From an uncultured Bacteroidota bacterium (GTDB lineage: Bacteria; Bacteroidota; Bacteroidia; AKYH767-A; JABDAW01), in contig CAIMUP010000141.1 of NCBI GenBank assembly GCA_903844645.1, forward strand, positions 1-64,000: a DNA stretch of 64,000 nucleotides, given 5' to 3'. A model generated the notes under the pieces. That model was given only the letters and a program-made list of their open reading frames with translations, was not told the origin of the DNA and made no database searches. The stretch's first letter is position 1; the number at the start of each line of letters is the position of its first letter. Of this stretch, positions 1 through 64,000 are shown piece after piece. Both the position numbers and the translations under genes were made by a program.

Positions 1-547
1 TGTTAAGTAAAAATGTAAAGTATGATCTAAATTCTTTCTCATCCATTTTGGCAATAATTTCATTGTGCCTATTATTATTAGTTTTTGCCATCTTTTCAAG
101 AAACACAGGAGCAAACAATATTGATTTATAGTCATCATAATTTTCAGGTGCAAAGGCAGATTTTTCATATCTAGTAAAGAGTTTATAAAAACTTTCAAAA
201 TCCCTTATCATGAGTCCATCATAATACTCTATCAATTTATTTTGTGCAATTTTATTGGATATTGTTTTAATACGTACTATTGCATAAAATATTAAAAGCA
301 GGAATAATAAGAGAGCCCAATTATTAGGACTTAAACCAAAGGGTACTGTAAAAATTCTCATGAAAGAGAATCTTAAAGATATTACATCAAACTTTAAAAG
401 GTACAGAATAAATAATAGTATTGCCCCAATTAAAAGGGGCTCCCGTTCATATAATTTTAATTTTATAATATTCCTTTCATCAGAGGGATAAAAAGCAAAA
501 ACCGCTATTAAAATACTGACAACCGTAAACCAATCACTTATATTCAT
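1..547 (-). CDS. Hypothetical membrane protein, truncated by window edge
   Basis: Open minus-strand frame from ATG at 547 (MNISDWFTVVSILIAVFAFYPSDERNIIKL...) to base 1; hydrophobic segments; absent from ORF track because it runs off the edge. Confidence 0.6.
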   Translation of the reverse strand, partial: MNISDWFTVVSILIAVFAFYPSDERNIIKLKLYEREPLLIGAILLFILYLLKFDVISLRFSFMRIFTVPFGLSPNNWALLLFLLLIFYAIVRIKTISNKIAQNKLIEYYDGLMIRDFESFYKLFTRYEKSAFAPENYDDYKSILFAPVFLEKMAKTNNNRHNEIIAKMDEKEFRSYFTFLLN

Positions 548-572
548 TTAAGGATAATGTAAATCGAAAGAA

Positions 573-2249
573 TTATTTTTGCAAAACAAACCTTCCATGA
601 ACCACTTCTTTACCATTGTTTATTTGATAATAATAAACTCCATTGTTCCATTTTGAAACATCTATTTTATTATCAAGAGAAGAGACCGTTTCGTTATAAA
701 AATCTCTACCCAAAGCATCAAAAATCACTAATTTTTCGTTTATGGTATTAGATGATAAGTGAATATTTATTACTGAATTAGAAGGGTTTGGATAAACAAC
801 TATTCCGTTATTATATGGGTTGATTTCATTTATTCCTGTGAAACTATTTAGCTTGGCAATAAACATATCCGTAAGAGCAATATTTGTAAGTGTGTTAGAA
901 CCAAAAGTTATTGAAGGGCTATCAAAAAATCCAACAACATATAAGTTTCCATGTATGTCATACGAAACAGAATTTGCCTGATCATTTCCTGTACTACCAA
1001 CGCTCTTTGACCAATCAAGGTTACCGTTTGCATCATATTGCGCCATTAAAACATCACTATTTGGATAATATTGATTTGTTAAGCTGGTTGAATCAAAAGA
1101 AATATGATAGCAAGTAAAATATCCTACTAAGCATGTATTCCCTGCCGCATCAGTACTACTTGATGTTGCATAAGCATTACCTATACCTCCACCTTTTTTT
1201 GCCCAAATCGCATTTCCTGCGGTATTAAATTTAAAAAGAAAGGTTGTGGCATCACCAACAAATTGGCTGGTTAATGTTACAGCATCAAATCTAATTGATG
1301 TATTTGCAAAATATCCAGCCAAATAAATATTGCCTCCTGCATCAGTAGTAACAGAATTTGCTATACAACTTGTGTTTGAGCTTGGTACAACTGCACTTTT
1401 TGCCCAAGCCACATTGCCTTGCCCATCATACTTGACAAGAAATACATCAACACCACCATTTCCATTTGTTAATGTAGTCGAACCAAAAGTAATCGCAGGA
1501 CTGCCATAATATCCAGATAAAAATATATTTCCAGCAGCATCAGATTTAATTGTTGTTGCTCTATCTGGATAGACTCCCCCTGCACTTTTTGCCCAAACTA
1601 CGTTTCCACTTGCATCATATTTTGCAATGAATATATCTTCTAAGTGGCCTCCAGCATTTATTAAATTAGTTGAGCCAAAAGTAAGTGTATCACTGGAAAA
1701 AGATCCAGCTAAATAAACATTACCAGTTGGGTCTGTGGTAACGCAGTAAGCAATAACATAATTGGTACCTCTACCACCTGCACTTTTAGCCCAAAGTACA
1801 TTTCCTGATGGGTCATATTTAGCAAGAAATAAATCATGAGAACCTATACTATTTAAGACTGTTGATCCAAATGTTATTGTTGATGAGAAATAACCTGCTA
1901 CATATATATTCCCAGAATGATCAAAAGTTATAGAATATGCAATTGCCTCGACTCCTTGTCCTTGAGGACTTTTAGCCCAAATAGCGTTACCTAAAGCGTC
2001 ATATTTTACTATAAATATTTTATTAGCACCTAAAGATCCATTAGTTAAAGTAATTGTGCCGAAAGTAATTGAGTTGCTTCTGAAATATCCAGCAACATAT
2101 ACGTTACCAGCAGCATCTGATGTAACAGAATTTGCATAATCATATTGATTTCCACCTGCACTATGTGCCCATGCCCAGTTAGGTGATTGTGCATAAATTT
2201 GAAAAGTAAATAGCAGCATTGCTGCGAGGAATGTAATTTTTGTTTTCAT
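573..2249 (-). CDS. SBBP-repeat beta-propeller protein with T9SS type A sorting domain
   Basis: Signal peptide; repeated GNVYVAGYF / ITFGSTTL / FIAKYDASGNVVWAKSAGG; C-terminal VYPNPSNSVINI...GVYYYQI. Confidence 0.9.
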   Translation of the reverse strand: MKTKITFLAAMLLFTFQIYAQSPNWAWAHSAGGNQYDYANSVTSDAAGNVYVAGYFRSNSITFGTITLTNGSLGANKIFIVKYDALGNAIWAKSPQGQGVEAIAYSITFDHSGNIYVAGYFSSTITFGSTVLNSIGSHDLFLAKYDPSGNVLWAKSAGGRGTNYVIAYCVTTDPTGNVYLAGSFSSDTLTFGSTNLINAGGHLEDIFIAKYDASGNVVWAKSAGGVYPDRATTIKSDAAGNIFLSGYYGSPAITFGSTTLTNGNGGVDVFLVKYDGQGNVAWAKSAVVPSSNTSCIANSVTTDAGGNIYLAGYFANTSIRFDAVTLTSQFVGDATTFLFKFNTAGNAIWAKKGGGIGNAYATSSSTDAAGNTCLVGYFTCYHISFDSTSLTNQYYPNSDVLMAQYDANGNLDWSKSVGSTGNDQANSVSYDIHGNLYVVGFFDSPSITFGSNTLTNIALTDMFIAKLNSFTGINEINPYNNGIVVYPNPSNSVINIHLSSNTINEKLVIFDALGRDFYNETVSSLDNKIDVSKWNNGVYYYQINNGKEVVHGRFVLQK

Positions 2250-2304
2250 ATTTTTATAGTTTATTATTAAGGCGCAAAATTAGTATAAAAACTTATAACA
2301 AAAC

Positions 2305-2340
2305 AAAAAGCCCAACACTTCGTGTCGGGCTTCTTTTCCT
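2305..2340. terminator. Rho-independent terminator hairpin
   Basis: AAAAAGCCCAACACTTCGTGTCGGGCTTCTTTT stem-loop with T tract. Confidence 0.7.
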
Positions 2341-2352
2341 CTTTTTATCTAC

Positions 2353-3249
2353 TTATTTATGGGACTTGCATATCAAGCAATCACAAGGTTGGTTAGCAAA
2401 ATGTCTCACACCGACAGCATGACCATCTTTTCCGTCAGCCATTTTAAAAATATTTTCAAACAGATATGATTCTCTTTTTTCAACATAACGACGTAAAGCA
2501 AACGAACATAAATCCGCCATCTGAACCATATTTACAGAAGCCGAATCAACAAAAAATGGAACTTCAATAATGTTCTTTATAGTCGTCCATTTTGTTCCTT
2601 TATCATGAAAATGACTCATCAGTTTTGTTAATCTTGTTGCCATAGTTGGGTTATTATCATGGACTAAGATACCACACTTATCATCTTTAGTTGTCTTGGA
2701 ATAAATTTTAAGATATTGTTCAAAGCGACTTATAAGTTGTGTAAATGCTTCCTCTTCAATATTTTGATCAGAAAACTTTTGACGAAAGGAAACTTTATCA
2801 ATGCAATCTGCGAATAGTCGTACATCTTTCCATTTCCCTAAAGTTTTTGATAAATCAATCAAAACTTGTTTTCGTTCATTATCTGTTAGGTGAATATACT
2901 CTTCAGTTTGCTTATGATTCTTTTTTGTTTGTTGATATTGTTTATGAAGTTTGGGAGTTGATTGTAGTTTGTATAATTCATCACTTCTTAGTTTCTCCAC
3001 AGCCATCCTTCTTTCTTCATAGCTCATCATTTCAAAATCTTTAATTTTATTCTGTTCGATGATAGGACGAGGTATGTATGCTGAATGAATCTCGCTATTC
3101 GCTAATCCATAATTTGCTTTTAGCTTTCTTATTTCACCTTCATAAGTCTTCCATTTTGCAATCGGAATAGCGATACCCGCAAGAACATAATGGCTGGAAG
3201 TACCAGGTAATTCAGGAGTTCCTGATTCGTCAATGTAACATAGAAGCAT
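2353..3249 (-). CDS. DUF3800 domain-containing protein
   Basis: N-terminal CYIDESGTPELPGTSSHYVLAGIAI and late MVQMADLCSFALRRYVE, typical of DUF3800. Confidence 0.85.
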   Translation of the reverse strand: MLLCYIDESGTPELPGTSSHYVLAGIAIPIAKWKTYEGEIRKLKANYGLANSEIHSAYIPRPIIEQNKIKDFEMMSYEERRMAVEKLRSDELYKLQSTPKLHKQYQQTKKNHKQTEEYIHLTDNERKQVLIDLSKTLGKWKDVRLFADCIDKVSFRQKFSDQNIEEEAFTQLISRFEQYLKIYSKTTKDDKCGILVHDNNPTMATRLTKLMSHFHDKGTKWTTIKNIIEVPFFVDSASVNMVQMADLCSFALRRYVEKRESYLFENIFKMADGKDGHAVGVRHFANQPCDCLICKSHK

Positions 3250-3412
3250 AATTAATTAAAAATATAAATTAGTACAAATAAAAAAGCGACTGGTGAAGAA
3301 GATAAATCTTCTCATGAGACGCTAAGCGACTCAACCAGACGCGGTGCAAAATTACAAAAAATATTTGAAATCCAAAAAATATTCTTTTTCTCATTAATAA
3401 TTATACTCATCC

Positions 3413-5791
3413 TTAACTCCCACAAGCCTCACAGCCATCAGGGTCATCAATGCTGCAAGAAATCTGCTCTAAAGCTTTTACTTTATCCAGTTCACTTGGC
3501 TCCACATACTCCACAATCGCAGGCTCGGCTTGCTTCTCCACCGTGAATTTGATGGCATCGGTAGCCGCTTTGGTACGCAGATAATACATGCCCGTTTTCA
3601 AGCCCTTCTTCCAGGCATAAAAGTGCATCGAAGTCAGCTTGCCGAAGTTGGCATCCTGTATAAATAAATTCAGCGACTGGCTCTGGCAGATGAATGCGCC
3701 ACGGTCGGCAGCCATATCAATAATCACTTTTTGTTTAATCTCCCAAACGGTTTTATAAATGTCTTTTATATGCTGCGGAATCTCCGGAATGTCTTGCACA
3801 GAGCCATTTGCAGCGATGATTTTGGTCTTCAGATTATTATTCCAGATACCCAATTTCACAAGGTCAAGAAGCAAATGTTTGTTCACCACAATAAACTCCC
3901 CGCTCAACACACGGCGACTATAAATATTCGATGTATAAGGCTCAAAACATTCGTTATTCCCAAGAATCTGCGAAGTAGAAGCCGTCGGCATCGGAGCCAG
4001 CAGCAAGGAGTTTCGCACACCATGCTTCTTAACTTCCTCCTTCAGCACATCCCATTCCCAACGATCGGTAGGCTTCACATTCCACATGTCGAATTGGAAA
4101 ATACCTTGCGACACAGGCGATCCCTCGAAGGTAGAATAAGGTCCTTCTTTAATAGCAAGATCCTTCGAAGAAGTCATCGCAGCATAATAAATCGTCTCAA
4201 ATATCTCCCGATTCAGCATCCTTGCTTCCTCACTATCGAATGGCAATTTCAACAACATAAAAGTATCCGCCAATCCCTGAACCCCAATGCCAATAGGGCG
4301 ATGACGCATGTTACTATTACGTGCCTCCTCGACAGGATAATAATTTACATCAATAATTTTGTTCAGATTTTTGGTAATCTGATAAGTAATATCAAACAAT
4401 TTCTGATGATCAAACTTGCCATCAATAACAAATCTCGGCAGCGCAACCGAAGCCAGATTACATACCGCAATCTCATCAGCAGAAGTATATTCCACGATCT
4501 CCGTACAAAGATTTGAACTCTTAATAGTCCCCAAATTCTTCTGGTTTGATTTCTCATTGCAAGCATCCTTATAAAGCATGTATGGCGTGCCCGTCTCTAT
4601 CTGACTTTCCATAATCGCAAACCATAATTCCTGTGCCTTAATGGTCTTGCGAGCCTTGCCTTCCGACTCATATTTAGTATAAAGCAATTCGAATTCTGCA
4701 CCATAACAATCAGCCATCCCGGGGCACTCATTCGGACAGAACAATGACCAAGTGCTATCCTCCTCAACCCTCTTCATAAACAAGTCAGGAATCCAAAGCG
4801 CAAAGAACAAATCCCTTGCTCTCAACTCTTCCTTACCATGATTCTTTTTCAATTCCAAAAACTCAAAAATATCAGCATGCCAAGGCTCCAAATATATAGC
4901 AAAAGAACCCTTGCGTTTGCCACCACCCTGATCAACATAACGAGCGGTATCATTGAAGACCTTCAACATAGGAACAATACCATTAGAAGTCCCATTCGTC
5001 CCACGAATATAAGAACCCGTAGCCCGAACATTATGAATACTCAACCCGATTCCACCAGCCGATTGAGAGATCTTGGCACAGTTCTTCAACGTATCATAAA
5101 TACCATCAATGCTATCATTCTTCATCGTCAATAAAAAGCACGATGACAACTGTGGCTTAGGCGTTCCGGCATTAAATAAAGTCGGCGTGGCATGAGTAAA
5201 CCAACGCTCGCTCATCATGTTATAAGTCTCGATGGCAGCATCAATATCCTCCTTATGAATACCGATTGCAACCCGCATCAACATATGCTGCGGACGCTCC
5301 GCCACCTGCCCGTTCATCCTCAACAAATAAGATTTCTCCAAAGTCTTAAATCCAAAATAATCATAACCGAAATCACGGTCATAAATAATGGTACTATCCA
5401 GCAACTCCGCATTCTTTTCGATAATCTCATACACCTCTTCCGAAAGCATCGGAGCCTTCTTTCCAGTCTTTGGATCAATATAAAAATACAAATCCTTCAT
5501 CGTCTCCGAGAATGACTTTTTAGTATTCTTATGAAGATTACTGATAGCGATTCTCGAAGCCAGCAGCGCATAATCAGGATGCTTCGTAGTCAATGAAGCA
5601 GCCACTTCAGCAGCAAGATTATCCAACTCCGAAGTAGAAACCCCATCGAAGATTCCCTCAATGACCTTCTGCGCAACGCTAATAGATTCAACATGTTCAG
5701 GATTCAATCCATAGCAAAGCTTCTGTATCCTCGCAGTCACCTTATCAAACTTTACGGTTTCCTTTTTACCGTCTCTTTTTATTACATACAT
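3413..5791 (-). CDS. nrdA: Ribonucleoside-diphosphate reductase, alpha subunit
   Basis: ATP-cone N terminus ([21 protein letters not shown]), [33 protein letters not shown]. Confidence 0.96.
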
Positions 5792-5821
5792 AGTATTTTG
5801 TATTTAGTTTATGTTTTATTT

Positions 5822-6856
5822 TTATAATTTATTATTCTCTTCTATCAACTTTTTCTCCCGTTCAATTTCGGCAATCAATTCCGCTTCTGTCGGGAGGTAA
5901 GGCATATATTTAGTAGCAAAAAGTTGTTTGTTCTCATTCAAAATACTGTATTTTACTACCGTCTCATCCTTTTCGGCACAAAGAATAATCCCAATGGTAG
6001 GGAAGTCATCCTCTTGCTTTTTAAGATCATCAAACATCCGAATATACATATCCATTTGTCCGGTATCCTGATGCGAAAGTTTGGTAGTTTTAATATCAAA
6101 AAGCACAAAACATTTCAAGATGTAATTATAAAAAACAAGGTCAATATAAAAATGACTGGTCTCGGTACTTATCCTAAACTGCCTGCCAACAAAAGAAAAG
6201 CCCTTCCCCAGTTCCAACAAAAACTGTTGTAAGTTCTCTATCAAAGCAGCTTCAATCTCATTTTCCTTAGCATGAATAGGTTCAGGAATATTTAAGAATT
6301 CAAAAATATATGGGTCTTTTATAAAATCCCTTATTGTAGATTTTTCTAATGTTGAACTATCATTTATTGCCTCCTCTTTGTCTCGAGAAGACAACAATCG
6401 TTCAAAATAAAAAGTATTAATATTCCTTTCCAAAACTCTCACACTCCAATTTTGATCTCTGCATTCCTGCAAATAATAAACTCTCGCAATCGGATTTTCA
6501 ACTCTCATTATTAACCTGTTATGGCTCCAACTCAATTCCCTACACAGTGTGTAGGATTTTTGATCATCAGCAAAAGTCAGATAGAACTTCCTGAAATTCT
6601 CAAGATTAGCCACCGAAAAACCCTTACCCAATTCATTCCCTAAAACCTTAGAAAGTTCCTTAATAACGCCTTCTCCATAAGCCGCCCTTTTTGCTCCATG
6701 CTGTTCTTCCTCTACAATTCGTTTTCCAATATTCCAATAAGCATCAACCATAGCAAAATTGACAGCACGAAATGCCTTTTGCCTTGCTGTTTGAAGTATC
6801 AATAATACATCCGCAAACAAAGAAGAAGTTATGGTCGTTTTATTTTCCATTGTCAT
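5822..6856 (-). CDS. PDDEXK nuclease domain / DUF1016 (YhcG-like) protein
   Basis: N-terminal YWNIGKRIVEEEQHGAKRAAYGEGVIKELS; C-terminal FYIDLVFYN...FVLFDIKT nuclease core. Confidence 0.88.
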   Translation of the reverse strand: MTMENKTTITSSLFADVLLILQTARQKAFRAVNFAMVDAYWNIGKRIVEEEQHGAKRAAYGEGVIKELSKVLGNELGKGFSVANLENFRKFYLTFADDQKSYTLCRELSWSHNRLIMRVENPIARVYYLQECRDQNWSVRVLERNINTFYFERLLSSRDKEEAINDSSTLEKSTIRDFIKDPYIFEFLNIPEPIHAKENEIEAALIENLQQFLLELGKGFSFVGRQFRISTETSHFYIDLVFYNYILKCFVLFDIKTTKLSHQDTGQMDMYIRMFDDLKKQEDDFPTIGIILCAEKDETVVKYSILNENKQLFATKYMPYLPTEAELIAEIEREKKLIEENNKL

Positions 6857-6865
6857 TTTCCAATT

Positions 6866-7126
6866 TCATTCTTCCGAACCCCATCCTTTAAATTTAACAT
6901 CATCACTGGCATTTTTATTTTCACCAAGCAAAGCAATTGCCCTTACAGCACTCGAATCTTTTGTAATATCATGTTGCCCGTAATACCATTCCTCGTGAGC
7001 ATTTAATTGCAATGCCACCTCCTCAAAAGAAGAAATATCATTATATCCATCCTCATAGCCCTTCACCACAACCAATGTTTCAGGCGGAAAGGTTTTAAGT
7101 TTATCTATTAATTCTTGAATCGTCAT
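6866..7126 (-). CDS. Small hypothetical protein
   Basis: 86-aa ORF starting MTIQELIDKLKTFPPETLVVVKGYEDGYNDI, compact gene order. Confidence 0.65.
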   Translation of the reverse strand: MTIQELIDKLKTFPPETLVVVKGYEDGYNDISSFEEVALQLNAHEEWYYGQHDITKDSSAVRAIALLGENKNASDDVKFKGWGSEE

Positions 7127-7138
7127 TTCTAATTAATT

Positions 7139-7218
7139 AATACATCCCCATTCACATCCTTCATATCCTCATCCGCAGATTTCAACCAATGCTTTATATG
7201 TTCCTCTTTCGTCATCAT
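7139..7218 (-). pseudogene. Truncated 5' fragment of a HEPN-domain gene
   Basis: Encodes MMTKEEHIKHWLKSADEDMKDVNGDVLIN*, near-identical to the start of the HEPN gene at 8204-8596 (MMTKEEHIRHWLKSADEDMKDI) and then cut short. Confidence 0.7.
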
Positions 7219-7553
7219 AAGTTTATCACAATCCCATCCCTCAAAATTTCCTTAAACATCGGCTCACTCGCATCAAAATCCTCTATTCTGAAAGGATGCG
7301 GCTCGATATGCAAATCAATAGGTCTCCGCAATTTCATTAACTCCACCTGCGCATCAAAAATATCAGCAACACCCACCATCACCAATGCCACATCAATATC
7401 ACTGTCAGCATGGTTCGTCCCCTTCGCAAAAGACCCGAATAGCACCGCCTGCGAGATAACATACTTCTCACTCGCCGAACGAATATATCGCTCCACTAAT
7501 TCAATTGCGTGTTCTTTATCCATGTTCGCAAAGTTATAATTCTCTTCATCCAT
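7215..7553 (-). CDS. MNT-type minimal nucleotidyltransferase
   Basis: AVLFGSFAKGTNHADSDIDVALV = GSx10DxD nucleotidyltransferase motif. Confidence 0.88.
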   Translation of the reverse strand: MDEENYNFANMDKEHAIELVERYIRSASEKYVISQAVLFGSFAKGTNHADSDIDVALVMVGVADIFDAQVELMKLRRPIDLHIEPHPFRIEDFDASEPMFKEILRDGIVINL

Positions 7554-7906
7554 TCATCAGTAAATTCAGGCGTACATTTCTTGTAAAAATCCTGTTTATA
7601 ACTGTCATATCTCGTGTTAATATTAAAGGTTGTAATAACATCCAACCAATCCGCATATTCAGCACTCAAATCAATTTCAGCCACCTTCGCCAACCGCAAT
7701 AAATCATGCCACAAAGGAGCATGTTCCCCCGTCGCTGTAGTCACACAAGCCTTCAATAATTTTTCAATAACCAGATGCCCCATAAACAAAGCCCAATTAT
7801 AATCCTTCGTACCATACAAATGATTCATCGTCTCAAAATCCTTATCCGAAGTTTCTATCCAATGTTCCGAAATCTTTTTTATGTCAATACTCTCTTTCAT
7901 TCTCAA
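7496..7906 (-). CDS. HEPN domain-containing protein
   Basis: HWIETSDKDFETMNHLYGTKDYNWALFMGHLVIEKLLKA; overlaps the MNT gene. Confidence 0.85.
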   Translation of the reverse strand: MRMKESIDIKKISEHWIETSDKDFETMNHLYGTKDYNWALFMGHLVIEKLLKACVTTATGEHAPLWHDLLRLAKVAEIDLSAEYADWLDVITTFNINTRYDSYKQDFYKKCTPEFTDEWMKRIITLRTWIKNTQLN

Positions 7907-7907
7907 C

Positions 7908-8225
7908 TTAATTCAAATCAATCTCAATCCCCGTCCTCTTAATAGTTTCAGTAAAAGGATCCCCATCCTCAAAGTAAGCGGCGTTGTATGTATGCGGCTC
8001 AATAACATTAAACTTTGTGCAAGCTCTTGATATTTTGTGAATATCAGCAAGAGAACCACCATTAAAATCATCCGACACCAACGCTAAATCAATATCACTC
8101 CATTGATTCGCCTGATTCCTTGCATAAGACCCAAACAAGATAACCTTCTTAAAAGTCACCCCAAGATCATTACATGCCTTGATGTAATCCTTGATATAAT
8201 GCATTAAAGCTTCTTGCGTAAACAT
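7908..8225 (-). CDS. MNT-type minimal nucleotidyltransferase, second copy
   Basis: VILFGSYARNQANQWSDIDLALVS. Confidence 0.88.
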   Translation of the reverse strand: MFTQEALMHYIKDYIKACNDLGVTFKKVILFGSYARNQANQWSDIDLALVSDDFNGGSLADIHKISRACTKFNVIEPHTYNAAYFEDGDPFTETIKRTGIEIDLN

Positions 8226-8596
8226 TGGTCAATAAATTTAATTCTGTTAATATATTCCTCCGTTAATTCCTTCGTCGTTTCCATTTCCAAATTCTCAATG
8301 AATTCAGGGTATCTACCCTTCGTTTGATATTTATTCAAATCATTTAAGAAGTCCATATCTTCATTCGTTAAACCAGTATCAATCCCATCCAGCAACCGTG
8401 TGAGATTATGAGTAAAAGGCGCAATATTCTCGACATTATTTTTCACCCACAAAGCCTTACAAACTTTCTCAACATACAAATGCCCAAAGTACAAAGCCTT
8501 CATATAACGCTCCCCCTGAAATAACCATTCAATATCCTTCATATCCTCATCCGCAGATTTCAACCAATGCCTTATATGTTCCTCTTTGGTCATCAT
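8204..8596 (-). CDS. HEPN domain-containing protein, second copy
   Basis: HWLKSADEDMKDIEWLFQGERYMKALYFGHLYVEKVCKAL; overlaps the MNT gene. Confidence 0.85.
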   Translation of the reverse strand: MMTKEEHIRHWLKSADEDMKDIEWLFQGERYMKALYFGHLYVEKVCKALWVKNNVENIAPFTHNLTRLLDGIDTGLTNEDMDFLNDLNKYQTKGRYPEFIENLEMETTKELTEEYINRIKFIDQCLRKKL

Positions 8597-8605
8597 AGTT
8601 TGATT

Positions 8606-9463
8606 CTATACTGATTTATTAGTCGGTGTTGTCCAATCAATATTACCTGATAGTAAATCAATTTTACTAGGCCCGATTAGACCAATTTCTTCAAAAGATT
8701 TCTTTTCGATAACCTTAAAATTATTTTTTATCGAATCTAATAATTCAATATTTTCAGGTTTAATAAATTCTTGATTTATTGCCCAATTAATACCTTGTTC
8801 ACAAAAAGGGACACTTGGATAACATATAGCATCAGCTTGACTATTTGAATGAGAGAGAATCAAATTGCTATATGCAGTTGTGATAATATATGTTCTTAAA
8901 TCATTTTTAGCTGGCTTACTAAAATGTTCAAATAAAAAACTATATAACAAAATGACAGCATCTTTAAAATCACCATCAAGTGTTTCCAAAAATGCATCAA
9001 GTATTTTTCCATTATTTATGTGGTATTCTGAAATTCTCTTTGTATTATCAGGGGTTGTAATTATTACATAATTTAGATTTGTTTTGATACGCCAGCGACC
9101 AATTGTAACATATAGAATATCACCAGGTTCTTTTGTATCTATCCAATTATCAACAAGTTCAAAATAGGAGGTTGGTCTGTTTTCAGCACAATAGAACTTT
9201 GATTGAAAAGGTTTGTTGCATCTTTGATAATTTTTAACAAGATAATTTGGAGCAATAGAAATGTCAGATAAATTTGGAAATAAATTATCTATCTCATGAG
9301 TCCTAGTCCTACAAACAATAGTACCTGCCGTAAAACTATTCGTTAAACACGGTAGTTGTCCAATCTGTATAAATGCAATCAATGCCTTTTCATAAGCATA
9401 TTCTTCATTAGGATCAATTGTTTCTAATTGGCTAATTGTGCTTTTTACTTTTTCTAAGGTCAT
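8606..9463 (-). CDS. RES-domain-like protein
   Basis: CRTRTHEID...FYCAENRPTSYFELVDNW...ADAICYPSVP...GINWAI resembles the RES domain layout. Confidence 0.6.
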   Translation of the reverse strand: MTLEKVKSTISQLETIDPNEEYAYEKALIAFIQIGQLPCLTNSFTAGTIVCRTRTHEIDNLFPNLSDISIAPNYLVKNYQRCNKPFQSKFYCAENRPTSYFELVDNWIDTKEPGDILYVTIGRWRIKTNLNYVIITTPDNTKRISEYHINNGKILDAFLETLDGDFKDAVILLYSFLFEHFSKPAKNDLRTYIITTAYSNLILSHSNSQADAICYPSVPFCEQGINWAINQEFIKPENIELLDSIKNNFKVIEKKSFEEIGLIGPSKIDLLSGNIDWTTPTNKSV

Positions 9464-9467
9464 TTAT

Positions 9468-10514
9468 TTATTGTTCATTTATTTTAAAATCTAAAACACG
9501 CGCTTTCACATAATACCCTGATTTTAGAATTACTCGTGGTGCATGCTGATCACTACTATTAAAATCAATTGAGCGTGCTAAAAAAGGTTTTATACTATTA
9601 CCATTTGTGTAGAAGGTATAATTACTGTTAAAGTAAGTTTCTTCATTGTAATCTACGATTGTTCCTGTTGCATCATAAACTAGGATTAAAATCACAATGT
9701 CACTTACAGCATATGGTAAATTATTTTTGATTGAAAAGAAAACCATAGTTGGTCCACAACCAAAACATGGATCAACATTTCTAACAACAACCCCTTCTTT
9801 TATATTAGGTGATATTTGTGATGCAAATGTTGATTTTTGTTGTGCCTTAATAGTTGAAATTGGGATTGTAGTAGATATTTTTATTTTTAAGTTGGTTAAA
9901 TATTTTATAGGGATTGCAAAGTTTAAATTTTGTCCACTTGTATAACTTGCAAAGGCAATTCCAATAACAAGTCCTGATGAATTTATAACTGGTCCTCCAC
10001 TACTACCAGGAGAAATCGGTGCAGTGATTTGTAAAACTTGGTTGGTTTGCATGTTGCGCACACCACTAACTATACCTTCTGAAAAGGTTCCATTTAATCC
10101 TTTTGGATTGCCTACAGCATAAATCTTTTCACCAATTTCTGGGGGCGTGTCAGAACCAAATGATAATTTTGTTCCATAAAGCCCCGAAACTTTTAGAATG
10201 ACCAAATCATTGTCTTTATCAATAGCAACATAACCGCTAACAGAATACTTTTTTGATTCTCCATTTTTTAAAATGTAGGCAGAATTACAACCTTCAATAA
10301 CATGAACATTAGTTACTATTAATTCATCGTCAATAATAAATCCTGAACCGTATGCAAGAGGCTGTGATATTTGATCTAACGCAACAATTGAAACTGTTGA
10401 GTTGATACTTGTTTTAGCTATCTCAGGTGCTGTTTGTGAAAATACATTTTGAATGACAAAAAATAGGATTAGGGTGAATAGCTTATTCATTTTAGTATCT
10501 TTAATTAATGACAT
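9468..10514 (-). CDS. Trypsin-like (S1C/DegP-type) serine protease, secreted
   Basis: GSGFIIDDELIVTNVHVIEG, NDLVILKV, PISPGSSGGPVINSSGLVIGI; likely start at MNKLFTLILFFVIQNVFSQ. Confidence 0.85.
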   Translation of the reverse strand: MSLIKDTKMNKLFTLILFFVIQNVFSQTAPEIAKTSINSTVSIVALDQISQPLAYGSGFIIDDELIVTNVHVIEGCNSAYILKNGESKKYSVSGYVAIDKDNDLVILKVSGLYGTKLSFGSDTPPEIGEKIYAVGNPKGLNGTFSEGIVSGVRNMQTNQVLQITAPISPGSSGGPVINSSGLVIGIAFASYTSGQNLNFAIPIKYLTNLKIKISTTIPISTIKAQQKSTFASQISPNIKEGVVVRNVDPCFGCGPTMVFFSIKNNLPYAVSDIVILILVYDATGTIVDYNEETYFNSNYTFYTNGNSIKPFLARSIDFNSSDQHAPRVILKSGYYVKARVLDFKINEQ

Positions 10515-10555
10515 TTAAAGTTCCAAAAGTATAAAAAAGTTCAGTTACCATCCCG

Positions 10556-10946
10556 CCGCTCCAATACAAAAACCCTTCAAATCGCAAAAGTGAACCCTCC
10601 AATCGCAAAAGTGAACCCTCCAATCGCAAAAGTGAACCCTCCAATCCAAAATGTGAACCCTCCAATCCAAAATGTGAACCGTCAAATCGCAAATGTGAAC
10701 CCCCGAATCGCAAATGTGAACCGCCAAATCGGAAAAGTGAACCGCCGAATCGCAAATGTTTACCGTTGAATAGAATAAAAAACCCGCCGAATCGCATCCC
10801 TTGACCCCCGAATCGCATTCCTTGACCGCCGAATCCAATCCCTTGACCGCTGAATCCAATCCCTTGACCCTCGAATCCAATCCCTTGACCGCTGAATCGC
10901 ATTCCTCTACCCTTGAATCCCATTTCTCTACTGTCAATTCGCGTTC
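10556..10946. repeat. Array A: 21-bp tandem array, about 18 units
   Basis: Units such as CCTCCAATCGCAAAAGTGAAC and CGCCGAATCCAATCCCTTGAC, 21 bp start to start, two sub-families. Confidence 0.95.
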
Positions 10947-10959
10947 TCATTCCTCCAAA

Positions 10960-11925
10960 TCAAAAATCCTCATCCATCTTGAAACTATGCTGATCCTTAG
11001 AAGACATCACCCCCGCCTTCTGATACTCCCCAACACGTTTCTCAAAGAAATTAGTCTTGCCCTGCAAAGAAATCAACTCCATAAAATCAAAAGGATTCGT
11101 AACATTATAAATTCGCTTCTGTCCCAAAGCCACAAGCAATCTGTCCGCCACGAATTCGATATATTGAGACATCATTTTAGCATTCATCCCAATCAAATCA
11201 ACAGGCAAAGCGGTACTCACAAACTCCTGCTCAATCTTCACGGCATCAGCAATCATAGCAATAAGAACTTCCTTATCCAATTTATTCTCCAACATTCCAT
11301 AAAGCAGACATGCAAAGTCGCAATGCAAACCCTCATCGCGAGAAATAAGTTCATTGGAGAAACTCAAGCCCGGCATCAAGCCCCTCTTCTTCAACCAAAA
11401 GATAGAGCAGAAACTACCAGAGAAGAATATCCCTTCCACAGCAGCAAATGCAATCAGTCTTTCAGCAAAACTTCCCTTGCTTATCCAACGCAATGCCCAC
11501 TCCGCCTTCTTCTTAACACAAGGAACCGTTTCGATAGCATTGAACAGGCGGTTCTTTTCCTGCGTATCCTTGATGTAGGTATCTATTAATAAGGAATAAG
11601 TTTCGGAGTGAATATTCTCCATCATAATCTGAAATCCATAGAAGCAACGCGCCTCCGGAAGCTGCACTTCCTTCATGAAATTAACTGCCAGATTTTCATT
11701 CACGATACCATCGCTTGCAGCAAAGAACGCAAGCACATTCGTGATGAAATATCGTTCGCCATCATTCATCCGATCCCAGTCCTTTTGGTCTTGCGAAAGA
11801 TCCACTTCTTCTGCTGTCCAGAAGCTCGCTTCATGCTTTTTATACATCTCCCAAATCTTGGGGTACTTAATTGGAAAGAGCACAAAACGCTCGCTATTCT
11901 CTTCTAACAATACTTCATTTTTCAT
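10960..11925 (-). CDS. nrdB: Ribonucleoside-diphosphate reductase, beta subunit
   Basis: Track ORF 10960-12018; likely start [59 protein letters not shown]. Confidence 0.95.
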
Positions 11926-12243
11926 ATCTTTATTTTCTATTATATTTAGTTTAATTCTCTGTAAATTTCCCCCTTTTTTTGGGGATGCAAAGATTCCCAA
12001 ATTTTGTTTCCCCCGCAACCCTTTTTTATAAACAATGCCTAAAAGTTTTTAACATTTCATTCGCTTTTCTTGTTGATAAATATTTCTCGCCTTGACCTTG
12101 TAAAATTAAATTTCTTTTCAATACCAATGATAACAAACGGTATATAAATTATAACACCCGCTTGTTAGAAACTTTTTTTCGTTACTTTCTCCTGAAATCT
12201 GGTTTTTGGAAAAGAATTTGATAGGGGCGAAAAACTCGTTATC

Positions 12244-12816
12244 CTAAATTCTTTTATCCAATTCCTCGGCGACGAAGGTAAGTTGTTTATACCATTCTTC
12301 GCCATACTTCCTGGTGAGGCTTTCTTTCAGGAAAACATAGACCGGAACCTTGAGGCTTTCCCCGAGTTTGCAGGCGGGAGCGCATACTTCCCAACGGTCA
12401 TAATTCAGTGCATCATAGTCTTTATGCTTCGTAATCCGGATCGGGTAAAGATGGCAGGAAATAGGCTTCTTAAAATCTATCTTCCCCTCCAGATACGCCT
12501 TTTCTATCGCGCAAAAGGCGGTGTTATCGTGGAAATAGACATACGCACATTCCTTACCTTTAATTAAAGGAGTGGTGTATTCGCCGCCGCCTTCGTGGAT
12601 GTACAATCCTTGCTTCTCGACTGCCTTGATGCCGCCATGCGACATATAGGGTTTTACCTTATTATATATCTTTTTCAAAACGGGCAGTTCGTCTTCATCC
12701 AAAGGGGCACCCATATCTCCCATTACGCAGCAGGCACCTTTGCATTTGTTCAGGTCGCAGACGAATGCCTTATCTATCACATCCTCCGAAACGAGGGTAT
12801 TTTCTATTGCTATCAT
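12244..12816 (-). CDS. DUF3109 family protein (cysteine-rich)
   Basis: VCDLNKCKGACCVMGDMGAPLDEDE; ISCHLYPIRIT; CAPACKLG. Confidence 0.88.
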   Translation of the reverse strand: MIAIENTLVSEDVIDKAFVCDLNKCKGACCVMGDMGAPLDEDELPVLKKIYNKVKPYMSHGGIKAVEKQGLYIHEGGGEYTTPLIKGKECAYVYFHDNTAFCAIEKAYLEGKIDFKKPISCHLYPIRITKHKDYDALNYDRWEVCAPACKLGESLKVPVYVFLKESLTRKYGEEWYKQLTFVAEELDKRI

Positions 12817-12928
12817 GCCGCAAAATTAGTGAAAAACGGTGAAAGGTGGGTGAAGAGCCTTGGAAGGAATAAAAAATAAATCTCATCGGAAAGAGTATCT
12901 ATGTCGGAAAGAATGGTAGTTTGCACCG

Positions 12929-13018
12929 ATGAAGACCAAAAATTGTTCGCTGACTGATTCTCAAAAGTTGAGGGTTGCTCTATTGCCAATGGCTAAGACC
13001 CTCAACCGATGCAGGTAA
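12929..13018 (+). CDS. Putative 29-aa microprotein, copy 1 (leader of array B)
   Basis: MKTKNCSLTDSQKLRVALLPMAKTLNRCR*; collinear without gaps with the 29-aa ORF at 60655-60744; TTTGCACC box just upstream. Confidence 0.55.
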   Translation: MKTKNCSLTDSQKLRVALLPMAKTLNRCR

Positions 13019-13299
13019 GACGCACTCCTTATTATAGCCCCGTTTTTCCCCTCCCGAATCTCGTGGATAGGGTCTTTTTAGGGATTCTACATATATCCAG
13101 AACCGTTCTGCATATATGCATCTTCATTCTGCATACATGCATCGTCATTCTGCGTACATGCAGCGTCGTTCTGCATACATGCAGCGTCATTCTGCATACA
13201 TGCAGCGTCATTCTGCATACATGCAGCGTCGTTCTGCATACATGCAGCGTCATGCAGCATACATGCAGAATACCCCTACCTTTAACAATAAAGTATTAA
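13009..13299 (+). CDS. Putative heptad-repeat ORF across array B, overlapping the microprotein stop
   Basis: ATG overlaps the upstream stop by 10 nt; MQVRRTPYYSPVF...LHTCSVILHTCSVI; coding status unproven. Confidence 0.3.
   Translation: MQVRRTPYYSPVFPLPNLVDRVFLGILHISRTVLHICIFILHTCIVILRTCSVVLHTCSVILHTCSVILHTCSVVLHTCSVMQHTCRIPLPLTIKY
13085..13273. repeat. Array B: 21-bp tandem array, 9 units
   Basis: TTCTGCATACATGCAGCGTCA; each unit holds CTGCAT-AC-ATGCAG inverted repeat. Confidence 0.97.
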
Positions 13300-13332
13300 T
13301 TAACATAACAATAACCATTAAAATTTAAGAAA

Positions 13333-13407
13333 ATGAAATTTAGAACACCAAAATTATTAAGCATCTTCGTTCGGAAGACAAAAAAAGACCACGGCATGTC
13401 GAACTAA
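13333..13407 (+). CDS. Possible 24-aa small ORF downstream of array B
   Basis: MKFRTPKLLSIFVRKTKKDHGMSN* after an A-rich leader. Confidence 0.3.
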   Translation: MKFRTPKLLSIFVRKTKKDHGMSN

Positions 13408-13436
13408 GCAAAGGGTTTTTGGTATTTAATAAAAAA

Positions 13437-13474
13437 ACGAAGCCCTCCATCACTATTTTGGAGGGCTTTATTTA
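13437..13474. terminator. Terminator hairpin
   Basis: GAAGCCCTCCATCACTATTTTGGAGGGCTTTATT. Confidence 0.75.
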
Positions 13475-13810
13475 TTCACTCTTCATTTTTTCTTTAATCA
13501 TCGCGATTTCCTGGGCTAAGGTTTTATTCTGCTCCTGAAGCTTCGAGATGACCACCGAAAGGTGTAATAAATAAATCATCAAAGCAAAGATAACCGCCGT
13601 GAATACGAGGTTCGGAGCCTGATAAATTCCGAAGAGATGTGACATCACCTCAAGCCCGTTCCGCCAAAACGAAAAGACGATCAAGAAGATGGTGCAGACA
13701 ATCCACACGATGGCATATTCCTCGCGAAGCCGTCCGCGAATGATGAGCCTGCCGATGTAAAACAGGAAGGCGATGCTGGTCGCGATAGCAATAATTTGAA
13801 TTCTTTCCAT
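13472..13810 (-). CDS. DUF2304 domain-containing membrane protein
   Basis: IIRGRLREEYAIVWIVCTIFLIVFSFWRNGLEVMSHLFGIYQAPNLVF; adjacent to a GT2 gene as is usual. Confidence 0.85.
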   Translation of the reverse strand: MERIQIIAIATSIAFLFYIGRLIIRGRLREEYAIVWIVCTIFLIVFSFWRNGLEVMSHLFGIYQAPNLVFTAVIFALMIYLLHLSVVISKLQEQNKTLAQEIAMIKEKMKSE

Positions 13811-14535
13811 TATAATTTTTTTGATTTAAGTCGTAGGTAAGTAAAGAAGATGGCGAGCGTAACTTTCACCATGTAATATATCCCCGATAGCCCGCCAATA
13901 GAGGAAGTGCCGCCTTGTCGCTCTTTCATCTCGACGGGTACTTCCACTATTTTTAATCCGTTGAAGGCATATAGTATAATTGCTTCGGGTTCGGGGTATT
14001 CGTCGGGGTAATATTTATCCACAATCGCGAGTGCCTTGCGGTTCATGGCGCGAAAACCAGAGGTGCTATCCGTGAATTGCACATGCACCAACAACTGATG
14101 AACATACCTGAAATAGTTTATCCCCACGCGCCGCATGTTAGAGGATTGAAAGCCAGTTTTCTCAATGAATCGAGAACCGATCACCACATCGGCATCGCCA
14201 TTAATTATCGGGGCAATGAGTTTCGGAATTTCCTCTGCCGGATGTTGCCCATCGCCATCAACTTGGATTGCTATATCGAAATTATTCCGTAACGCATACT
14301 TAAAACCAGTCTGCACCGCACCCCCAATGCCAAGATTCACGGGCAAGTTGAGCACTATGCAATCGCAAGTCGCAGCCACGAGGAAGGTGTTATCCTTAGA
14401 ACAATCATTCACCACGACAGCGATTATGTTGATTCCATGAATTTTTTTTATTTGATTAATATTTTCTACCACCGCAGAAATATTTTTTTCCTCATTGTAT
14501 GCCGGGATAATGGCAGCTATCTTTATGTTATTCAT
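13810..14535 (-). CDS. Glycosyltransferase family 2 (dolichyl-phosphate-mannose-synthase-like)
   Basis: AAIIPAYNEEKNISAVVENI; VQVDGDGQHPAEEIPKLI; GSRF. Confidence 0.92.
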   Translation of the reverse strand: MNNIKIAAIIPAYNEEKNISAVVENINQIKKIHGINIIAVVVNDCSKDNTFLVAATCDCIVLNLPVNLGIGGAVQTGFKYALRNNFDIAIQVDGDGQHPAEEIPKLIAPIINGDADVVIGSRFIEKTGFQSSNMRRVGINYFRYVHQLLVHVQFTDSTSGFRAMNRKALAIVDKYYPDEYPEPEAIILYAFNGLKIVEVPVEMKERQGGTSSIGGLSGIYYMVKVTLAIFFTYLRLKSKKL

Positions 14536-14713
14536 AGTACTATTTCAGGTTTTATAAGGGTGTTCATGCGGCGTTATAAAGTGCAAATATGTGAAATTTT
14601 TTACAGAAGTGTTGTTTTATTAATTTTTTTCATTGTATATTTGCAGTAGTGGAAATTTTGAATCCGTTGCAAAAGTATAATTATTAAAGATTAAGAAGTA
14701 GAATAAAAATAAA

Positions 14714-16912
14714 ATGGTAGTAAAAGAAAAGATGATTGCAGAGAACCTGCAAAAGTATTTTGGGTTTAATAAATTCAAAGGAGACCAAGAGGCGATAATT
14801 AAAAACATTCTTGAAGGAAAGGATTCGTTCGTCATAATGCCCACTGGCGGCGGAAAGTCGTTGTGTTATCAGTTGCCTGCGTTGATGCTTCCAGGCACAG
14901 CTATCGTGGTATCGCCACTGATTGCCTTGATGAAAAATCAGGTAGATGCCATGCGCGGTTTTGGTAGTGAAGATGGTATCGCACATTTCCTGAATTCCTC
15001 TTTGTCGAAGCAAGAGATTTTGGATGTGAAAAGAGATATTACCAACAAAAAAACAAAGTTGTTGTATGTTGCCCCAGAGTCCTTGACGAAGGAGGAGAAT
15101 GTTGCTTTCTTTAAAGAGATAGACATTTCCTTTTTTGCGATTGATGAAGCACATTGTATTTCGGAGTGGGGGCATGATTTCCGCCCTGAATACAGGCGTT
15201 TAAGACCAATCATCGAAGCGATTGGCAAGGTTCCTATCATGGCATTGACAGCTACTGCAACCCCGAAGGTGCAACAGGATATTCAGAAGAATTTGAACAT
15301 GCTGAAAGCGAAATTATTTAAATCTTCTTTCAACAGACCAAACCTTTATTATGAAGTACGCCCCAAGGTGGATGCTATTAAAGAAATCATTAAATATGTA
15401 AAGCAAAACCAAGGCAAATCGGGCATTGTTTATTGCCTTAGCCGCAAACGAGTAGAGGAAGTTTCTGAAACATTAAATGTGAATGGAATAAAATCTCTTC
15501 CTTATCATGCGGGCTTAGAAGCTTCATTGAGAGCGAAGACACAGGATAAATTCCTGATGGAGGAAATAGATGTTATCGTAGCTACTATTGCCTTCGGAAT
15601 GGGGATTGACAAGCCTGATGTTCGGTTTGTTATCCACCATGAAATTCCAAAAAGCTTAGAAGGATATTACCAAGAAACAGGGCGAGCCGGGCGTGATGGA
15701 AAGGAAGGAAAATGTATCGCATTTTATAGTTATAAAGACATTGAGAAATTGGAGAAATTCCATAAGGGAAAACCAATTGCCGAACAAGAAATTGGTAAGC
15801 AACTACTGCTTGAAACCGTTGCCTACTGCGAGTCTTCGGTATGTAGAAGGAAACAGTTATTAAATTATTTTGGAGAAGTTTATCCGCATGATAGTTGTGA
15901 TAATTGTGACAACTGCATCCGTCCCAAGACTAAGTTTGAGGGGCAAGACGAAATGGCTCTTTTGTTGGAGACCATTGTTGCCATTAAAGAAAAATTCAAC
16001 GCCGACCATGTCATCAATGTTTTATTAGGCAAGGCTGAAGCACAGGTGAAGTCGTATAAACATAACAAGCTCGAGGTATTCGGAGAGGGGTCGGATAAAG
16101 ATAAAAAATTCTGGATGGCGGTGATTAGGCAAGGACTGATAGCCGGATTCATCAAGAAAGAAATAGAGACCTATGGACTGTTAAGCGTTTCTCATGATGG
16201 TCGTGATTTTATCAAGAAGCCTTATTCTTTTATGCTCACCAAGGATCATGATTATGAAGCTCCGGAGTCCGAAGACGATGATGATATTATGTCTGCAGGA
16301 GGAGCTGTTACCAGTGCTTCAGACAACGCTTTGTTCCAGATGCTCAAGGATTTGCGTAAGAAAATCGCCAACCAAAAAAAGCTCCCTCCTTTCGTGATTT
16401 TCCAAGATACTTCCTTAGAAGAAATGGCGATTCAATACCCTATCACGATGGAGGAAATGAAGAACATCGTAGGCGTAGGGGCAGGCAAGGCGCAGCGTTA
16501 TGGTAAGGAGTTTATCGAATTAATTGACTCATACGTTGAGGAGCATGAGATCGAAAGACCGATGGATATGGTCGTAAAATCGGTGGTGAATAAATCAGGG
16601 CAAAAGGTATATATCATCACCAATATTGATCGGAAAATTAGCCTCAACGATATTTGCAAAGCCAAGGGAATGGCGATGAGTAGCCTGATTACAGAGATAG
16701 AAAGTATTGTAAGTTCGGGTACCAAGATTGACATTAATTATTTCATTAACGAGGTATTGGATAAAGACCGCCAGGTAGAGGTGTTCGATTATTTCAAACA
16801 CGCCGATACCGATTCCGTAGAGGATGCTTTGAGAGACCTTGGCGAGAACGAATATTCGCCAGAAGAAATCCGATTGATGCGAATAAAGTTCATGTCCGAG
16901 ATGGGCAATTAA
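14714..16912 (+). CDS. recQ: ATP-dependent DNA helicase RecQ
   Basis: PTGGGKSLCYQLPAL, DEAHCISEWGHDFRPEYRRL, GRAGRDG, zinc cysteines CRRKQLLNYFGE..CDNCDNC, HRDC-like C terminus. Confidence 0.96.
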   Translation: MVVKEKMIAENLQKYFGFNKFKGDQEAIIKNILEGKDSFVIMPTGGGKSLCYQLPALMLPGTAIVVSPLIALMKNQVDAMRGFGSEDGIAHFLNSSLSKQEILDVKRDITNKKTKLLYVAPESLTKEENVAFFKEIDISFFAIDEAHCISEWGHDFRPEYRRLRPIIEAIGKVPIMALTATATPKVQQDIQKNLNMLKAKLFKSSFNRPNLYYEVRPKVDAIKEIIKYVKQNQGKSGIVYCLSRKRVEEVSETLNVNGIKSLPYHAGLEASLRAKTQDKFLMEEIDVIVATIAFGMGIDKPDVRFVIHHEIPKSLEGYYQETGRAGRDGKEGKCIAFYSYKDIEKLEKFHKGKPIAEQEIGKQLLLETVAYCESSVCRRKQLLNYFGEVYPHDSCDNCDNCIRPKTKFEGQDEMALLLETIVAIKEKFNADHVINVLLGKAEAQVKSYKHNKLEVFGEGSDKDKKFWMAVIRQGLIAGFIKKEIETYGLLSVSHDGRDFIKKPYSFMLTKDHDYEAPESEDDDDIMSAGGAVTSASDNALFQMLKDLRKKIANQKKLPPFVIFQDTSLEEMAIQYPITMEEMKNIVGVGAGKAQRYGKEFIELIDSYVEEHEIERPMDMVVKSVVNKSGQKVYIITNIDRKISLNDICKAKGMAMSSLITEIESIVSSGTKIDINYFINEVLDKDRQVEVFDYFKHADTDSVEDALRDLGENEYSPEEIRLMRIKFMSEMGN

Positions 16913-17150
16913 AAAATATTTTATTAAAAAGTAACCTTTTCAAAAACGGTGCGTAAAAAACCGTGATTGCAGAAATAGCAATCATGGTTTAAAGGGTTAT
17001 TTTGGTGAATGTGGAGGGAGGAACGAAAGTTCTTCCCTCCTTTTTTTAATACCTTTTTTCGGGGAATAGGATGTTGCTATTTTATCAAATTATAATGCCT
17101 TACTAAATAGACTAAAGTCGGTTTCGAACAGGGTTTAATGAATAGAGGAT

Positions 17151-17370
17151 ACCAATCCGTTATTCCCGATCCCATTATCTCGATAACTAGTCCCGTAATC
17201 TCGATAACCAGTTCCATTATCTCGATAACCAGTCCCATTACCTCGATAACCAGTCCCATTATCTCGGTAACCAGTCCCATTATCTCGGTAACCGATCCCA
17301 TTATCTCGATAACCGGTCCCATTATCTCGATAACTGGTCCTGTTATCTCGATAATTAGTCGGTTAATCTC
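17151..17370. repeat. Array C: 21-bp tandem array, about 9-10 units
   Basis: CCCATTATCTCGATAACCAGT repeated at 21-bp spacing from 17171. Confidence 0.96.
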
Positions 17371-17601
17371 TCCGGCGGATTTATTTACCGTTGTCGGAGG
17401 GCTTTTCGGGATAAAAAAAGGAATCTGTATTTTGTAATTAAATCCCATTCCGCGAAGCTCAAAAGATCAATCTCTTCAAATTGGGAATGTAATATCTCTA
17501 TCCCGACCAAACCGAAGCTGGATAAAAAATGAAAGAAAATGTTTGGTATGCCGAAAAATATTTATCTTTGCGCCATTAATAACTAAATAAATTATAAGCA
17601 A

Positions 17602-18648
17602 ATGAAGAAAATTTACATTATCCTTTTGGCATTATTGCCAACAATCATGTGGGCACAAGGTCCTACATTAGGTCATTACGATTATTACACGAATGGCATG
17701 AACACGACGTATCAGCTATGCAAAGTTGCTGGCGTCAATCACGGAACAACAGGGAACAACCACACCTGGGACTTCACCACCTTAGTAGATTCTGGCGGTA
17801 CTTTCACCTCCACTGCCTGGGACAAAACGATGGTTACAACGCATTATCAGGGGACATTCCCTGGGTCGAACTTCTGCGTAAGAAGCAACAGTGCTATTGT
17901 TCGCTACAGCTACCTTGCCCAAGTGATGGGCGGTACCAGCTACCTCGTAGGCACGGTAGATTCTTCCGGTTTGGGAGTCTATACCGCCTTCTTCGAGCCT
18001 GATTCTATGCTGTATTCTTTTACCCCGATGGGTATGGGGTATTCGCAGCATGATTCCACTTCCCGCCATTACGCAGGGTTTCTTTCCCAGAACTACTGCG
18101 GTTCGGGACATGATACCATCACGGGTGATGGTTGGGGAACTTTGATGCTGCCTCACGGAATTACTTACGACAGTACCGTTCGTATAAAGACAGTGCAAAT
18201 CTTCAAAGACACGCTCTGTCCAGGAACTACTACTACTGCTCCATCCATTACGACTTATGCTTGGTATGATCAAACGCATTCGTTTTGTTTATTAAAAATA
18301 GATTCTATCGTGAATTATTTAGGATTTGGAGCATTAGGAACTTACAAAATCGTGCAATACTCTAACCTCGGATTAGGCGTACACGAATTGTACATCCCGA
18401 CCGTGAATGCGGATATTTATCCAAATCCTAACAACGGGAACTTCACCTTGAGCTACGATTTAAAATCGCCTAAGGCGGAATTATTTGTTCGAGATGTAAC
18501 GGGTCGGGTAGTGTATTCACAACAGATAATCGGATTGCAAGGCAAAGAAACGATCAACGTAGCGGGCTTAGCGCAAGGAATTTATTACTGGGAGCTGACT
18601 GCGGCAAACGAAATCTCTGCTAAAGGAAAACTATCGGTGATTAAATAA
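17602..18648 (+). CDS. Secreted protein with T9SS type A sorting domain
   Basis: Signal peptide; ADIYPNPNNGNFTLSYDL...GRVVYSQQI...GIYYWELTA. Confidence 0.88.
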   Translation: MKKIYIILLALLPTIMWAQGPTLGHYDYYTNGMNTTYQLCKVAGVNHGTTGNNHTWDFTTLVDSGGTFTSTAWDKTMVTTHYQGTFPGSNFCVRSNSAIVRYSYLAQVMGGTSYLVGTVDSSGLGVYTAFFEPDSMLYSFTPMGMGYSQHDSTSRHYAGFLSQNYCGSGHDTITGDGWGTLMLPHGITYDSTVRIKTVQIFKDTLCPGTTTTAPSITTYAWYDQTHSFCLLKIDSIVNYLGFGALGTYKIVQYSNLGLGVHELYIPTVNADIYPNPNNGNFTLSYDLKSPKAELFVRDVTGRVVYSQQIIGLQGKETINVAGLAQGIYYWELTAANEISAKGKLSVIK

Positions 18649-18651
18649 ATT

Positions 18652-18692
18652 TCTTTCATAATTCAGTCTCTTCGGGACTGAATTATGAAAGA
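18652..18692. terminator. Perfect 17-bp-arm hairpin downstream of T9SS gene
   Basis: TCTTTCATAATTCAGTC-TCTTCGG-GACTGAATTATGAAAGA. Confidence 0.7.
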
Positions 18693-18725
18693 TGTATTAC
18701 AACAAGTGGCGATCATTCGTCATGA

Positions 18726-18764
18726 AAAAAGAGCGACGCAAAGAGTGTCGCTCTTTTATTTTTT
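18726..18764. terminator. Terminator hairpin
   Basis: AAAAGAGCGACGCAAAGAGTGTCGCTCTTTTATTTTT. Confidence 0.75.
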
Positions 18765-18878
18765 ATTAAATATATAATAAATCTTTCGCCTAAATTTGGA
18801 GATGATAGATTCGTTTGTTAGTTTTGTGCCGTTAAATTCTACAAAACACTACAAACAAAACACTACTGAACACTTATT

Positions 18879-19541
18879 ATGGCGTCTTCTTTCAAGATAA
18901 AAATAGCGATTGCGGAGGATTGTAAAATCACGCGAGATTTGCTGGACAGATACCTCCAGGATATGCCCGGCATCACGGTTTGCATCAAATCGCCGAATGG
19001 CAAATTATTGCTCGAGGAAATTCGGAATACGCCGCCAGACGTGGTGATAATGGATGTGCGGATGGAGGTAATGGATGGCATCGAAAGTACCCGCGAGATC
19101 ATGAAAATCAATCCCGAAATAAAGGTCATCGCATGGTCTGTTCACTGCGATTTTCATACCCGTATCAAGATGTTTGAGGCTGGTGCTTGCGCCTTTTTGG
19201 ATAAGGATGCTGATGCCAAAGAGATCGTGAGGGGCATCGGGTCGGTGTATGAAAAGGGCTTTTATTATAACCAATATCTTAATAAGGAGATGCACGAAAG
19301 CATCGTTTCGGGGAATAAAAATCCGGTGTATTTGGTCGGGAATGCGATGTATTCGGTGGACGAAATCAGGATGATATTATATATCTATAATGAGCAAAAT
19401 ATTGGGCAGATGGCGGACGAATTTTTAGTGAATCCGAAAACTATCGAGCGGTGGCGAACGACTTTATTCGAGAAATCGAATACTTCGTCGCCGATTAGCT
19501 TGGTTAAATTTGCCATTAAGAATGGTTTGATACAGCCTTAA
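18879..19541 (+). CDS. Response regulator transcription factor (REC + LuxR-like HTH)
   Basis: IKIAIAEDCKITRDLL, DVVIMDVRMEVMDGIE, C-terminal GQMADEFLVNPKTIERWRTTLFEK. Confidence 0.88.
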   Translation: MASSFKIKIAIAEDCKITRDLLDRYLQDMPGITVCIKSPNGKLLLEEIRNTPPDVVIMDVRMEVMDGIESTREIMKINPEIKVIAWSVHCDFHTRIKMFEAGACAFLDKDADAKEIVRGIGSVYEKGFYYNQYLNKEMHESIVSGNKNPVYLVGNAMYSVDEIRMILYIYNEQNIGQMADEFLVNPKTIERWRTTLFEKSNTSSPISLVKFAIKNGLIQP

Positions 19542-19744
19542 TTTGATTTCTCCCGCGTAGGCGGTATTAAATAGTAGGTTTCAAATGTCTAAAAATAGAC
19601 ATTTGAATGTCTGATTTTAGACATTCATCATTTTTCGATGAAAATTTTGTAGTTCATTATCAGTGCTTTTCATCGTTTATGGGAATTTTATTTTATTTTA
19701 TCAAATTCTGAATGTTATTCCAAAGCCGATATAATTTAGTTTTG

Positions 19745-19756
19745 CCGCCCCGATTG
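19745..19756 (+). promoter_or_regulatory. Bacteroidota-type -7 box upstream of array D ORF
   Basis: TAGTTTTG matches TAnnTTTG, about 40 nt before ATG at 19788; approximate coordinates. Confidence 0.45.
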
Positions 19757-19787
19757 GGACATACACTTCTGCAAACAATAGTAAACA

Positions 19788-20150
19788 ATGAACACCTTCG
19801 CAACAACGTATCAAAGCATAAAAAACCCTTTTTCCGGAAGAAATCTGGCAGGTCTTTCATTTTTCCCTGCTGGATTTCTTTCCATTTTCTCCTATTATAA
19901 GGAGGGTGCGGAGGCTGCGAATAGTGGTTTACATACTTCCTGTTCAGGAAGTACATATATTAAGAGTGATTTACAGACTTCCTGTTCGGGAAGTACATAT
20001 ATCAAGAATGATTTGCACGCTTCCTGTTCGGGAAGTGCATATATCAAGAGTGAAATACATACTTCCTGTTCAGAAAGTACATATATCAAGAGTGAAATAC
20101 ATGAATCCAGTTCGAGATGTATAGCAAACACTTTTTTGTATTGTAAATAA
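19788..20150 (+). CDS. Putative 14-aa-repeat Cys-containing protein encoded through array D
   Basis: ATG start with 47-aa unique N terminus, then LHTSCSGSTYIKSD-type repeats in frame to TAA. Confidence 0.4.
   Translation: MNTFATTYQSIKNPFSGRNLAGLSFFPAGFLSIFSYYKEGAEAANSGLHTSCSGSTYIKSDLQTSCSGSTYIKNDLHASCSGSAYIKSEIHTSCSESTYIKSEIHESSSRCIANTFLYCK
19935..20122. repeat. Array D: 42-bp (2x21) tandem array, 4-5 units
   Basis: ACTTCCTGTTCGGGAAGTACATATATCAAGAGTGATTTACAT; contains CTTCC..GGAAG inverted repeat. Confidence 0.96.
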
Positions 20151-20159
20151 TATAAAAGC

Positions 20160-21143
20160 ATGGCAAAGAAAGACAAATTAAAGTACGGTGAGAACCAATT
20201 CCTGTCAAAAACAAAGAATAGCATGGACAAAGCTGTGAAGCTGATTACCTACCACGCTGCCCAAATAGCGGCTGCTTTGCTTGCTAACCCTTTGGATGCC
20301 GATTATATTATGATGAATACCCGCACCGCTGCGGCTGCCTTGGATGCTACTAATAAATTTACCTCTTTTAATAGTGTGGAAGGTGTACAGTCTGGCGCGA
20401 CGGAAAATGTGGATGTGGAATTAGCCCTTGTTCAGGGTGCTGACGGAACCGCCCGCGACTGGTATAACCGTACCGCCGCCGAATATGCCAAAAATAATAA
20501 ACCTCGGATGAAAGCCATCTGGAATAAAGGCTTGAAACCATTCCGCGGAAAGAAAGATAATGTCATCCTCGCCTTGCATACCCTTAGCCAAAATATCGGT
20601 GCCGATGCGAACCCCAGGATGATTGTCATAAAAGCAGAAGTGGATGCCAAATATGCCATTCTGAATCCTGATCGTAATGTTCAAAAATCTGCCTTTTTTA
20701 ATACCGGAACGAGCAGCAAAGCCCTCAAGACTTCGTGCAATGCGGCGATGACGATAGAATATCAAAATGCCGGAATTATCATGAATAAATTCCCTGCCAA
20801 CTTGCTTTTGATTCAAGAATCATTTCACGATATGGAGCTTCTGCTGGATAAACAACAAATGGTTTTCAACCCCACCCTGAATGCGAATGAAACGCTCGAC
20901 TTGGCAAAAAGAACTATGGTATTTAATACCAAATTCCGCTGCACCACCACCAGTGGCGATGCCTGGATCTATCTATCCAGCACGGCTGGCGGAACGGATA
21001 GTACGCCGGTAAAAATTATTAATGGCATCCCATTAGAATTTATTGCCTCTGCCTTCGCTATCACCGATTATGGGCAACATTGCCACATCACCCTCGTCAA
21101 TAAAGCAGGCGTAAAGGTGAGCTTTCATCTGGAACAATTTTAA
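20160..21143 (+). CDS. Hypothetical protein
   Basis: 327-aa ORF MAKKDKLKYGENQFLSKTKNSMDKAVKLITYHAAQIAAALL; no recognised domain. Confidence 0.8.
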   Translation: MAKKDKLKYGENQFLSKTKNSMDKAVKLITYHAAQIAAALLANPLDADYIMMNTRTAAAALDATNKFTSFNSVEGVQSGATENVDVELALVQGADGTARDWYNRTAAEYAKNNKPRMKAIWNKGLKPFRGKKDNVILALHTLSQNIGADANPRMIVIKAEVDAKYAILNPDRNVQKSAFFNTGTSSKALKTSCNAAMTIEYQNAGIIMNKFPANLLLIQESFHDMELLLDKQQMVFNPTLNANETLDLAKRTMVFNTKFRCTTTSGDAWIYLSSTAGGTDSTPVKIINGIPLEFIASAFAITDYGQHCHITLVNKAGVKVSFHLEQF

Positions 21144-21230
21144 TGAAATTACAAAACAAATATAAATAATACGAATCCAGGGAATGCCGATGCCCTAACC
21201 AAGTAAGCACAACATTAAATAAATAATAAA

Positions 21231-22151
21231 ATGGGAGAATTAATCATTTCTTATGTAACTTATGAACATCGTCACAGACGACTTCATGGATCCGCGACTT
21301 CTGTATTTCGCACAACAGATCTCGGAAACTTTCCACCACCACCAAGGGTTGGTGTACCAATTATTCCTGATACTTATGATGGCAAACCTTTAGCCTTCAT
21401 ATCTATTACAGGTAGCCCCTCTGACTCGGGAACTTATTTTCGTTCATCGCCTCCACCCGATACTATTGATGTCGGAACAAGTGATATTAATATCCTTGTT
21501 GTATATGCACCTTTTGGTGGGGGACCAGGTCCAATGTTTAATGGTGTTTTTATTGATGCTTTTGATGAAATAACAGGACAGTTTTTAGATAATGACTTTG
21601 TTACGGTCACGCCTGGTTCTCCAGCAATCAATACTGAAGCAAACGCTGAAGGTGATGTTATTACAACATCCTCTATTGAACATATTACCGCTGCGGATAC
21701 ATTAAATGCACCAGAAGGAGTTGTTTATTTTGATAAATGGGTTAATATTTTCGGAGACGGTTTCAATATTACTGATCATGATTGTAATCTTTCAGCTTCA
21801 GGTAATCACTTTGGAATAGCAATTGCCTTTTATGGTTCTGCACCCCGAATTGTTTTTGGTAAATTAAGAGAAGATCTCAAAGAATGTTTAGAACAAGGAT
21901 TTTCAATAATTATGACCGATACAGGTCCAATGATAGTTCCAGGTCATCATGGACCTGATGGAGGGGGAGGTCCTTTTGGATTTTCAATATCTCCGAAAGT
22001 GCTTAGCAGCCTTAATTCTAAACAACAGGAAGAAATAAAGTCATTGGCTAATAATTATCATAGTGTCGCTAAAAGTGCATTTAAGGAAGGTAATAAAGCT
22101 ATAGATATTGTTTCTCAAATAGCACAAATAGTAGGAGCAGTAAATAAGTAA
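21231..22151 (+). CDS. Hypothetical protein
   Basis: 306-aa ORF, no recognised family. Confidence 0.75.
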   Translation: MGELIISYVTYEHRHRRLHGSATSVFRTTDLGNFPPPPRVGVPIIPDTYDGKPLAFISITGSPSDSGTYFRSSPPPDTIDVGTSDINILVVYAPFGGGPGPMFNGVFIDAFDEITGQFLDNDFVTVTPGSPAINTEANAEGDVITTSSIEHITAADTLNAPEGVVYFDKWVNIFGDGFNITDHDCNLSASGNHFGIAIAFYGSAPRIVFGKLREDLKECLEQGFSIIMTDTGPMIVPGHHGPDGGGGPFGFSISPKVLSSLNSKQQEEIKSLANNYHSVAKSAFKEGNKAIDIVSQIAQIVGAVNK

Positions 22152-22160
22152 ATAAAGTAT

Positions 22161-22193
22161 ATACCAGACAGAAAATGAATTTCTGTCTGGTAT
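22161..22193. terminator. Perfect 14-bp-arm hairpin
   Basis: ATACCAGACAGAAA-ATGAA-TTTCTGTCTGGTAT. Confidence 0.65.
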
Positions 22194-22204
22194 TATGGTT
22201 TATA

Positions 22205-22269
22205 GGAGTATCCCGAAAATCCTTTGAAGTGTAGGGCGCGGCATCCGAAAAGCGAACGAGTAGGCATAG
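22205..22269 (+). repeat. Conserved intergenic element, copy 1
   Basis: GGAGTATCCCGAAAATCCTTTGAAGTGTAGGGCGCGGCATCCGAAAAGCGAACGAGTAGG; shared with 25105-25162 and partly 22599-22640. Confidence 0.75.
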
Positions 22270-22275
22270 AAAAAA

Positions 22276-22590
22276 ATGGACGAAAAACAACAAATGTGTG
22301 GAATGGGTGATTGCACCATCTACCGTGGCACAACAAAAATGGTAATACCTCAAGGTGGAGCGCATGTTCGTTCCGGTGAAATTCGATTGCCAAAATTATT
22401 TAATATAAAACCAACAGTAAGTTTAACTATTTATAGTTTGAACAATCCAGGTGCTACCTTTGTTCTTTATACTTTAGGAATTCATAATCTTGGAACTCAA
22501 ACACAAATAGTTTTTGATGCAACCAATACAGATAAAGGTGTTGCAATTCCAGATATAGAATTTTATTGTGATTATATGATTATGGGTTAA
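22276..22590 (+). CDS. Hypothetical protein
   Basis: 104-aa ORF MDEKQQMCGMGDCTIYRGTTKMVIPQGG. Confidence 0.7.
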   Translation: MDEKQQMCGMGDCTIYRGTTKMVIPQGGAHVRSGEIRLPKLFNIKPTVSLTIYSLNNPGATFVLYTLGIHNLGTQTQIVFDATNTDKGVAIPDIEFYCDYMIMG

Positions 22591-22598
22591 ATATATTT

Positions 22599-22640
22599 GG
22601 ATTGCCCCGAAAATCCTTCCCTGAATAGCGCGGTTACCAA
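22599..22640 (+). repeat. Conserved intergenic element, diverged copy 3
   Basis: GGATTGCCCCGAAAATCCTTCCCTGAATAGCGCGGTTACCAA. Confidence 0.55.
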
Positions 22641-22649
22641 AGTAAATTT

Positions 22650-23261
22650 ATGAAACGTATTATCCAACTATTTTTTCTGATCACGCTCCTTTCATCCTGT
22701 GCAAAAATCCCTGTCGAAGCCGTTGACCTTACCGATGCAATCATCAAAGAAGGTGACCGGATGCACACCCTGAATATCACGCTGCTGAATAAAATGTTTA
22801 AAGATAAGAGCGATAAAATAGATGACTTTATCAAGACAGAATATACGCCTCGCTTTCTGGAAAATTTTATGAAAAAAGTCCCCGCCGGCACCGATGCAAA
22901 AGCAGAATTACCCAATATGCTGAATGCAATAGTTCCCGAAATTACCTCCCGACGGAATCAAATGCAAACGACCCTCGAAGGACAACGGATTAAGTTGGTT
23001 ACTAAGCTGAACGATGATTATAAAACCTTTTCGGATGCCGCTCTGGCATTGAAAAAACTGATCGCCTCTGCCGTAAAGTTGAATAAAGAAGAACACGATT
23101 TGTTGAATACCATCAAGGGGCTTACAGGGATAAAATTGGATTTTAATCAGGTCGAAAGCGAGCTGGATAAATTCATTTTAAAAGCAGGTGATGCCAGCGG
23201 AACGACCGTAGGAAGCATCAATGAATTGAATGACGCAATCAATAGTATTATTAAGAAATAA
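22650..23261 (+). CDS. Putative lipoprotein
   Basis: MKRIIQLFFLITLLSSCAKIP lipobox. Confidence 0.78.
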   Translation: MKRIIQLFFLITLLSSCAKIPVEAVDLTDAIIKEGDRMHTLNITLLNKMFKDKSDKIDDFIKTEYTPRFLENFMKKVPAGTDAKAELPNMLNAIVPEITSRRNQMQTTLEGQRIKLVTKLNDDYKTFSDAALALKKLIASAVKLNKEEHDLLNTIKGLTGIKLDFNQVESELDKFILKAGDASGTTVGSINELNDAINSIIKK

Positions 23262-23273
23262 AAACCTGAACCC

Positions 23274-23540
23274 ATGCCGATAGATTGGAATAAAATTGCC
23301 GAAGATGCAGCCACCGATACCGATGCGGAATTCAAAAATAAAATGTCGAGCCTCACGAGATTAAACGAGGAGGACATCACATCTTTAATTAATGAAACAG
23401 GTATTGAGAACCCACAGTTTGCAGCCGTGATACAAGTTGTGAATGATGCTGCGACATCGAATAATGAGAAGGCGAATGCGATACAAAATATTACCAACGG
23501 TGTTGACCTTTTGGTCGGGATAGCAAAGAAATTTATTTAA
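23274..23540 (+). CDS. Small hypothetical protein
   Basis: 88-aa ORF in a tight + strand cluster. Confidence 0.7.
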   Translation: MPIDWNKIAEDAATDTDAEFKNKMSSLTRLNEEDITSLINETGIENPQFAAVIQVVNDAATSNNEKANAIQNITNGVDLLVGIAKKFI

Positions 23541-23558
23541 CGAAAAACAAAATTAATT

Positions 23559-24098
23559 ATGGCAGATATAGATTTATTAAGACCAAGAATACTTGCCTTC
23601 GAGGGTGGGTTTCAAAACATGGCTAACGACAAAGCGAATTATACCGAAGACGGTACATTGATAGGGACCAACAAAGGTGTTTCGGCAGCTACTTACGAAA
23701 AATTATTCGGCGAAAAACCTACCGTCGAAGATATTAAAAACCTGACCGATGAACAATTTGATGCCGTCTTGGCGAGCTTTGGAAAAGCCATTAAATACGA
23801 GGCTATCGTCAATCAAAGTGTTGCCGATATTTGGTTTGATTGGGCTTGGGCAAGCGGTCCTTATTATCCAAACAGACATGTTCAGGCAATTGTCGGAGCT
23901 AAGGTAGATGGGGCAGTGGGACAACATACCATTGATGCCGTAAATAATTTTTCAGATCAAGAAGATTTGTTTAATCAAATAAAACAAGCACGATTAGATT
24001 ATGTGGATGCCTTGGTCATGCAAACCCCAGCAGATAAGGGTTTTGAGGTGGGATGGAAGTCGCGGATTAACAACTATAATTACGAAGATATAGGATAA
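23559..24098 (+). CDS. Glycosyl hydrolase 108-like lysozyme/muramidase
   Basis: ILAFEGGFQNMANDKANYT...GTNKGVSAATYEKLFG; C-terminal peptidoglycan-binding-like GAKVDGAVGQHTIDAVN. Confidence 0.82.
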   Translation: MADIDLLRPRILAFEGGFQNMANDKANYTEDGTLIGTNKGVSAATYEKLFGEKPTVEDIKNLTDEQFDAVLASFGKAIKYEAIVNQSVADIWFDWAWASGPYYPNRHVQAIVGAKVDGAVGQHTIDAVNNFSDQEDLFNQIKQARLDYVDALVMQTPADKGFEVGWKSRINNYNYEDIG

Positions 24099-24125
24099 CA
24101 AATTAATAAATAAAAAACTAAAAAT

Positions 24126-25088
24126 ATGTCAAATGCATTAGTATTAAGCGGCGGTTCTGTCAAGGGATGTTTCCAGGCAGGAGCCATCAAAGCTGTTATC
24201 GAATCAGGTTTTATTCCAGATACGATTTACGGTATTTCGGTAGGAAGTTTAAACGGATCTTTCCTTGCACAAAAGGCAGGCGAGCGATACATCGCTAAGA
24301 ATTCTGAATTGGATCAGGATGATTGGAATGGGATAGCGAACGATTTGTGGAATTTTTGGGTAGCGAAAATAAAGCAACCGGATGATGTTGCTATCGAACG
24401 TGGGATTATTGGGGATGTGATTCGGATTGCCATCAATCAATTTAATGGGCTTTCCGATACTACTCCTATCAATACGTTGGTAGATGGTCTTTTAAAGCTG
24501 GATGTCTTGAGAGCATCGCCAGTGGATATCAAAGTGGGAGCTGTTGACTTCATTACCTCCGATTTATCTTATGTGGGTGCTGATGATGGGGATTTTATTA
24601 ATCATGTGAAAGGAAGTATTGCTATCCCGATAGCTATGCCACCCGCAGCGGGAGTGATGGGAGAAGTGCTGTTAGATGGCGGAACACGGGAAGTTGCGCC
24701 ACTTGGTGTTGCTATTAATGACGGTGCAGGAACGATTGTCGGGATTCTATGCCAGTCAAAAGATTTGAATGTTACCGGAACAGATTTCAATCCAAAGAAC
24801 CTGATGAAGTTTATTGATCGGTTAGAGGATATTATCGTCAATCAGAATGTAAAGAACGATTCGGAATGGATAACTTTTATTAATAAGGTAGTATCCGAAA
24901 CACAGGGAATGAATATCCCGTCGTTGCAGGGTTATAAGCTCATCAAGCATTTGATTATTCAGCCCGATGCCCCATTAAATTTGGACATCACCACCTTTAC
25001 AGAAGCGGATATATTATCTAATTTGCAATTAGGTTATCGCAAAGGGCAATCGCTGGTGAATGCGAACCCTGTGCCTTGGCTTAGTTAA
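24126..25088 (+). CDS. Patatin-like phospholipase
   Basis: LSGGSVKGCFQAGAIKAV, GISVGSLNG (GxSxG), late DGG catalytic motif. Confidence 0.9.
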   Translation: MSNALVLSGGSVKGCFQAGAIKAVIESGFIPDTIYGISVGSLNGSFLAQKAGERYIAKNSELDQDDWNGIANDLWNFWVAKIKQPDDVAIERGIIGDVIRIAINQFNGLSDTTPINTLVDGLLKLDVLRASPVDIKVGAVDFITSDLSYVGADDGDFINHVKGSIAIPIAMPPAAGVMGEVLLDGGTREVAPLGVAINDGAGTIVGILCQSKDLNVTGTDFNPKNLMKFIDRLEDIIVNQNVKNDSEWITFINKVVSETQGMNIPSLQGYKLIKHLIIQPDAPLNLDITTFTEADILSNLQLGYRKGQSLVNANPVPWLS

Positions 25089-25104
25089 AGAATATTAAAT
25101 AAAA

Positions 25105-25162
25105 GGAGTTCCCGAAAACCTTGAGAGTAGGGCGCGGATACCGAAAAGCGAATAGAGTAGGA
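25105..25162 (+). repeat. Conserved intergenic element, copy 2
   Basis: GGAGTTCCCGAAAACCTTGAGAGTAGGGCGCGGATACCGAAAAGCGAATAGAGTAGG. Confidence 0.75.
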
Positions 25163-25187
25163 GATTAAATAAATTAAATAATAAGTC

Positions 25188-25880
25188 ATGAATTTACAGA
25201 AACCCTTTAAGAATTTAGCAGTAGCAATCGCTCTGCTTTCGATAACCTTTATCGGTTATGCGCAACCCGCTGATGTGGTGGTATTAAAATACCAGAATTA
25301 CACCTCTTGGTTTTCGAAGACCGAACATATTCCTATAGTTGTGGAATATACCTTAACAGAGAGCATGCTGCAATGTAATAACCGTATTCCGAGGGCGGCG
25401 AAGTTTACTCCTGACCCGAACCACAAGGATATTACCAACCTGAATAACGATTATAAGAATAGCGGATACGACAGGGGGCATAACATGAATGCTGATGACA
25501 ACAAATGCGATGCGACGGGGATGAAAGAATGTTTTTATTTCTCTAACATGACGCCGCAACCCCATTCGTTCAATGCTGGTAGATGGGAAGATTTGGAGAA
25601 GCTGGAACGAATGGATGCGATGAAGTATGAGAAGGTAATCGTTACCATAGGAAGTATCGGGAAGTTTGAAACGATAGGGACTGATAACGCGGTGGTGGTG
25701 CCTAAGTTTATGTGGAAGGTTATCTATATCCCGTCACAAAGGAAATACAATGCCTACATGTTTCCGGATAAGGATAATGTTACCGAGCCTTTGGAAAGTT
25801 ATAAGGTAGATTTATCGCACATTGAGCAGCAAGCTGGTATTACTTTTACCAATGGCAAATTTGAATTCGATAAAGATTAA
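25188..25880 (+). CDS. Secreted DNA/RNA non-specific endonuclease (NUC1/EndoG type)
   Basis: Signal peptide; YDRGHNMNADDNKCDATGMKECFYFSNMTPQPHSFNAGRWEDLE (DRGH catalytic motif). Confidence 0.93.
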   Translation: MNLQKPFKNLAVAIALLSITFIGYAQPADVVVLKYQNYTSWFSKTEHIPIVVEYTLTESMLQCNNRIPRAAKFTPDPNHKDITNLNNDYKNSGYDRGHNMNADDNKCDATGMKECFYFSNMTPQPHSFNAGRWEDLEKLERMDAMKYEKVIVTIGSIGKFETIGTDNAVVVPKFMWKVIYIPSQRKYNAYMFPDKDNVTEPLESYKVDLSHIEQQAGITFTNGKFEFDKD

Positions 25881-25911
25881 CAAAGATTAATAAATCAGAA
25901 TTCATAATCTT

Positions 25912-26541
25912 ATGAAACCATTATTCATAACCATCATTCTGTTAGGAATAACCTTTACATCGTATTCCATAACCAAGGCGGCAGTACCGGCAGCACCCAT
26001 TGTGGATGTCTCGAACCTGATATCTAAAGAAGAATCTGCGAAGCAACTAAGTATCTTGAAAGATTCGATGGCGAAACAAATTAATGCCATGACAGAATCC
26101 TTAAAAGCCTTAAAAAAGGATGGCGGAAACAAGAGGTATATCAGCCGAAAGGAGTGGTGTTTGATATTATCCCCTATCCTTATTTTATTTATGGCATGCT
26201 TTGTCATTATGAAGAGCCTGAAAGGGAAGATTCATCTGGCTGATGGCTTCAAAGAGAATGAGGCGGTAACGATAACGGATACCTCGGTAACACCGCCCAT
26301 TACAAAATCTATCCTGCCGACAAGCAGCAGCCGGATTCTTGCATTCATGTCCGGCACAGCGGCTATTATTGTGGCGATATGCAGTGTTTCGTACGTGTAT
26401 TATATGTTTATCTTGACGGGAACGGTGCCTGACTTATCCAAATTTTTTGACATTATTTTAAGTTTAGGTATCGGCGTGGTGCCTTATGGTTTTAATCGGT
26501 TGGCGAATGGTATCAAACAACCGCCGCCGCAACAGCAATAG
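25912..26541 (+). CDS. Hypothetical membrane protein
   Basis: N-terminal signal/TM plus two further TM segments. Confidence 0.72.
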   Translation: MKPLFITIILLGITFTSYSITKAAVPAAPIVDVSNLISKEESAKQLSILKDSMAKQINAMTESLKALKKDGGNKRYISRKEWCLILSPILILFMACFVIMKSLKGKIHLADGFKENEAVTITDTSVTPPITKSILPTSSSRILAFMSGTAAIIVAICSVSYVYYMFILTGTVPDLSKFFDIILSLGIGVVPYGFNRLANGIKQPPPQQQ

Positions 26542-26555
26542 TCATTAATCAGTAT

Positions 26556-26586
26556 CAAAAGCCGGCTCATTGCTGGCTTTTTTTAT
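26556..26586. terminator. Terminator hairpin
   Basis: AAAAGCCGGCTCATTGCTGGCTTTTTTTAT. Confidence 0.7.
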
Positions 26587-26766
26587 TTAATGCTATCGCT
26601 TATTTTATTATTTATACAAGGAGTGGACAAATAGGGTTGTTTATTAATTATATCTTATTCAGAAATCATCTTTCTTAAACAGAAGAAAGCGCTGCGAAGG
26701 TACTTCCGTTTTCGTAACTTTGCCGAATTGCATTTAATGCCATAACGAACCCTAATTTTTAGTACG

Positions 26767-27828
26767 ATGAACAAAACAATTCTATTGATAGAAGACAATT
26801 TGGAGATGCGGGAGAACACTGCCGAGATCCTGGAACTCGCGAAGTATAAGGTCCTCACTGCCGCCAATGGGAAGGAGGGCGTGAAGATTGCCCAGACCAA
26901 AAAACCGGATATTATTATCTGTGATATTATGATGCCCGTGCTGGATGGGTATGGCGTGTTGCATATTCTTAGTAACGATATGGCGACGGCGAGTATCCCC
27001 TTTATTTTCCTCACTGCCAAAGCCGAGCAAATGGATTACAGAAAGGGCATGGGGCTTGGCGCGGATGATTATCTGACGAAGCCTTTTGACGATACCGAAT
27101 TGCTCAATGCGATAGAGGTACGCCTCCGGAAGAGCGAGATATTGAAGGGCGAATATGCTAAGAACACCGAAGGATTAAACGAATTCTTTCTGGAGGCTTC
27201 GGGACTGATGGAGCTGAATAACTTATCCGAATCGCGACAAAGCAAACGCTATAAAAAGAAAGACGAACTGTACCACGAGGACGGCTTGCCGAAGTTCGTT
27301 TATTTCATTAACAAAGGCAAAATAAAGACTTTCAAATCGAATGCCGAGGGTAAGGAATTCACCATTGGGCTGTACAAGGAAGGCGAATTCCTGGGCTATA
27401 CCTCGATGTTGGAGGGAGGAAATTATACAGAGAGTGCCGAGGCGATGGAAGACTCTGACCTGGTTTTGATTCCTAAACAAGATTTTTTTACCCTCCTGTT
27501 TAACAACCGCGATGTGGCTCATAAATTCATCAAACTCCTTTCCAATAACCTGATAGATAAAGAAGATCGCTTGCTAAAGCTTGCCTATGATTCGGTTCGG
27601 AAACGCGTTGCCGAATCGTTGATTATGCTGCATGAAAAATACAAAACCGAGGACGAGACGAACCCCCACGTCATCGTATCGAGGGACGACCTGGCGAACC
27701 TTGTCGGAACGGCAACCGAATCGGTGATACGGACATTGTCGGACTTCAAAGACGAAAACATCATCCAGATAAAGGGCAGCAACATCACGATTTTGAACTA
27801 CGAAAAACTCGTCAAGATGCGGAATTAA
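26767..27828 (+). CDS. Response regulator fused to Crp/Fnr cyclic-nucleotide-binding + HTH
   Basis: REC (ILLIEDNLEMRENTAEIL, DIIICDIMMPVLDGYG, FLTAKAE) then GEFLGYTSMLEGG cNMP-like and DLANLVGTATESVIRTLSDFK HTH. Confidence 0.92.
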   Translation: MNKTILLIEDNLEMRENTAEILELAKYKVLTAANGKEGVKIAQTKKPDIIICDIMMPVLDGYGVLHILSNDMATASIPFIFLTAKAEQMDYRKGMGLGADDYLTKPFDDTELLNAIEVRLRKSEILKGEYAKNTEGLNEFFLEASGLMELNNLSESRQSKRYKKKDELYHEDGLPKFVYFINKGKIKTFKSNAEGKEFTIGLYKEGEFLGYTSMLEGGNYTESAEAMEDSDLVLIPKQDFFTLLFNNRDVAHKFIKLLSNNLIDKEDRLLKLAYDSVRKRVAESLIMLHEKYKTEDETNPHVIVSRDDLANLVGTATESVIRTLSDFKDENIIQIKGSNITILNYEKLVKMRN

Positions 27829-27837
27829 ATCCCTTTC

Positions 27838-27900
27838 CCATTCATCATTTCCATCACCCGATTCATCATTTCCACTACCCTATTCATCGTTTTATTGTTG
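27838..27900. repeat. Array E: 21-bp mini-array, 3 units
   Basis: CATTCATCATTTCCATCACCC / GATTCATCATTTCCACTACCC / TATTCATCG... Confidence 0.85.
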
Positions 27901-27933
27901 CTCCCAAACGGTCGCAATCATAAAACGATGAAT
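27882..27933. repeat. Hairpin element HL (left flank of array F)
   Basis: ATTCATCGTTTTATTGTTGCTCCCAAACGGTCGCAATCATAAAACGATGAAT; near-perfect 20-bp arms; related to 45997, 28592, 47060. Confidence 0.75.
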
Positions 27934-28032
27934 CCGATGAAGCCATTAACCGAAGTGAAACACCATATTCAGGTTCACAATCATCTTTTTAAGGAAATGG
28001 CTATCCTTTTTATGAATGTGAAGACCCTTTAA
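27928..28032 (+). CDS. Possible 34-aa small ORF upstream of array F
   Basis: MNPMKPLTEVKHHIQVHNHLFKEMAILFMNVKTL*. Confidence 0.25.
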   Translation: MNPMKPLTEVKHHIQVHNHLFKEMAILFMNVKTL

Positions 28033-28035
28033 TTC

Positions 28036-28470
28036 CAGCCGACGCTTCACTTTGGCAAAGTGCCTATACATTTTGCCAAAGTGTCTATACATTTCGGAAA
28101 AGTGTCTATACATTTCGGCAAAGTGTCTATACATTTTGGCAAAAGGTCTATACATTTCGGCTAAATGTATAGACCTTTTGCCAAAATGTATAGACATCTC
28201 GATAAAATGTATAGACATCTCGTTATCCGACAATATCCTTTTTCCAGCCGACGCTTCACTTTGGCAAAGTGAGTACTCAAAACACGAAAGTGAGTACTCA
28301 AATTCGGAAAGTGAGTACTCAAAAACCGAAAGTGAGTACTCAAAACGCGAAAGTGAGTACTCAAAATCGGAAAGTGAGTACTCAAAAACGGAAAGTGAGT
28401 ACTCAAAAAGCAAAAGTGAGTACTCAAAACGCAAAAGTGAGTACTCACTTTGCCAAAGTGAAGCGTCGGA
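28036..28470. repeat. Array F: composite 21-bp array, two unrelated sub-arrays and flanking 25-bp repeats
   Basis: AAAGTGTCTATACATTTCGGC from 28057 with an inverted portion at 28162; AAAGTGAGTACTCAAAACGCG from 28266 (9 units); GCCGACGCTTCACTTTGGCAAAGTG at both sub-array starts and inverted at the end. Confidence 0.97.
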
Positions 28471-28591
28471 TGGAAAAGAAGGTTCGGCAGATGGTTTTTA
28501 TGCCTTATCAAATTAGAAAAATGGTTGTTCTATTTTGAAATGAGGCTCTCCATTTTGGAGGTATTGGTAATGGTATTGGAATTTTATTTTT

Positions 28592-28634
28592 CCTTTTATG
28601 ATAGCATCCGCTTTGGCGGTGCTACAATAAAAGG
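28592..28634. repeat. Hairpin element HR (right flank of array F)
   Basis: CCTTTTATGATAGCATCCGCTTTGGCGGTGCTACAATAAAAGG, near-identical to 47060-47102. Confidence 0.85.
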
Positions 28635-28655
28635 AAGATGGAAATGATGCTTATC

Positions 28656-30068
28656 CTACACCGCTTTCAGCCCGATCTTCTCCCCCTCCACGATCATCAA
28701 AGCGAAGGCTTCGGTATAATTATTCTGGATTTCGCCTTCCAATATCGCTTCGCGGATAGCATTCTTGATGATGCCGATTTCCTTGCCCGGCTTCAGGTTG
28801 AAGGCTTTCATAATATCCTCTCCGGTAATCGGCGGCTGCCAATTCCGAAGTTGATCTTTCTCCTCGACTTCCTTCAACTTCTCCTTGACTAATTCAAAGT
28901 TGGCAATGTATTTCCGTACCTTGATTTGGTTCTTGGAAGTAATGTCGGCATGGCATAGCATCATCAGATCGTCAATGTCGTCGCCAGCCTCCATGAGCAG
29001 CCTCCGGACAGCCGAATCGGTAACAATGCTTTGCGCAAGAACGATGGGGCGAAGGTGCAGCAGGACGAGCTTCTCGACATATTTCATCTTCTCATTCAAT
29101 GGCAATTTAAGGTTCTTGAAAATGTGTTTCACCATCCGAGAACCACGGTCTTCATGACCATGAAAAGTCCACCCGATTTCGGTATCGAACCGCTTGGTAG
29201 CAGGCTTCGCAATGTCGTGAAGGATAGCTGCCCACCGCAACCAAAGGTCGGTCGTCATGGCAGAAATATTATCGAGTACCTGAAGGGTATGGTAAAAATT
29301 ATCTTTGTGTGCCATGCCATTGCGCACCTCAACGCCTTGAAGGTTAGCCATCTCCGGAAAGATGATCTGCAACAAGCCCGTATCGAACAGGTATTTGAAG
29401 CCGATGCTAGGCTTCGGGGAGAGAATGATCTTGTTCAGCTCCTCCGAAATACGCTCCATCGAAACAATGGAAATACGTTCCTTATGATGATGAATAGCTT
29501 CCAAAGATTGGGGTTCGATTACGAAATTAAGCTGCGCCGCAAAGCGAATGGCACGCATCATCCGCAAGGGATCGTCAGAGTATGTAATGCCCGGCTCCAG
29601 CGGCGTTCGGATAATCTTACGCTCTATGTCTTTTACGCCATCGAAGGGGTCAATCAGGGTACCGTAATTGCTTTTATTGAGGCTGATGGCAAGGGCGTTG
29701 ATAGTGAAATCGCGACGCTTCTGATCGTCTTCGATGGTACCATTCTCGACAATCGGTTTCCGCGAATCGGAACGGTAACTTTCCTTACGGGCACCTACGA
29801 ATTCTATCTCGAGATCTTCGTACCGCATCATGGCTGTACCGAAGTTTTTAAAGACATTCACATGTACATGATCGCCTATGGATTTTGCGACATTCTTCGC
29901 CAATTCTATCCCACTTCCTACGACCACAATGTCAATGTCTTTGCTCGGACGTTGAAGAATCAGATCCCGCACGTATCCCCCGATTACGAATGCTTGAGCA
30001 TCCATCGTATCTGCTACATCAGAAATAATATCGAAGATGGAATTACTTAAATTGTCTTTCCCTTTCAT
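28656..30068 (-). CDS. CCA tRNA nucleotidyltransferase with HD domain
   Basis: AFVIGGYVRDLILQRPSKDIDIVVVGSG; RRDFTINALAISL; HDIAKPATK. Confidence 0.94.
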   Translation of the reverse strand: MKGKDNLSNSIFDIISDVADTMDAQAFVIGGYVRDLILQRPSKDIDIVVVGSGIELAKNVAKSIGDHVHVNVFKNFGTAMMRYEDLEIEFVGARKESYRSDSRKPIVENGTIEDDQKRRDFTINALAISLNKSNYGTLIDPFDGVKDIERKIIRTPLEPGITYSDDPLRMMRAIRFAAQLNFVIEPQSLEAIHHHKERISIVSMERISEELNKIILSPKPSIGFKYLFDTGLLQIIFPEMANLQGVEVRNGMAHKDNFYHTLQVLDNISAMTTDLWLRWAAILHDIAKPATKRFDTEIGWTFHGHEDRGSRMVKHIFKNLKLPLNEKMKYVEKLVLLHLRPIVLAQSIVTDSAVRRLLMEAGDDIDDLMMLCHADITSKNQIKVRKYIANFELVKEKLKEVEEKDQLRNWQPPITGEDIMKAFNLKPGKEIGIIKNAIREAILEGEIQNNYTEAFALMIVEGEKIGLKAV

Positions 30069-30674
30069 CTAAATCCTAATGAACTTAAAGACACCATTCA
30101 CCTCGACTTTGATAATTGTGGAAGGGGTACTATTAGTTGCTTCATCTTGCCGATGAGTTGCTACATAATCCACGCCAGATTGTATCGCGTCCTCAATTTT
30201 ATGAAAAGAAGAAGGCGCAGGTTGCCCACTGATATTGGCGGAAGTAGAGACAATTGGCTTTTTAAACTGACGGATTAACTGAACACAAAAGTCATCTTTA
30301 ATAATCCTGATGCCGATAGTTCCGTCCACATTAATCAAGTTCTTCGGAAGGTTAACCGCATCGGGATAAATGATAGTCAGGGGCTTCTCGATGTATTCGA
30401 TAAAGTCGAGTGCCGCCTTCGGAACTTCCTTTACATATTGCTCCAGCATCCATTCGTTAGCCACTAATACAATCATGCTTTTCTCTTCATTCCTTTTCTT
30501 CAGGGCAAAGATCTTTGCTACTGCCACCTCGTTTGTAGCATCACACCCAATGCCCCAAATGGTATCGGTAGGATATAAAATGATGCCCCCATCGCGAAGA
30601 ACTTTGATACATTTATTAATATCCTCCCTGAAATCTACTTTATTATTAAAGGAAGGCTGGAATTGTTTTTTCAA
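30069..30674 (-). CDS. L-threonylcarbamoyladenylate synthase (TsaC/Sua5/YrdC)
   Basis: GGIILYPTDTIWGIGCDATNEVAVAKIFALKKR; PIVSTSANISGQPAPSS. Confidence 0.93.
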   Translation of the reverse strand: MKKQFQPSFNNKVDFREDINKCIKVLRDGGIILYPTDTIWGIGCDATNEVAVAKIFALKKRNEEKSMIVLVANEWMLEQYVKEVPKAALDFIEYIEKPLTIIYPDAVNLPKNLINVDGTIGIRIIKDDFCVQLIRQFKKPIVSTSANISGQPAPSSFHKIEDAIQSGVDYVATHRQDEATNSTPSTIIKVEVNGVFKFIRI

Positions 30675-30698
30675 AGGATTAATTTATTGCGAACCGAT

Positions 30699-32252
30699 TC
30701 ATTCTTGCTTCTTCAGCTTCACCTTTTCGGTAATAATTCCGGAAATTTTATCCGCAGAAATCCTGTCTTGCAGCATCGTGTCGCGATAACGAATCGTAAC
30801 CGTATTATCTTCCAAAGTCTGATGATCAACCGTGATACAGAACGGCGTGCCGATAGCATCCTGACGACGATAACGCTTACCGATACTGTCCTTTTCATCG
30901 TACTGGCAATTGAAATCCCAAGTCAAAACATCCATAATCTCACGAGCTTTCTCGGGTAAGCCTTCCTTCTTTACCAAAGGCATCACCGTAGCTTTGATAG
31001 GAGCAAGAAAATCGGGTAATCGAAGCACAACTCTATCAGAGCCATCCTCCAACTTCTCTTCATGGTAAGCATTTGAAAGGATAGCCAGAAACATTCTATC
31101 CAAACCAATAGAAGTCTCCACAACATAAGGCGTATAGTTCTCATTTAGTTCAGGGTCGAAGTACTGAAGCTTCTTGCCAGAGAATTCTTCATGCTTCTTT
31201 AAGTCAAAATCGGTACGCGAATGGATGCCTTCCAACTCCTTGAATCCAAAAGGAAACTCGTATTCTATATCGCAGGCAGCATTAGCATAATGAGCCAGTT
31301 TCAAGTGATCATGGAAACGATGCTTGCTATCCGCAAAACCCAAGGTACGATGCCATTTCATACGCTCCTCTTTCCAATAGTTATACCATTGCATCTCTTC
31401 TCCCGGGCGAACGAAATATTGCATCTCCATCTGCTCAAATTCTCTCATACGAAAGATGAATTGCCGTGCCACTATCTCATTACGAAAAGCCTTGCCGGTC
31501 TGTGCGATACCGAATGGTATTTTCATACGACCAGACTTCTGAACATTAAGAAAATTAACGAAGATACCCTGTGCCGTTTCAGGTCTTAAATAAATCAAAT
31601 CGGAGTCATCAGACACCGAACCCATGCGGGTAGAAAACATAAGATTAAATTGCCGAACATCCGTCCAGTTGCGGGAACCCGATACCGGACATACAATCTC
31701 TAAATCAACAATTATCTGCTTCACTTCCGCCAAATCATTCGCTTCTAAAGCCGCTTTGAAACGAGCTTCTATCGCATCTATCTTCGTTTGATATTCCATC
31801 ACACGAGGGTTCGTATTTCGATACTGCTGTTCATCAAAAGATTCCCCGAAACGCCCCTTTGCCTTATCCACTTCCTTTTGAATCTTCGCATCAATCTTCG
31901 CCATCGCATCCTCTATCAAAACATCGGCACGATACCGCTTCTTGGAGTCCTTATTATCAATCAAAGGATCGCTGAAAGCATCCACATGCCCGGAGGCTTT
32001 CCAGACAGTCGGATGCATGAAAATTGCCGAGTCAATGCCGACGATATTTTCATGCCGCTGCACCATGGATTTCCACCAATAATCGCGGATATTTTTCTTT
32101 AATTCCGCGCCATATTGCCCGTAATCATAGACGGCAGACAAGCCATCATAAATCTCGCTCGAAGGAAAAATGTAACCATATTCCTTGCAATGCGAAATGA
32201 TATTCTTAAATAATTCATCTCCCTTCGGAGTCGTATCTGTGGTATTTATCAT
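30699..32252 (-). CDS. glyS: Glycine--tRNA ligase
   Basis: GYIFPSSEIYDGLSAVYDYGQYGAELKKNIRDYWWKSMV; LRPETAQGIFVNF; FRNEIVARQFIFRMREFEQMEMQYF. Confidence 0.95.
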   Translation of the reverse strand: MINTTDTTPKGDELFKNIISHCKEYGYIFPSSEIYDGLSAVYDYGQYGAELKKNIRDYWWKSMVQRHENIVGIDSAIFMHPTVWKASGHVDAFSDPLIDNKDSKKRYRADVLIEDAMAKIDAKIQKEVDKAKGRFGESFDEQQYRNTNPRVMEYQTKIDAIEARFKAALEANDLAEVKQIIVDLEIVCPVSGSRNWTDVRQFNLMFSTRMGSVSDDSDLIYLRPETAQGIFVNFLNVQKSGRMKIPFGIAQTGKAFRNEIVARQFIFRMREFEQMEMQYFVRPGEEMQWYNYWKEERMKWHRTLGFADSKHRFHDHLKLAHYANAACDIEYEFPFGFKELEGIHSRTDFDLKKHEEFSGKKLQYFDPELNENYTPYVVETSIGLDRMFLAILSNAYHEEKLEDGSDRVVLRLPDFLAPIKATVMPLVKKEGLPEKAREIMDVLTWDFNCQYDEKDSIGKRYRRQDAIGTPFCITVDHQTLEDNTVTIRYRDTMLQDRISADKISGIITEKVKLKKQE

Positions 32253-32303
32253 GGCGCAAAACTACGAAAAAGGGGGAATAAAAGGAGCGGAAATAATGGT
32301 ATT

Positions 32304-32420
32304 ATGAAGGGTATTAAATTATTGTGGAACGACATCAAAAATTCCATTATTCAAAGCAAAAAAATGCTGATTAAGGAGTTAAATTTCCTGTGCCAAAACC
32401 CATTTTCCTTCGATAGATAA
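32304..32420 (+). CDS. Possible 38-aa small ORF upstream of array G
   Basis: MKGIKLLWNDIKNSIIQSKKMLIKELNFLCQNPFSFDR*; GGAG upstream; stop overlaps next ATG (TAATG). Confidence 0.3.
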   Translation: MKGIKLLWNDIKNSIIQSKKMLIKELNFLCQNPFSFDR

Positions 32421-32536
32421 TGAGTTTTGGCACAGGAAATCTCGGTTATGGCACAGGAAATATCAGTTTTGGCACAGGAAATTTGAGGTTTGGCACAGGA
32501 AATATCGGTTTTGGCACAGGAAATTTCAAGTCGGGT
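32381..32536. repeat. Array G: 21-bp tandem array, about 5 units plus one inverted unit
   Basis: GGCACAGGAAATATCGGTTTT repeated; inverted AAATTTCCTGTGCCAAAAC at 32381. Confidence 0.95.
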
Positions 32537-32545
32537 TCATCTTAA
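32420..32545 (+). CDS. Possible 41-aa heptad ORF across array G
   Basis: MSFGTGNLGYGTGNISFGTGNLRFGTGNIGFGTGNFKSGSS*. Confidence 0.3.
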   Translation: MSFGTGNLGYGTGNISFGTGNLRFGTGNIGFGTGNFKSGSS

Positions 32546-32670
32546 TTCAATCATAATCACTGCTATTTGAATAGTAGTTCCATTTCCTCCACCCAAAACC
32601 TAACAATCCTGTCCCTCCGCCGAAGAATTTCCAAGTCGGATTTGGACTACGAAAAAGATTTTTTATAATT

Positions 32671-34140
32671 TTGCCCCCTGAATTCAGAATCCTTTTTTTA
32701 ATGAATCAAAGAATGAAAAATCGTACGCTACAAATTACTTTTAGCATCCTGTTCCTGGCTTTTAATACCTGCTCCGGGCAACAAAATAACAGCCCTTTTG
32801 AACCTTTCACCAACAGTGCCGAAATAGAAGTTATCATCAAAGACGCAACAGTTGGCAAAGCCTATCTTTATGCCGTCATCGGCAATCAGAATTTAATCAA
32901 AGATTCGACCCTTGTGGATAGCTCGGGCAAGGTTGTTTTTAAAAGTGCAAAGAGGTACCCGGCTGGGCTTTATTATGCCGTGTATAGCGACAATTCTATT
33001 GCGGGATTCTTGTTGGATAACAACCAAAAGTTCTATCTTCATGCCGAAAAAGCGGATGTTATTAATACCATGAAAACAAATTCTAAGGAGAACGAAATTT
33101 ATTACAGCAATCAGGTGTATGAAAACACGATTGGGCAACGCCAAGCCCAGATAACTGGCGGGCTTGCGTACTATCAACCGAATACTAAGGAGTATGCCGA
33201 TTTGAAAGCGGAACAAATAAAATTGATTGATGAAAAACTGCAAACAGTGAAGGGTTATCAGGAGAAATATAGTGGTTCTTTCTTCGCGAAGTTTAAACTT
33301 ATGGGGCAGAATCCTCGCCTCACCGAACCAAGAAAACCGAATGGCGACTTAGATACTGCTGCCCAGATTCTTCAGTATCGAAATGACTTCTGGAATGCCT
33401 ATGATTTCACCGATGAACGCTTGCTTCATACGCCGGTGTTCTATAATAAACTGAATACCTATCTTACCACGCTCTTCCCACAACGCGTGGATTCCGTGAT
33501 GATTGGGGTTAAATTCTTTATGGATAAAGTTGATAAAGGGAATAGGGAGATATTCAAGTTTACGGTTAATTATTTGCTGCTTACCTACAAAGAATCGAGC
33601 GTGATGGGTAGCGATAAAATCTTTTGTTATGTGATAGATAACTACTATACTTTGAAGAAGGCGTATTGGATAGATTCTGTCGAGGTTATTAGAGCCAAGC
33701 AGCTCTCGGATCTTATCAAACCGAGCCTTTTGGGTGCTATTGGGCAAGATATTAATTGCAAAAACGAACAAGGTGTTTATGTAAATTTATACAGCATTAA
33801 GAAACCGATTCGCGTGGTCTATTTATGGAATCCGGATTGTGAACATTGTCAGAAGGAAACACCTAAACTAAAGGCTTTGTATGATATTTGGAAGTCAAAA
33901 GGCTTGGAAGTTTATGCCCTTAATGTAGAAAAGGAAGTGGATAAATGGCATCAATATGTTAAGGAGCATAATCTGGATTGGATTAATGTGATGGACCCGA
34001 ATTATGAGAGTAAATATTACAAAAAGTACCATATTTTTAACACGCCTGGCTTGTATGTTTTGGATGCGAATAACAAAATTGTGTCGAAGCAATTGATGCC
34101 GGACCAGTTAGAATCTGTTTTTGAATCAATGATTAAATAA
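32671..34140 (+). CDS. TlpA-like thioredoxin-fold lipoprotein (DUF4369/DUF5106-type architecture)
   Basis: ILFLAFNTCSGQQ lipobox; late IRVVYLWNPDCEHCQKETPKLKALYDIWKSKGLEVYAL. Confidence 0.85.
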   Translation: MPPEFRILFLMNQRMKNRTLQITFSILFLAFNTCSGQQNNSPFEPFTNSAEIEVIIKDATVGKAYLYAVIGNQNLIKDSTLVDSSGKVVFKSAKRYPAGLYYAVYSDNSIAGFLLDNNQKFYLHAEKADVINTMKTNSKENEIYYSNQVYENTIGQRQAQITGGLAYYQPNTKEYADLKAEQIKLIDEKLQTVKGYQEKYSGSFFAKFKLMGQNPRLTEPRKPNGDLDTAAQILQYRNDFWNAYDFTDERLLHTPVFYNKLNTYLTTLFPQRVDSVMIGVKFFMDKVDKGNREIFKFTVNYLLLTYKESSVMGSDKIFCYVIDNYYTLKKAYWIDSVEVIRAKQLSDLIKPSLLGAIGQDINCKNEQGVYVNLYSIKKPIRVVYLWNPDCEHCQKETPKLKALYDIWKSKGLEVYALNVEKEVDKWHQYVKEHNLDWINVMDPNYESKYYKKYHIFNTPGLYVLDANNKIVSKQLMPDQLESVFESMIK

Positions 34141-34497
34141 ATGAATATAGAAGACCTACAATCATACTGCCACGCTAAGCCTGGCGTAGAAGAGTGTTTC
34201 CCTTTTGGCGATGATACTATGGTTTTTAAGGTGATGGATAAAGTATTTTTATTAGCAGGATTGGATTCTGTGCCGCTTGCATTCAATGTGAAATGCGACC
34301 CTGATATGGCGGAAGATCTTCGTGAGAAATTCGACTGCGTTACACCAGGTTTTCACATGAATAAACGGCATTGGAATACGATTGTTGTGGATGATAGCGT
34401 GTCTGATAAACTGTTGCAGGAATGGATAGATAATTCTTATAATCTTATCGTAAATTCCCTGTCGAAGACTCTGAAAAAGGAGTTACTTAGCCTGTAA
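34141..34497 (+). CDS. MmcQ/YjbR family DNA-binding protein
   Basis: CHAKPGVEECFPFGDDTMVFKVMDKVFLL; NKRHWNTIVVDDSV; LIVNSLSKTLKKEL. Confidence 0.92.
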   Translation: MNIEDLQSYCHAKPGVEECFPFGDDTMVFKVMDKVFLLAGLDSVPLAFNVKCDPDMAEDLREKFDCVTPGFHMNKRHWNTIVVDDSVSDKLLQEWIDNSYNLIVNSLSKTLKKELLSL

Positions 34498-34627
34498 TTA
34501 AATTCTTTTTATCTTAATAAAAGTCAGAATCTACGGGACTTTGGCGATTATGTATCGTATTCGAGAAGGGGCGTATTATATTTTATTAAAATAATATTTT
34601 TCCCCACTGAAGCTATATATTTTATCC

Positions 34628-35010
34628 CCAATAAAATATGTCCTCCGGAGAGAAGAATATGTTCTCCAAAGAAAAGCATACGTTCTCCAGAAAAAAGCAT
34701 ACATCCTCCAGAAAAAGCATATAGTCTTTTATTAAATCATATATGAAAAATAAAATAACCATACGTTCTCCAGAAAAAAGCATACATCCTCCAGAAAAAA
34801 GCATATAGTCTTTTATTAAATCATATATGAAAAATAAAATAACCATATGGTTTCCGGAAATAAGCATACACTTATTTTGGGAAACCATATAGTCTTTTTG
34901 GGAAATGATATACTTTTAACGAGAAGTGATATAATCTTCTCCAGAGACAGTATGCGTATTTCCGGAAACCATATGGTTATTTTATTTTTCATATATGATT
35001 TATCTTGAAG
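34628..35010. repeat. Array H: 21/42-bp tandem and inverted array
   Basis: CATACGTTCTCCAGAAAAAAG / CATACATCCTCCAGAAAAAAG; 42-bp block CATATAGTCTTTTATTAAATCATATATGAAAAATAAAATAAC twice; inverted CCATATGGTTATTTTATTTTTCATATATGATTTA at the right end. Confidence 0.92.
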
Positions 35011-35245
35011 AAGTATGCTTTAGCAATTTTATGATATGAAACAGTAATCAAGATGCTTGCTTCGTTCAACGGCCTTATCGTAATCGGCGTATTCCCTATA
35101 TTTATCCCGAGAATTAATATCGAAATGGTAAAAATAATGAATGTAATTATCGGAAAACTGTACGCTTTTTTGGGGATTGTTAATTGATGAATCGGGATGC
35201 AATTGATAGTAAATTGCGAAACTGTTTATTAGCTGAAAATAGTTG

Positions 35246-35641
35246 CTACCTTGGGCTGAAAACCCTACGGGTGATTGCCTTTTGGAGCTCTCTTTCGATT
35301 ACTAAATGTGAGATGATTGCCGGCATGTTTTCTTTAGGATATTTCTTGATCGTAGCGGCGAGTTTTTCTTCTGAAATATCTATGACATAGAGCATTCGCA
35401 TCAGCTTTTGCCTATCATTTTTTAATAACGTGGTGAAGACGGGTATTAATTGGTCAATAAGCTCCTGGTAAGCGGCGTTTTCGATGCCCGAGAAGTTGAT
35501 AACAAAGCCGAACAAGTCGAAGTCTTTGGTGATCCTGTCTGCCGTTTCTCGGATTAATGCCAGGTCGAGCCGATAAGGTTCCAGTTCACATGGATTCATT
35601 GACGTTTGGCTCGATTTTAGTATCAGAAAAGTCGAGGACAA
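35246..35641 (-). CDS. Hypothetical protein
   Basis: 131-aa ORF overlapping the ferredoxin gene. Confidence 0.65.
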   Translation of the reverse strand: MSSTFLILKSSQTSMNPCELEPYRLDLALIRETADRITKDFDLFGFVINFSGIENAAYQELIDQLIPVFTTLLKNDRQKLMRMLYVIDISEEKLAATIKKYPKENMPAIISHLVIERELQKAITRRVFSPR

Positions 35642-35933
35642 GACGCGTTACCGGGCGGTTATTAATAAGATGTTCGGTAACGATTTCCTCCACATCTTGG
35701 AGCTGTACTTTTCCATAAAAAATACCGTCAGGATAGACCACAACATTAGGACCGCATTCGCAAATATCCATACACCCTGTCTTTTGTGCACGCATCTCGA
35801 TTTTAAGATTATGATCCTTGATAAGTTTCTTAAACTCCTTCACCAATTCCAATCCTTGCGTCTCGCCGCAACAGATTCTTGCACCATCCGGACGTTGATT
35901 TGTACAGATAAAAATATGCTTTTTGTATTTCAT
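35586..35933 (-). CDS. (2Fe-2S) thioredoxin-like ferredoxin
   Basis: HIFICTNQRPDGARICCG...KTGCMDICECGPNVVVYPDGIFYGKVQLQDVEEIVTEHL. Confidence 0.9.
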   Translation of the reverse strand: MKYKKHIFICTNQRPDGARICCGETQGLELVKEFKKLIKDHNLKIEMRAQKTGCMDICECGPNVVVYPDGIFYGKVQLQDVEEIVTEHLINNRPVTRLVLDFSDTKIEPNVNESM

Positions 35934-36047
35934 TATATGATGTATTAAATAATTTTATTCGAGGCAGCAAAGATACAAAACAATGTAGTCGAAATAATAT
36001 AGCTTTGCGCCGCAAAATAAATAACGTTAAATCTAAAAGCATAGACG

Positions 36048-38174
36048 ATGAAAAAAATTCTGGTAACAATCCTTATGGTTTTAATAACCTCAAATATGAT
36101 TATTATGAAGGCACAAAAAATTACGTATCCCGAAACAAAAGAGGTGGTATTCGAGGAGGATCATTATGGCTTTTTGGTCGGAGATCCTTACCACTGGCTG
36201 GAAAATGATACCTCTACAGAGACCGCTGAATGGGTAAAAGCGGAAAATAAAGTTACTAACGACTACCTTGCAGATATTCCTTTTCGGGATAAGATTAAGA
36301 AGCGTATGACGAAGCTATGGAACTTCAAAAAGATTACTGCACCGTTCAAAGCAGGCAGCAATTATTTGTATTATAAGAATGATGGAATCCAGAATCAGAA
36401 CGTGCTTTATGTGAAGCCGATAGGGACTAATAAACAAGAGCGTATCCTGATTGATCCTAATAAAGTTTGGAGTGCCGGAACAACCTCTTTGGCTTCTATT
36501 TCACCATCAAATGATGGGAAGTATTTAGGGTATGGAATAAGTGTTGGAGGCTCTGACTGGGAGGAGTTTCATGTCATGAATATTGCGACAGGAGATACCC
36601 TTATGGATGTCATAAGATGGGTGAAGTTCTCTGGCATGGCATGGTATGGTAATGGTTTTTATTACAGCCGCTACGATGAACCCAAAAAGGGACATGAGTT
36701 GAGCCAGCAGAACGACAATCAAAAGGTATATTATCACAAGCTCGGCACCAAGCAGAGCGAAGATGTTTTATTCTATGAAGACCTTAAATTCCCGTTTCAT
36801 TCTTACGGTGTACAAGTTACCCAAGATGAACATTATCTGTTGCTTTATATCACCGAGTCAACCAGTGGCAACGCCTTGTATGTAAAGGATTTGACGAAGC
36901 CGGATGCAAAGCTGACCGCGATCATCGAAGGCTTCGGAAGTGATAACAATGTAGTGGATAATGTAGGTGATAAATTGATCCTTCATACAAATAATAATGC
37001 GCCTCGGTATCGGTTGATGTATATTAATCCGATGAATCCTAAAGTAGAGCATTGGGAGTACCTTATTCCTGAACAAAATGACGTGATGGAAGGCGTTAGC
37101 ATCGCCTCCAATAGGATAGTTGTGAAGTATATGAAAGATGCCGCCAGCCGGTTGTTTACTTATGATTTGAATGGAGGCGATGTAAAGGAAATTCCGCTTG
37201 CAACCTTCTGCACGGTGGATGCGATGAACGGCAGCCAGAAGGATAGTTTATTATTTTATTCTTATACTTCTTTCACGGTGCCATCCATTGTGATGAAACA
37301 TAATATCCTTACCAATAATTCTAAAGTAATTGACAAGCCGGAGATAGATTTTAATGCTGATAACTATGAAACCAAACAGGTCTTTTATCCCAGCCAAGAC
37401 GGCACGATGATCCCGATGTTTATTGTGTATAAAAAGGGACTTAAACTGAATGGCAAAAACCCGACATACCTCTTTGGTTATGGCGGATTCAACATTAGTA
37501 AGACGCCTGAATTCAAGACCGAACGGTTAGTGTTTTTGGAGCAAGGCGGAGTGTTTGCGATGGCGAATATTCGTGGTGGCGGAGAGTACGGAGAAGACTG
37601 GCATCGTGCCGGTATCAAGATGTCGAAGCAAAATGTGTTTGATGATTTTGTTGCGGCAGCACAGTACCTCATCAATGAGAAATATACCAACTCGTACAAG
37701 CTCGCTATTGCTGGTCGGTCTAACGGGGGATTGCTGATAGGAGCTGCCATTACGCAACACCCTGAATTGTTTAAAGTTGCGATCCCTACGGTAGGCGTTA
37801 TGGATATGTTGAGGTATCATAAATTCACTATTGGGTATGCGTGGGCATCGGACTATGGTACCTGCGAGGACAGTCAGGAAATGTTCTTGACATTGTTAAA
37901 ATATTCCCCGTTGCATAACATCAAAGAAGGAGTATCTTACCCCGCTACGATGGTTACTACTGGCGACCATGATGACCGTGTGGTGCCGGCTCATTCCTTC
38001 AAATTTGCGGCTACGATGCAGGCTAGGAATGGTGGTGAAAACCCAATCCTGATCAGAATAGACAGCATGGCGGGACATGGTTCGGGGAAGCCTACGGGGA
38101 AGTTGATTGAGGAACAAACCGACATCTGGTCGTTCGTTTTTTATAACCTCGGGATGAAGATGGAGGAGAAATAA
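36048..38174 (+). CDS. Prolyl oligopeptidase family serine peptidase
   Basis: DPYHWLENDTSTETAEWVKAENKVTNDYL; GRSNGGLLIGAAITQHPELF; GDHDDRVVPAHSFKFAA. Confidence 0.95.
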   Translation: MKKILVTILMVLITSNMIIMKAQKITYPETKEVVFEEDHYGFLVGDPYHWLENDTSTETAEWVKAENKVTNDYLADIPFRDKIKKRMTKLWNFKKITAPFKAGSNYLYYKNDGIQNQNVLYVKPIGTNKQERILIDPNKVWSAGTTSLASISPSNDGKYLGYGISVGGSDWEEFHVMNIATGDTLMDVIRWVKFSGMAWYGNGFYYSRYDEPKKGHELSQQNDNQKVYYHKLGTKQSEDVLFYEDLKFPFHSYGVQVTQDEHYLLLYITESTSGNALYVKDLTKPDAKLTAIIEGFGSDNNVVDNVGDKLILHTNNNAPRYRLMYINPMNPKVEHWEYLIPEQNDVMEGVSIASNRIVVKYMKDAASRLFTYDLNGGDVKEIPLATFCTVDAMNGSQKDSLLFYSYTSFTVPSIVMKHNILTNNSKVIDKPEIDFNADNYETKQVFYPSQDGTMIPMFIVYKKGLKLNGKNPTYLFGYGGFNISKTPEFKTERLVFLEQGGVFAMANIRGGGEYGEDWHRAGIKMSKQNVFDDFVAAAQYLINEKYTNSYKLAIAGRSNGGLLIGAAITQHPELFKVAIPTVGVMDMLRYHKFTIGYAWASDYGTCEDSQEMFLTLLKYSPLHNIKEGVSYPATMVTTGDHDDRVVPAHSFKFAATMQARNGGENPILIRIDSMAGHGSGKPTGKLIEEQTDIWSFVFYNLGMKMEEK

Positions 38175-38195
38175 TATTACTAATTCCATCGCACA

Positions 38196-38804
38196 ATGAG
38201 AAAGATATTTGTTACCGGAATAGGCACTGATGTGGGCAAGACCGTCATCGCTGCCATCCTTGCCGAGAAGATGAAGGCGGATTATTGGAAGCCGATTCAG
38301 GCGGGCAATCTGACGAACACCGATACCCGTGTGATCAAAGAACTTATTACAAATGAGAAGACGGCTTTCCATCCCGAAGCCTACTGTTTGTCGAAGGGAA
38401 CATCGCCGTATGCGGCGGCTACTGCCGATGGTATCAAGATTAATTTATCCAAAATAAAATTACCCGTTACGAAGAATCACATCATCATCGAGGGGGCGGG
38501 AGGCTTGATGGTGCCGCTGAATCAGAAATCATTAATCATTGATTTGATAGAACAACTGGATGCGGAAGTGGTGTTGGTTTCCAAAAATTATTTAGGGAGT
38601 ATTAACCATACGTTGCTTTCTATCGGCTTATTGCAGAGCAAGGGTTTGAAGATTACGGGCATCGTATTTAATGGCATTCCGAAAGAGGATTCGGAGAAAT
38701 TTATCTTGAATTATTCGGGCTTGAAATGCCTTGCCAAGATTAAGCATACGACCAAAATTACGCCTGAATTCATTACCCGAAACGGGAATGATTTTAAGAT
38801 TTAA
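38196..38804 (+). CDS. bioD: Dethiobiotin synthase
   Basis: FVTGIGTDVGKTVIAAILAEKM; YWKPIQAG; IIEGAGGLMVPLNQ. Confidence 0.93.
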   Translation: MRKIFVTGIGTDVGKTVIAAILAEKMKADYWKPIQAGNLTNTDTRVIKELITNEKTAFHPEAYCLSKGTSPYAAATADGIKINLSKIKLPVTKNHIIIEGAGGLMVPLNQKSLIIDLIEQLDAEVVLVSKNYLGSINHTLLSIGLLQSKGLKITGIVFNGIPKEDSEKFILNYSGLKCLAKIKHTTKITPEFITRNGNDFKI

Positions 38805-38807
38805 AGC

Positions 38808-38857
38808 CACGAATTTCACGAATTAAGGTACATTTAATTCGTGAAATTCGTGGCTTT
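38808..38857. terminator. Perfect 21-bp-arm hairpin after bioD
   Basis: AGCCACGAATTTCACGAATTA-loop-TAATTCGTGAAATTCGTGGCT then TTTT. Confidence 0.8.
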
Positions 38858-38884
38858 TCTTTGTTCCAAAAACTGAAAAGACAA

Positions 38885-39041
38885 TTTCTTACCGCTACTT
38901 CAAATAATCTTAGTGCTACTTTGAATAATCTTACCGCAACTTCAAGGTTTCTTACCGCAACTTCAAAGTTTCTTATCGCAACTTCAAGGTTTCTTATTGC
39001 AACTTCAAAGTTTCTTATTGCAACTTCAAAGTTTCTTATGG
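38885..39041. repeat. Array I: 21-bp tandem array, 7 units
   Basis: TTTCTTACCGCAACTTCAAGG. Confidence 0.97.
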
Positions 39042-39177
39042 TTAATGTCTTCCGCAGCTTTTTTCTCGTTGTAAAACCCGTTTTCAGGGGTATTTAATAG
39101 GAGGGAATCCGGAAACCGCCTCATGGTTTATTCATCCTTTTTTAGTAATTTCGCCCCTTATTAAATAGTATTAAAAG

Positions 39178-39654
39178 ATGAAAAACATGAAAACGAGTAT
39201 CCTTATTATTGCATGCCTCGCCCTGCTGTCGGGCATTATTATCGCCAATCCGAAGTTGTTTGGCATCGAAAGACAACGGTCTCACATTATCCTTTCGCAG
39301 ACTGCGGTCATTATTAATGCGGCTCATAAATGCGTGACCGAGAAGAAAGTGTACAATGGTTTATTAGCCAAAGCAATCGCTCATCAACACGTCGCGAGGG
39401 GCTATTACGAGAAGATGGATTACTTCAAAGCCCTCTACTTTTCTCGCCGAGCAAGAGCCTTCGCCATCAAGGCGATCGAAACCAATGGCTGCCTCGTTCC
39501 GGCTGATACCGGCTACCTGGAATCTGATGCCAAACTGTTTAAGGATAGCCCGAACGACGATGAATTGGATTATCTGTTGGTCAAAGAACATCGGAGAGAA
39601 AAGCTGACGGATGAAGAAATTATCAATACGAAGCCAGACGTGGACGTAAAATAG
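39178..39654 (+). CDS. Hypothetical exported protein
   Basis: N-terminal hydrophobic segment, 158 aa. Confidence 0.7.
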   Translation: MKNMKTSILIIACLALLSGIIIANPKLFGIERQRSHIILSQTAVIINAAHKCVTEKKVYNGLLAKAIAHQHVARGYYEKMDYFKALYFSRRARAFAIKAIETNGCLVPADTGYLESDAKLFKDSPNDDELDYLLVKEHRREKLTDEEIINTKPDVDVK

Positions 39655-39757
39655 GGTGTTGAAAACTTTTTTAGTTAAATTTTGCACCAACATTTGGTAG
39701 TATGGAATTTAATTACTAATTTTACATTCCAAAATAAAATAAAAATAGTCATTCATA

Positions 39758-42426
39758 ATGAAAAATAAAACCCTTATCCTCCTCGCCTTCCTCGCCCTCT
39801 TCACCGCTGTCGGCATCGCACAACCGACCTCCTGGAATTGGTATTTCGGAACCAACTGTGCATTGAATTTTAGTACCGGCACCCCTGTTTCCATAGCCGG
39901 CAGTGCCATCAGTACCTGGGAGGGCAGTGCCTCCATTTCTGATGCTACGGGGAATCTTTTATTCTATACCGATGGCATCACTATTTGGGATCGGAATAGC
40001 AACCCGATGCCCGGTGGTAACGGTACTTTGTTAGGGAATTCATCAAGTACGCAATCTGCCGTGATTGTCCCGAAACCGAATAGCACCACCTTGTATTATG
40101 TCTTCACAGCCGATGCTCAAGGAGCTACCGGCGGAATATCCTATTCGATTATAGATATGACGATGAATACCGGCAATGGCGATGTCGCTACGCTGAACAC
40201 GAATTTGCTTGCCATCGGAGCGGAGAAAATTACCGCCATCAAGCATGCCAATGGAGCCGATTATTGGATTATCGTTCATGAATTAGGCGATGATGCGTTT
40301 TATGTTTATCTGTTATGCAGTAGCGGGCTTCAGCCTCCTATTGTAGAGAATATCGGCATTCAATATATTAATAATAGTATGTACTGGGGCGAATCAATCG
40401 GGTATCTGAAAGCCTCTCCGAATGGAGCAAAACTCGCTGCCGCCATACATAACGATATTGATACCGTTCAGTTGTTTGATTTTAATAATGCAACAGGAGC
40501 AATCACGAATCCTATCAATATTCCGTATGGTACTGGCGATGGTCCTTACGGGGTTTCTTTTTCTCCGAATAATACCGTTCTTTATATCGCTACAGAAACT
40601 ACAGGGACGATTTATCAATACGATATTTCGTCGAACAATCAGGCTACCATCAATGCCTCGCAATATGTCGTCGCGACCTCCACCGCCGATTCGTACATGG
40701 CATTGCAATTAGCCTCCAATGGAAAGGTTTATTCTACCGAATCATCTTCCAGTACCTTGGCAGTAATTAATTTTCCGAATGTGTTAGGAGCAGGATGTAA
40801 TTTCGTAACGGGGGCAGTCAGTCTCGGAACCGGAACATGCGGCTTAGGGCTTCCGAATTTTGTGGATGCTGTCAATGCTACTGCTAATACGGTTACTTCT
40901 TTACCTACCGATACTACGGTTTGTTCCGGTCCTGTGGTTCTGGATGCAGGAGCAGGAGCCACCTCCTACTTGTGGTCCACAGGGGCTACCACCGAAACGA
41001 TTTCTGTCGCTACCCAACAAACGGTTTCAGTAATTGTTACTCGTGTATCCGTCTGTGCTACCAATACCGAATACGATACCATCAATATTCATATTATTCC
41101 TGCCCTTGTGGTGAATATCGGGAATGATACCACGCTCTGCATAGGAGCTAATTTAACCCTCGATGCTGGCAATGCAGGAGCAGGATACCATTGGTCTACC
41201 GGAGCAAATACACAAACCATAACTGTTGCTGCTACGGGTAATTATTCAGTTACTGTTACTGCCGGAACGTGTGTAGATATTGATAGTATTTTAGTAACCT
41301 TTGTAGCAGGACCTAACATTGCTTTGGGTGCGGATATATCAGTATGTGCAGGCACTCCTGTTACCCTCGATGCAGGCAATGTTGGTGCCGCTTACCTTTG
41401 GAGTAATGGAGCAACGACGCAAACGATCAGCCCTACGGCATCTGGTATTTATTATGTCGCAGGTTCTTTCGGGGCATGTGTCGCAACTGATACTATCCTT
41501 GTTACTTTTATTACTGTTCCTGTTGTTTATCTCGGTCCCGATCAGTTGCTTTGCAATGGACAATCCGCCATTCTCGATGCTGGCAATGCAGGTTCCACCT
41601 ATCTTTGGTCAACAGGGGCGATAACGCAAACCATTAATGCTTCCGCGACTGGTTTGTATTCGGTTCAAGTTCAGAATGGAGTGTGTACAGGCAGCGATAC
41701 CGTTCAGGTAACTTCATACACCGGTCCGACTGTTAATCTTGGTCCTGATATTAAGATCTGTTACGGTGCCGATACCGCCCTCGATGCTGGCAATGCAGGG
41801 ATGAATTATTTCTGGAATAATGGCAGCACCGAACAAAATATTCGTATCTATACTTCCGGTACTTATTGGGTAGATGTGGACAATCACGGTTGCAAAGGAA
41901 GCGATACTGCAATCGTGATTATTGGAAAGAAGTATTGGTTTCATTAGGTGCCGATACCTTCATTTGCCCCGGCTCCCAAATTTTTATTGATGCCGGATTC
42001 GGATACAGCAGCTATGCCTGGATTCCCGGTGGCGGCAATGTTCATTTTATTACCGTTGACCAGCCCGGAACATACAGCGTCATTGTCTCTGATGCTGATG
42101 GATGCACGGCAGCAAGCTCCAAGTATGTCAGAGAATTTTGCCCCGTAAGCATCTATGTTCCCAGTGCTTTTTCTCCAAATAAAGACCATGTTAATGATAA
42201 TTTTTATGCCTTTGCCGATGGCGTGATAGACTTCCACATGTATATTTTCGATCGTTGGGGAGAATTGGTTTTTGAATCCCAAGATATCGCTTACGGGTGG
42301 GATGGAACTTACCTTGGACACGATGCCCCCGTCGGCTCATACGTCTATCGGGTGGATTATAAATTGTATGAATACCTCGAATTACAACTGCATACCAAGT
42401 GTGGAGTGGTGAGCTTGCTTCGTTAA
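39758..42426 (+). pseudogene. Large secreted protein with WD40-like propeller, repeated CHU_C/PKD-like domains and T9SS type B domain, split by a frameshift near 41930
   Basis: ORF 39758-41947 ends in a repeat domain (...GSDTAIVIIGKKYWFH*); ORF 41866-42426 continues with LGADTFICPGSQ...FSPNKDHVNDNFYAF..FDRWGELVFES in the -1 frame. Confidence 0.8.
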
Positions 42427-42448
42427 TACCTTCACCAAAATAATTCCC

Positions 42449-42488
42449 TTGAAAAGCCCTTCGATTCTTCGGAGGGCTTTTCTTTTTT
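42449..42488. terminator. Terminator hairpin
   Basis: GAAAAGCCCTTCGATTCTTCGGAGGGCTTTTCTTTTTT. Confidence 0.8.
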
Positions 42489-42540
42489 AATGGAATTAGG
42501 GAAGTTGTTTAATGGAATAAAAGGTTCGATTCGGAAACCG

Positions 42541-42660
42541 GAATCCAAAAAAAGAGATTAAGGAATTCAAAAAAGAGACATGGGAGTTCAAAAAAGAGAC
42601 CAAGGAAATGAAAAAAGAGGTCAAGGAAATCAAAATAGTGATTAAGGAAATCATTTCCTG
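42541..42660. repeat. Array J: 21-bp tandem array, 5-6 units, first unit 22 bp
   Basis: GAATTCAAAAAAGAGACATGG / GAGTTCAAAAAAGAGACCAAG / GAAATGAAAAAAGAGGTCAAG. Confidence 0.92.
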
Positions 42661-42842
42661 AACCACTATTTCACATAAAATGTTATCTATCAGCGTATTT
42701 TTAATTGGAAGAAAAAAGAAACGGAATACAGACAAGGAATATTATGCTTCCAAAAGATCAGGAAAAAAAAGAAAAATTTGTTCCATTGCCCAAAAATTAG
42801 CTACTTTTGCAATTGAGGACTAAAAAGGTCTTTTATTAAATA

Positions 42843-43409
42843 ATGAAAAATATGAAACGAAACCATCTTTACATCATCGGGCTGATGATTGTTATCAGCA
42901 GTTGTACCACCGTAAGATACGATACCGAAAGGTATATCAAAACGAGTATCGAAACGCATAAAACAGGGGCATATAACAGCCTGAAAATTATGTCGCTGTA
43001 TAACCAAACTTCGATGAAGGACGGGACGCACCTCGAGATGGCGGCATATAAATATGATAACCAAAAAGGGCTGGTCATCGTGGCATATCAATATTACAAA
43101 GACCGCAAACCGGCGAAGGAAGAAAACAATGTAATATCGAATACCGCTTTTGTGAAGCTGGATACCGCGCAATGCAGGGCAATCCTTACAAATTACATTC
43201 AGTTGGAAACAAAATTGAAGGCTGAAATTCCGAAAAACGAAGAAGAAATCTTTGCCGATTATACCGTCTGCGATGATCTTTTTATCAGCATGAGCAAAGC
43301 CAAGGGAGCGATGATTCCTTCAGATATTTATTTGTGGATAAAAGGGGAGAAATACACCATCGCGACAGATGCGATGCTGAATAATTTGGAAGATTTTATG
43401 AAGTGGTAA
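42843..43409 (+). CDS. Putative lipoprotein
   Basis: MKRNHLYIIGLMIVISSCTTVRYD lipobox. Confidence 0.78.
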   Translation: MKNMKRNHLYIIGLMIVISSCTTVRYDTERYIKTSIETHKTGAYNSLKIMSLYNQTSMKDGTHLEMAAYKYDNQKGLVIVAYQYYKDRKPAKEENNVISNTAFVKLDTAQCRAILTNYIQLETKLKAEIPKNEEEIFADYTVCDDLFISMSKAKGAMIPSDIYLWIKGEKYTIATDAMLNNLEDFMKW

Positions 43410-43424
43410 TTAGGTTTTAAAACT

Positions 43425-44339
43425 ATGTCGGTAAAGGTTCTGGATATTTCAAAAGTTTATGGCAAACAAAATGCTTTGGACGGTATTTCCTTTGACGTAA
43501 ATGCCGGAGAGGTACTCGGCTTTCTTGGTCCTAATGGAGCCGGGAAATCTACCATGATGAAGATCCTCACTTGCTTTATTCCGCAGACGGCGGGGCAGGC
43601 TTTTGTGTGCGGATTTAATGTCGAAGAAGAACCTTTGGAGGTAAAGAAATGTGTCGGATACCTTCCCGAGAATAATCCTTTATACTTCGATATGTACATC
43701 AAGGAATATCTCGAATTTATTGCTGGCATCCAGGGCATCAAACAGAATAAAATGGCGAGGGTAAAGGAGATGATTGGCATGACCGGATTGGAAGCCGAGC
43801 AACATAAAAAGATTGGTGCATTATCCAAAGGTTATCGCCAACGAGTAGGCTTGGCGCAAGCATTAATCCATGACCCGAAGGTATTGATTTTAGACGAACC
43901 GACCTCGGGATTAGACCCTAACCAATTAACTGAAATACGAAATCTGATAAAAAATATCGGCAAAGAAAAAACCGTGATATTCTCCACCCATATCATGCAA
44001 GAAGTTACTGCCATTTGTAGCCGCGTGGTGATAATTAATAAAGGAAAAATCGTCGCCAATGACTCCATCGAAATCCTGCAACAACAGACCGCCAACAAAT
44101 CGGTTATATCCGTAGAATTCGATGCGCCGACTTCAAAAAATGCTCTGAAAAAAATCGCCGGCGTGGTAGATGTCGAGCAATTAAATAATAATAACTGGCT
44201 TCTTTATTCCGATGCCGATACCGATATCAGAAAGGAACTTTTCAACTTTGCTATCGAGCAGAAATTAGCCATTATTACCATCAAAAAAGAAGAGCAAAAC
44301 CTCGAAGACATTTTCCATTCCCTCACAAAGAATTTATAG
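43425..44339 (+). CDS. gldA: Gliding-motility-type ABC transporter ATP-binding subunit
   Basis: GPNGAGKSTMMKILTCFI, YLPENNPLYFDMYIKEYLEF, LSKGYRQRVGLAQALIHDPKVLILDEPTSGLDPNQL; N-terminal and mid-region match GldA style. Confidence 0.88.
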   Translation: MSVKVLDISKVYGKQNALDGISFDVNAGEVLGFLGPNGAGKSTMMKILTCFIPQTAGQAFVCGFNVEEEPLEVKKCVGYLPENNPLYFDMYIKEYLEFIAGIQGIKQNKMARVKEMIGMTGLEAEQHKKIGALSKGYRQRVGLAQALIHDPKVLILDEPTSGLDPNQLTEIRNLIKNIGKEKTVIFSTHIMQEVTAICSRVVIINKGKIVANDSIEILQQQTANKSVISVEFDAPTSKNALKKIAGVVDVEQLNNNNWLLYSDADTDIRKELFNFAIEQKLAIITIKKEEQNLEDIFHSLTKNL

Positions 44340-44519
44340 CAGTTCAAGGATTATCTTATTAATGAAATAAAAAGACTAAGCCTGATAGTTTATTTCTATT
44401 CATCATGTCCATTCTTTAGGAAATGATGACAAAAATCAGGTTTCCTTCATGACTAAAATCATGGTTTAAGAATCGTGGCGGCGGTATTTTTGCAGCATTA
44501 AATAAACTAATAATATCTT

Positions 44520-44810
44520 ATGACAGATTTAACGTACACTTCCGCCTTGCCTGACCGAAATTTTCAGGTAAATGTAACCAATCCCGCTGCAGTTCATCCA
44601 GCAAAAACCGAGGAAAACCATCGCGCCTTCAGTCCGCAAGAAATTGCTTTTGAAAAATCAGGAATGAGAACACTGTTAGTATGTTCTTTATTCGCTTTTA
44701 TGATTCTTTTTTCAGCAGCTTTCATGATGAACAATTTCTTTGCAATAAAACTTTTATCTTCCGAGGTAAGTTTAATCCTCGCCGCGATTTTTATTGTGAA
44801 GAAACTCTAA
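44520..44810 (+). CDS. Small hypothetical membrane protein
   Basis: 96 aa with C-terminal hydrophobic helices. Confidence 0.6.
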   Translation: MTDLTYTSALPDRNFQVNVTNPAAVHPAKTEENHRAFSPQEIAFEKSGMRTLLVCSLFAFMILFSAAFMMNNFFAIKLLSSEVSLILAAIFIVKKL

Positions 44811-44949
44811 GAAAAACACGGTCATCAGCCTCGGGGCATGGCGATATGGAAGCATTCAGATGCTCTATATCTTCATGCCCTTGTTTTTTTAATGCCGGAG
44901 ATTATGTTACACCGAATTTGTATAACTTTGCGGCATCAAAACGAAGGAA

Positions 44950-45156
44950 ATGTATATACTCAAAATAAAAGGCACCGCAAAAATACCAGACTATGTTCAG
45001 ATTCGCGATGAACGCTTTACTTTAATGGCATATTTCAGGGTGGACAGACCGGAAAAAGCATTGAAAAAATGCGGGCTTAGCGAGCAAGAAGCGGTTATAA
45101 AAGGAATCATTGAGAAATTACCATTTGGCAAAATGCAAAAATTAGAACTTAACTAA
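44950..45156 (+). CDS. Small hypothetical protein upstream of ftsE
   Basis: 68-aa ORF MYILKIKGTAKIPDYVQIRDERFTLMAYFRVDRPEKAL. Confidence 0.7.
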   Translation: MYILKIKGTAKIPDYVQIRDERFTLMAYFRVDRPEKALKKCGLSEQEAVIKGIIEKLPFGKMQKLELN

Positions 45157-45167
45157 AACCTTATCTT

Positions 45168-45980
45168 ATGGCTAACTTAATTCATCTGGAAAAGGTAACG
45201 ATCTATCAATCCGGCAACAGCATTCTGGCAGATGTTTCTATCGAAATGGAACCCGGCGAATTTGTTTATCTGATAGGTAAAACAGGCAGCGGAAAAAGTA
45301 GTTTACTAAAGACTTTATATGCCGAACTTCCCATTGTGGAGGGCATCGGCGTGATAGCAAACTTCAATTTGAATACATTAAAAAGAAAAGAAGTCCCGAT
45401 GTTGAGAAGAAAGCTGGGAGTAGTCTTTCAAGACTTCCAATTACTCACCGACCGTAATGTTTATAACAACCTTTTGTTTGTATTAAAAGCCACCGGATGG
45501 AAAAATAAAACAGAGATAGATGCAAGAATTAAAGAAGCCTTCGACAAAGTCGGTATGTGGGAAAAAAGAAATAAGATGCCACACGAATTATCAGGCGGCG
45601 AACAACAAAAAGTAGCCATCGCCAGAGCATTGTTGAACCATCCCGAAATCATCCTTGCCGATGAACCGACAGGCAATCTCGACCCCGATATTTCCGATGA
45701 TATTATGCAACTGTTATTTGAAATCAGCAAAGCAGGCTGCGCCGTTTTGATGGCAACCCACAACTACCAATTGCTCGAGAAATACCCATCCCGAATCTTA
45801 AAATGCGAAGACCATAAAGTGATAGATTCTAAGATACAAAGCAATGCCGAACCCACCGAATCCGAAGCAATACTGGCGGCAGACCACGGTCCCGATCCGG
45901 TGATAGACCAAGATATTCTTCCGGCAAACGATTCCGAACCCCCAATGTCATCCGAAGAATATATTTTATCAAACGATTAA
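45168..45980 (+). CDS. ftsE: Cell division ATP-binding protein FtsE
   Basis: GKTGSGKSSLLKTLYAELP, LGVVFQDFQLLTDRNVYNNLLFVL, LSGGEQQKVAIARALLNHPEIILADEPTGNLDPD. Confidence 0.9.
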   Translation: MANLIHLEKVTIYQSGNSILADVSIEMEPGEFVYLIGKTGSGKSSLLKTLYAELPIVEGIGVIANFNLNTLKRKEVPMLRRKLGVVFQDFQLLTDRNVYNNLLFVLKATGWKNKTEIDARIKEAFDKVGMWEKRNKMPHELSGGEQQKVAIARALLNHPEIILADEPTGNLDPDISDDIMQLLFEISKAGCAVLMATHNYQLLEKYPSRILKCEDHKVIDSKIQSNAEPTESEAILAADHGPDPVIDQDILPANDSEPPMSSEEYILSND

Positions 45981-45996
45981 GTCATTCCGCAATCAT

Positions 45997-46037
45997 CCTT
46001 TTATTGCAGCTCCCAAAAGGTCGCTATAAAAAAAAGG
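45997..46037. repeat. Hairpin element HL (left flank of array K)
   Basis: CCTTTTATTGCAGCTCCCAAAAGGTCGCTATAAAAAAAAGG. Confidence 0.65.
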
Positions 46038-46092
46038 AATAGGAACGGGATTACAAATCCAAACCAGCGAGGAATTCATACCCTTTCTCGAA

Positions 46093-46310
46093 ACAGTGAT
46101 GTTTTGGTAAAACTCGTTGATGTTTTAGTAAAACACGTATGAGTTTTCATCAAACACATACGAGTTTTCATCAAACACGTATGAGTTTTGGTCAAACACG
46201 TATGAGTTTTCATCAAACACGTACGAGTTTTAGTCAAACACATACGAGTTTGATGAAAACTCATACGTGTTTTACTAAAACATCAACGAGTTTTACCAAA
46301 ACATCATCGT
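46093..46310. repeat. Array K: 21-bp tandem array folded as a head-to-head inverted repeat
   Basis: GAGTTTTCATCAAACACGTAT units; 46240-46310 is the reverse complement of 46095-46165. Confidence 0.95.
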
Positions 46311-46428
46311 TTCCAGGTTTTAGACCCCTTTTTACGTTGAAGAAAGGATGGGAAAGGGAGGAAGGAGCGCGTGATGACCCTGCAATTCAAGGATTCCAAC
46401 CCTCAAGAATTCGCAAAAGAAAGAAAAG

Positions 46429-47031
46429 GTGAACAGTAATGTCTTGGAATTTTGTAGTATTGCAGGCATGAAAAGGAAAATAATGATGAGAAATATTGTT
46501 GCAATCTTTTTATTCATGTCATTAAGAGCAATGAGCCAGACTGAATTTAATGAAGAGTATTTCATATTTAAATCACCGAAAGAAATTCAAGCATCAAAAG
46601 AAGCCTTAAACTTGTATGACCCCATAAAAGGAATAATGATAAATCAGTATTATATTATGGCGCAACATTTTAGAAAGGAATCGGATTATGTTTATATTGA
46701 TATCTATGTTAAAGATTCCATTGAAGGTTATGACACAAGGTATGATAAAAATGATTTCTTAAATAAAAACAAGTTGATGAAAAATAATCCAAACAAGGAT
46801 GTTGAACAATCTAAGATTATTCTGAATGGAAATACTTGGACTATTAAATCTCATTCTTCAGTATTTGTTTCAACGACAAATTTTAATGATAAGAAGATAT
46901 TTTATGAATCAATTGCTGAATTTAAATTTGGCAAGAAAAGTATTTGCGTTTGTATGTTTGAGACAATAAAGAATAAGACTAACTTTAAATTGCTTAACTC
47001 TGTTCTAAAAAATATTAGCCTTAAATATTGA
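46429..47031 (+). CDS. Hypothetical secreted protein
   Basis: 200-aa ORF, probable start MMRNIVAIFLFMSLRAMSQ with signal peptide. Confidence 0.7.
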   Translation: MNSNVLEFCSIAGMKRKIMMRNIVAIFLFMSLRAMSQTEFNEEYFIFKSPKEIQASKEALNLYDPIKGIMINQYYIMAQHFRKESDYVYIDIYVKDSIEGYDTRYDKNDFLNKNKLMKNNPNKDVEQSKIILNGNTWTIKSHSSVFVSTTNFNDKKIFYESIAEFKFGKKSICVCMFETIKNKTNFKLLNSVLKNISLKY

Positions 47032-47059
47032 ATAATTGTTTATGTAATATTTCTTTCAT

Positions 47060-47102
47060 CCTTTTATGATAGCATCCGCTCTGGCGGTGCTGCAATAAAA
47101 GG
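47060..47102. repeat. Hairpin element HR (right flank of array K locus)
   Basis: CCTTTTATGATAGCATCCGCTCTGGCGGTGCTGCAATAAAAGG. Confidence 0.85.
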
Positions 47103-47124
47103 ATGATGAATCACCCAAGACGCC

Positions 47125-48507
47125 TTATTTATCTATCTTAAACTTCTCCCGCCATTGCTCATTGAATGACTTGGCGGCAATCTTGGGCATCTCTCGTCCT
47201 TCGCCCCATTGCTTTTTAAAGAAGTTATTCAGCATAAAATTCTTTAGCGTCGCGCTCTTGTTCATCTTCTTTCTTTTGAGGATAGTGCCCTTCCAAAAGT
47301 TATAAGCCATGCGTTCTGCACTCGTGGACATACCTTGGTTCACGGCATCCCGACGGTTGTATAAAAGTTGCTTGTGAATATCAATTTTCACCGGACAAAC
47401 CTCCGTACATTTTCCACATAATGAGGATGCAAAACTCAAGTGTTTAAACTCCTTCATCCCCGCAAGATGTGGCTCGATAACAGAGCCGATAGGTCCGGTA
47501 TAAGGAACCCCGTAAGCATGCCCACCGATGGTTTGATAGATAGGGCAAGCATTCAAACAAGCTCCACAACGAATGCATGCAAGTGCCTGTCGTTGCTCGG
47601 TTTGTTCCAACAAATTACTTCTACCATTATCCAAAAGTATGACATACATTTCTTCAGGACCATCTGCTTCATCGCTTTGTTTCGGACCTGATAAGATGGA
47701 ATTATATACCGTAATATTCTGTCCCGTTCCATGCGTAGAAAGCAACGGGAAAAACAAATCCAGATCAGTAAGCGAAGGAATTATTTTCTCAATTCCCACT
47801 ACAACAATATGTATCTTCGGGAAAGCGAAACTCATAAAAGCATTGCCCTCATTCTCTGTGATAGCAACCGATCCGGTATCGGCTATCAGGAAATTAGCTC
47901 CTGTAATTCCGGCTTCGGCGGCAAGATATTTCTCACGAAGTTTAGTTCTCACGAATGCCATAACTTCGGATGGAGAAATCGTTTCAGGCAAGTCGAATTG
48001 TTCATTAAATAACTTCCCAACATCTTCCTTAGAAAGGTGCATGGCAGGTGTTACAATATGATAAGGAGGCTCCTTGCGAAGCTGCACAATGTACTCCCCA
48101 AGATCGGTTTCGCAAGGCTCGATACCGTTCTTTTCCAAGGCTTCATTGAGATGAATTTCTTCCGAAGTAATAGACTTTCCTTTCACCACTATCTTAGCAT
48201 TTGCTTTCTTCAGGATGCTCATGATTTCTTTCACTGCCTCTTCTGCATCCTGCGCCCAGACTACCTTTCCGCCACGCTTCACGAAATTGAATTCAAACTC
48301 GATCAAATATTTATCGAGGTTATCTATCGTCTTCCATTTGATATGTGCGGCACGTTCTTTTGCCAGTTCGAGGTTGGCATATTGCTTCTTTCCATCCACA
48401 ACTTTCTTGTCGTATTGCCCGATATTAAACAACAACTTTTTATGCAAAACCTTATCAACAGATTTCGCCTCTGCCTGATCCGAAAATATATCTTGTTTGC
48501 TTGCCAT
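47125..48507 (-). CDS. lutB: LutB/LldF-type iron-sulfur L-lactate oxidation protein
   Basis: ACIRCGACLNACPIYQTIGGHAYGVPYTGPIGSVIEP; LCGKCTEVCPVKIDIH. Confidence 0.92.
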   Translation of the reverse strand: MASKQDIFSDQAEAKSVDKVLHKKLLFNIGQYDKKVVDGKKQYANLELAKERAAHIKWKTIDNLDKYLIEFEFNFVKRGGKVVWAQDAEEAVKEIMSILKKANAKIVVKGKSITSEEIHLNEALEKNGIEPCETDLGEYIVQLRKEPPYHIVTPAMHLSKEDVGKLFNEQFDLPETISPSEVMAFVRTKLREKYLAAEAGITGANFLIADTGSVAITENEGNAFMSFAFPKIHIVVVGIEKIIPSLTDLDLFFPLLSTHGTGQNITVYNSILSGPKQSDEADGPEEMYVILLDNGRSNLLEQTEQRQALACIRCGACLNACPIYQTIGGHAYGVPYTGPIGSVIEPHLAGMKEFKHLSFASSLCGKCTEVCPVKIDIHKQLLYNRRDAVNQGMSTSAERMAYNFWKGTILKRKKMNKSATLKNFMLNNFFKKQWGEGREMPKIAAKSFNEQWREKFKIDK

Positions 48508-48510
48508 ATC

Positions 48511-48960
48511 TTATTTTTCTATCTCAATTTTATTTACCCTCGTAGCATGTCTTCCCCCTTCAAACGTGGTATTCAGGAACACATCAACCATTTTATTTGC
48601 CTCTTCATTCGTAATAAAACGAGCAGGCAGGCAGATGATATTTGCATCATTATGTTGCCGACAAAGTTTCGCTACTTCTTCATTCCAACAAAGCGCAGCC
48701 CGCACCTTCCGATGGCGATTTGCAGAGATAGAAACTCCCACGCCAGAGCCACAAATCAACACGCCACGCACTTCCTGATTGTCCTCAATAAAAGTAGCGA
48801 GCGGATGCACATAATCGGGATAATCAACCGAAGCATCCGACTGCGTTCCGAAGTCCTGAACGAGGTATCCATTGCTCAAAAGATAATCCTTCAATTCCTC
48901 TTTTAATTGGTATCCGGCATGGTCGCAGCCGATGACGATTTTTGTTTTTATGAGTTCCAT
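48511..48960 (-). CDS. rpiB: Ribose-5-phosphate isomerase B
   Basis: IGCDHAGYQLKEELKDYL; GVLICGSGVGVSISANRHRKVRAALCWNEEVAKLCRQHNDANIICLPARF. Confidence 0.94.
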   Translation of the reverse strand: MELIKTKIVIGCDHAGYQLKEELKDYLLSNGYLVQDFGTQSDASVDYPDYVHPLATFIEDNQEVRGVLICGSGVGVSISANRHRKVRAALCWNEEVAKLCRQHNDANIICLPARFITNEEANKMVDVFLNTTFEGGRHATRVNKIEIEK

Positions 48961-48981
48961 ATTTATTTTAAAGGTTCAAAA

Positions 48982-49272
48982 TTATAAAAATTTCCTTAGA
49001 TTTTTTATCAATGAAAACAATGAAAAAACTGCCCAAGCACCCTCCAAAACAATGAAAGGTACATACTTTAGCATGACCGAAGCGAGACATGCAATCCCAG
49101 CCCCGATAAGGTTTAAGGAGATATAAAGCATGCCGTCAGTAGCGATTTTATTCATTAAATTAAGTAGAAAAGCGATTAATAAAATCGTTACCCCGATAAC
49201 CCCGACCAAATCTGTTGTTGTCATTTTTTTTAAGACTGCAATATTAATAAAGTTTTCTCTGGTTTTTGGCAT
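48982..49272 (-). CDS. Small membrane protein (CBU_0592-like)
   Basis: LVGVIGVTILLIAFLLNLMNKI; two or three TM segments. Confidence 0.7.
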   Translation of the reverse strand: MPKTRENFINIAVLKKMTTTDLVGVIGVTILLIAFLLNLMNKIATDGMLYISLNLIGAGIACLASVMLKYVPFIVLEGAWAVFSLFSLIKNLRKFL

Positions 49273-49438
49273 TGGTTTTTAAATTACCTCCTCCTCCCAT
49301 CTTTAATTGCCTTAAAAAATGGTCTTGTAAACAAAGCAGGAGGAAAGCGGAAGCGTTTCGAGGGCTAAAAATATCACAAAAAATTCTTAAGTTTGCCGTC
49401 AGAAATTTGAATATTGTAATTGTAATTAATAACAGGAA

Positions 49439-50167
49439 ATGAAAAATTCGACAAACACACTCATTCTCGCCGTTACCATTTTAATAACAGCCTTGGTGTT
49501 TTCAAACAGCTTCAAACATAGGCACGGCGCAGGAGATATTATCAATGTAACGGGCTTGGGCAAGTCGGATTTTATCTCTGATTTAATTGTTTGGCGAGGT
49601 TCTTTTACCCGAAAAAATATGGAATTAAAAAGTGCTTATAAAGAATTAAACGAGGATCGGGAGATTATTAAAAATTATTTGAAATCGAAAGGAGTTAATG
49701 AAAAAGAAATTGTGTTTTCGTCAGTAGGGATTGAGAAAAAATTTGATGAACGAACCGATCGAAATGAAGTAAAAACACGAGTCTTTGAGGGCTATGAATT
49801 AGAGCAAAATGTTCAGATAGAATGTGCCGATATTGATAAAATAGAAACTCTTTCGAGAGAGGTAACAGACCTGATAAACAAAGGGGTCGAGCTTACATCG
49901 CATACTCCAGAATATTTTTATACGAAACTCTCTGAATTGAAAATTGATATGATAGCATCCGCCTCTCGGGATGGGCATTTGCGAGCTGAAAAAATCGCAT
50001 TAAATTCAGGAGGGAAATTAGGGAAATTGCGTTATGCCAACATGGGCGTGTTTCAGATTACGGCACAAAATTCTTCAGAAGATTTTTCGTGGCAAGGCAC
50101 CAATAATACGGCATCAAAAATGAAAACTGCTACAATCACTATGAAGCTCCAATTTCAGATTGACTGA
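49439..50167 (+). CDS. SIMPL (DUF541) domain protein
   Basis: INVTGLGKSDFISDLIVWRGSF, VFEGYELEQNVQIEC, ASRDGHLRAEKIA. Confidence 0.85.
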   Translation: MKNSTNTLILAVTILITALVFSNSFKHRHGAGDIINVTGLGKSDFISDLIVWRGSFTRKNMELKSAYKELNEDREIIKNYLKSKGVNEKEIVFSSVGIEKKFDERTDRNEVKTRVFEGYELEQNVQIECADIDKIETLSREVTDLINKGVELTSHTPEYFYTKLSELKIDMIASASRDGHLRAEKIALNSGGKLGKLRYANMGVFQITAQNSSEDFSWQGTNNTASKMKTATITMKLQFQID

Positions 50168-50457
50168 TGTCGTTCCGTGGTAGATTTTATTCCCGTTTTT
50201 TCTCCGGAATGGTGAACTTATATAAAAAACAAAAACCCGCCAAATGAGAACGGGTTCTTGCATTACAAATAAATAACACTATTACTACAAAACATTGCAA
50301 AACTACATCATAAATCCTTTGGCAAAACATGGACATGTTATTTTTTTTTAACGACAGATTGTTAATAACTTCATATAGTTTTTAATAGATTTTTCTCCGA
50401 TGATGTATCAAAATGTCGCTTTTAATCTTTTTATATCTCCCATAAATTATTCTTTAT

Positions 50458-50556
50458 ATGAGGTATCAAACAAAAATCATGGCAAATTTAAACGAGCAAA
50501 TTATCCATATTGATGATAGCATTTATGCCTTATCTGTCATCAGCCCACTTTCTTAA
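50458..50556 (+). CDS. Possible 25-32-aa small ORF upstream of array L
   Basis: MRYQTKIMANLNEQIIHIDDSIYALSVISPLS*. Confidence 0.25.
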   Translation: MRYQTKIMANLNEQIIHIDDSIYALSVISPLS

Positions 50557-50596
50557 TTAATCATCTTTTGCTGGATAAAAAGGCTCTTGATTTTTT

Positions 50597-50701
50597 TTCG
50601 GGGCGACCGCCCCAAAGTTCGGGGCGGAGAGCAGAAAGTTTGGGGCAGAAAGCGGGAAGTTTGGGGCGGAGAGCATTACTTTTGGGGCGGGATGCGATTA
50701 G
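50597..50701. repeat. Array L: 21-bp tandem array, 5 units
   Basis: TTCGGGGCGGAGAGCAGAAAG; first unit palindromic GGGGCGACCGCCCC. Confidence 0.94.
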
Positions 50702-50879
50702 TATAATTTGAAAGATTTTATCGGTTATTAAATCGCCAAAAACGAATCCAATTCAAACTACGAAAAGATTTATCAGGGAATAAAAACTTCGGAGGAGGGA
50801 GTTTTAAACCCTGCATTTTTGGTTATTTAAGTTTTTTTTATTAACATTGCACCCTCAAATAAATTAAATAATAAAGACA

Positions 50880-51398
50880 ATGAACAGAAAATTTACAATC
50901 ATTCTTCTTGCAATCTTCATCGCGATGAGGCTGCATGCACAGTCCGTAAGCCCCACCGTTATTGCCTCGGCAGGGAATTATTTCTCTAATTCTACTTTCT
51001 CCCTTTCGTGGACATTGGCGGAAATGACGATGGTCGAGACCTTCCATTCAGGTAGCAATTTCCTGACGCAAGGGTTTCAGCAACCGTTCTTATTGAACAC
51101 CGATGTTCCGGTCGTTCCGTCGCATCAGGTTAACAAATTTAATCTGTATCCGAATCCCTCGAACGGGCAGTTCTCGGTGAATTATCAACTCTCCGAACCT
51201 GGGCAATTGACGTTTAAGGTTTTTAATCTGTTGGGGCAACAGGTTTATGGCAAAACGATTTCGCAAGGTAATGGAATCAACCAAACCGATTTCAATCTTT
51301 CCGCCCTGCCCGAGAGTTTGTATTTTATGGAGACTACTTTTCAGGGGATCTCTGGCAAACAGAATTCGGTGAATCAAAAATTCAATATCATTAATTAA
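50880..51398 (+). CDS. Secreted protein with T9SS type A sorting domain
   Basis: Signal peptide; LYPNPSNGQFSVNYQLSEPGQLTFKVFNLLGQQVYGKTI. Confidence 0.85.
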   Translation: MNRKFTIILLAIFIAMRLHAQSVSPTVIASAGNYFSNSTFSLSWTLAEMTMVETFHSGSNFLTQGFQQPFLLNTDVPVVPSHQVNKFNLYPNPSNGQFSVNYQLSEPGQLTFKVFNLLGQQVYGKTISQGNGINQTDFNLSALPESLYFMETTFQGISGKQNSVNQKFNIIN

Positions 51399-51416
51399 CA
51401 GAAATAAAGGGTTCAA

Positions 51417-51455
51417 CAAAAAAGGCTGGTCATTGCGATCAGCCTTTTTTTAGCG
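51417..51455. terminator. Terminator hairpin
   Basis: AAAAAAGGCTGGTCATTGCGATCAGCCTTTTTTTAG. Confidence 0.8.
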
Positions 51456-51673
51456 GGGTGAACCTCCGACTGGCAATCGCCCCTTCGCGATTTCTTGTCA
51501 GGTCGCTTGGACAAATCCTGATTAAGCCCTCTGTTTTTCGTTAGATCATCCGATTCCTCCCGATTCTTACGTTTTTTATAATTTAATATAATTTGATAAT
51601 AGCAAACTAAATGTATTTTATTTAGATGAATAGAGCTGTTATTATATTAATAATATGAATTAATATAATAAAA

Positions 51674-51976
51674 ATGCGACAACTCTTCTTCGATCATAAT
51701 AATGAAAAATGTGTCGATCGTTCACTCGAACTCGGCAAAAAAAACATTTTTTTTGCCGAGTTCGGACTGGAAGTCTGCAAAAATCTCTTCCAGATTGCAG
51801 ATCATTTCCAAAACATCTGCAAAAATTGCTTCCGGATTGCAGATGTTTTCCAAAACATCTGCAAAAATCTTGTCCGGATTACCCATTTTCAGTTGGTGAT
51901 TGGCAAAAATCTCGACCGAAATCGAATGCCAAACTTCGGCATCAACCTTTTATTAGACCCCTTTCGTAATGAATAG
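51674..51976 (+). CDS. Putative 100-aa heptad-repeat protein through array M
   Basis: MRQLFFDHNNEKCVDRSLELGKKNIFFAEFGLEVCKNLFQIADHFQNICKNCFRIADVFQNICKNLVRITHF...; coding status unproven. Confidence 0.3.
   Translation: MRQLFFDHNNEKCVDRSLELGKKNIFFAEFGLEVCKNLFQIADHFQNICKNCFRIADVFQNICKNLVRITHFQLVIGKNLDRNRMPNFGINLLLDPFRNE
51729..51762. repeat. Perfect 16-bp-arm palindrome preceding array M
   Basis: AACTCGGCAAAAAAAA-CA-TTTTTTTTGCCGAGTT. Confidence 0.9.
51774..51930. repeat. Array M: 21/42-bp tandem array, about 7 units
   Basis: TCTGCAAAAATTGCTTCCGGA + TTGCAGATGTTTTCCAAAACA alternating. Confidence 0.95.
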
Positions 51977-52159
51977 CATCCTCAAAATCCTAAGTAGGGG
52001 GCTTACGTTATTCCTTTTTATCTATAGACTTCTTGCAGAATTCAGTCCCGAAGGGATAGTCGTTTGGTAGTAATAATTGGGTAATTAAGCAAGAGGTCTA
52101 TTAACGAACCCTCTGGCATTCTCCGAAAGATTTATCCCCATTTTTCTAAATTTGCGCTT

Positions 52160-54121
52160 ATGATAAAAGAAAATTTGTTCGATTACTGCAACAGCCTCAC
52201 GACTTATTCGAGGTTGGAAACGCGAGAGGTAAAAATTGGGAATGTCGCTCTCGGAGCCGCAAATCCTATCCGAATTCAAAGCATGACAACGACCGATACG
52301 ATGGACACGATCGGCACCGTCGAGCAATCTATCCGAATGATAGAAGCCGGTTGCGAATATGTTCGGATCACTGCGCCGAGCATGAATGAAGCGCAGAATT
52401 TGCAAGAGATAAAGAACGAATTGCGGAAACGAGGGTATGCTACACCCCTGATTGCGGATATTCATTTTACCCCGAATGCCGCCGAACTTGCCGCCAGAAT
52501 TGTGGAGAAAGTGAGGATTAATCCAGGCAATTATGTGGATAAAAAAAAGTTTGAAACCATCGAATATACCGATGCCGAATACCACGAAGAGATGGAACGA
52601 ATCCGCAAACGCTTCTCGCCATTGGTAAAGATTTGTAAAGAATACGGCACCGTGATGCGCATCGGAACGAACCACGGTTCGTTATCCGACAGAATTATGT
52701 CGCGCTATGGCGATACCCCGCTTGGTATGGTAGAATCGGCATTGGAATTTGTCAGGATTTGCGAGGAATTAAATTACCACGACATCGTGCTTTCCATGAA
52801 GTCGAGCAACCCCCAAGTAATGGTGCAGGCATACCGATTGTTGATTCATAAAATGAGAGCAAGCGGCATCATTTATCCACTCCATCTTGGCGTTACCGAA
52901 GCTGGTGAAGGCGAAGATGGGAGGATAAAATCGGCAGTAGGTATCGGCACTCTTTTGGAGGATGGCATTGGCGATACCATCCGCGTATCATTAACCGAAG
53001 ATCCCGAATTTGAAATGCCTGTGGCGATAGCTCTCGCGAAGCGGTATCAACAAGGCAGGGAACACAAAGATATGCGAGCCATCAATTATGAAACCACTGC
53101 CTTCAATCCTTATCAATACACCAAACGAGAAACGAATTCTGTAACTACTATTGGCGGAAAAAACGTGCCTAGAGTCATCATTGATAAGAGCGCAAAAGGT
53201 GTTACTATCGAGGGTTTGAAGGAGCTTGGATATACCTACATCCCTGCTTTGGATAAATGGAACATTGCCGACCGCGCTGCCGATTTTATTTACCTTGGCG
53301 AACAAGAGATTGACTTTGAAATACCTGGTACTCTCCGTCTTATTCGTTGCGATGATCGATGGGAAGAGCAGGCGGATAAAACAAAATCGTTCCCGATATT
53401 TAACAAGTTTGATTACCTCGATCAGGAGTGTGATAAATCCGACATTACGAATTTTCTTATGGTGAAAGCTTCTGAGGTCAATCAGGAATTATTAGAGAAG
53501 ATTCAGCAAGACGATACCGTGGTTATTATCCTTGATACCTCCAACAATCATGGCATGACAGAGCAACGGAGTTTGTTTTTAAAATTCATGGAGCGAGGCA
53601 TCAAATGTCCGGTTATTATTCAACGAACTTACGAAAACACTGACGCCATTAATTTCCAATTGCAAGCCGCTACGGATATGGGTGCCTTATTGTTGGATGG
53701 CTTTGGCGATGGGGTTTTGTTCACCACCATTCCCGAAGGTATGATGCCCGATGCTTTGATAAATAATACTGCCTTTGGCATCTTGCAGGCTACACGAAAC
53801 CGCATCTCTAAAACAGAATATATCTCTTGTCCATCTTGCGGCAGAACCTTGTTTGATTTACAAGAAACCACCGAAAAGATTCGTCGCAAAACAGATCATC
53901 TTAAAGGAGTTAAGATAGGGATTATGGGCTGCATTGTCAATGGTCCTGGCGAAATGGCAGATGCCGATTACGGATATGTAGGCACGGGCAAAGGCAAGAT
54001 AACTTTATACCGCGGCAAGGAAGTAGTGCGTCGTAGTATTGATTCCGAATTAGCCGTGGATGCCTTGATAGATTTGATTAAGGAAGATGGCGTGTGGATA
54101 GAGAAAGAACTACAGCATTGA
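52160..54121 (+). CDS. ispG: (E)-4-hydroxy-3-methylbut-2-enyl-diphosphate synthase, long Bacteroidota form
   Basis: GAANPIRIQSMTTTDTMDT; CPSCGRTLFDLQETTEKIRRKTDHLKGVKIGIMGCIVNGPGEMADADYGYVG. Confidence 0.96.
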   Translation: MIKENLFDYCNSLTTYSRLETREVKIGNVALGAANPIRIQSMTTTDTMDTIGTVEQSIRMIEAGCEYVRITAPSMNEAQNLQEIKNELRKRGYATPLIADIHFTPNAAELAARIVEKVRINPGNYVDKKKFETIEYTDAEYHEEMERIRKRFSPLVKICKEYGTVMRIGTNHGSLSDRIMSRYGDTPLGMVESALEFVRICEELNYHDIVLSMKSSNPQVMVQAYRLLIHKMRASGIIYPLHLGVTEAGEGEDGRIKSAVGIGTLLEDGIGDTIRVSLTEDPEFEMPVAIALAKRYQQGREHKDMRAINYETTAFNPYQYTKRETNSVTTIGGKNVPRVIIDKSAKGVTIEGLKELGYTYIPALDKWNIADRAADFIYLGEQEIDFEIPGTLRLIRCDDRWEEQADKTKSFPIFNKFDYLDQECDKSDITNFLMVKASEVNQELLEKIQQDDTVVIILDTSNNHGMTEQRSLFLKFMERGIKCPVIIQRTYENTDAINFQLQAATDMGALLLDGFGDGVLFTTIPEGMMPDALINNTAFGILQATRNRISKTEYISCPSCGRTLFDLQETTEKIRRKTDHLKGVKIGIMGCIVNGPGEMADADYGYVGTGKGKITLYRGKEVVRRSIDSELAVDALIDLIKEDGVWIEKELQH

Positions 54122-54253
54122 TGCCTAAAAAGGATGGTTAACAAGATTGTGGGCTTGGTGGGTCTGCTGTGCGAAGGATACAGCAGGGGACGCGCCTTGA
54201 AAAGGTTTAAGGTTTAAAGTTGTGGAACGACTTCCAACCATAAACTTCCAACC

Positions 54254-54688
54254 TTAGTTATAGACATGTAGCGAGTAGCCGTCATAGTTGGAGTTGTATG
54301 CTTTGAGGGCGATGGTGGCAGGTCCGGTTTGGATGTTTCCATTGTAGATATTGAATTTGGAGCCGCAAATAGTGTCGCCGCATAGTACGTTATTGGCGGC
54401 GACTTTGACGTAGCCGGTGGTGGGGTTGTAGGTGCAGGTTCTGTCGAGTACGGTGAATGGGTTGGCGGTGGCGTTGCCGTTATTGCAGATAATCAGCCCA
54501 TATGTTCCGCCAGAGATGTAGAGCCAATTGCCTGCTATCTGGAGCTTGGAGTATGCGGGGAGGGTGAGGTCGAGCGTGAAATCTATGGAAGAATAAGGCA
54601 CTGGGTTGGATTTCTTTGAACAGGAATTGAAGGGGAAAAGGAGGATGATGAGGGTAATGGTTTTTATGAATCGGAGGCTTTTGGTCAT
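54254..54688 (-). CDS. Rieske-fold-like putative lipoprotein
   Basis: LLFPFNSCSKKSNPVP lipobox; CTYNPTTGYVKVAANNVLCGDTICGSKFNIYNGNIQTGPA resembles a degenerate Rieske layout. Confidence 0.55.
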   Translation of the reverse strand: MTKSLRFIKTITLIILLFPFNSCSKKSNPVPYSSIDFTLDLTLPAYSKLQIAGNWLYISGGTYGLIICNNGNATANPFTVLDRTCTYNPTTGYVKVAANNVLCGDTICGSKFNIYNGNIQTGPATIALKAYNSNYDGYSLHVYN

Positions 54689-54832
54689 AATAAAAATGGT
54701 ATTGTAATGTGGTTTAAGAACGGGGATTTAGGATTTTTCTTTTGCAAAGATAAGAAATCTGGTAAAAATATTTTCATATTACTGATTAATAAAGTAGTTT
54801 TGTCGCCTCAAATTATAACGATTACTTGTACT

Positions 54833-55441
54833 ATGATTCATCCGAAGACAGAATTAAAGTTTATCAGCCCCGAAATCGGCTACGGCCTTGTTGCCACAGA
54901 GTTTATTCCAAAAGGTACTATCACTTGGATTTATGATGATTTCGACCGCACCTTTAAGCCGGAACAAGTGGCTGCCATGAGGCAGATTCACAAAGATATT
55001 ATCCGCAAATACAGCTACCGCGATAACAAGGGTAGCTATGTTCTTTGCTGGGATCATGCGCGGTTCGTGAATCATAGTTTCAATTCCAATTGTATCTCTA
55101 CCGCTTATAACTTTGAGCTTGCCGTTCTTGATATTCAGGCTGGCGAAGAGTTGACGGATGATTATGGATACCTGAATGTTTCAGAACCTTTTGATTGTAT
55201 CGAAGAAGCGGATAGCATGAGGCGACAGGTATTGCCTGATGACTTGTTGAACTTTCACGGAATATGGGATGAGAAGTTGATAGATTCGTTCCGTTATTTT
55301 AATAAAGTTGAGCAGCCTTTCATGGATCTTATCCAGCCCGAGTTTCGGGATAAGGTAATGGCTATTGCGAATGGTACAGCCGTGATGGATTCTATCCTGA
55401 CCTGCTATTGCAATGTGAAGGAAGAAGTTTTTGTTTATTAA
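54833..55441 (+). CDS. SET domain-containing protein
   Basis: Track ORF 54707-55441; start MIHPKTELKFISPEIGYGLVATEFIPKGTITW; RFVNHSFNSNC; GEELTDDYG. Confidence 0.87.
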   Translation: MIHPKTELKFISPEIGYGLVATEFIPKGTITWIYDDFDRTFKPEQVAAMRQIHKDIIRKYSYRDNKGSYVLCWDHARFVNHSFNSNCISTAYNFELAVLDIQAGEELTDDYGYLNVSEPFDCIEEADSMRRQVLPDDLLNFHGIWDEKLIDSFRYFNKVEQPFMDLIQPEFRDKVMAIANGTAVMDSILTCYCNVKEEVFVY

Positions 55442-55465
55442 TTTAATATCATAAATATTGATTCC

Positions 55466-56248
55466 ATGGAAACACAATTTATAAAATTTGAAATCGAAAA
55501 CGGCGTAGGGAAAATCACCTTGAATCGCCCGGATGTATTAAATAGTTTTAACAAAGGGATGGCTATGGAGGTGCAATATGCTTTGGATATTTGCACTCAC
55601 GATAAAACGATTCGAGCAGTATATCTTACTGGCGAAGGGCGTGCATTCTGTGCCGGACAAGACCTTGCCGAAGCCACTGCCGATGATGCTCCGAATATTG
55701 GGGAGATTGTGGATAAGCATTACAATCCTATCATCAAAAAAATTCGTGAAATAGAAAAGCCTGTTATCTGTGCTGTGAATGGTGTGGCTGCTGGTGCTGG
55801 AGCAAATGTTGTTTATGCTTGCGATATAATTTATGCCGGTAAGTCTGCAACCTTTATTCAATCATTTGCGAAGATAGGACTGATACCTGATAGCGGCGGC
55901 ACTTTCTTTCTTCCACGGCTGGTTGGACTGCAACGTGCTACCGCGATGATGATGTTAGCAGATAAAGTTACTGCGGATCAGGCATTGAATTATGGAATGA
56001 TTTATAAAGTTTGTGAGGATGCTCAATTACAAGAGGAGGCGTATTCAACTGCTGTTTATCTCGCTACGCAACCGACCAAAGGTTTAGGATTAACGAAGCG
56101 TTTGTTGAATCTTTCTTTGTTTAATTCTTTAGATGATCAATTAGAATTAGAACGCGATATGCAGATTGAAGCATTCGATACGGATGATAACAAAGAAGGC
56201 ATTGCGGCTTTTCTGGAGAAAAGGAAACCTGTCTTTAAAGGCGAATAA
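55466..56248 (+). CDS. Enoyl-CoA hydratase/isomerase (PaaG-like)
   Basis: ITLNRPDVLNSFNKGM; GRAFCAGQDL; GVAAGAGANVVYACD; IGLIPDSGGTFFLPRLVG. Confidence 0.92.
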   Translation: METQFIKFEIENGVGKITLNRPDVLNSFNKGMAMEVQYALDICTHDKTIRAVYLTGEGRAFCAGQDLAEATADDAPNIGEIVDKHYNPIIKKIREIEKPVICAVNGVAAGAGANVVYACDIIYAGKSATFIQSFAKIGLIPDSGGTFFLPRLVGLQRATAMMMLADKVTADQALNYGMIYKVCEDAQLQEEAYSTAVYLATQPTKGLGLTKRLLNLSLFNSLDDQLELERDMQIEAFDTDDNKEGIAAFLEKRKPVFKGE

Positions 56249-56254
56249 TATTCT

Positions 56255-57418
56255 ATGTCATTACTAAAAGTAGGAGTAATAGGAGCCGGTACAATGGGTT
56301 CTGGGATTGCGCAGGTTGCAGCAACGGCAGAACATTTTGTAGTATTGGTGGATGCCTTCCCTGATGCACTTAACAAGGGGAAGGATAGCATCCTTAAATC
56401 ATTAAAGAAGCAAGTCGAGAAGGCGGTTATTACCCAAGAAACAAGCGATGCCATTCTTAATAGAATTGAATTTGCAGAGGATGTAAATTCTCTGTTTGGT
56501 TGCGGGTTAATCATCGAAGCTATCATTGAAAACATAGGAGTAAAACAAACCCTCTTTGCTCAATTAGAAAGCATCGTAGCGGATGATTGCATACTTGCGA
56601 CTAACACCTCTTCACTTTCGGTAGTTTCCATTGCTTCCATCTGCAAGAAACCGGAGCGGGTGATTGGGATTCACTTCTTCAATCCTGCACAGGTGATGCC
56701 TTTGGTAGAATTGATTCCAGCATTGACTACAGATGAAAGTATGCTGCATCAAACAAAAAGCATCATTGATTCGTGGGGCAAGAAAACTGTTATTGCGAAG
56801 GACACTCCGGGCTTTATCGTGAATAGAATTGCTCGTCCGTTTTATGGCGAAGCGATCAGGCTTTATGAGGAGGGAGCGGCAGACTTTGCTACGATTGATT
56901 GGGCTATGAAAGAGTTTGGTAAATTCCGCATGGGTCCTTTCGAGTTGATGGATTTTATCGGTAACGACATTAACTTCAAGGTTACGGAAACCATTTTCGA
57001 GCAATTCTTTTATGACCCTCGTTACAAACCGTCATTCACCCAAAAGAGATTGTATGAAGCGAAGCGTTTCGGTAGGAAGACGGGTCGTGGATATTACGAT
57101 TATTCCCCCAATGCTATCGTACCGCAACCCGTGATGGATAAAGAACTTGGCGAGGGTATCTTTCAGCGAATCATAGCCATGCTTATCAACGAAGCGATTG
57201 ATGCTTTGTTCCTCAATATCGCTACTCGCGACGACATAGATTTGGCGATGACCAAAGGCGTTAATTATCCGAAAGGGTTATTGAGATGGGCGGATGAGAT
57301 GGGTTTGCAGAATGTTCTTAATACCTTAGAAAACCTTCAATCAGAATATGGCGAAGACCGATACCGCCCCAGTGCGTTGCTCAAAAGGATGGTGCGCGAG
57401 GGTAAAACATTTTATTAA
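56255..57418 (+). CDS. 3-hydroxyacyl-CoA dehydrogenase (PaaH-like)
   Basis: VGVIGAGTMGSGIAQVAA; ILATNTSSLSVVSIA; VIGIHFFNPAQVMPLVELI; DTPGFIVNRIARP. Confidence 0.93.
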   Translation: MSLLKVGVIGAGTMGSGIAQVAATAEHFVVLVDAFPDALNKGKDSILKSLKKQVEKAVITQETSDAILNRIEFAEDVNSLFGCGLIIEAIIENIGVKQTLFAQLESIVADDCILATNTSSLSVVSIASICKKPERVIGIHFFNPAQVMPLVELIPALTTDESMLHQTKSIIDSWGKKTVIAKDTPGFIVNRIARPFYGEAIRLYEEGAADFATIDWAMKEFGKFRMGPFELMDFIGNDINFKVTETIFEQFFYDPRYKPSFTQKRLYEAKRFGRKTGRGYYDYSPNAIVPQPVMDKELGEGIFQRIIAMLINEAIDALFLNIATRDDIDLAMTKGVNYPKGLLRWADEMGLQNVLNTLENLQSEYGEDRYRPSALLKRMVREGKTFY

Positions 57419-57430
57419 ACAAAAGAGGAA

Positions 57431-57877
57431 ATGGAATCCGAAGAACTTGCGAAAGCAGTGGTAGATAAGATGATGGCTCACGACCTTTTCTCACAATGGT
57501 TAGGCATCGAGGTCATCGAAATTAAGCCTGGGCGATGCGTGCTTCAGATGGAAGTGCGCGATGAAATGCTGAATGGATTCAACATTTTGCATGGCGGCGT
57601 TACGTTTGCTTTTGCGGATAGCGCACTGGCTTTTGCATCGAATTCGTATGGGAGAAAAAGCGTTTCTATCGAAGCTTCGATGTCGTACACCGGGCAGGTG
57701 GAGGAGGGTGATATTCTGATTGCGACGGCAGAGGTTGCGAGTATCAGTCACAAGATTGCCGTGTTTAATGTAATCGTTACGAATCTGGAGGATACTAAAA
57801 TCGCATTATTCAAAGGGACGGTTTATCGGACCGAGAAGGATTGGTTTGATGAAAAAGAAGAGGAGGATGAGGATTAA
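57431..57877 (+). CDS. Hotdog-fold thioesterase (PaaI-like)
   Basis: MLNGFNILHGGVTFAFADSALAFASNSYGRKSVSIEASMSYTGQVEEGDILIATAEV. Confidence 0.9.
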   Translation: MESEELAKAVVDKMMAHDLFSQWLGIEVIEIKPGRCVLQMEVRDEMLNGFNILHGGVTFAFADSALAFASNSYGRKSVSIEASMSYTGQVEEGDILIATAEVASISHKIAVFNVIVTNLEDTKIALFKGTVYRTEKDWFDEKEEEDED

Positions 57878-57895
57878 TCTATTGCCTTTCTTTAA

Positions 57896-57942
57896 ATAAA
57901 AAAATCCGAAGCCATTTTTAAGAACTTCGGATTTTTTATTTG
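57896..57942. terminator. Bidirectional terminator
   Basis: AAAAAAATCCGAAGCCATTTTTAAGAACTTCGGATTTTTTATT. Confidence 0.8.
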
Positions 57943-57955
57943 AAATCGAGAGCGA

Positions 57956-59917
57956 CTATTTCATCACGGCAATCTTTCCTTTATCCAGGATTTCATTGTC
58001 GGCAACGACCACCCAATAATAAATTCCGCTACCCAGATGAGCATTGATTTCTTCTCTTCCATCTACCGTCGCGAAGCTTTGATGATACACCACGCGCCCC
58101 GCCAAATCCATAATCTTCAACTCGGTATTCATCGAATTCAAATGATACGCCAGATAAAAATTCCCATCATTCGGATTCGGTTGCAGGGAGATAAAATTCT
58201 TAGCCTTGATTGTCGGGATACCCGTGTTATTCGGAATTACAATCATGTTCACCATTTGGTTTGCTGTGCGAGATAAATAATAACTGTTGGCATAAGTGGT
58301 GGCGCAATTAATAGCATCATGGATGCCGAGGGTAATCGTATAATTTCCGGCTGCGGCGTAGGTATGGGTGGGGAATGCGATGGTATCATGTGCCGAGGCA
58401 TCACCCCAATTCCAATCGTAATGAACCGGTGCCGTACCATACGCCTGATTCACGATCCAGTAAGTATGCGCAGCGGTATCGGGGTAGAGCAGATAGTGGG
58501 CATTGCACAAGTTGGCATTGGTGATGGTGGCATTGTTGGTGATGACGCAAGCGGCATTATCGGTGATGGTAACAGAATAAGTGCCGGGTAATAAGCCCGT
58601 AGCATTCTGCGAAGTAGAGCCATTACTCCATGCAAAAGTGAATGGCGAAGTTCCTCCGGTAATGGCATCCGAAACCCAGCCATCGGCACAGGTAGCGCAA
58701 AGAGCAGCCGTAGGATTCAGCGTGGTATAAAACCCACCGCAGGCGTTATTAACTACGGTGGAAGAACTGACGGCAGTGCAGTTATTAACATCGGTGATAG
58801 TAACGGTGAATGTGCCGGGATTAAGCCCTGTAATATTCTGTGTGGAAGCTCCATTACTCCAAAGAAAAGTATATGGCGAAGTGCCGCCTGAATAGGTGGA
58901 AGACACCGTACCATTCAGGCAAGTACCGCAGGATGCATCGGTATGATTAGTGGAAATGGTGAGGTTATTACAAAGGGTGGAGCCAATATCAACTTTAACC
59001 ATTATCCCTATGTTTTGAACGTAGTCGGAACCGTCTGCGCCATAACTATAAGTAGAATTGCTATTACATTCATACCATGGAAAGGAATCGCAAAGGGTAG
59101 GGTAAGTTTGATGGAATTGAACATTGTCTTTATAAAAACTATTTGGGTGATAAGACGAAGAGTCTGCCATGGTAAAAGAGGCACAAGAATTAAAACCAGA
59201 GAAGGAAGGACATCCGGCAACAAACATGAATGAATCTTGTTTAGCTCCAAAGTATTCAACCTTTACACAAAAAGTATTGGTAGGAAGTTGAGGATGGCTT
59301 GGATGCCAAAAGAGGAACATACCGTCTGTATAATCACCTGGATTTAATGGTGCTGATGCAGGTATTATTAAGGTATCACGCGAATAAACCGTAACCGCAG
59401 CAGTATCTGGGTAAATAGCCAAACAGGTAGCGTGATGCTGAACACCTAATATAGAAATGACAAGCGTGTCATCTTGCCCTGTATTATTTTCCTGCCCTAC
59501 CCTTAGCATTATAGAATCTACACTAACCGTAGGATATGAATAATGAGAATAAGGAAATGGTCCTGCCGCATTATAGGAGTCCACAAGGGTATCGAAGACC
59601 ACATATATTTGATTCTTCAAGCCCAAATGCCCACCAGCAGTATCTGCACTGGTGTAGTGCATATTGCAATCCCAGCGAAACCGTGAATAATTCAAGCCCA
59701 GCGATGCGGCATTATAAGCATCTGCCGAATCCAAATCAATCCAAAAGGGTTGCACCGATTTCTGATGATTGACGGCAGCATGATGAACAGGCTTGGCAAG
59801 GGGCTTGGCGACATGTCCTATCATGTCATTGGCAAGCAAAACGGTGTTGGAGTTTTGCGCATTCGCAACTCCGAGGAACAGCACGAGGGCTGCAACGAGT
59901 GTGTAAATCTTTTTCAT
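57956..59917 (-). CDS. Large secreted protein with SprB-like/PKD repeats and T9SS type A domain
   Basis: GGTSPYTFLWSNGASTQNITGLNPGTFTVTITDVNNC repeats; PKD GDASAHDTIAFPTHTYAAAGNYTITL; LQPNPNDGNFYLAYHL. Confidence 0.92.
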   Translation of the reverse strand: MKKIYTLVAALVLFLGVANAQNSNTVLLANDMIGHVAKPLAKPVHHAAVNHQKSVQPFWIDLDSADAYNAASLGLNYSRFRWDCNMHYTSADTAGGHLGLKNQIYVVFDTLVDSYNAAGPFPYSHYSYPTVSVDSIMLRVGQENNTGQDDTLVISILGVQHHATCLAIYPDTAAVTVYSRDTLIIPASAPLNPGDYTDGMFLFWHPSHPQLPTNTFCVKVEYFGAKQDSFMFVAGCPSFSGFNSCASFTMADSSSYHPNSFYKDNVQFHQTYPTLCDSFPWYECNSNSTYSYGADGSDYVQNIGIMVKVDIGSTLCNNLTISTNHTDASCGTCLNGTVSSTYSGGTSPYTFLWSNGASTQNITGLNPGTFTVTITDVNNCTAVSSSTVVNNACGGFYTTLNPTAALCATCADGWVSDAITGGTSPFTFAWSNGSTSQNATGLLPGTYSVTITDNAACVITNNATITNANLCNAHYLLYPDTAAHTYWIVNQAYGTAPVHYDWNWGDASAHDTIAFPTHTYAAAGNYTITLGIHDAINCATTYANSYYLSRTANQMVNMIVIPNNTGIPTIKAKNFISLQPNPNDGNFYLAYHLNSMNTELKIMDLAGRVVYHQSFATVDGREEINAHLGSGIYYWVVVADNEILDKGKIAVMK

Positions 59918-60062
59918 TGTATTCAGTTTTTAAATTATTAAGGGCACAAAATTACAGAAAAATTCATTCATCGCCAAATCGGGGTGGGGAATATTATTCC
60001 ATGAAAATACCCCGCCACTTCCCGAAAGTTTCGTTTCTTTGCGTTATTAAATTAAAAATCCA

Positions 60063-60329
60063 ATGCCTACTTTATCCATGTTTTTCGGAATCATTATCCG
60101 AATGTATTACGCCCCGAAGGAACACAATCCGCCTCATGTTCACGTCTATTATCAAGGCACGAAGGGGGTTATTAATATCAACACTTGTGAGATGACGGAA
60201 GGGAATATTCCCACTCGGCAAGCTCGGATGGTGATTGCGTGGATTGAAATTCATAAGGAAGAATTGCTGGCGGATTGGGAATTATGTCAAAATGGCGAGA
60301 AGCCTTTTTCTATCGAACCTTTAAAATAA
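60063..60329 (+). CDS. DUF4160 domain-containing protein
   Basis: FGIIIRMYYAPKEHNPPHVHVYYQG. Confidence 0.9.
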   Translation: MPTLSMFFGIIIRMYYAPKEHNPPHVHVYYQGTKGVININTCEMTEGNIPTRQARMVIAWIEIHKEELLADWELCQNGEKPFSIEPLK

Positions 60330-60335
60330 AACATC

Positions 60336-60593
60336 ATGTATTTAGCTGTAAAAAAAGTGAAGCCTAAGAAAGATTATTTGCTTATCCTGACATTCGAGAA
60401 TGGCGAGGAACGGGAGTTTGACGTGAAGCCTTTCCTCGAAATGGGTATCTTCAGAGAATTAAAAGAGGAAGCCGTTTTCAATTCGGTGAGGGTGAATTTT
60501 GATTCCATCGAATGGAATAATCAAGCCGATTTGGATCCTGAAATTTTATACCAAAACAGCCGCCCGTTATCCAATTTGAAAATTAAGGTTTAA
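60336..60593 (+). CDS. DUF2442 domain-containing protein
   Basis: LILTFENGEEREFDVKPFLEMGIFRELKEEAVFNSVRVNFDSIEWNNQADLDPE. Confidence 0.9.
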   Translation: MYLAVKKVKPKKDYLLILTFENGEEREFDVKPFLEMGIFRELKEEAVFNSVRVNFDSIEWNNQADLDPEILYQNSRPLSNLKIKV

Positions 60594-60641
60594 GGCGATG
60601 AAATTTTATTCCATGAAAAACCTATTCCCCGAAAACTTTCC

Positions 60642-60653
60642 TATATTTGCACC
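60642..60653 (+). promoter_or_regulatory. TAnnTTTG -7 box immediately before the 60655 microprotein
   Basis: TATATTTGCACCCATG; exact TAnnTTTG with ATG about 6 nt later, possibly leaderless. Confidence 0.5.
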
Positions 60654-60654
60654 C

Positions 60655-60744
60655 ATGAACACCACGAACATATCGCTGACCGATTCTCAACTGTTGAGGG
60701 TTGCTCTTTTGCCACTGGCTAAGACCCTCTCACGATGGAACTGA
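60655..60744 (+). CDS. Putative 29-aa microprotein, copy 2 (leader of array N)
   Basis: MNTTNISLTDSQLLRVALLPLAKTLSRWN*; collinear with 12929-13018. Confidence 0.55.
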   Translation: MNTTNISLTDSQLLRVALLPLAKTLSRWN

Positions 60745-61061
60745 TCGGCACTCCTATATATATAGCATCGGAATTTCTGGTTTTCATCCTGGAAAAGCCG
60801 TTTTCCTCCCAAGGAAAGTCGCTGGTATCTGAAGGAAAACCATTTTCCTCCCAAGGAAAGTCGCTGGTATGTGAAGGAAGACCGTTTTCCTCCCAAGGAA
60901 AGTTGCTGGTATGTGAAGGAAAACCATTTTCCTCCCAAGGAAAGTCGCTGGTATGTGAAGGAAAACCATTTTCCTCCCAAGGAAAGTCGCTGGTATGTGA
61001 AGGAAAACCATTTTCCGAGACATGCCAGGGGGTAGTGAATAGGATTTTTCGGGTCGGATAA
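60735..61061 (+). CDS. Putative 14-aa-repeat ORF through array N, overlapping the microprotein stop
   Basis: MELIGTPIYIASEFLVFILEKPFSSQGKSLVSEGKPFSSQGKSLVCEG...; starts 80 nt after the microprotein ATG, exactly as in copy 1; unproven. Confidence 0.35.
   Translation: MELIGTPIYIASEFLVFILEKPFSSQGKSLVSEGKPFSSQGKSLVCEGRPFSSQGKLLVCEGKPFSSQGKSLVCEGKPFSSQGKSLVCEGKPFSETCQGVVNRIFRVG
60798..61020. repeat. Array N: 42-bp (2x21) tandem array, 5 units
   Basis: CCATTTTCCTCCCAAGGAAAGTCGCTGGTATGTGAAGGAAAA. Confidence 0.97.
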
Positions 61062-61112
61062 TTCATTAAACAAAAAGTAAATTTATATTAATAATAATTA
61101 AATAAAAAGAAA

Positions 61113-61775
61113 ATGAGTCACGAATTAGAACAAAAAATTTTACTGTTATCAAAACATGATAACCCAGAAATTAACAAAGACCAAATCAAATTGGTAGGCG
61201 ACAAGATGTTTTTAAGCACCAACTTGGTCATCAAAGCATCTGGATTGACGGGGCAAAATGGTGCCGAAACCATCCGTCTGGGCATCGTTCGGAAGGCAGA
61301 TGCCACGGTTGAACTTTCCAATTCGGTTGACCACCTACATGTGGTGAACGATGCCGGAGTGGATATTTATGAAGAGATGGCGAAAGTCCTCTTTGCCCAA
61401 TTGGGCGGCGACCCTGTAGAGATGAAAAAGTTTTTGGTCGAGTTAAGCAAAGCCGAGACGACCGATGGCACAAAACCTGGCAAAGCGTATGGCGGATCTA
61501 TCGTTCAGAGCGATACTGCGGGGATCGCATTGATGCACTTTCATCATATTAAAGGGGCGACTTTTTATAAGATTTGGGTGAGCAGCAATCCCGATCCGAC
61601 CATCTTGAGTGCCTACACCCGCTGCACTCCGGATACTTTTATAAGCTCTCGCGGAGGCGAGGTAGCGGTGGCAACAAATGTGAAACTGCACTTCCGAATC
61701 CAAGCCTGCAACACGCATGGCGACGGAGTGATGTCCGATCCCTTTGGCGGTATTTCCTTCAGCCCAACGGTGTAA
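61113..61775 (+). CDS. Hypothetical protein, fibronectin-III-like C-terminal half
   Basis: 220 aa; GATFYKIWVSSNPDPTILSAYTRCTPDTFISSRG...KLHFRIQACNTHGDGVMSDP. Confidence 0.75.
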   Translation: MSHELEQKILLLSKHDNPEINKDQIKLVGDKMFLSTNLVIKASGLTGQNGAETIRLGIVRKADATVELSNSVDHLHVVNDAGVDIYEEMAKVLFAQLGGDPVEMKKFLVELSKAETTDGTKPGKAYGGSIVQSDTAGIALMHFHHIKGATFYKIWVSSNPDPTILSAYTRCTPDTFISSRGGEVAVATNVKLHFRIQACNTHGDGVMSDPFGGISFSPTV

Positions 61776-61944
61776 GGGCGGGAGGAAGTTTAGAGTTTAA
61801 GGTTTAAGGTTGGATGATTTATTCAACTTTAAACCTTTTTCCATTTTAGAGAGTTTGTAGGATGTAACGAAATTTTTCTAATTTTGACTTTTGAAAAAAA
61901 GAGACGGCGGCGCATAATATTGAATAAAAAATAAAGATTAAAGC

Positions 61945-63105
61945 ATGGCGAAAAGAGCTAAGAAAGCGGAAGAAGAGGAATTGTCGGATGTCGGGAAACT
62001 GATGGTCAAGACCACCCTCGAGGATGATAAATTGAGGCGCGAAATATTGGAGGACCTGAAGAAAAACCCGAAGTATAAAGAATATTTCAAGGACTTCAAC
62101 AAGCAAACCGTGAATATGTTTATCAAGATGTTTGCCGATGCCAAATTCAGGTATCTGAAATACGGCGAGATGTACCTGAAGCAAGAAGATCAAGAAAGTT
62201 CGCGGTATAAAGCTCGTGCCGAACAGTATTTCTGGCAGATTCAGCAAAAGAAATTGTTCGACAAACAGTGCCTCTGGCGAGCCGAAAAGATTACCATTGA
62301 TGAAATAGAAATTGGGGAGCAATTTGAATATTGGGGAGAAGCCATCAAAACATGCCCTTTCATAGAGCCTGTTACCGAAACCGAGTTTAATCTGTTTCTG
62401 GACTTCATCAATTCCGATCAATACCGATACGATAACAACTATGACTATGCCTCTTGGCAAGACCATTTCACCCTCAAAGATGCTGAAGAGGAGGATGACG
62501 ATGAAATGCCGGATTATTATCGGTTTCACAATATACAAACGGGTAGTGGCGAGCTGATCAAGTTGCCGGATATTCGTGGTGCCAAAGAAGATAAATACAT
62601 CCAGATAACACAAGCGCAACGAACGGAAGTGTATCATCAGGAACATCCCGAAATCCCAAAGCCTGAATACGATATACGCCCCCAGATTTCTTTTGGCGAG
62701 CAGCAATTAATGGATTTTATCAAGAAATTCGATGACCCTATCATCCAGAAATATCATGAACTGATAGACCGGGGCGAATATGATGACGAGGGCTTCCCTT
62801 CCTTGAGTATCGCCTTGAATGATTTGAAGGATGCCGAAATACCTATCCCCGTTGCCGAAGGAGATTGTTGGCAGGATGTGATTATTAATTCCATGTCTCA
62901 ACATGAAGTGCGAATGCTGAATAAAGTGTTGCCGATAGTGTTTGATGAATACCAGTTCCGCGTACAAAACAATATCGGCTTCGGATATACTGATGACGAA
63001 ACCGAGGGACAAAAAAGTAAGACCGAGATGATCGAAGACCATTTCAAAAAAAATATCCTGGAAGGACGAAGGCTGAATGGCGAACCACAAGATTTTAAAT
63101 TCTAA
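61945..63105 (+). CDS. Hypothetical protein, paralogue of the next gene
   Basis: 386 aa; YFWQIQQKKLFDKQCLWRAEKI...EAIKTCPFIEPVTETEFNLF. Confidence 0.8.
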   Translation: MAKRAKKAEEEELSDVGKLMVKTTLEDDKLRREILEDLKKNPKYKEYFKDFNKQTVNMFIKMFADAKFRYLKYGEMYLKQEDQESSRYKARAEQYFWQIQQKKLFDKQCLWRAEKITIDEIEIGEQFEYWGEAIKTCPFIEPVTETEFNLFLDFINSDQYRYDNNYDYASWQDHFTLKDAEEEDDDEMPDYYRFHNIQTGSGELIKLPDIRGAKEDKYIQITQAQRTEVYHQEHPEIPKPEYDIRPQISFGEQQLMDFIKKFDDPIIQKYHELIDRGEYDDEGFPSLSIALNDLKDAEIPIPVAEGDCWQDVIINSMSQHEVRMLNKVLPIVFDEYQFRVQNNIGFGYTDDETEGQKSKTEMIEDHFKKNILEGRRLNGEPQDFKF

Positions 63106-63117
63106 AAGAAAAAAATT

Positions 63118-64000
63118 ATGGCAAAAGAAAAAAAACCGTCTGCCGAGGCGCGAAAGGATATAGCAAATACCAAAAAACGAGAGAAGGTAATGAAAGGAAT
63201 CATTGATTCGCTGACCAACGACGAGAAGTATAAAGATTATTTCAAAGAATACAGTACCAGTTCCGTTACCATATTCATCGAAAGCTATGCCCGAATAAAA
63301 GCCGGGTGGCTGGAATGGGGTCCGAACAATGTGCAGCGAGAAAATAATGAGAAGATGCGATTCAAGGAGATGGCTTCCGCGATGTTATGGGAGATTCAGC
63401 AAAAGAAATTATTCAATATCCAATGCCGATGGAGGGCTAAGGAAATGGAATTGCCGGGTGTTGAGGTTTCGTGGGACTTTCTGAAGTGGGAACAGAAGAT
63501 AAAAACTTGCCCATACATAGACCCTATTACCCAGTCCGAATTCGATTTATATAAAGCGTACATGACTTCGGGCAGCTATCAGCCTCGCCATTTTATGAGT
63601 GCATGGCAGGCTTACGATTTCTATCGTGCCGAATATATCGGGGGCAACGAATCCATGATGCCGACCCCTGCCTGGTATATTTATTATGATACGATGATGG
63701 GTACCGGAAACTTGTTTATGCTGCCCAATACCAAAGGTGAGCAAGAGCAATTCTACCTCGGATTGGTGAAGGCTAAGGAGGACGAAAAGGCTAAGAAATC
63801 CAAGAAAAAGAAATCTGGCAAAGCCGAAATACCCGCTATCATCAAGGCTATTAATCCTAAATTCGATGGCAAGCCGGCTATCATTGCCGATTATAAAACG
63901 AAAGAAGAATTTATCAAGAAGTTCGAGGATAAAACCTTGCTGAAATACTTCCATGCTATGGAAAAGGAGGATGATAATTGGATGGAAACACAGGCTTTGG
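63118..64000 (+). CDS. Hypothetical protein, paralogue of 61945-63105, truncated by window edge
   Basis: Open + frame from ATG 63118: MAKEKKPSAEARKDIANTKKREKVMKGIIDSLTND...MLWEIQQKKLFNIQCRWRAKEM...QKIKTCPYIDPITQSEFDLY; absent from the ORF track. Confidence 0.8.
   Translation, partial: MAKEKKPSAEARKDIANTKKREKVMKGIIDSLTNDEKYKDYFKEYSTSSVTIFIESYARIKAGWLEWGPNNVQRENNEKMRFKEMASAMLWEIQQKKLFNIQCRWRAKEMELPGVEVSWDFLKWEQKIKTCPYIDPITQSEFDLYKAYMTSGSYQPRHFMSAWQAYDFYRAEYIGGNESMMPTPAWYIYYDTMMGTGNLFMLPNTKGEQEQFYLGLVKAKEDEKAKKSKKKKSGKAEIPAIIKAINPKFDGKPAIIADYKTKEEFIKKFEDKTLLKYFHAMEKEDDNWMETQAL

Follow-up and report, generated by a model that had tools for sequence, protein, structure and literature searches.

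Two loci of the window, i.e., the whole stretch of 64,000 nucleotides from an uncultured Bacteroidota genome analysed here, carry a short ORF (ORF1) whose stop codon overlaps the start of a longer ORF (ORF2) running through a tandem array, which raises the question of what this arrangement preserves. A preliminary description saw in it a conserved microprotein placed before a variable array. Its account of the layout holds at both loci: ATG2 (13009 and 60735) lies 80 nt after ATG1 and overlaps the first stop by 10 nt, the ORF2 frames (96 and 108 codons) run through both arrays, and the two arrays are unrelated to each other (Table 1). Four features were absent from that description, namely an inverted repeat in the ORF1 core, a third cistron (ORF3), a promoter adjoining ATG1 and 21-bp arrays throughout the genome. 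Judging from the comparison of sequences, the conserved items are a Bacteroidota promoter by ATG1, a hairpin 5 nt before ATG2 and the stop-start overlap, and not mainly a microprotein. We lean, with some reserve, towards a translationally coupled leader whose ribosomes would go on into ORF2 and through the array towards ORF3.

Table 1. Features of the two leader loci and of a related locus in the window
Feature	Position	Strand	Description
Copy 1, promoter-like -7 element	12917..12923	+	TAGTTTG; 5 nt before ATG1; aligned with TAnnTTTG of other copies
Copy 1, ORF1	12929..13018	+	29 codons, MKTKNCSLTDSQKLRVALLPMAKTLNRCR; TAA stop overlapping ORF2 start by 10 nt
Copy 1, hairpin P2	12970..13003	+	arms 12970-12976 GAGGGTT and 12997-13003 GACCCTC; covariation
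Copy 1, ORF2	13009..13299	+	96 codons; spans array
Copy 1, array	13106..13268	+	21-bp period, 7.8 copies
Copy 1, 24-codon ORF	13333..13407	+	after A/T-rich stretch, at the ORF3 position of other loci
Related locus, array ORF without ORF1 leader	19788..20150	+	120 codons; array 19923-20121; ends 9 nt before ORF3
Related locus, ORF3 (family IV)	20160..21143	+	327 aa; distantly homologous (24%) to the ORF3 of G002 that follows a leader
Copy 2, -7 promoter element	60642..60649	+	TATATTTG; predicted +1 one base before ATG1; element-to-+1 positions per PMC6847099
Copy 2, ORF1	60655..60744	+	29 codons, MNTTNISLTDSQLLRVALLPLAKTLSRWN, then stop
Copy 2, hairpin P2	60696..60729	+	arms 60696-60702 and 60723-60729
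Copy 2, ORF2	60735..61061	+	108 codons; spans array
Copy 2, array	60791..61016	+	42-bp period, 5.4 copies
Copy 2, ORF3 (family I)	61113..61775	+	220 aa; 64% identity to the ORF3 behind leader and array in G001

Leaders of one layout in three congeneric genomes

A DNA search recovered five copies of the leader in the window's own assembly (G000; 3.8 Mb, 143 contigs; E-values of 2.5e-5 or better) and one in a congener. The exact DNA pattern of the leader gave no match in the genome_contigs collection. An SSU for naming by 16S is absent from the assembly. Among 44 genomes of the order, the matches of a covariance model built from six leader copies were confined to the genus, with five in G000, three in G001 and two in G002. 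Further leaders, all from G002 (L091, L083, L110, L105/L138, L139 and L143), were found upstream of ORF3 paralogs and by a search with a hairpin model; they are diverged to the point of little sequence identity and their layout is unchanged. The leader thus recurs beyond chance. Four covariance-model matches (L137, L140, L141 and L142) were set aside as chance, and L136 is probably a decayed copy. G001 corresponds to the public MAG JABDAW01, "Bacteroidetes bacterium isolate BWOrgHeat_Nextera81_MAG6", an isolate name that we read as indicating a soil origin.

In total, 16 leaders were collected from the three genomes, numbers that are lower bounds, as are the array lengths, given fragmented assemblies in which numerous contigs terminate inside arrays; the sets of leaders and loci are small and partly related by descent. 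Behind each of the 16 lies an array of 21- or 42-bp period read by ORF2, and ORF3 is present downstream in most cases. The modular two-cistron system of the preliminary description, a conserved front followed by a variable array, is accordingly found at all 16 loci; the array as such is nevertheless not specific to the leader, because 21-bp arrays are a genome-wide trait of the genus.

Organisation of the leader and its promoter

The order of elements is a TAnnTTTG-like promoter element, a few nucleotides, ATG1, ORF1, the hairpin, 5 nt and ATG2 overlapping the ORF1 stop, and then ORF2 through the array, an A/T-rich stretch and ORF3, the last being apparently missing or decayed at copy 1. ORF1 has 29-38 codons and the start-to-start distances (80, 83, 86, 92 and 98 nt) are all 2 mod 3; for this spacing 14 leaders count, L139 and L143 not being independent evidence because their ORF1 was found by a script demanding it. 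ORF1 and ORF2 overlap by 10 nt in nine of the ten close copies, by 13 nt in one, and by 10-31 nt in the diverged leaders.

In the close copies, 5 nt separate the end of the promoter element from ATG1. It is imperfect in G2b, in G1c and in copy 1, where it is one base shorter than TAnnTTTG, and no recognisable element was seen at L139. From the positions of the -7 element of Flavobacterium johnsoniae (T-12 A-11 T-8 T-7 T-6 G-5; PMC6847099), the transcription start is predicted to precede ATG1 by one base in the close copies and by up to ~10 nt in the diverged leaders. Shine-Dalgarno sequences are absent from mRNAs of the phylum (PMC6847099). In flavobacteria, a minority of mRNAs is leaderless (5.5%; PMC9723704), so that reading of ORF1 from a leaderless or nearly leaderless mRNA is a prediction and not the default.

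A covarying hairpin before ATG2

The 3' arm of the hairpin ends 5 nt before ATG2 throughout a set of 14 leaders, in which 96 of 98 pair cells hold standard pairs and five of the seven pairs show double-sided compensatory changes (stem variants GAGGGUU/GACCCUC, GAGGGAU/AUCCCUC, AAGGAUU/AAUCCUU, AAAGAUU/AGUCUUU and GGAGCUU/AAGCUCC). Permuted 3' arms reached the observed pairing in 0 of 10000 trials, and in 1 of 20000 when 12 distinct leader classes were used; pair counting on a 12-row alignment gave four pairs changed on both sides and 94.2% paired (0/500 shuffles). The first six-copy alignment alone held no covariation, the signal being supplied by the diverged leaders. Pairing predicted for ATG2 itself is no higher than in shuffles (0.51 vs 0.56), so any block on ATG2 would come from the abutting hairpin: it is the hairpin, and not pairing of ATG2, that provides a structure near the downstream start which upstream translation could open. 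Single folds had suggested that an outer helix sequesters ATG2, a reading that was rejected because it did no better than shuffles.

Strong covariation at a fixed distance from ATG2 might also betray a regulator acting at the RNA level, be it an attenuator or a protein- or ligand-binding leader, in which the hairpin would answer a signal and ORF1 would be sensor or incidental. The likeness to the leader-peptide attenuators of amino-acid operons, inferred as well in Flavobacterium psychrophilum (PMC9723704), is that a short, presumably translated leader near the transcription start is followed by a hairpin. Unlike in attenuators, however, we found neither mutually exclusive hairpins including an intrinsic terminator nor sensor codons. 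No U-run follows P2 in the aligned leaders; the sole terminator-like site (copy 2, 60681-60703) is at chance level; a competing hairpin of an upstream segment with the 5' arm received no support from permutation (42 vs 42.7); no run of one codon or amino acid is common to the ORF1 sequences; and neither leader nor array has any match near the gathering score in Rfam 15. A regulator of this kind therefore appears to us rather unlikely.

Open frames with drifting codons

The ORF1 frame contains one stop in 276 codons; the alternative frames have 28 and 21. Frameshifts are absent from the ten close copies and an in-frame stop occurs in one of them (C43), in agreement with the frame integrity anticipated at the outset. 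The conserved microprotein itself fared less well: differences among the ORF1 copies fall evenly on the three codon positions (458/457/450), without third-position excess, the invariant bases are those of the hairpin, with compensatory changes, and purifying selection on the amino acids was not found in this small sample.

ORF2 is likewise open. Nine copies were tested and no stop was met in 307 pre-array and 547 array codons (854 in all), whereas the other two frames gave 23 and 16 stops before the array and 6 and 40 within it, with totals of 29 and 56 stops for these frames; both ORFs are thus open beyond chance, as in a coupled gene pair. Array units are 65-97% alike and differ from unit to unit at 197/210/219 positions of the first, second and third codon class, with a synonymous fraction of 0.270 vs 0.234 expected. 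Hence, frames are kept open while amino acids drift, and those of the array look neutral.

These counts weigh on a second alternative, in which a functional microprotein (ORF1) and a functional repeat protein (ORF2) act as products, perhaps together with ORF3. Apart from the intact frames, it can call upon the LP.AKTL and LELW-like tails common to ORF1 copies, the common M(E/Q)L..TPIY start of ORF2 and the first 14 ORF2 codons of the c2/G1a pair, where three of four changes are at third positions. Yet neither ORF1 nor the array has a third-position excess, the ORF2 start over all pairs gives 126/114/133 by codon position, the conserved ORF1 residues are largely forced by hairpin bases, and the array peptides share nothing from one locus to another and have been replaced at orthologous loci. 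Function as products is, in our opinion, improbable.

Replacement of the array behind the leader

Leaders of different species precede homologous ORF3 genes at the pairs c2/G1a (64% identity), C43/G2b (66%) and C133/G1b (47%). At c2/G1a, ~90% identity is seen in both flanks, over the initial 44 nt of ORF2 and over 60 nt around the start of ORF3, whereas alignment of the arrays scores no higher than that of shuffled sequence (13 vs mean 14); at the two other pairs the array similarity is not above noise either, though there the flanks have diverged too. Between relatives the leader persists and the whole array is exchanged for another, which suggests that passage of ribosomes is selected rather than peptides.

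Leaders also appear to have been exchanged or converted between loci, since G1a shares more of its leader with C43 than with its ortholog c2, and the c2 leader is more like other G000 copies than like its counterpart at the orthologous locus of G001; within-genome copies may be homogenised by conversion, which leaves fewer independent observations. This apparent exchange and the 78-91% identity of G000 copies over matched stretches would suit a duplicated or mobile promoter segment copied before arrays, with frame and overlap inherited and not selected, but such an origin is quite improbable given that L091, L083, L110 and L139 keep frame, compensated hairpin, overlap and open ORF2 at little identity, that neither transposase nor terminal repeats were seen, and that homologous ORF3 genes are kept at loci in other species.

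A proposed translationally coupled leader

What emerges from the comparison of these sequences is a hairpin, a frame, an overlap, an open ORF2, a replaced array and a downstream ORF3. Since what is conserved is what a ribosome would require for passing from ORF1 onto ORF2, we infer that the leader couples ORF2 to ORF1. ORF1 would be translated from a leaderless or near-leaderless mRNA, through the hairpin, to a stop ~7 nt past ATG2 in the other frame. As long as ORF1 is untranslated, the hairpin would hinder initiation at ATG2; once translated, its ribosome would open the hairpin and terminate on top of ATG2, and ORF2 would be started by this unfolding or by reinitiation, an established mechanism of coupling (PMC12548453). 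ORF2 would then take ribosomes through the 21-bp array and release them shortly before ORF3, the peptide sequences of ORF1 and array mattering little and the open translation path mattering most. It is tempting to hypothesize that ORF2 serves to keep the array translated before ORF3, which is the weakest step of the scheme: an untranslated leader of ~400 nt with partly palindromic repeats would probably lower ORF3 expression through polarity or RNA structure, but ORF3, with an A-rich start region of its own, may do without upstream translation. Against coupling speaks also copy C43, the sole one with a stop in ORF1, situated upstream of the hairpin, and whose ORF2 is open all the same; its close relative G1a (G001) has an intact ORF1.

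Coupled overlapping gene pairs (PMC12548453; PMC6728339) resemble this arrangement in that the upstream frame ends on the downstream start, as it does here, and in having a structure beside that start, with coupling by unfolding or reinitiation, which at our loci is deduced from the layout. They differ in three respects: here a very small ORF, probably leaderless and present at many loci, takes the place of the upstream gene, the frame downstream consists of a 21-bp array that can be replaced and has no conserved peptide, and the overlap is 10 nt instead of the common 1 or 4 nt. If confirmed, the leader would show a gene-control layout that conserves the act of translation, and not its product, across an array replaced wholesale at orthologous loci.

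ORF3 families and the arrays upstream

The ORF3 genes form four multi-copy families, restricted to the genus among the genomes searched, without match to a Pfam, NCBIfam or PHROGs family and without relative found in IMG/VR. AlphaFold, run with two sequences only, returned a pLDDT of 30 and the model was not used. The C-terminus of family I gave weak FN3-like hints that are not significant.

A 21x array lies <400 nt upstream at 30 of about 38 homologous ORF3 loci and is covered by an ATG-started ORF in 23/30 cases in sense and 9/30 in antisense, while the same test at ordinary tandem gene junctions gave 17/36 and 13/36; the covering ORF often ends 4-35 nt before ORF3. From these counts, ORF1-type leaders seem to be one of several ways to read arrays before ORF3. 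One may speculate that in this genus several fast-evolving gene families are expressed via a ribosome-swept array, where any in-frame 21-bp array, freely exchanged, must be translated and the ORF1 hairpin leader is a dedicated ribosome loader; we consider this possible at best, although, if true, the output of ORF3 could be tuned or diversified through the content or the length of the array, with no conserved protein or RNA sequence needed within it.

Other leader types were noticed upstream of ORF3. L084 and L085 (family I) share a different leader, CTTTCTACNGCC.TTCC.AAGAAAAATTAT, common to two species and placed before arrays and homologous ORF3, and L089 and L092 (family II) share a third type, a TTTGTGTAAACTC...AAGCC...CACACACA run, also common to two species.

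Arrays of 21-bp period throughout the genome

Of 92 tandem arrays counted in 344 kb of G000, 87 have a period of 21 bp or a multiple, i.e., 25 arrays per 100 kb. The density is 10-20 per 100 kb in congeners (small samples) and 1.7 in the sister genus; elsewhere in the order it ranges over 0-10 among the genomes sampled and is mostly 0, the densities of relatives resting on 20-60 kb each at most. Array units are mutually unrelated apart from a few pairs, palindromes are slightly enriched in them (mean arm 3.87 vs 3.34), and all kinds of intergenic region are occupied. A general coding role of the arrays was considered and rejected, since their frames are open in 49% of cases, below the 67% of a tandem 21-mer null, and the sense excess at tandem junctions is weak.

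We found no matching description of 21-bp-period arrays in Bacteroidota in the literature. The archaeal Borg tandem repeats (PMC9879509) are similar in that many unrelated arrays are present per genome, turn over fast and are in part in frame within small ORFs. In Borg arrays, however, unit length varies, the units are perfect and amino-acid repeats are under strong selection, whereas the arrays described here are locked at 21 bp or multiples, with degenerate units and amino acids that look neutral; near-perfect units and selected amino-acid repeats were not found. These data indicate that the genus carries hundreds of tandem arrays, unrelated to one another and all locked to a 21-bp period, and how such arrays arise and are maintained can be tested directly by comparing congeners.

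Many contigs start or end inside 21-bp arrays (e.g., L015:1, L018:1, L028:1 and L011:6982-7148), so the arrays probably break the assembly and are under-counted. Nearly one and the same unit is found in distant arrays (20/21 between L014:7266 and position 10782 of the window; 19/21 between L020:4 and L028:1), which suggests occasional copying of arrays to other sites. The window itself contains about 15 arrays, for instance at 10571-10920, 17170-17354, 28054-28447 and 46097-46307. In those at 28054-28222 and 46097-46307, the unit is inverted in the second half, as though a portion of the array had been turned around, and at 34677-34870 an 84-bp repeat is made of a piece of array and A/T-rich sequence duplicated as a block.
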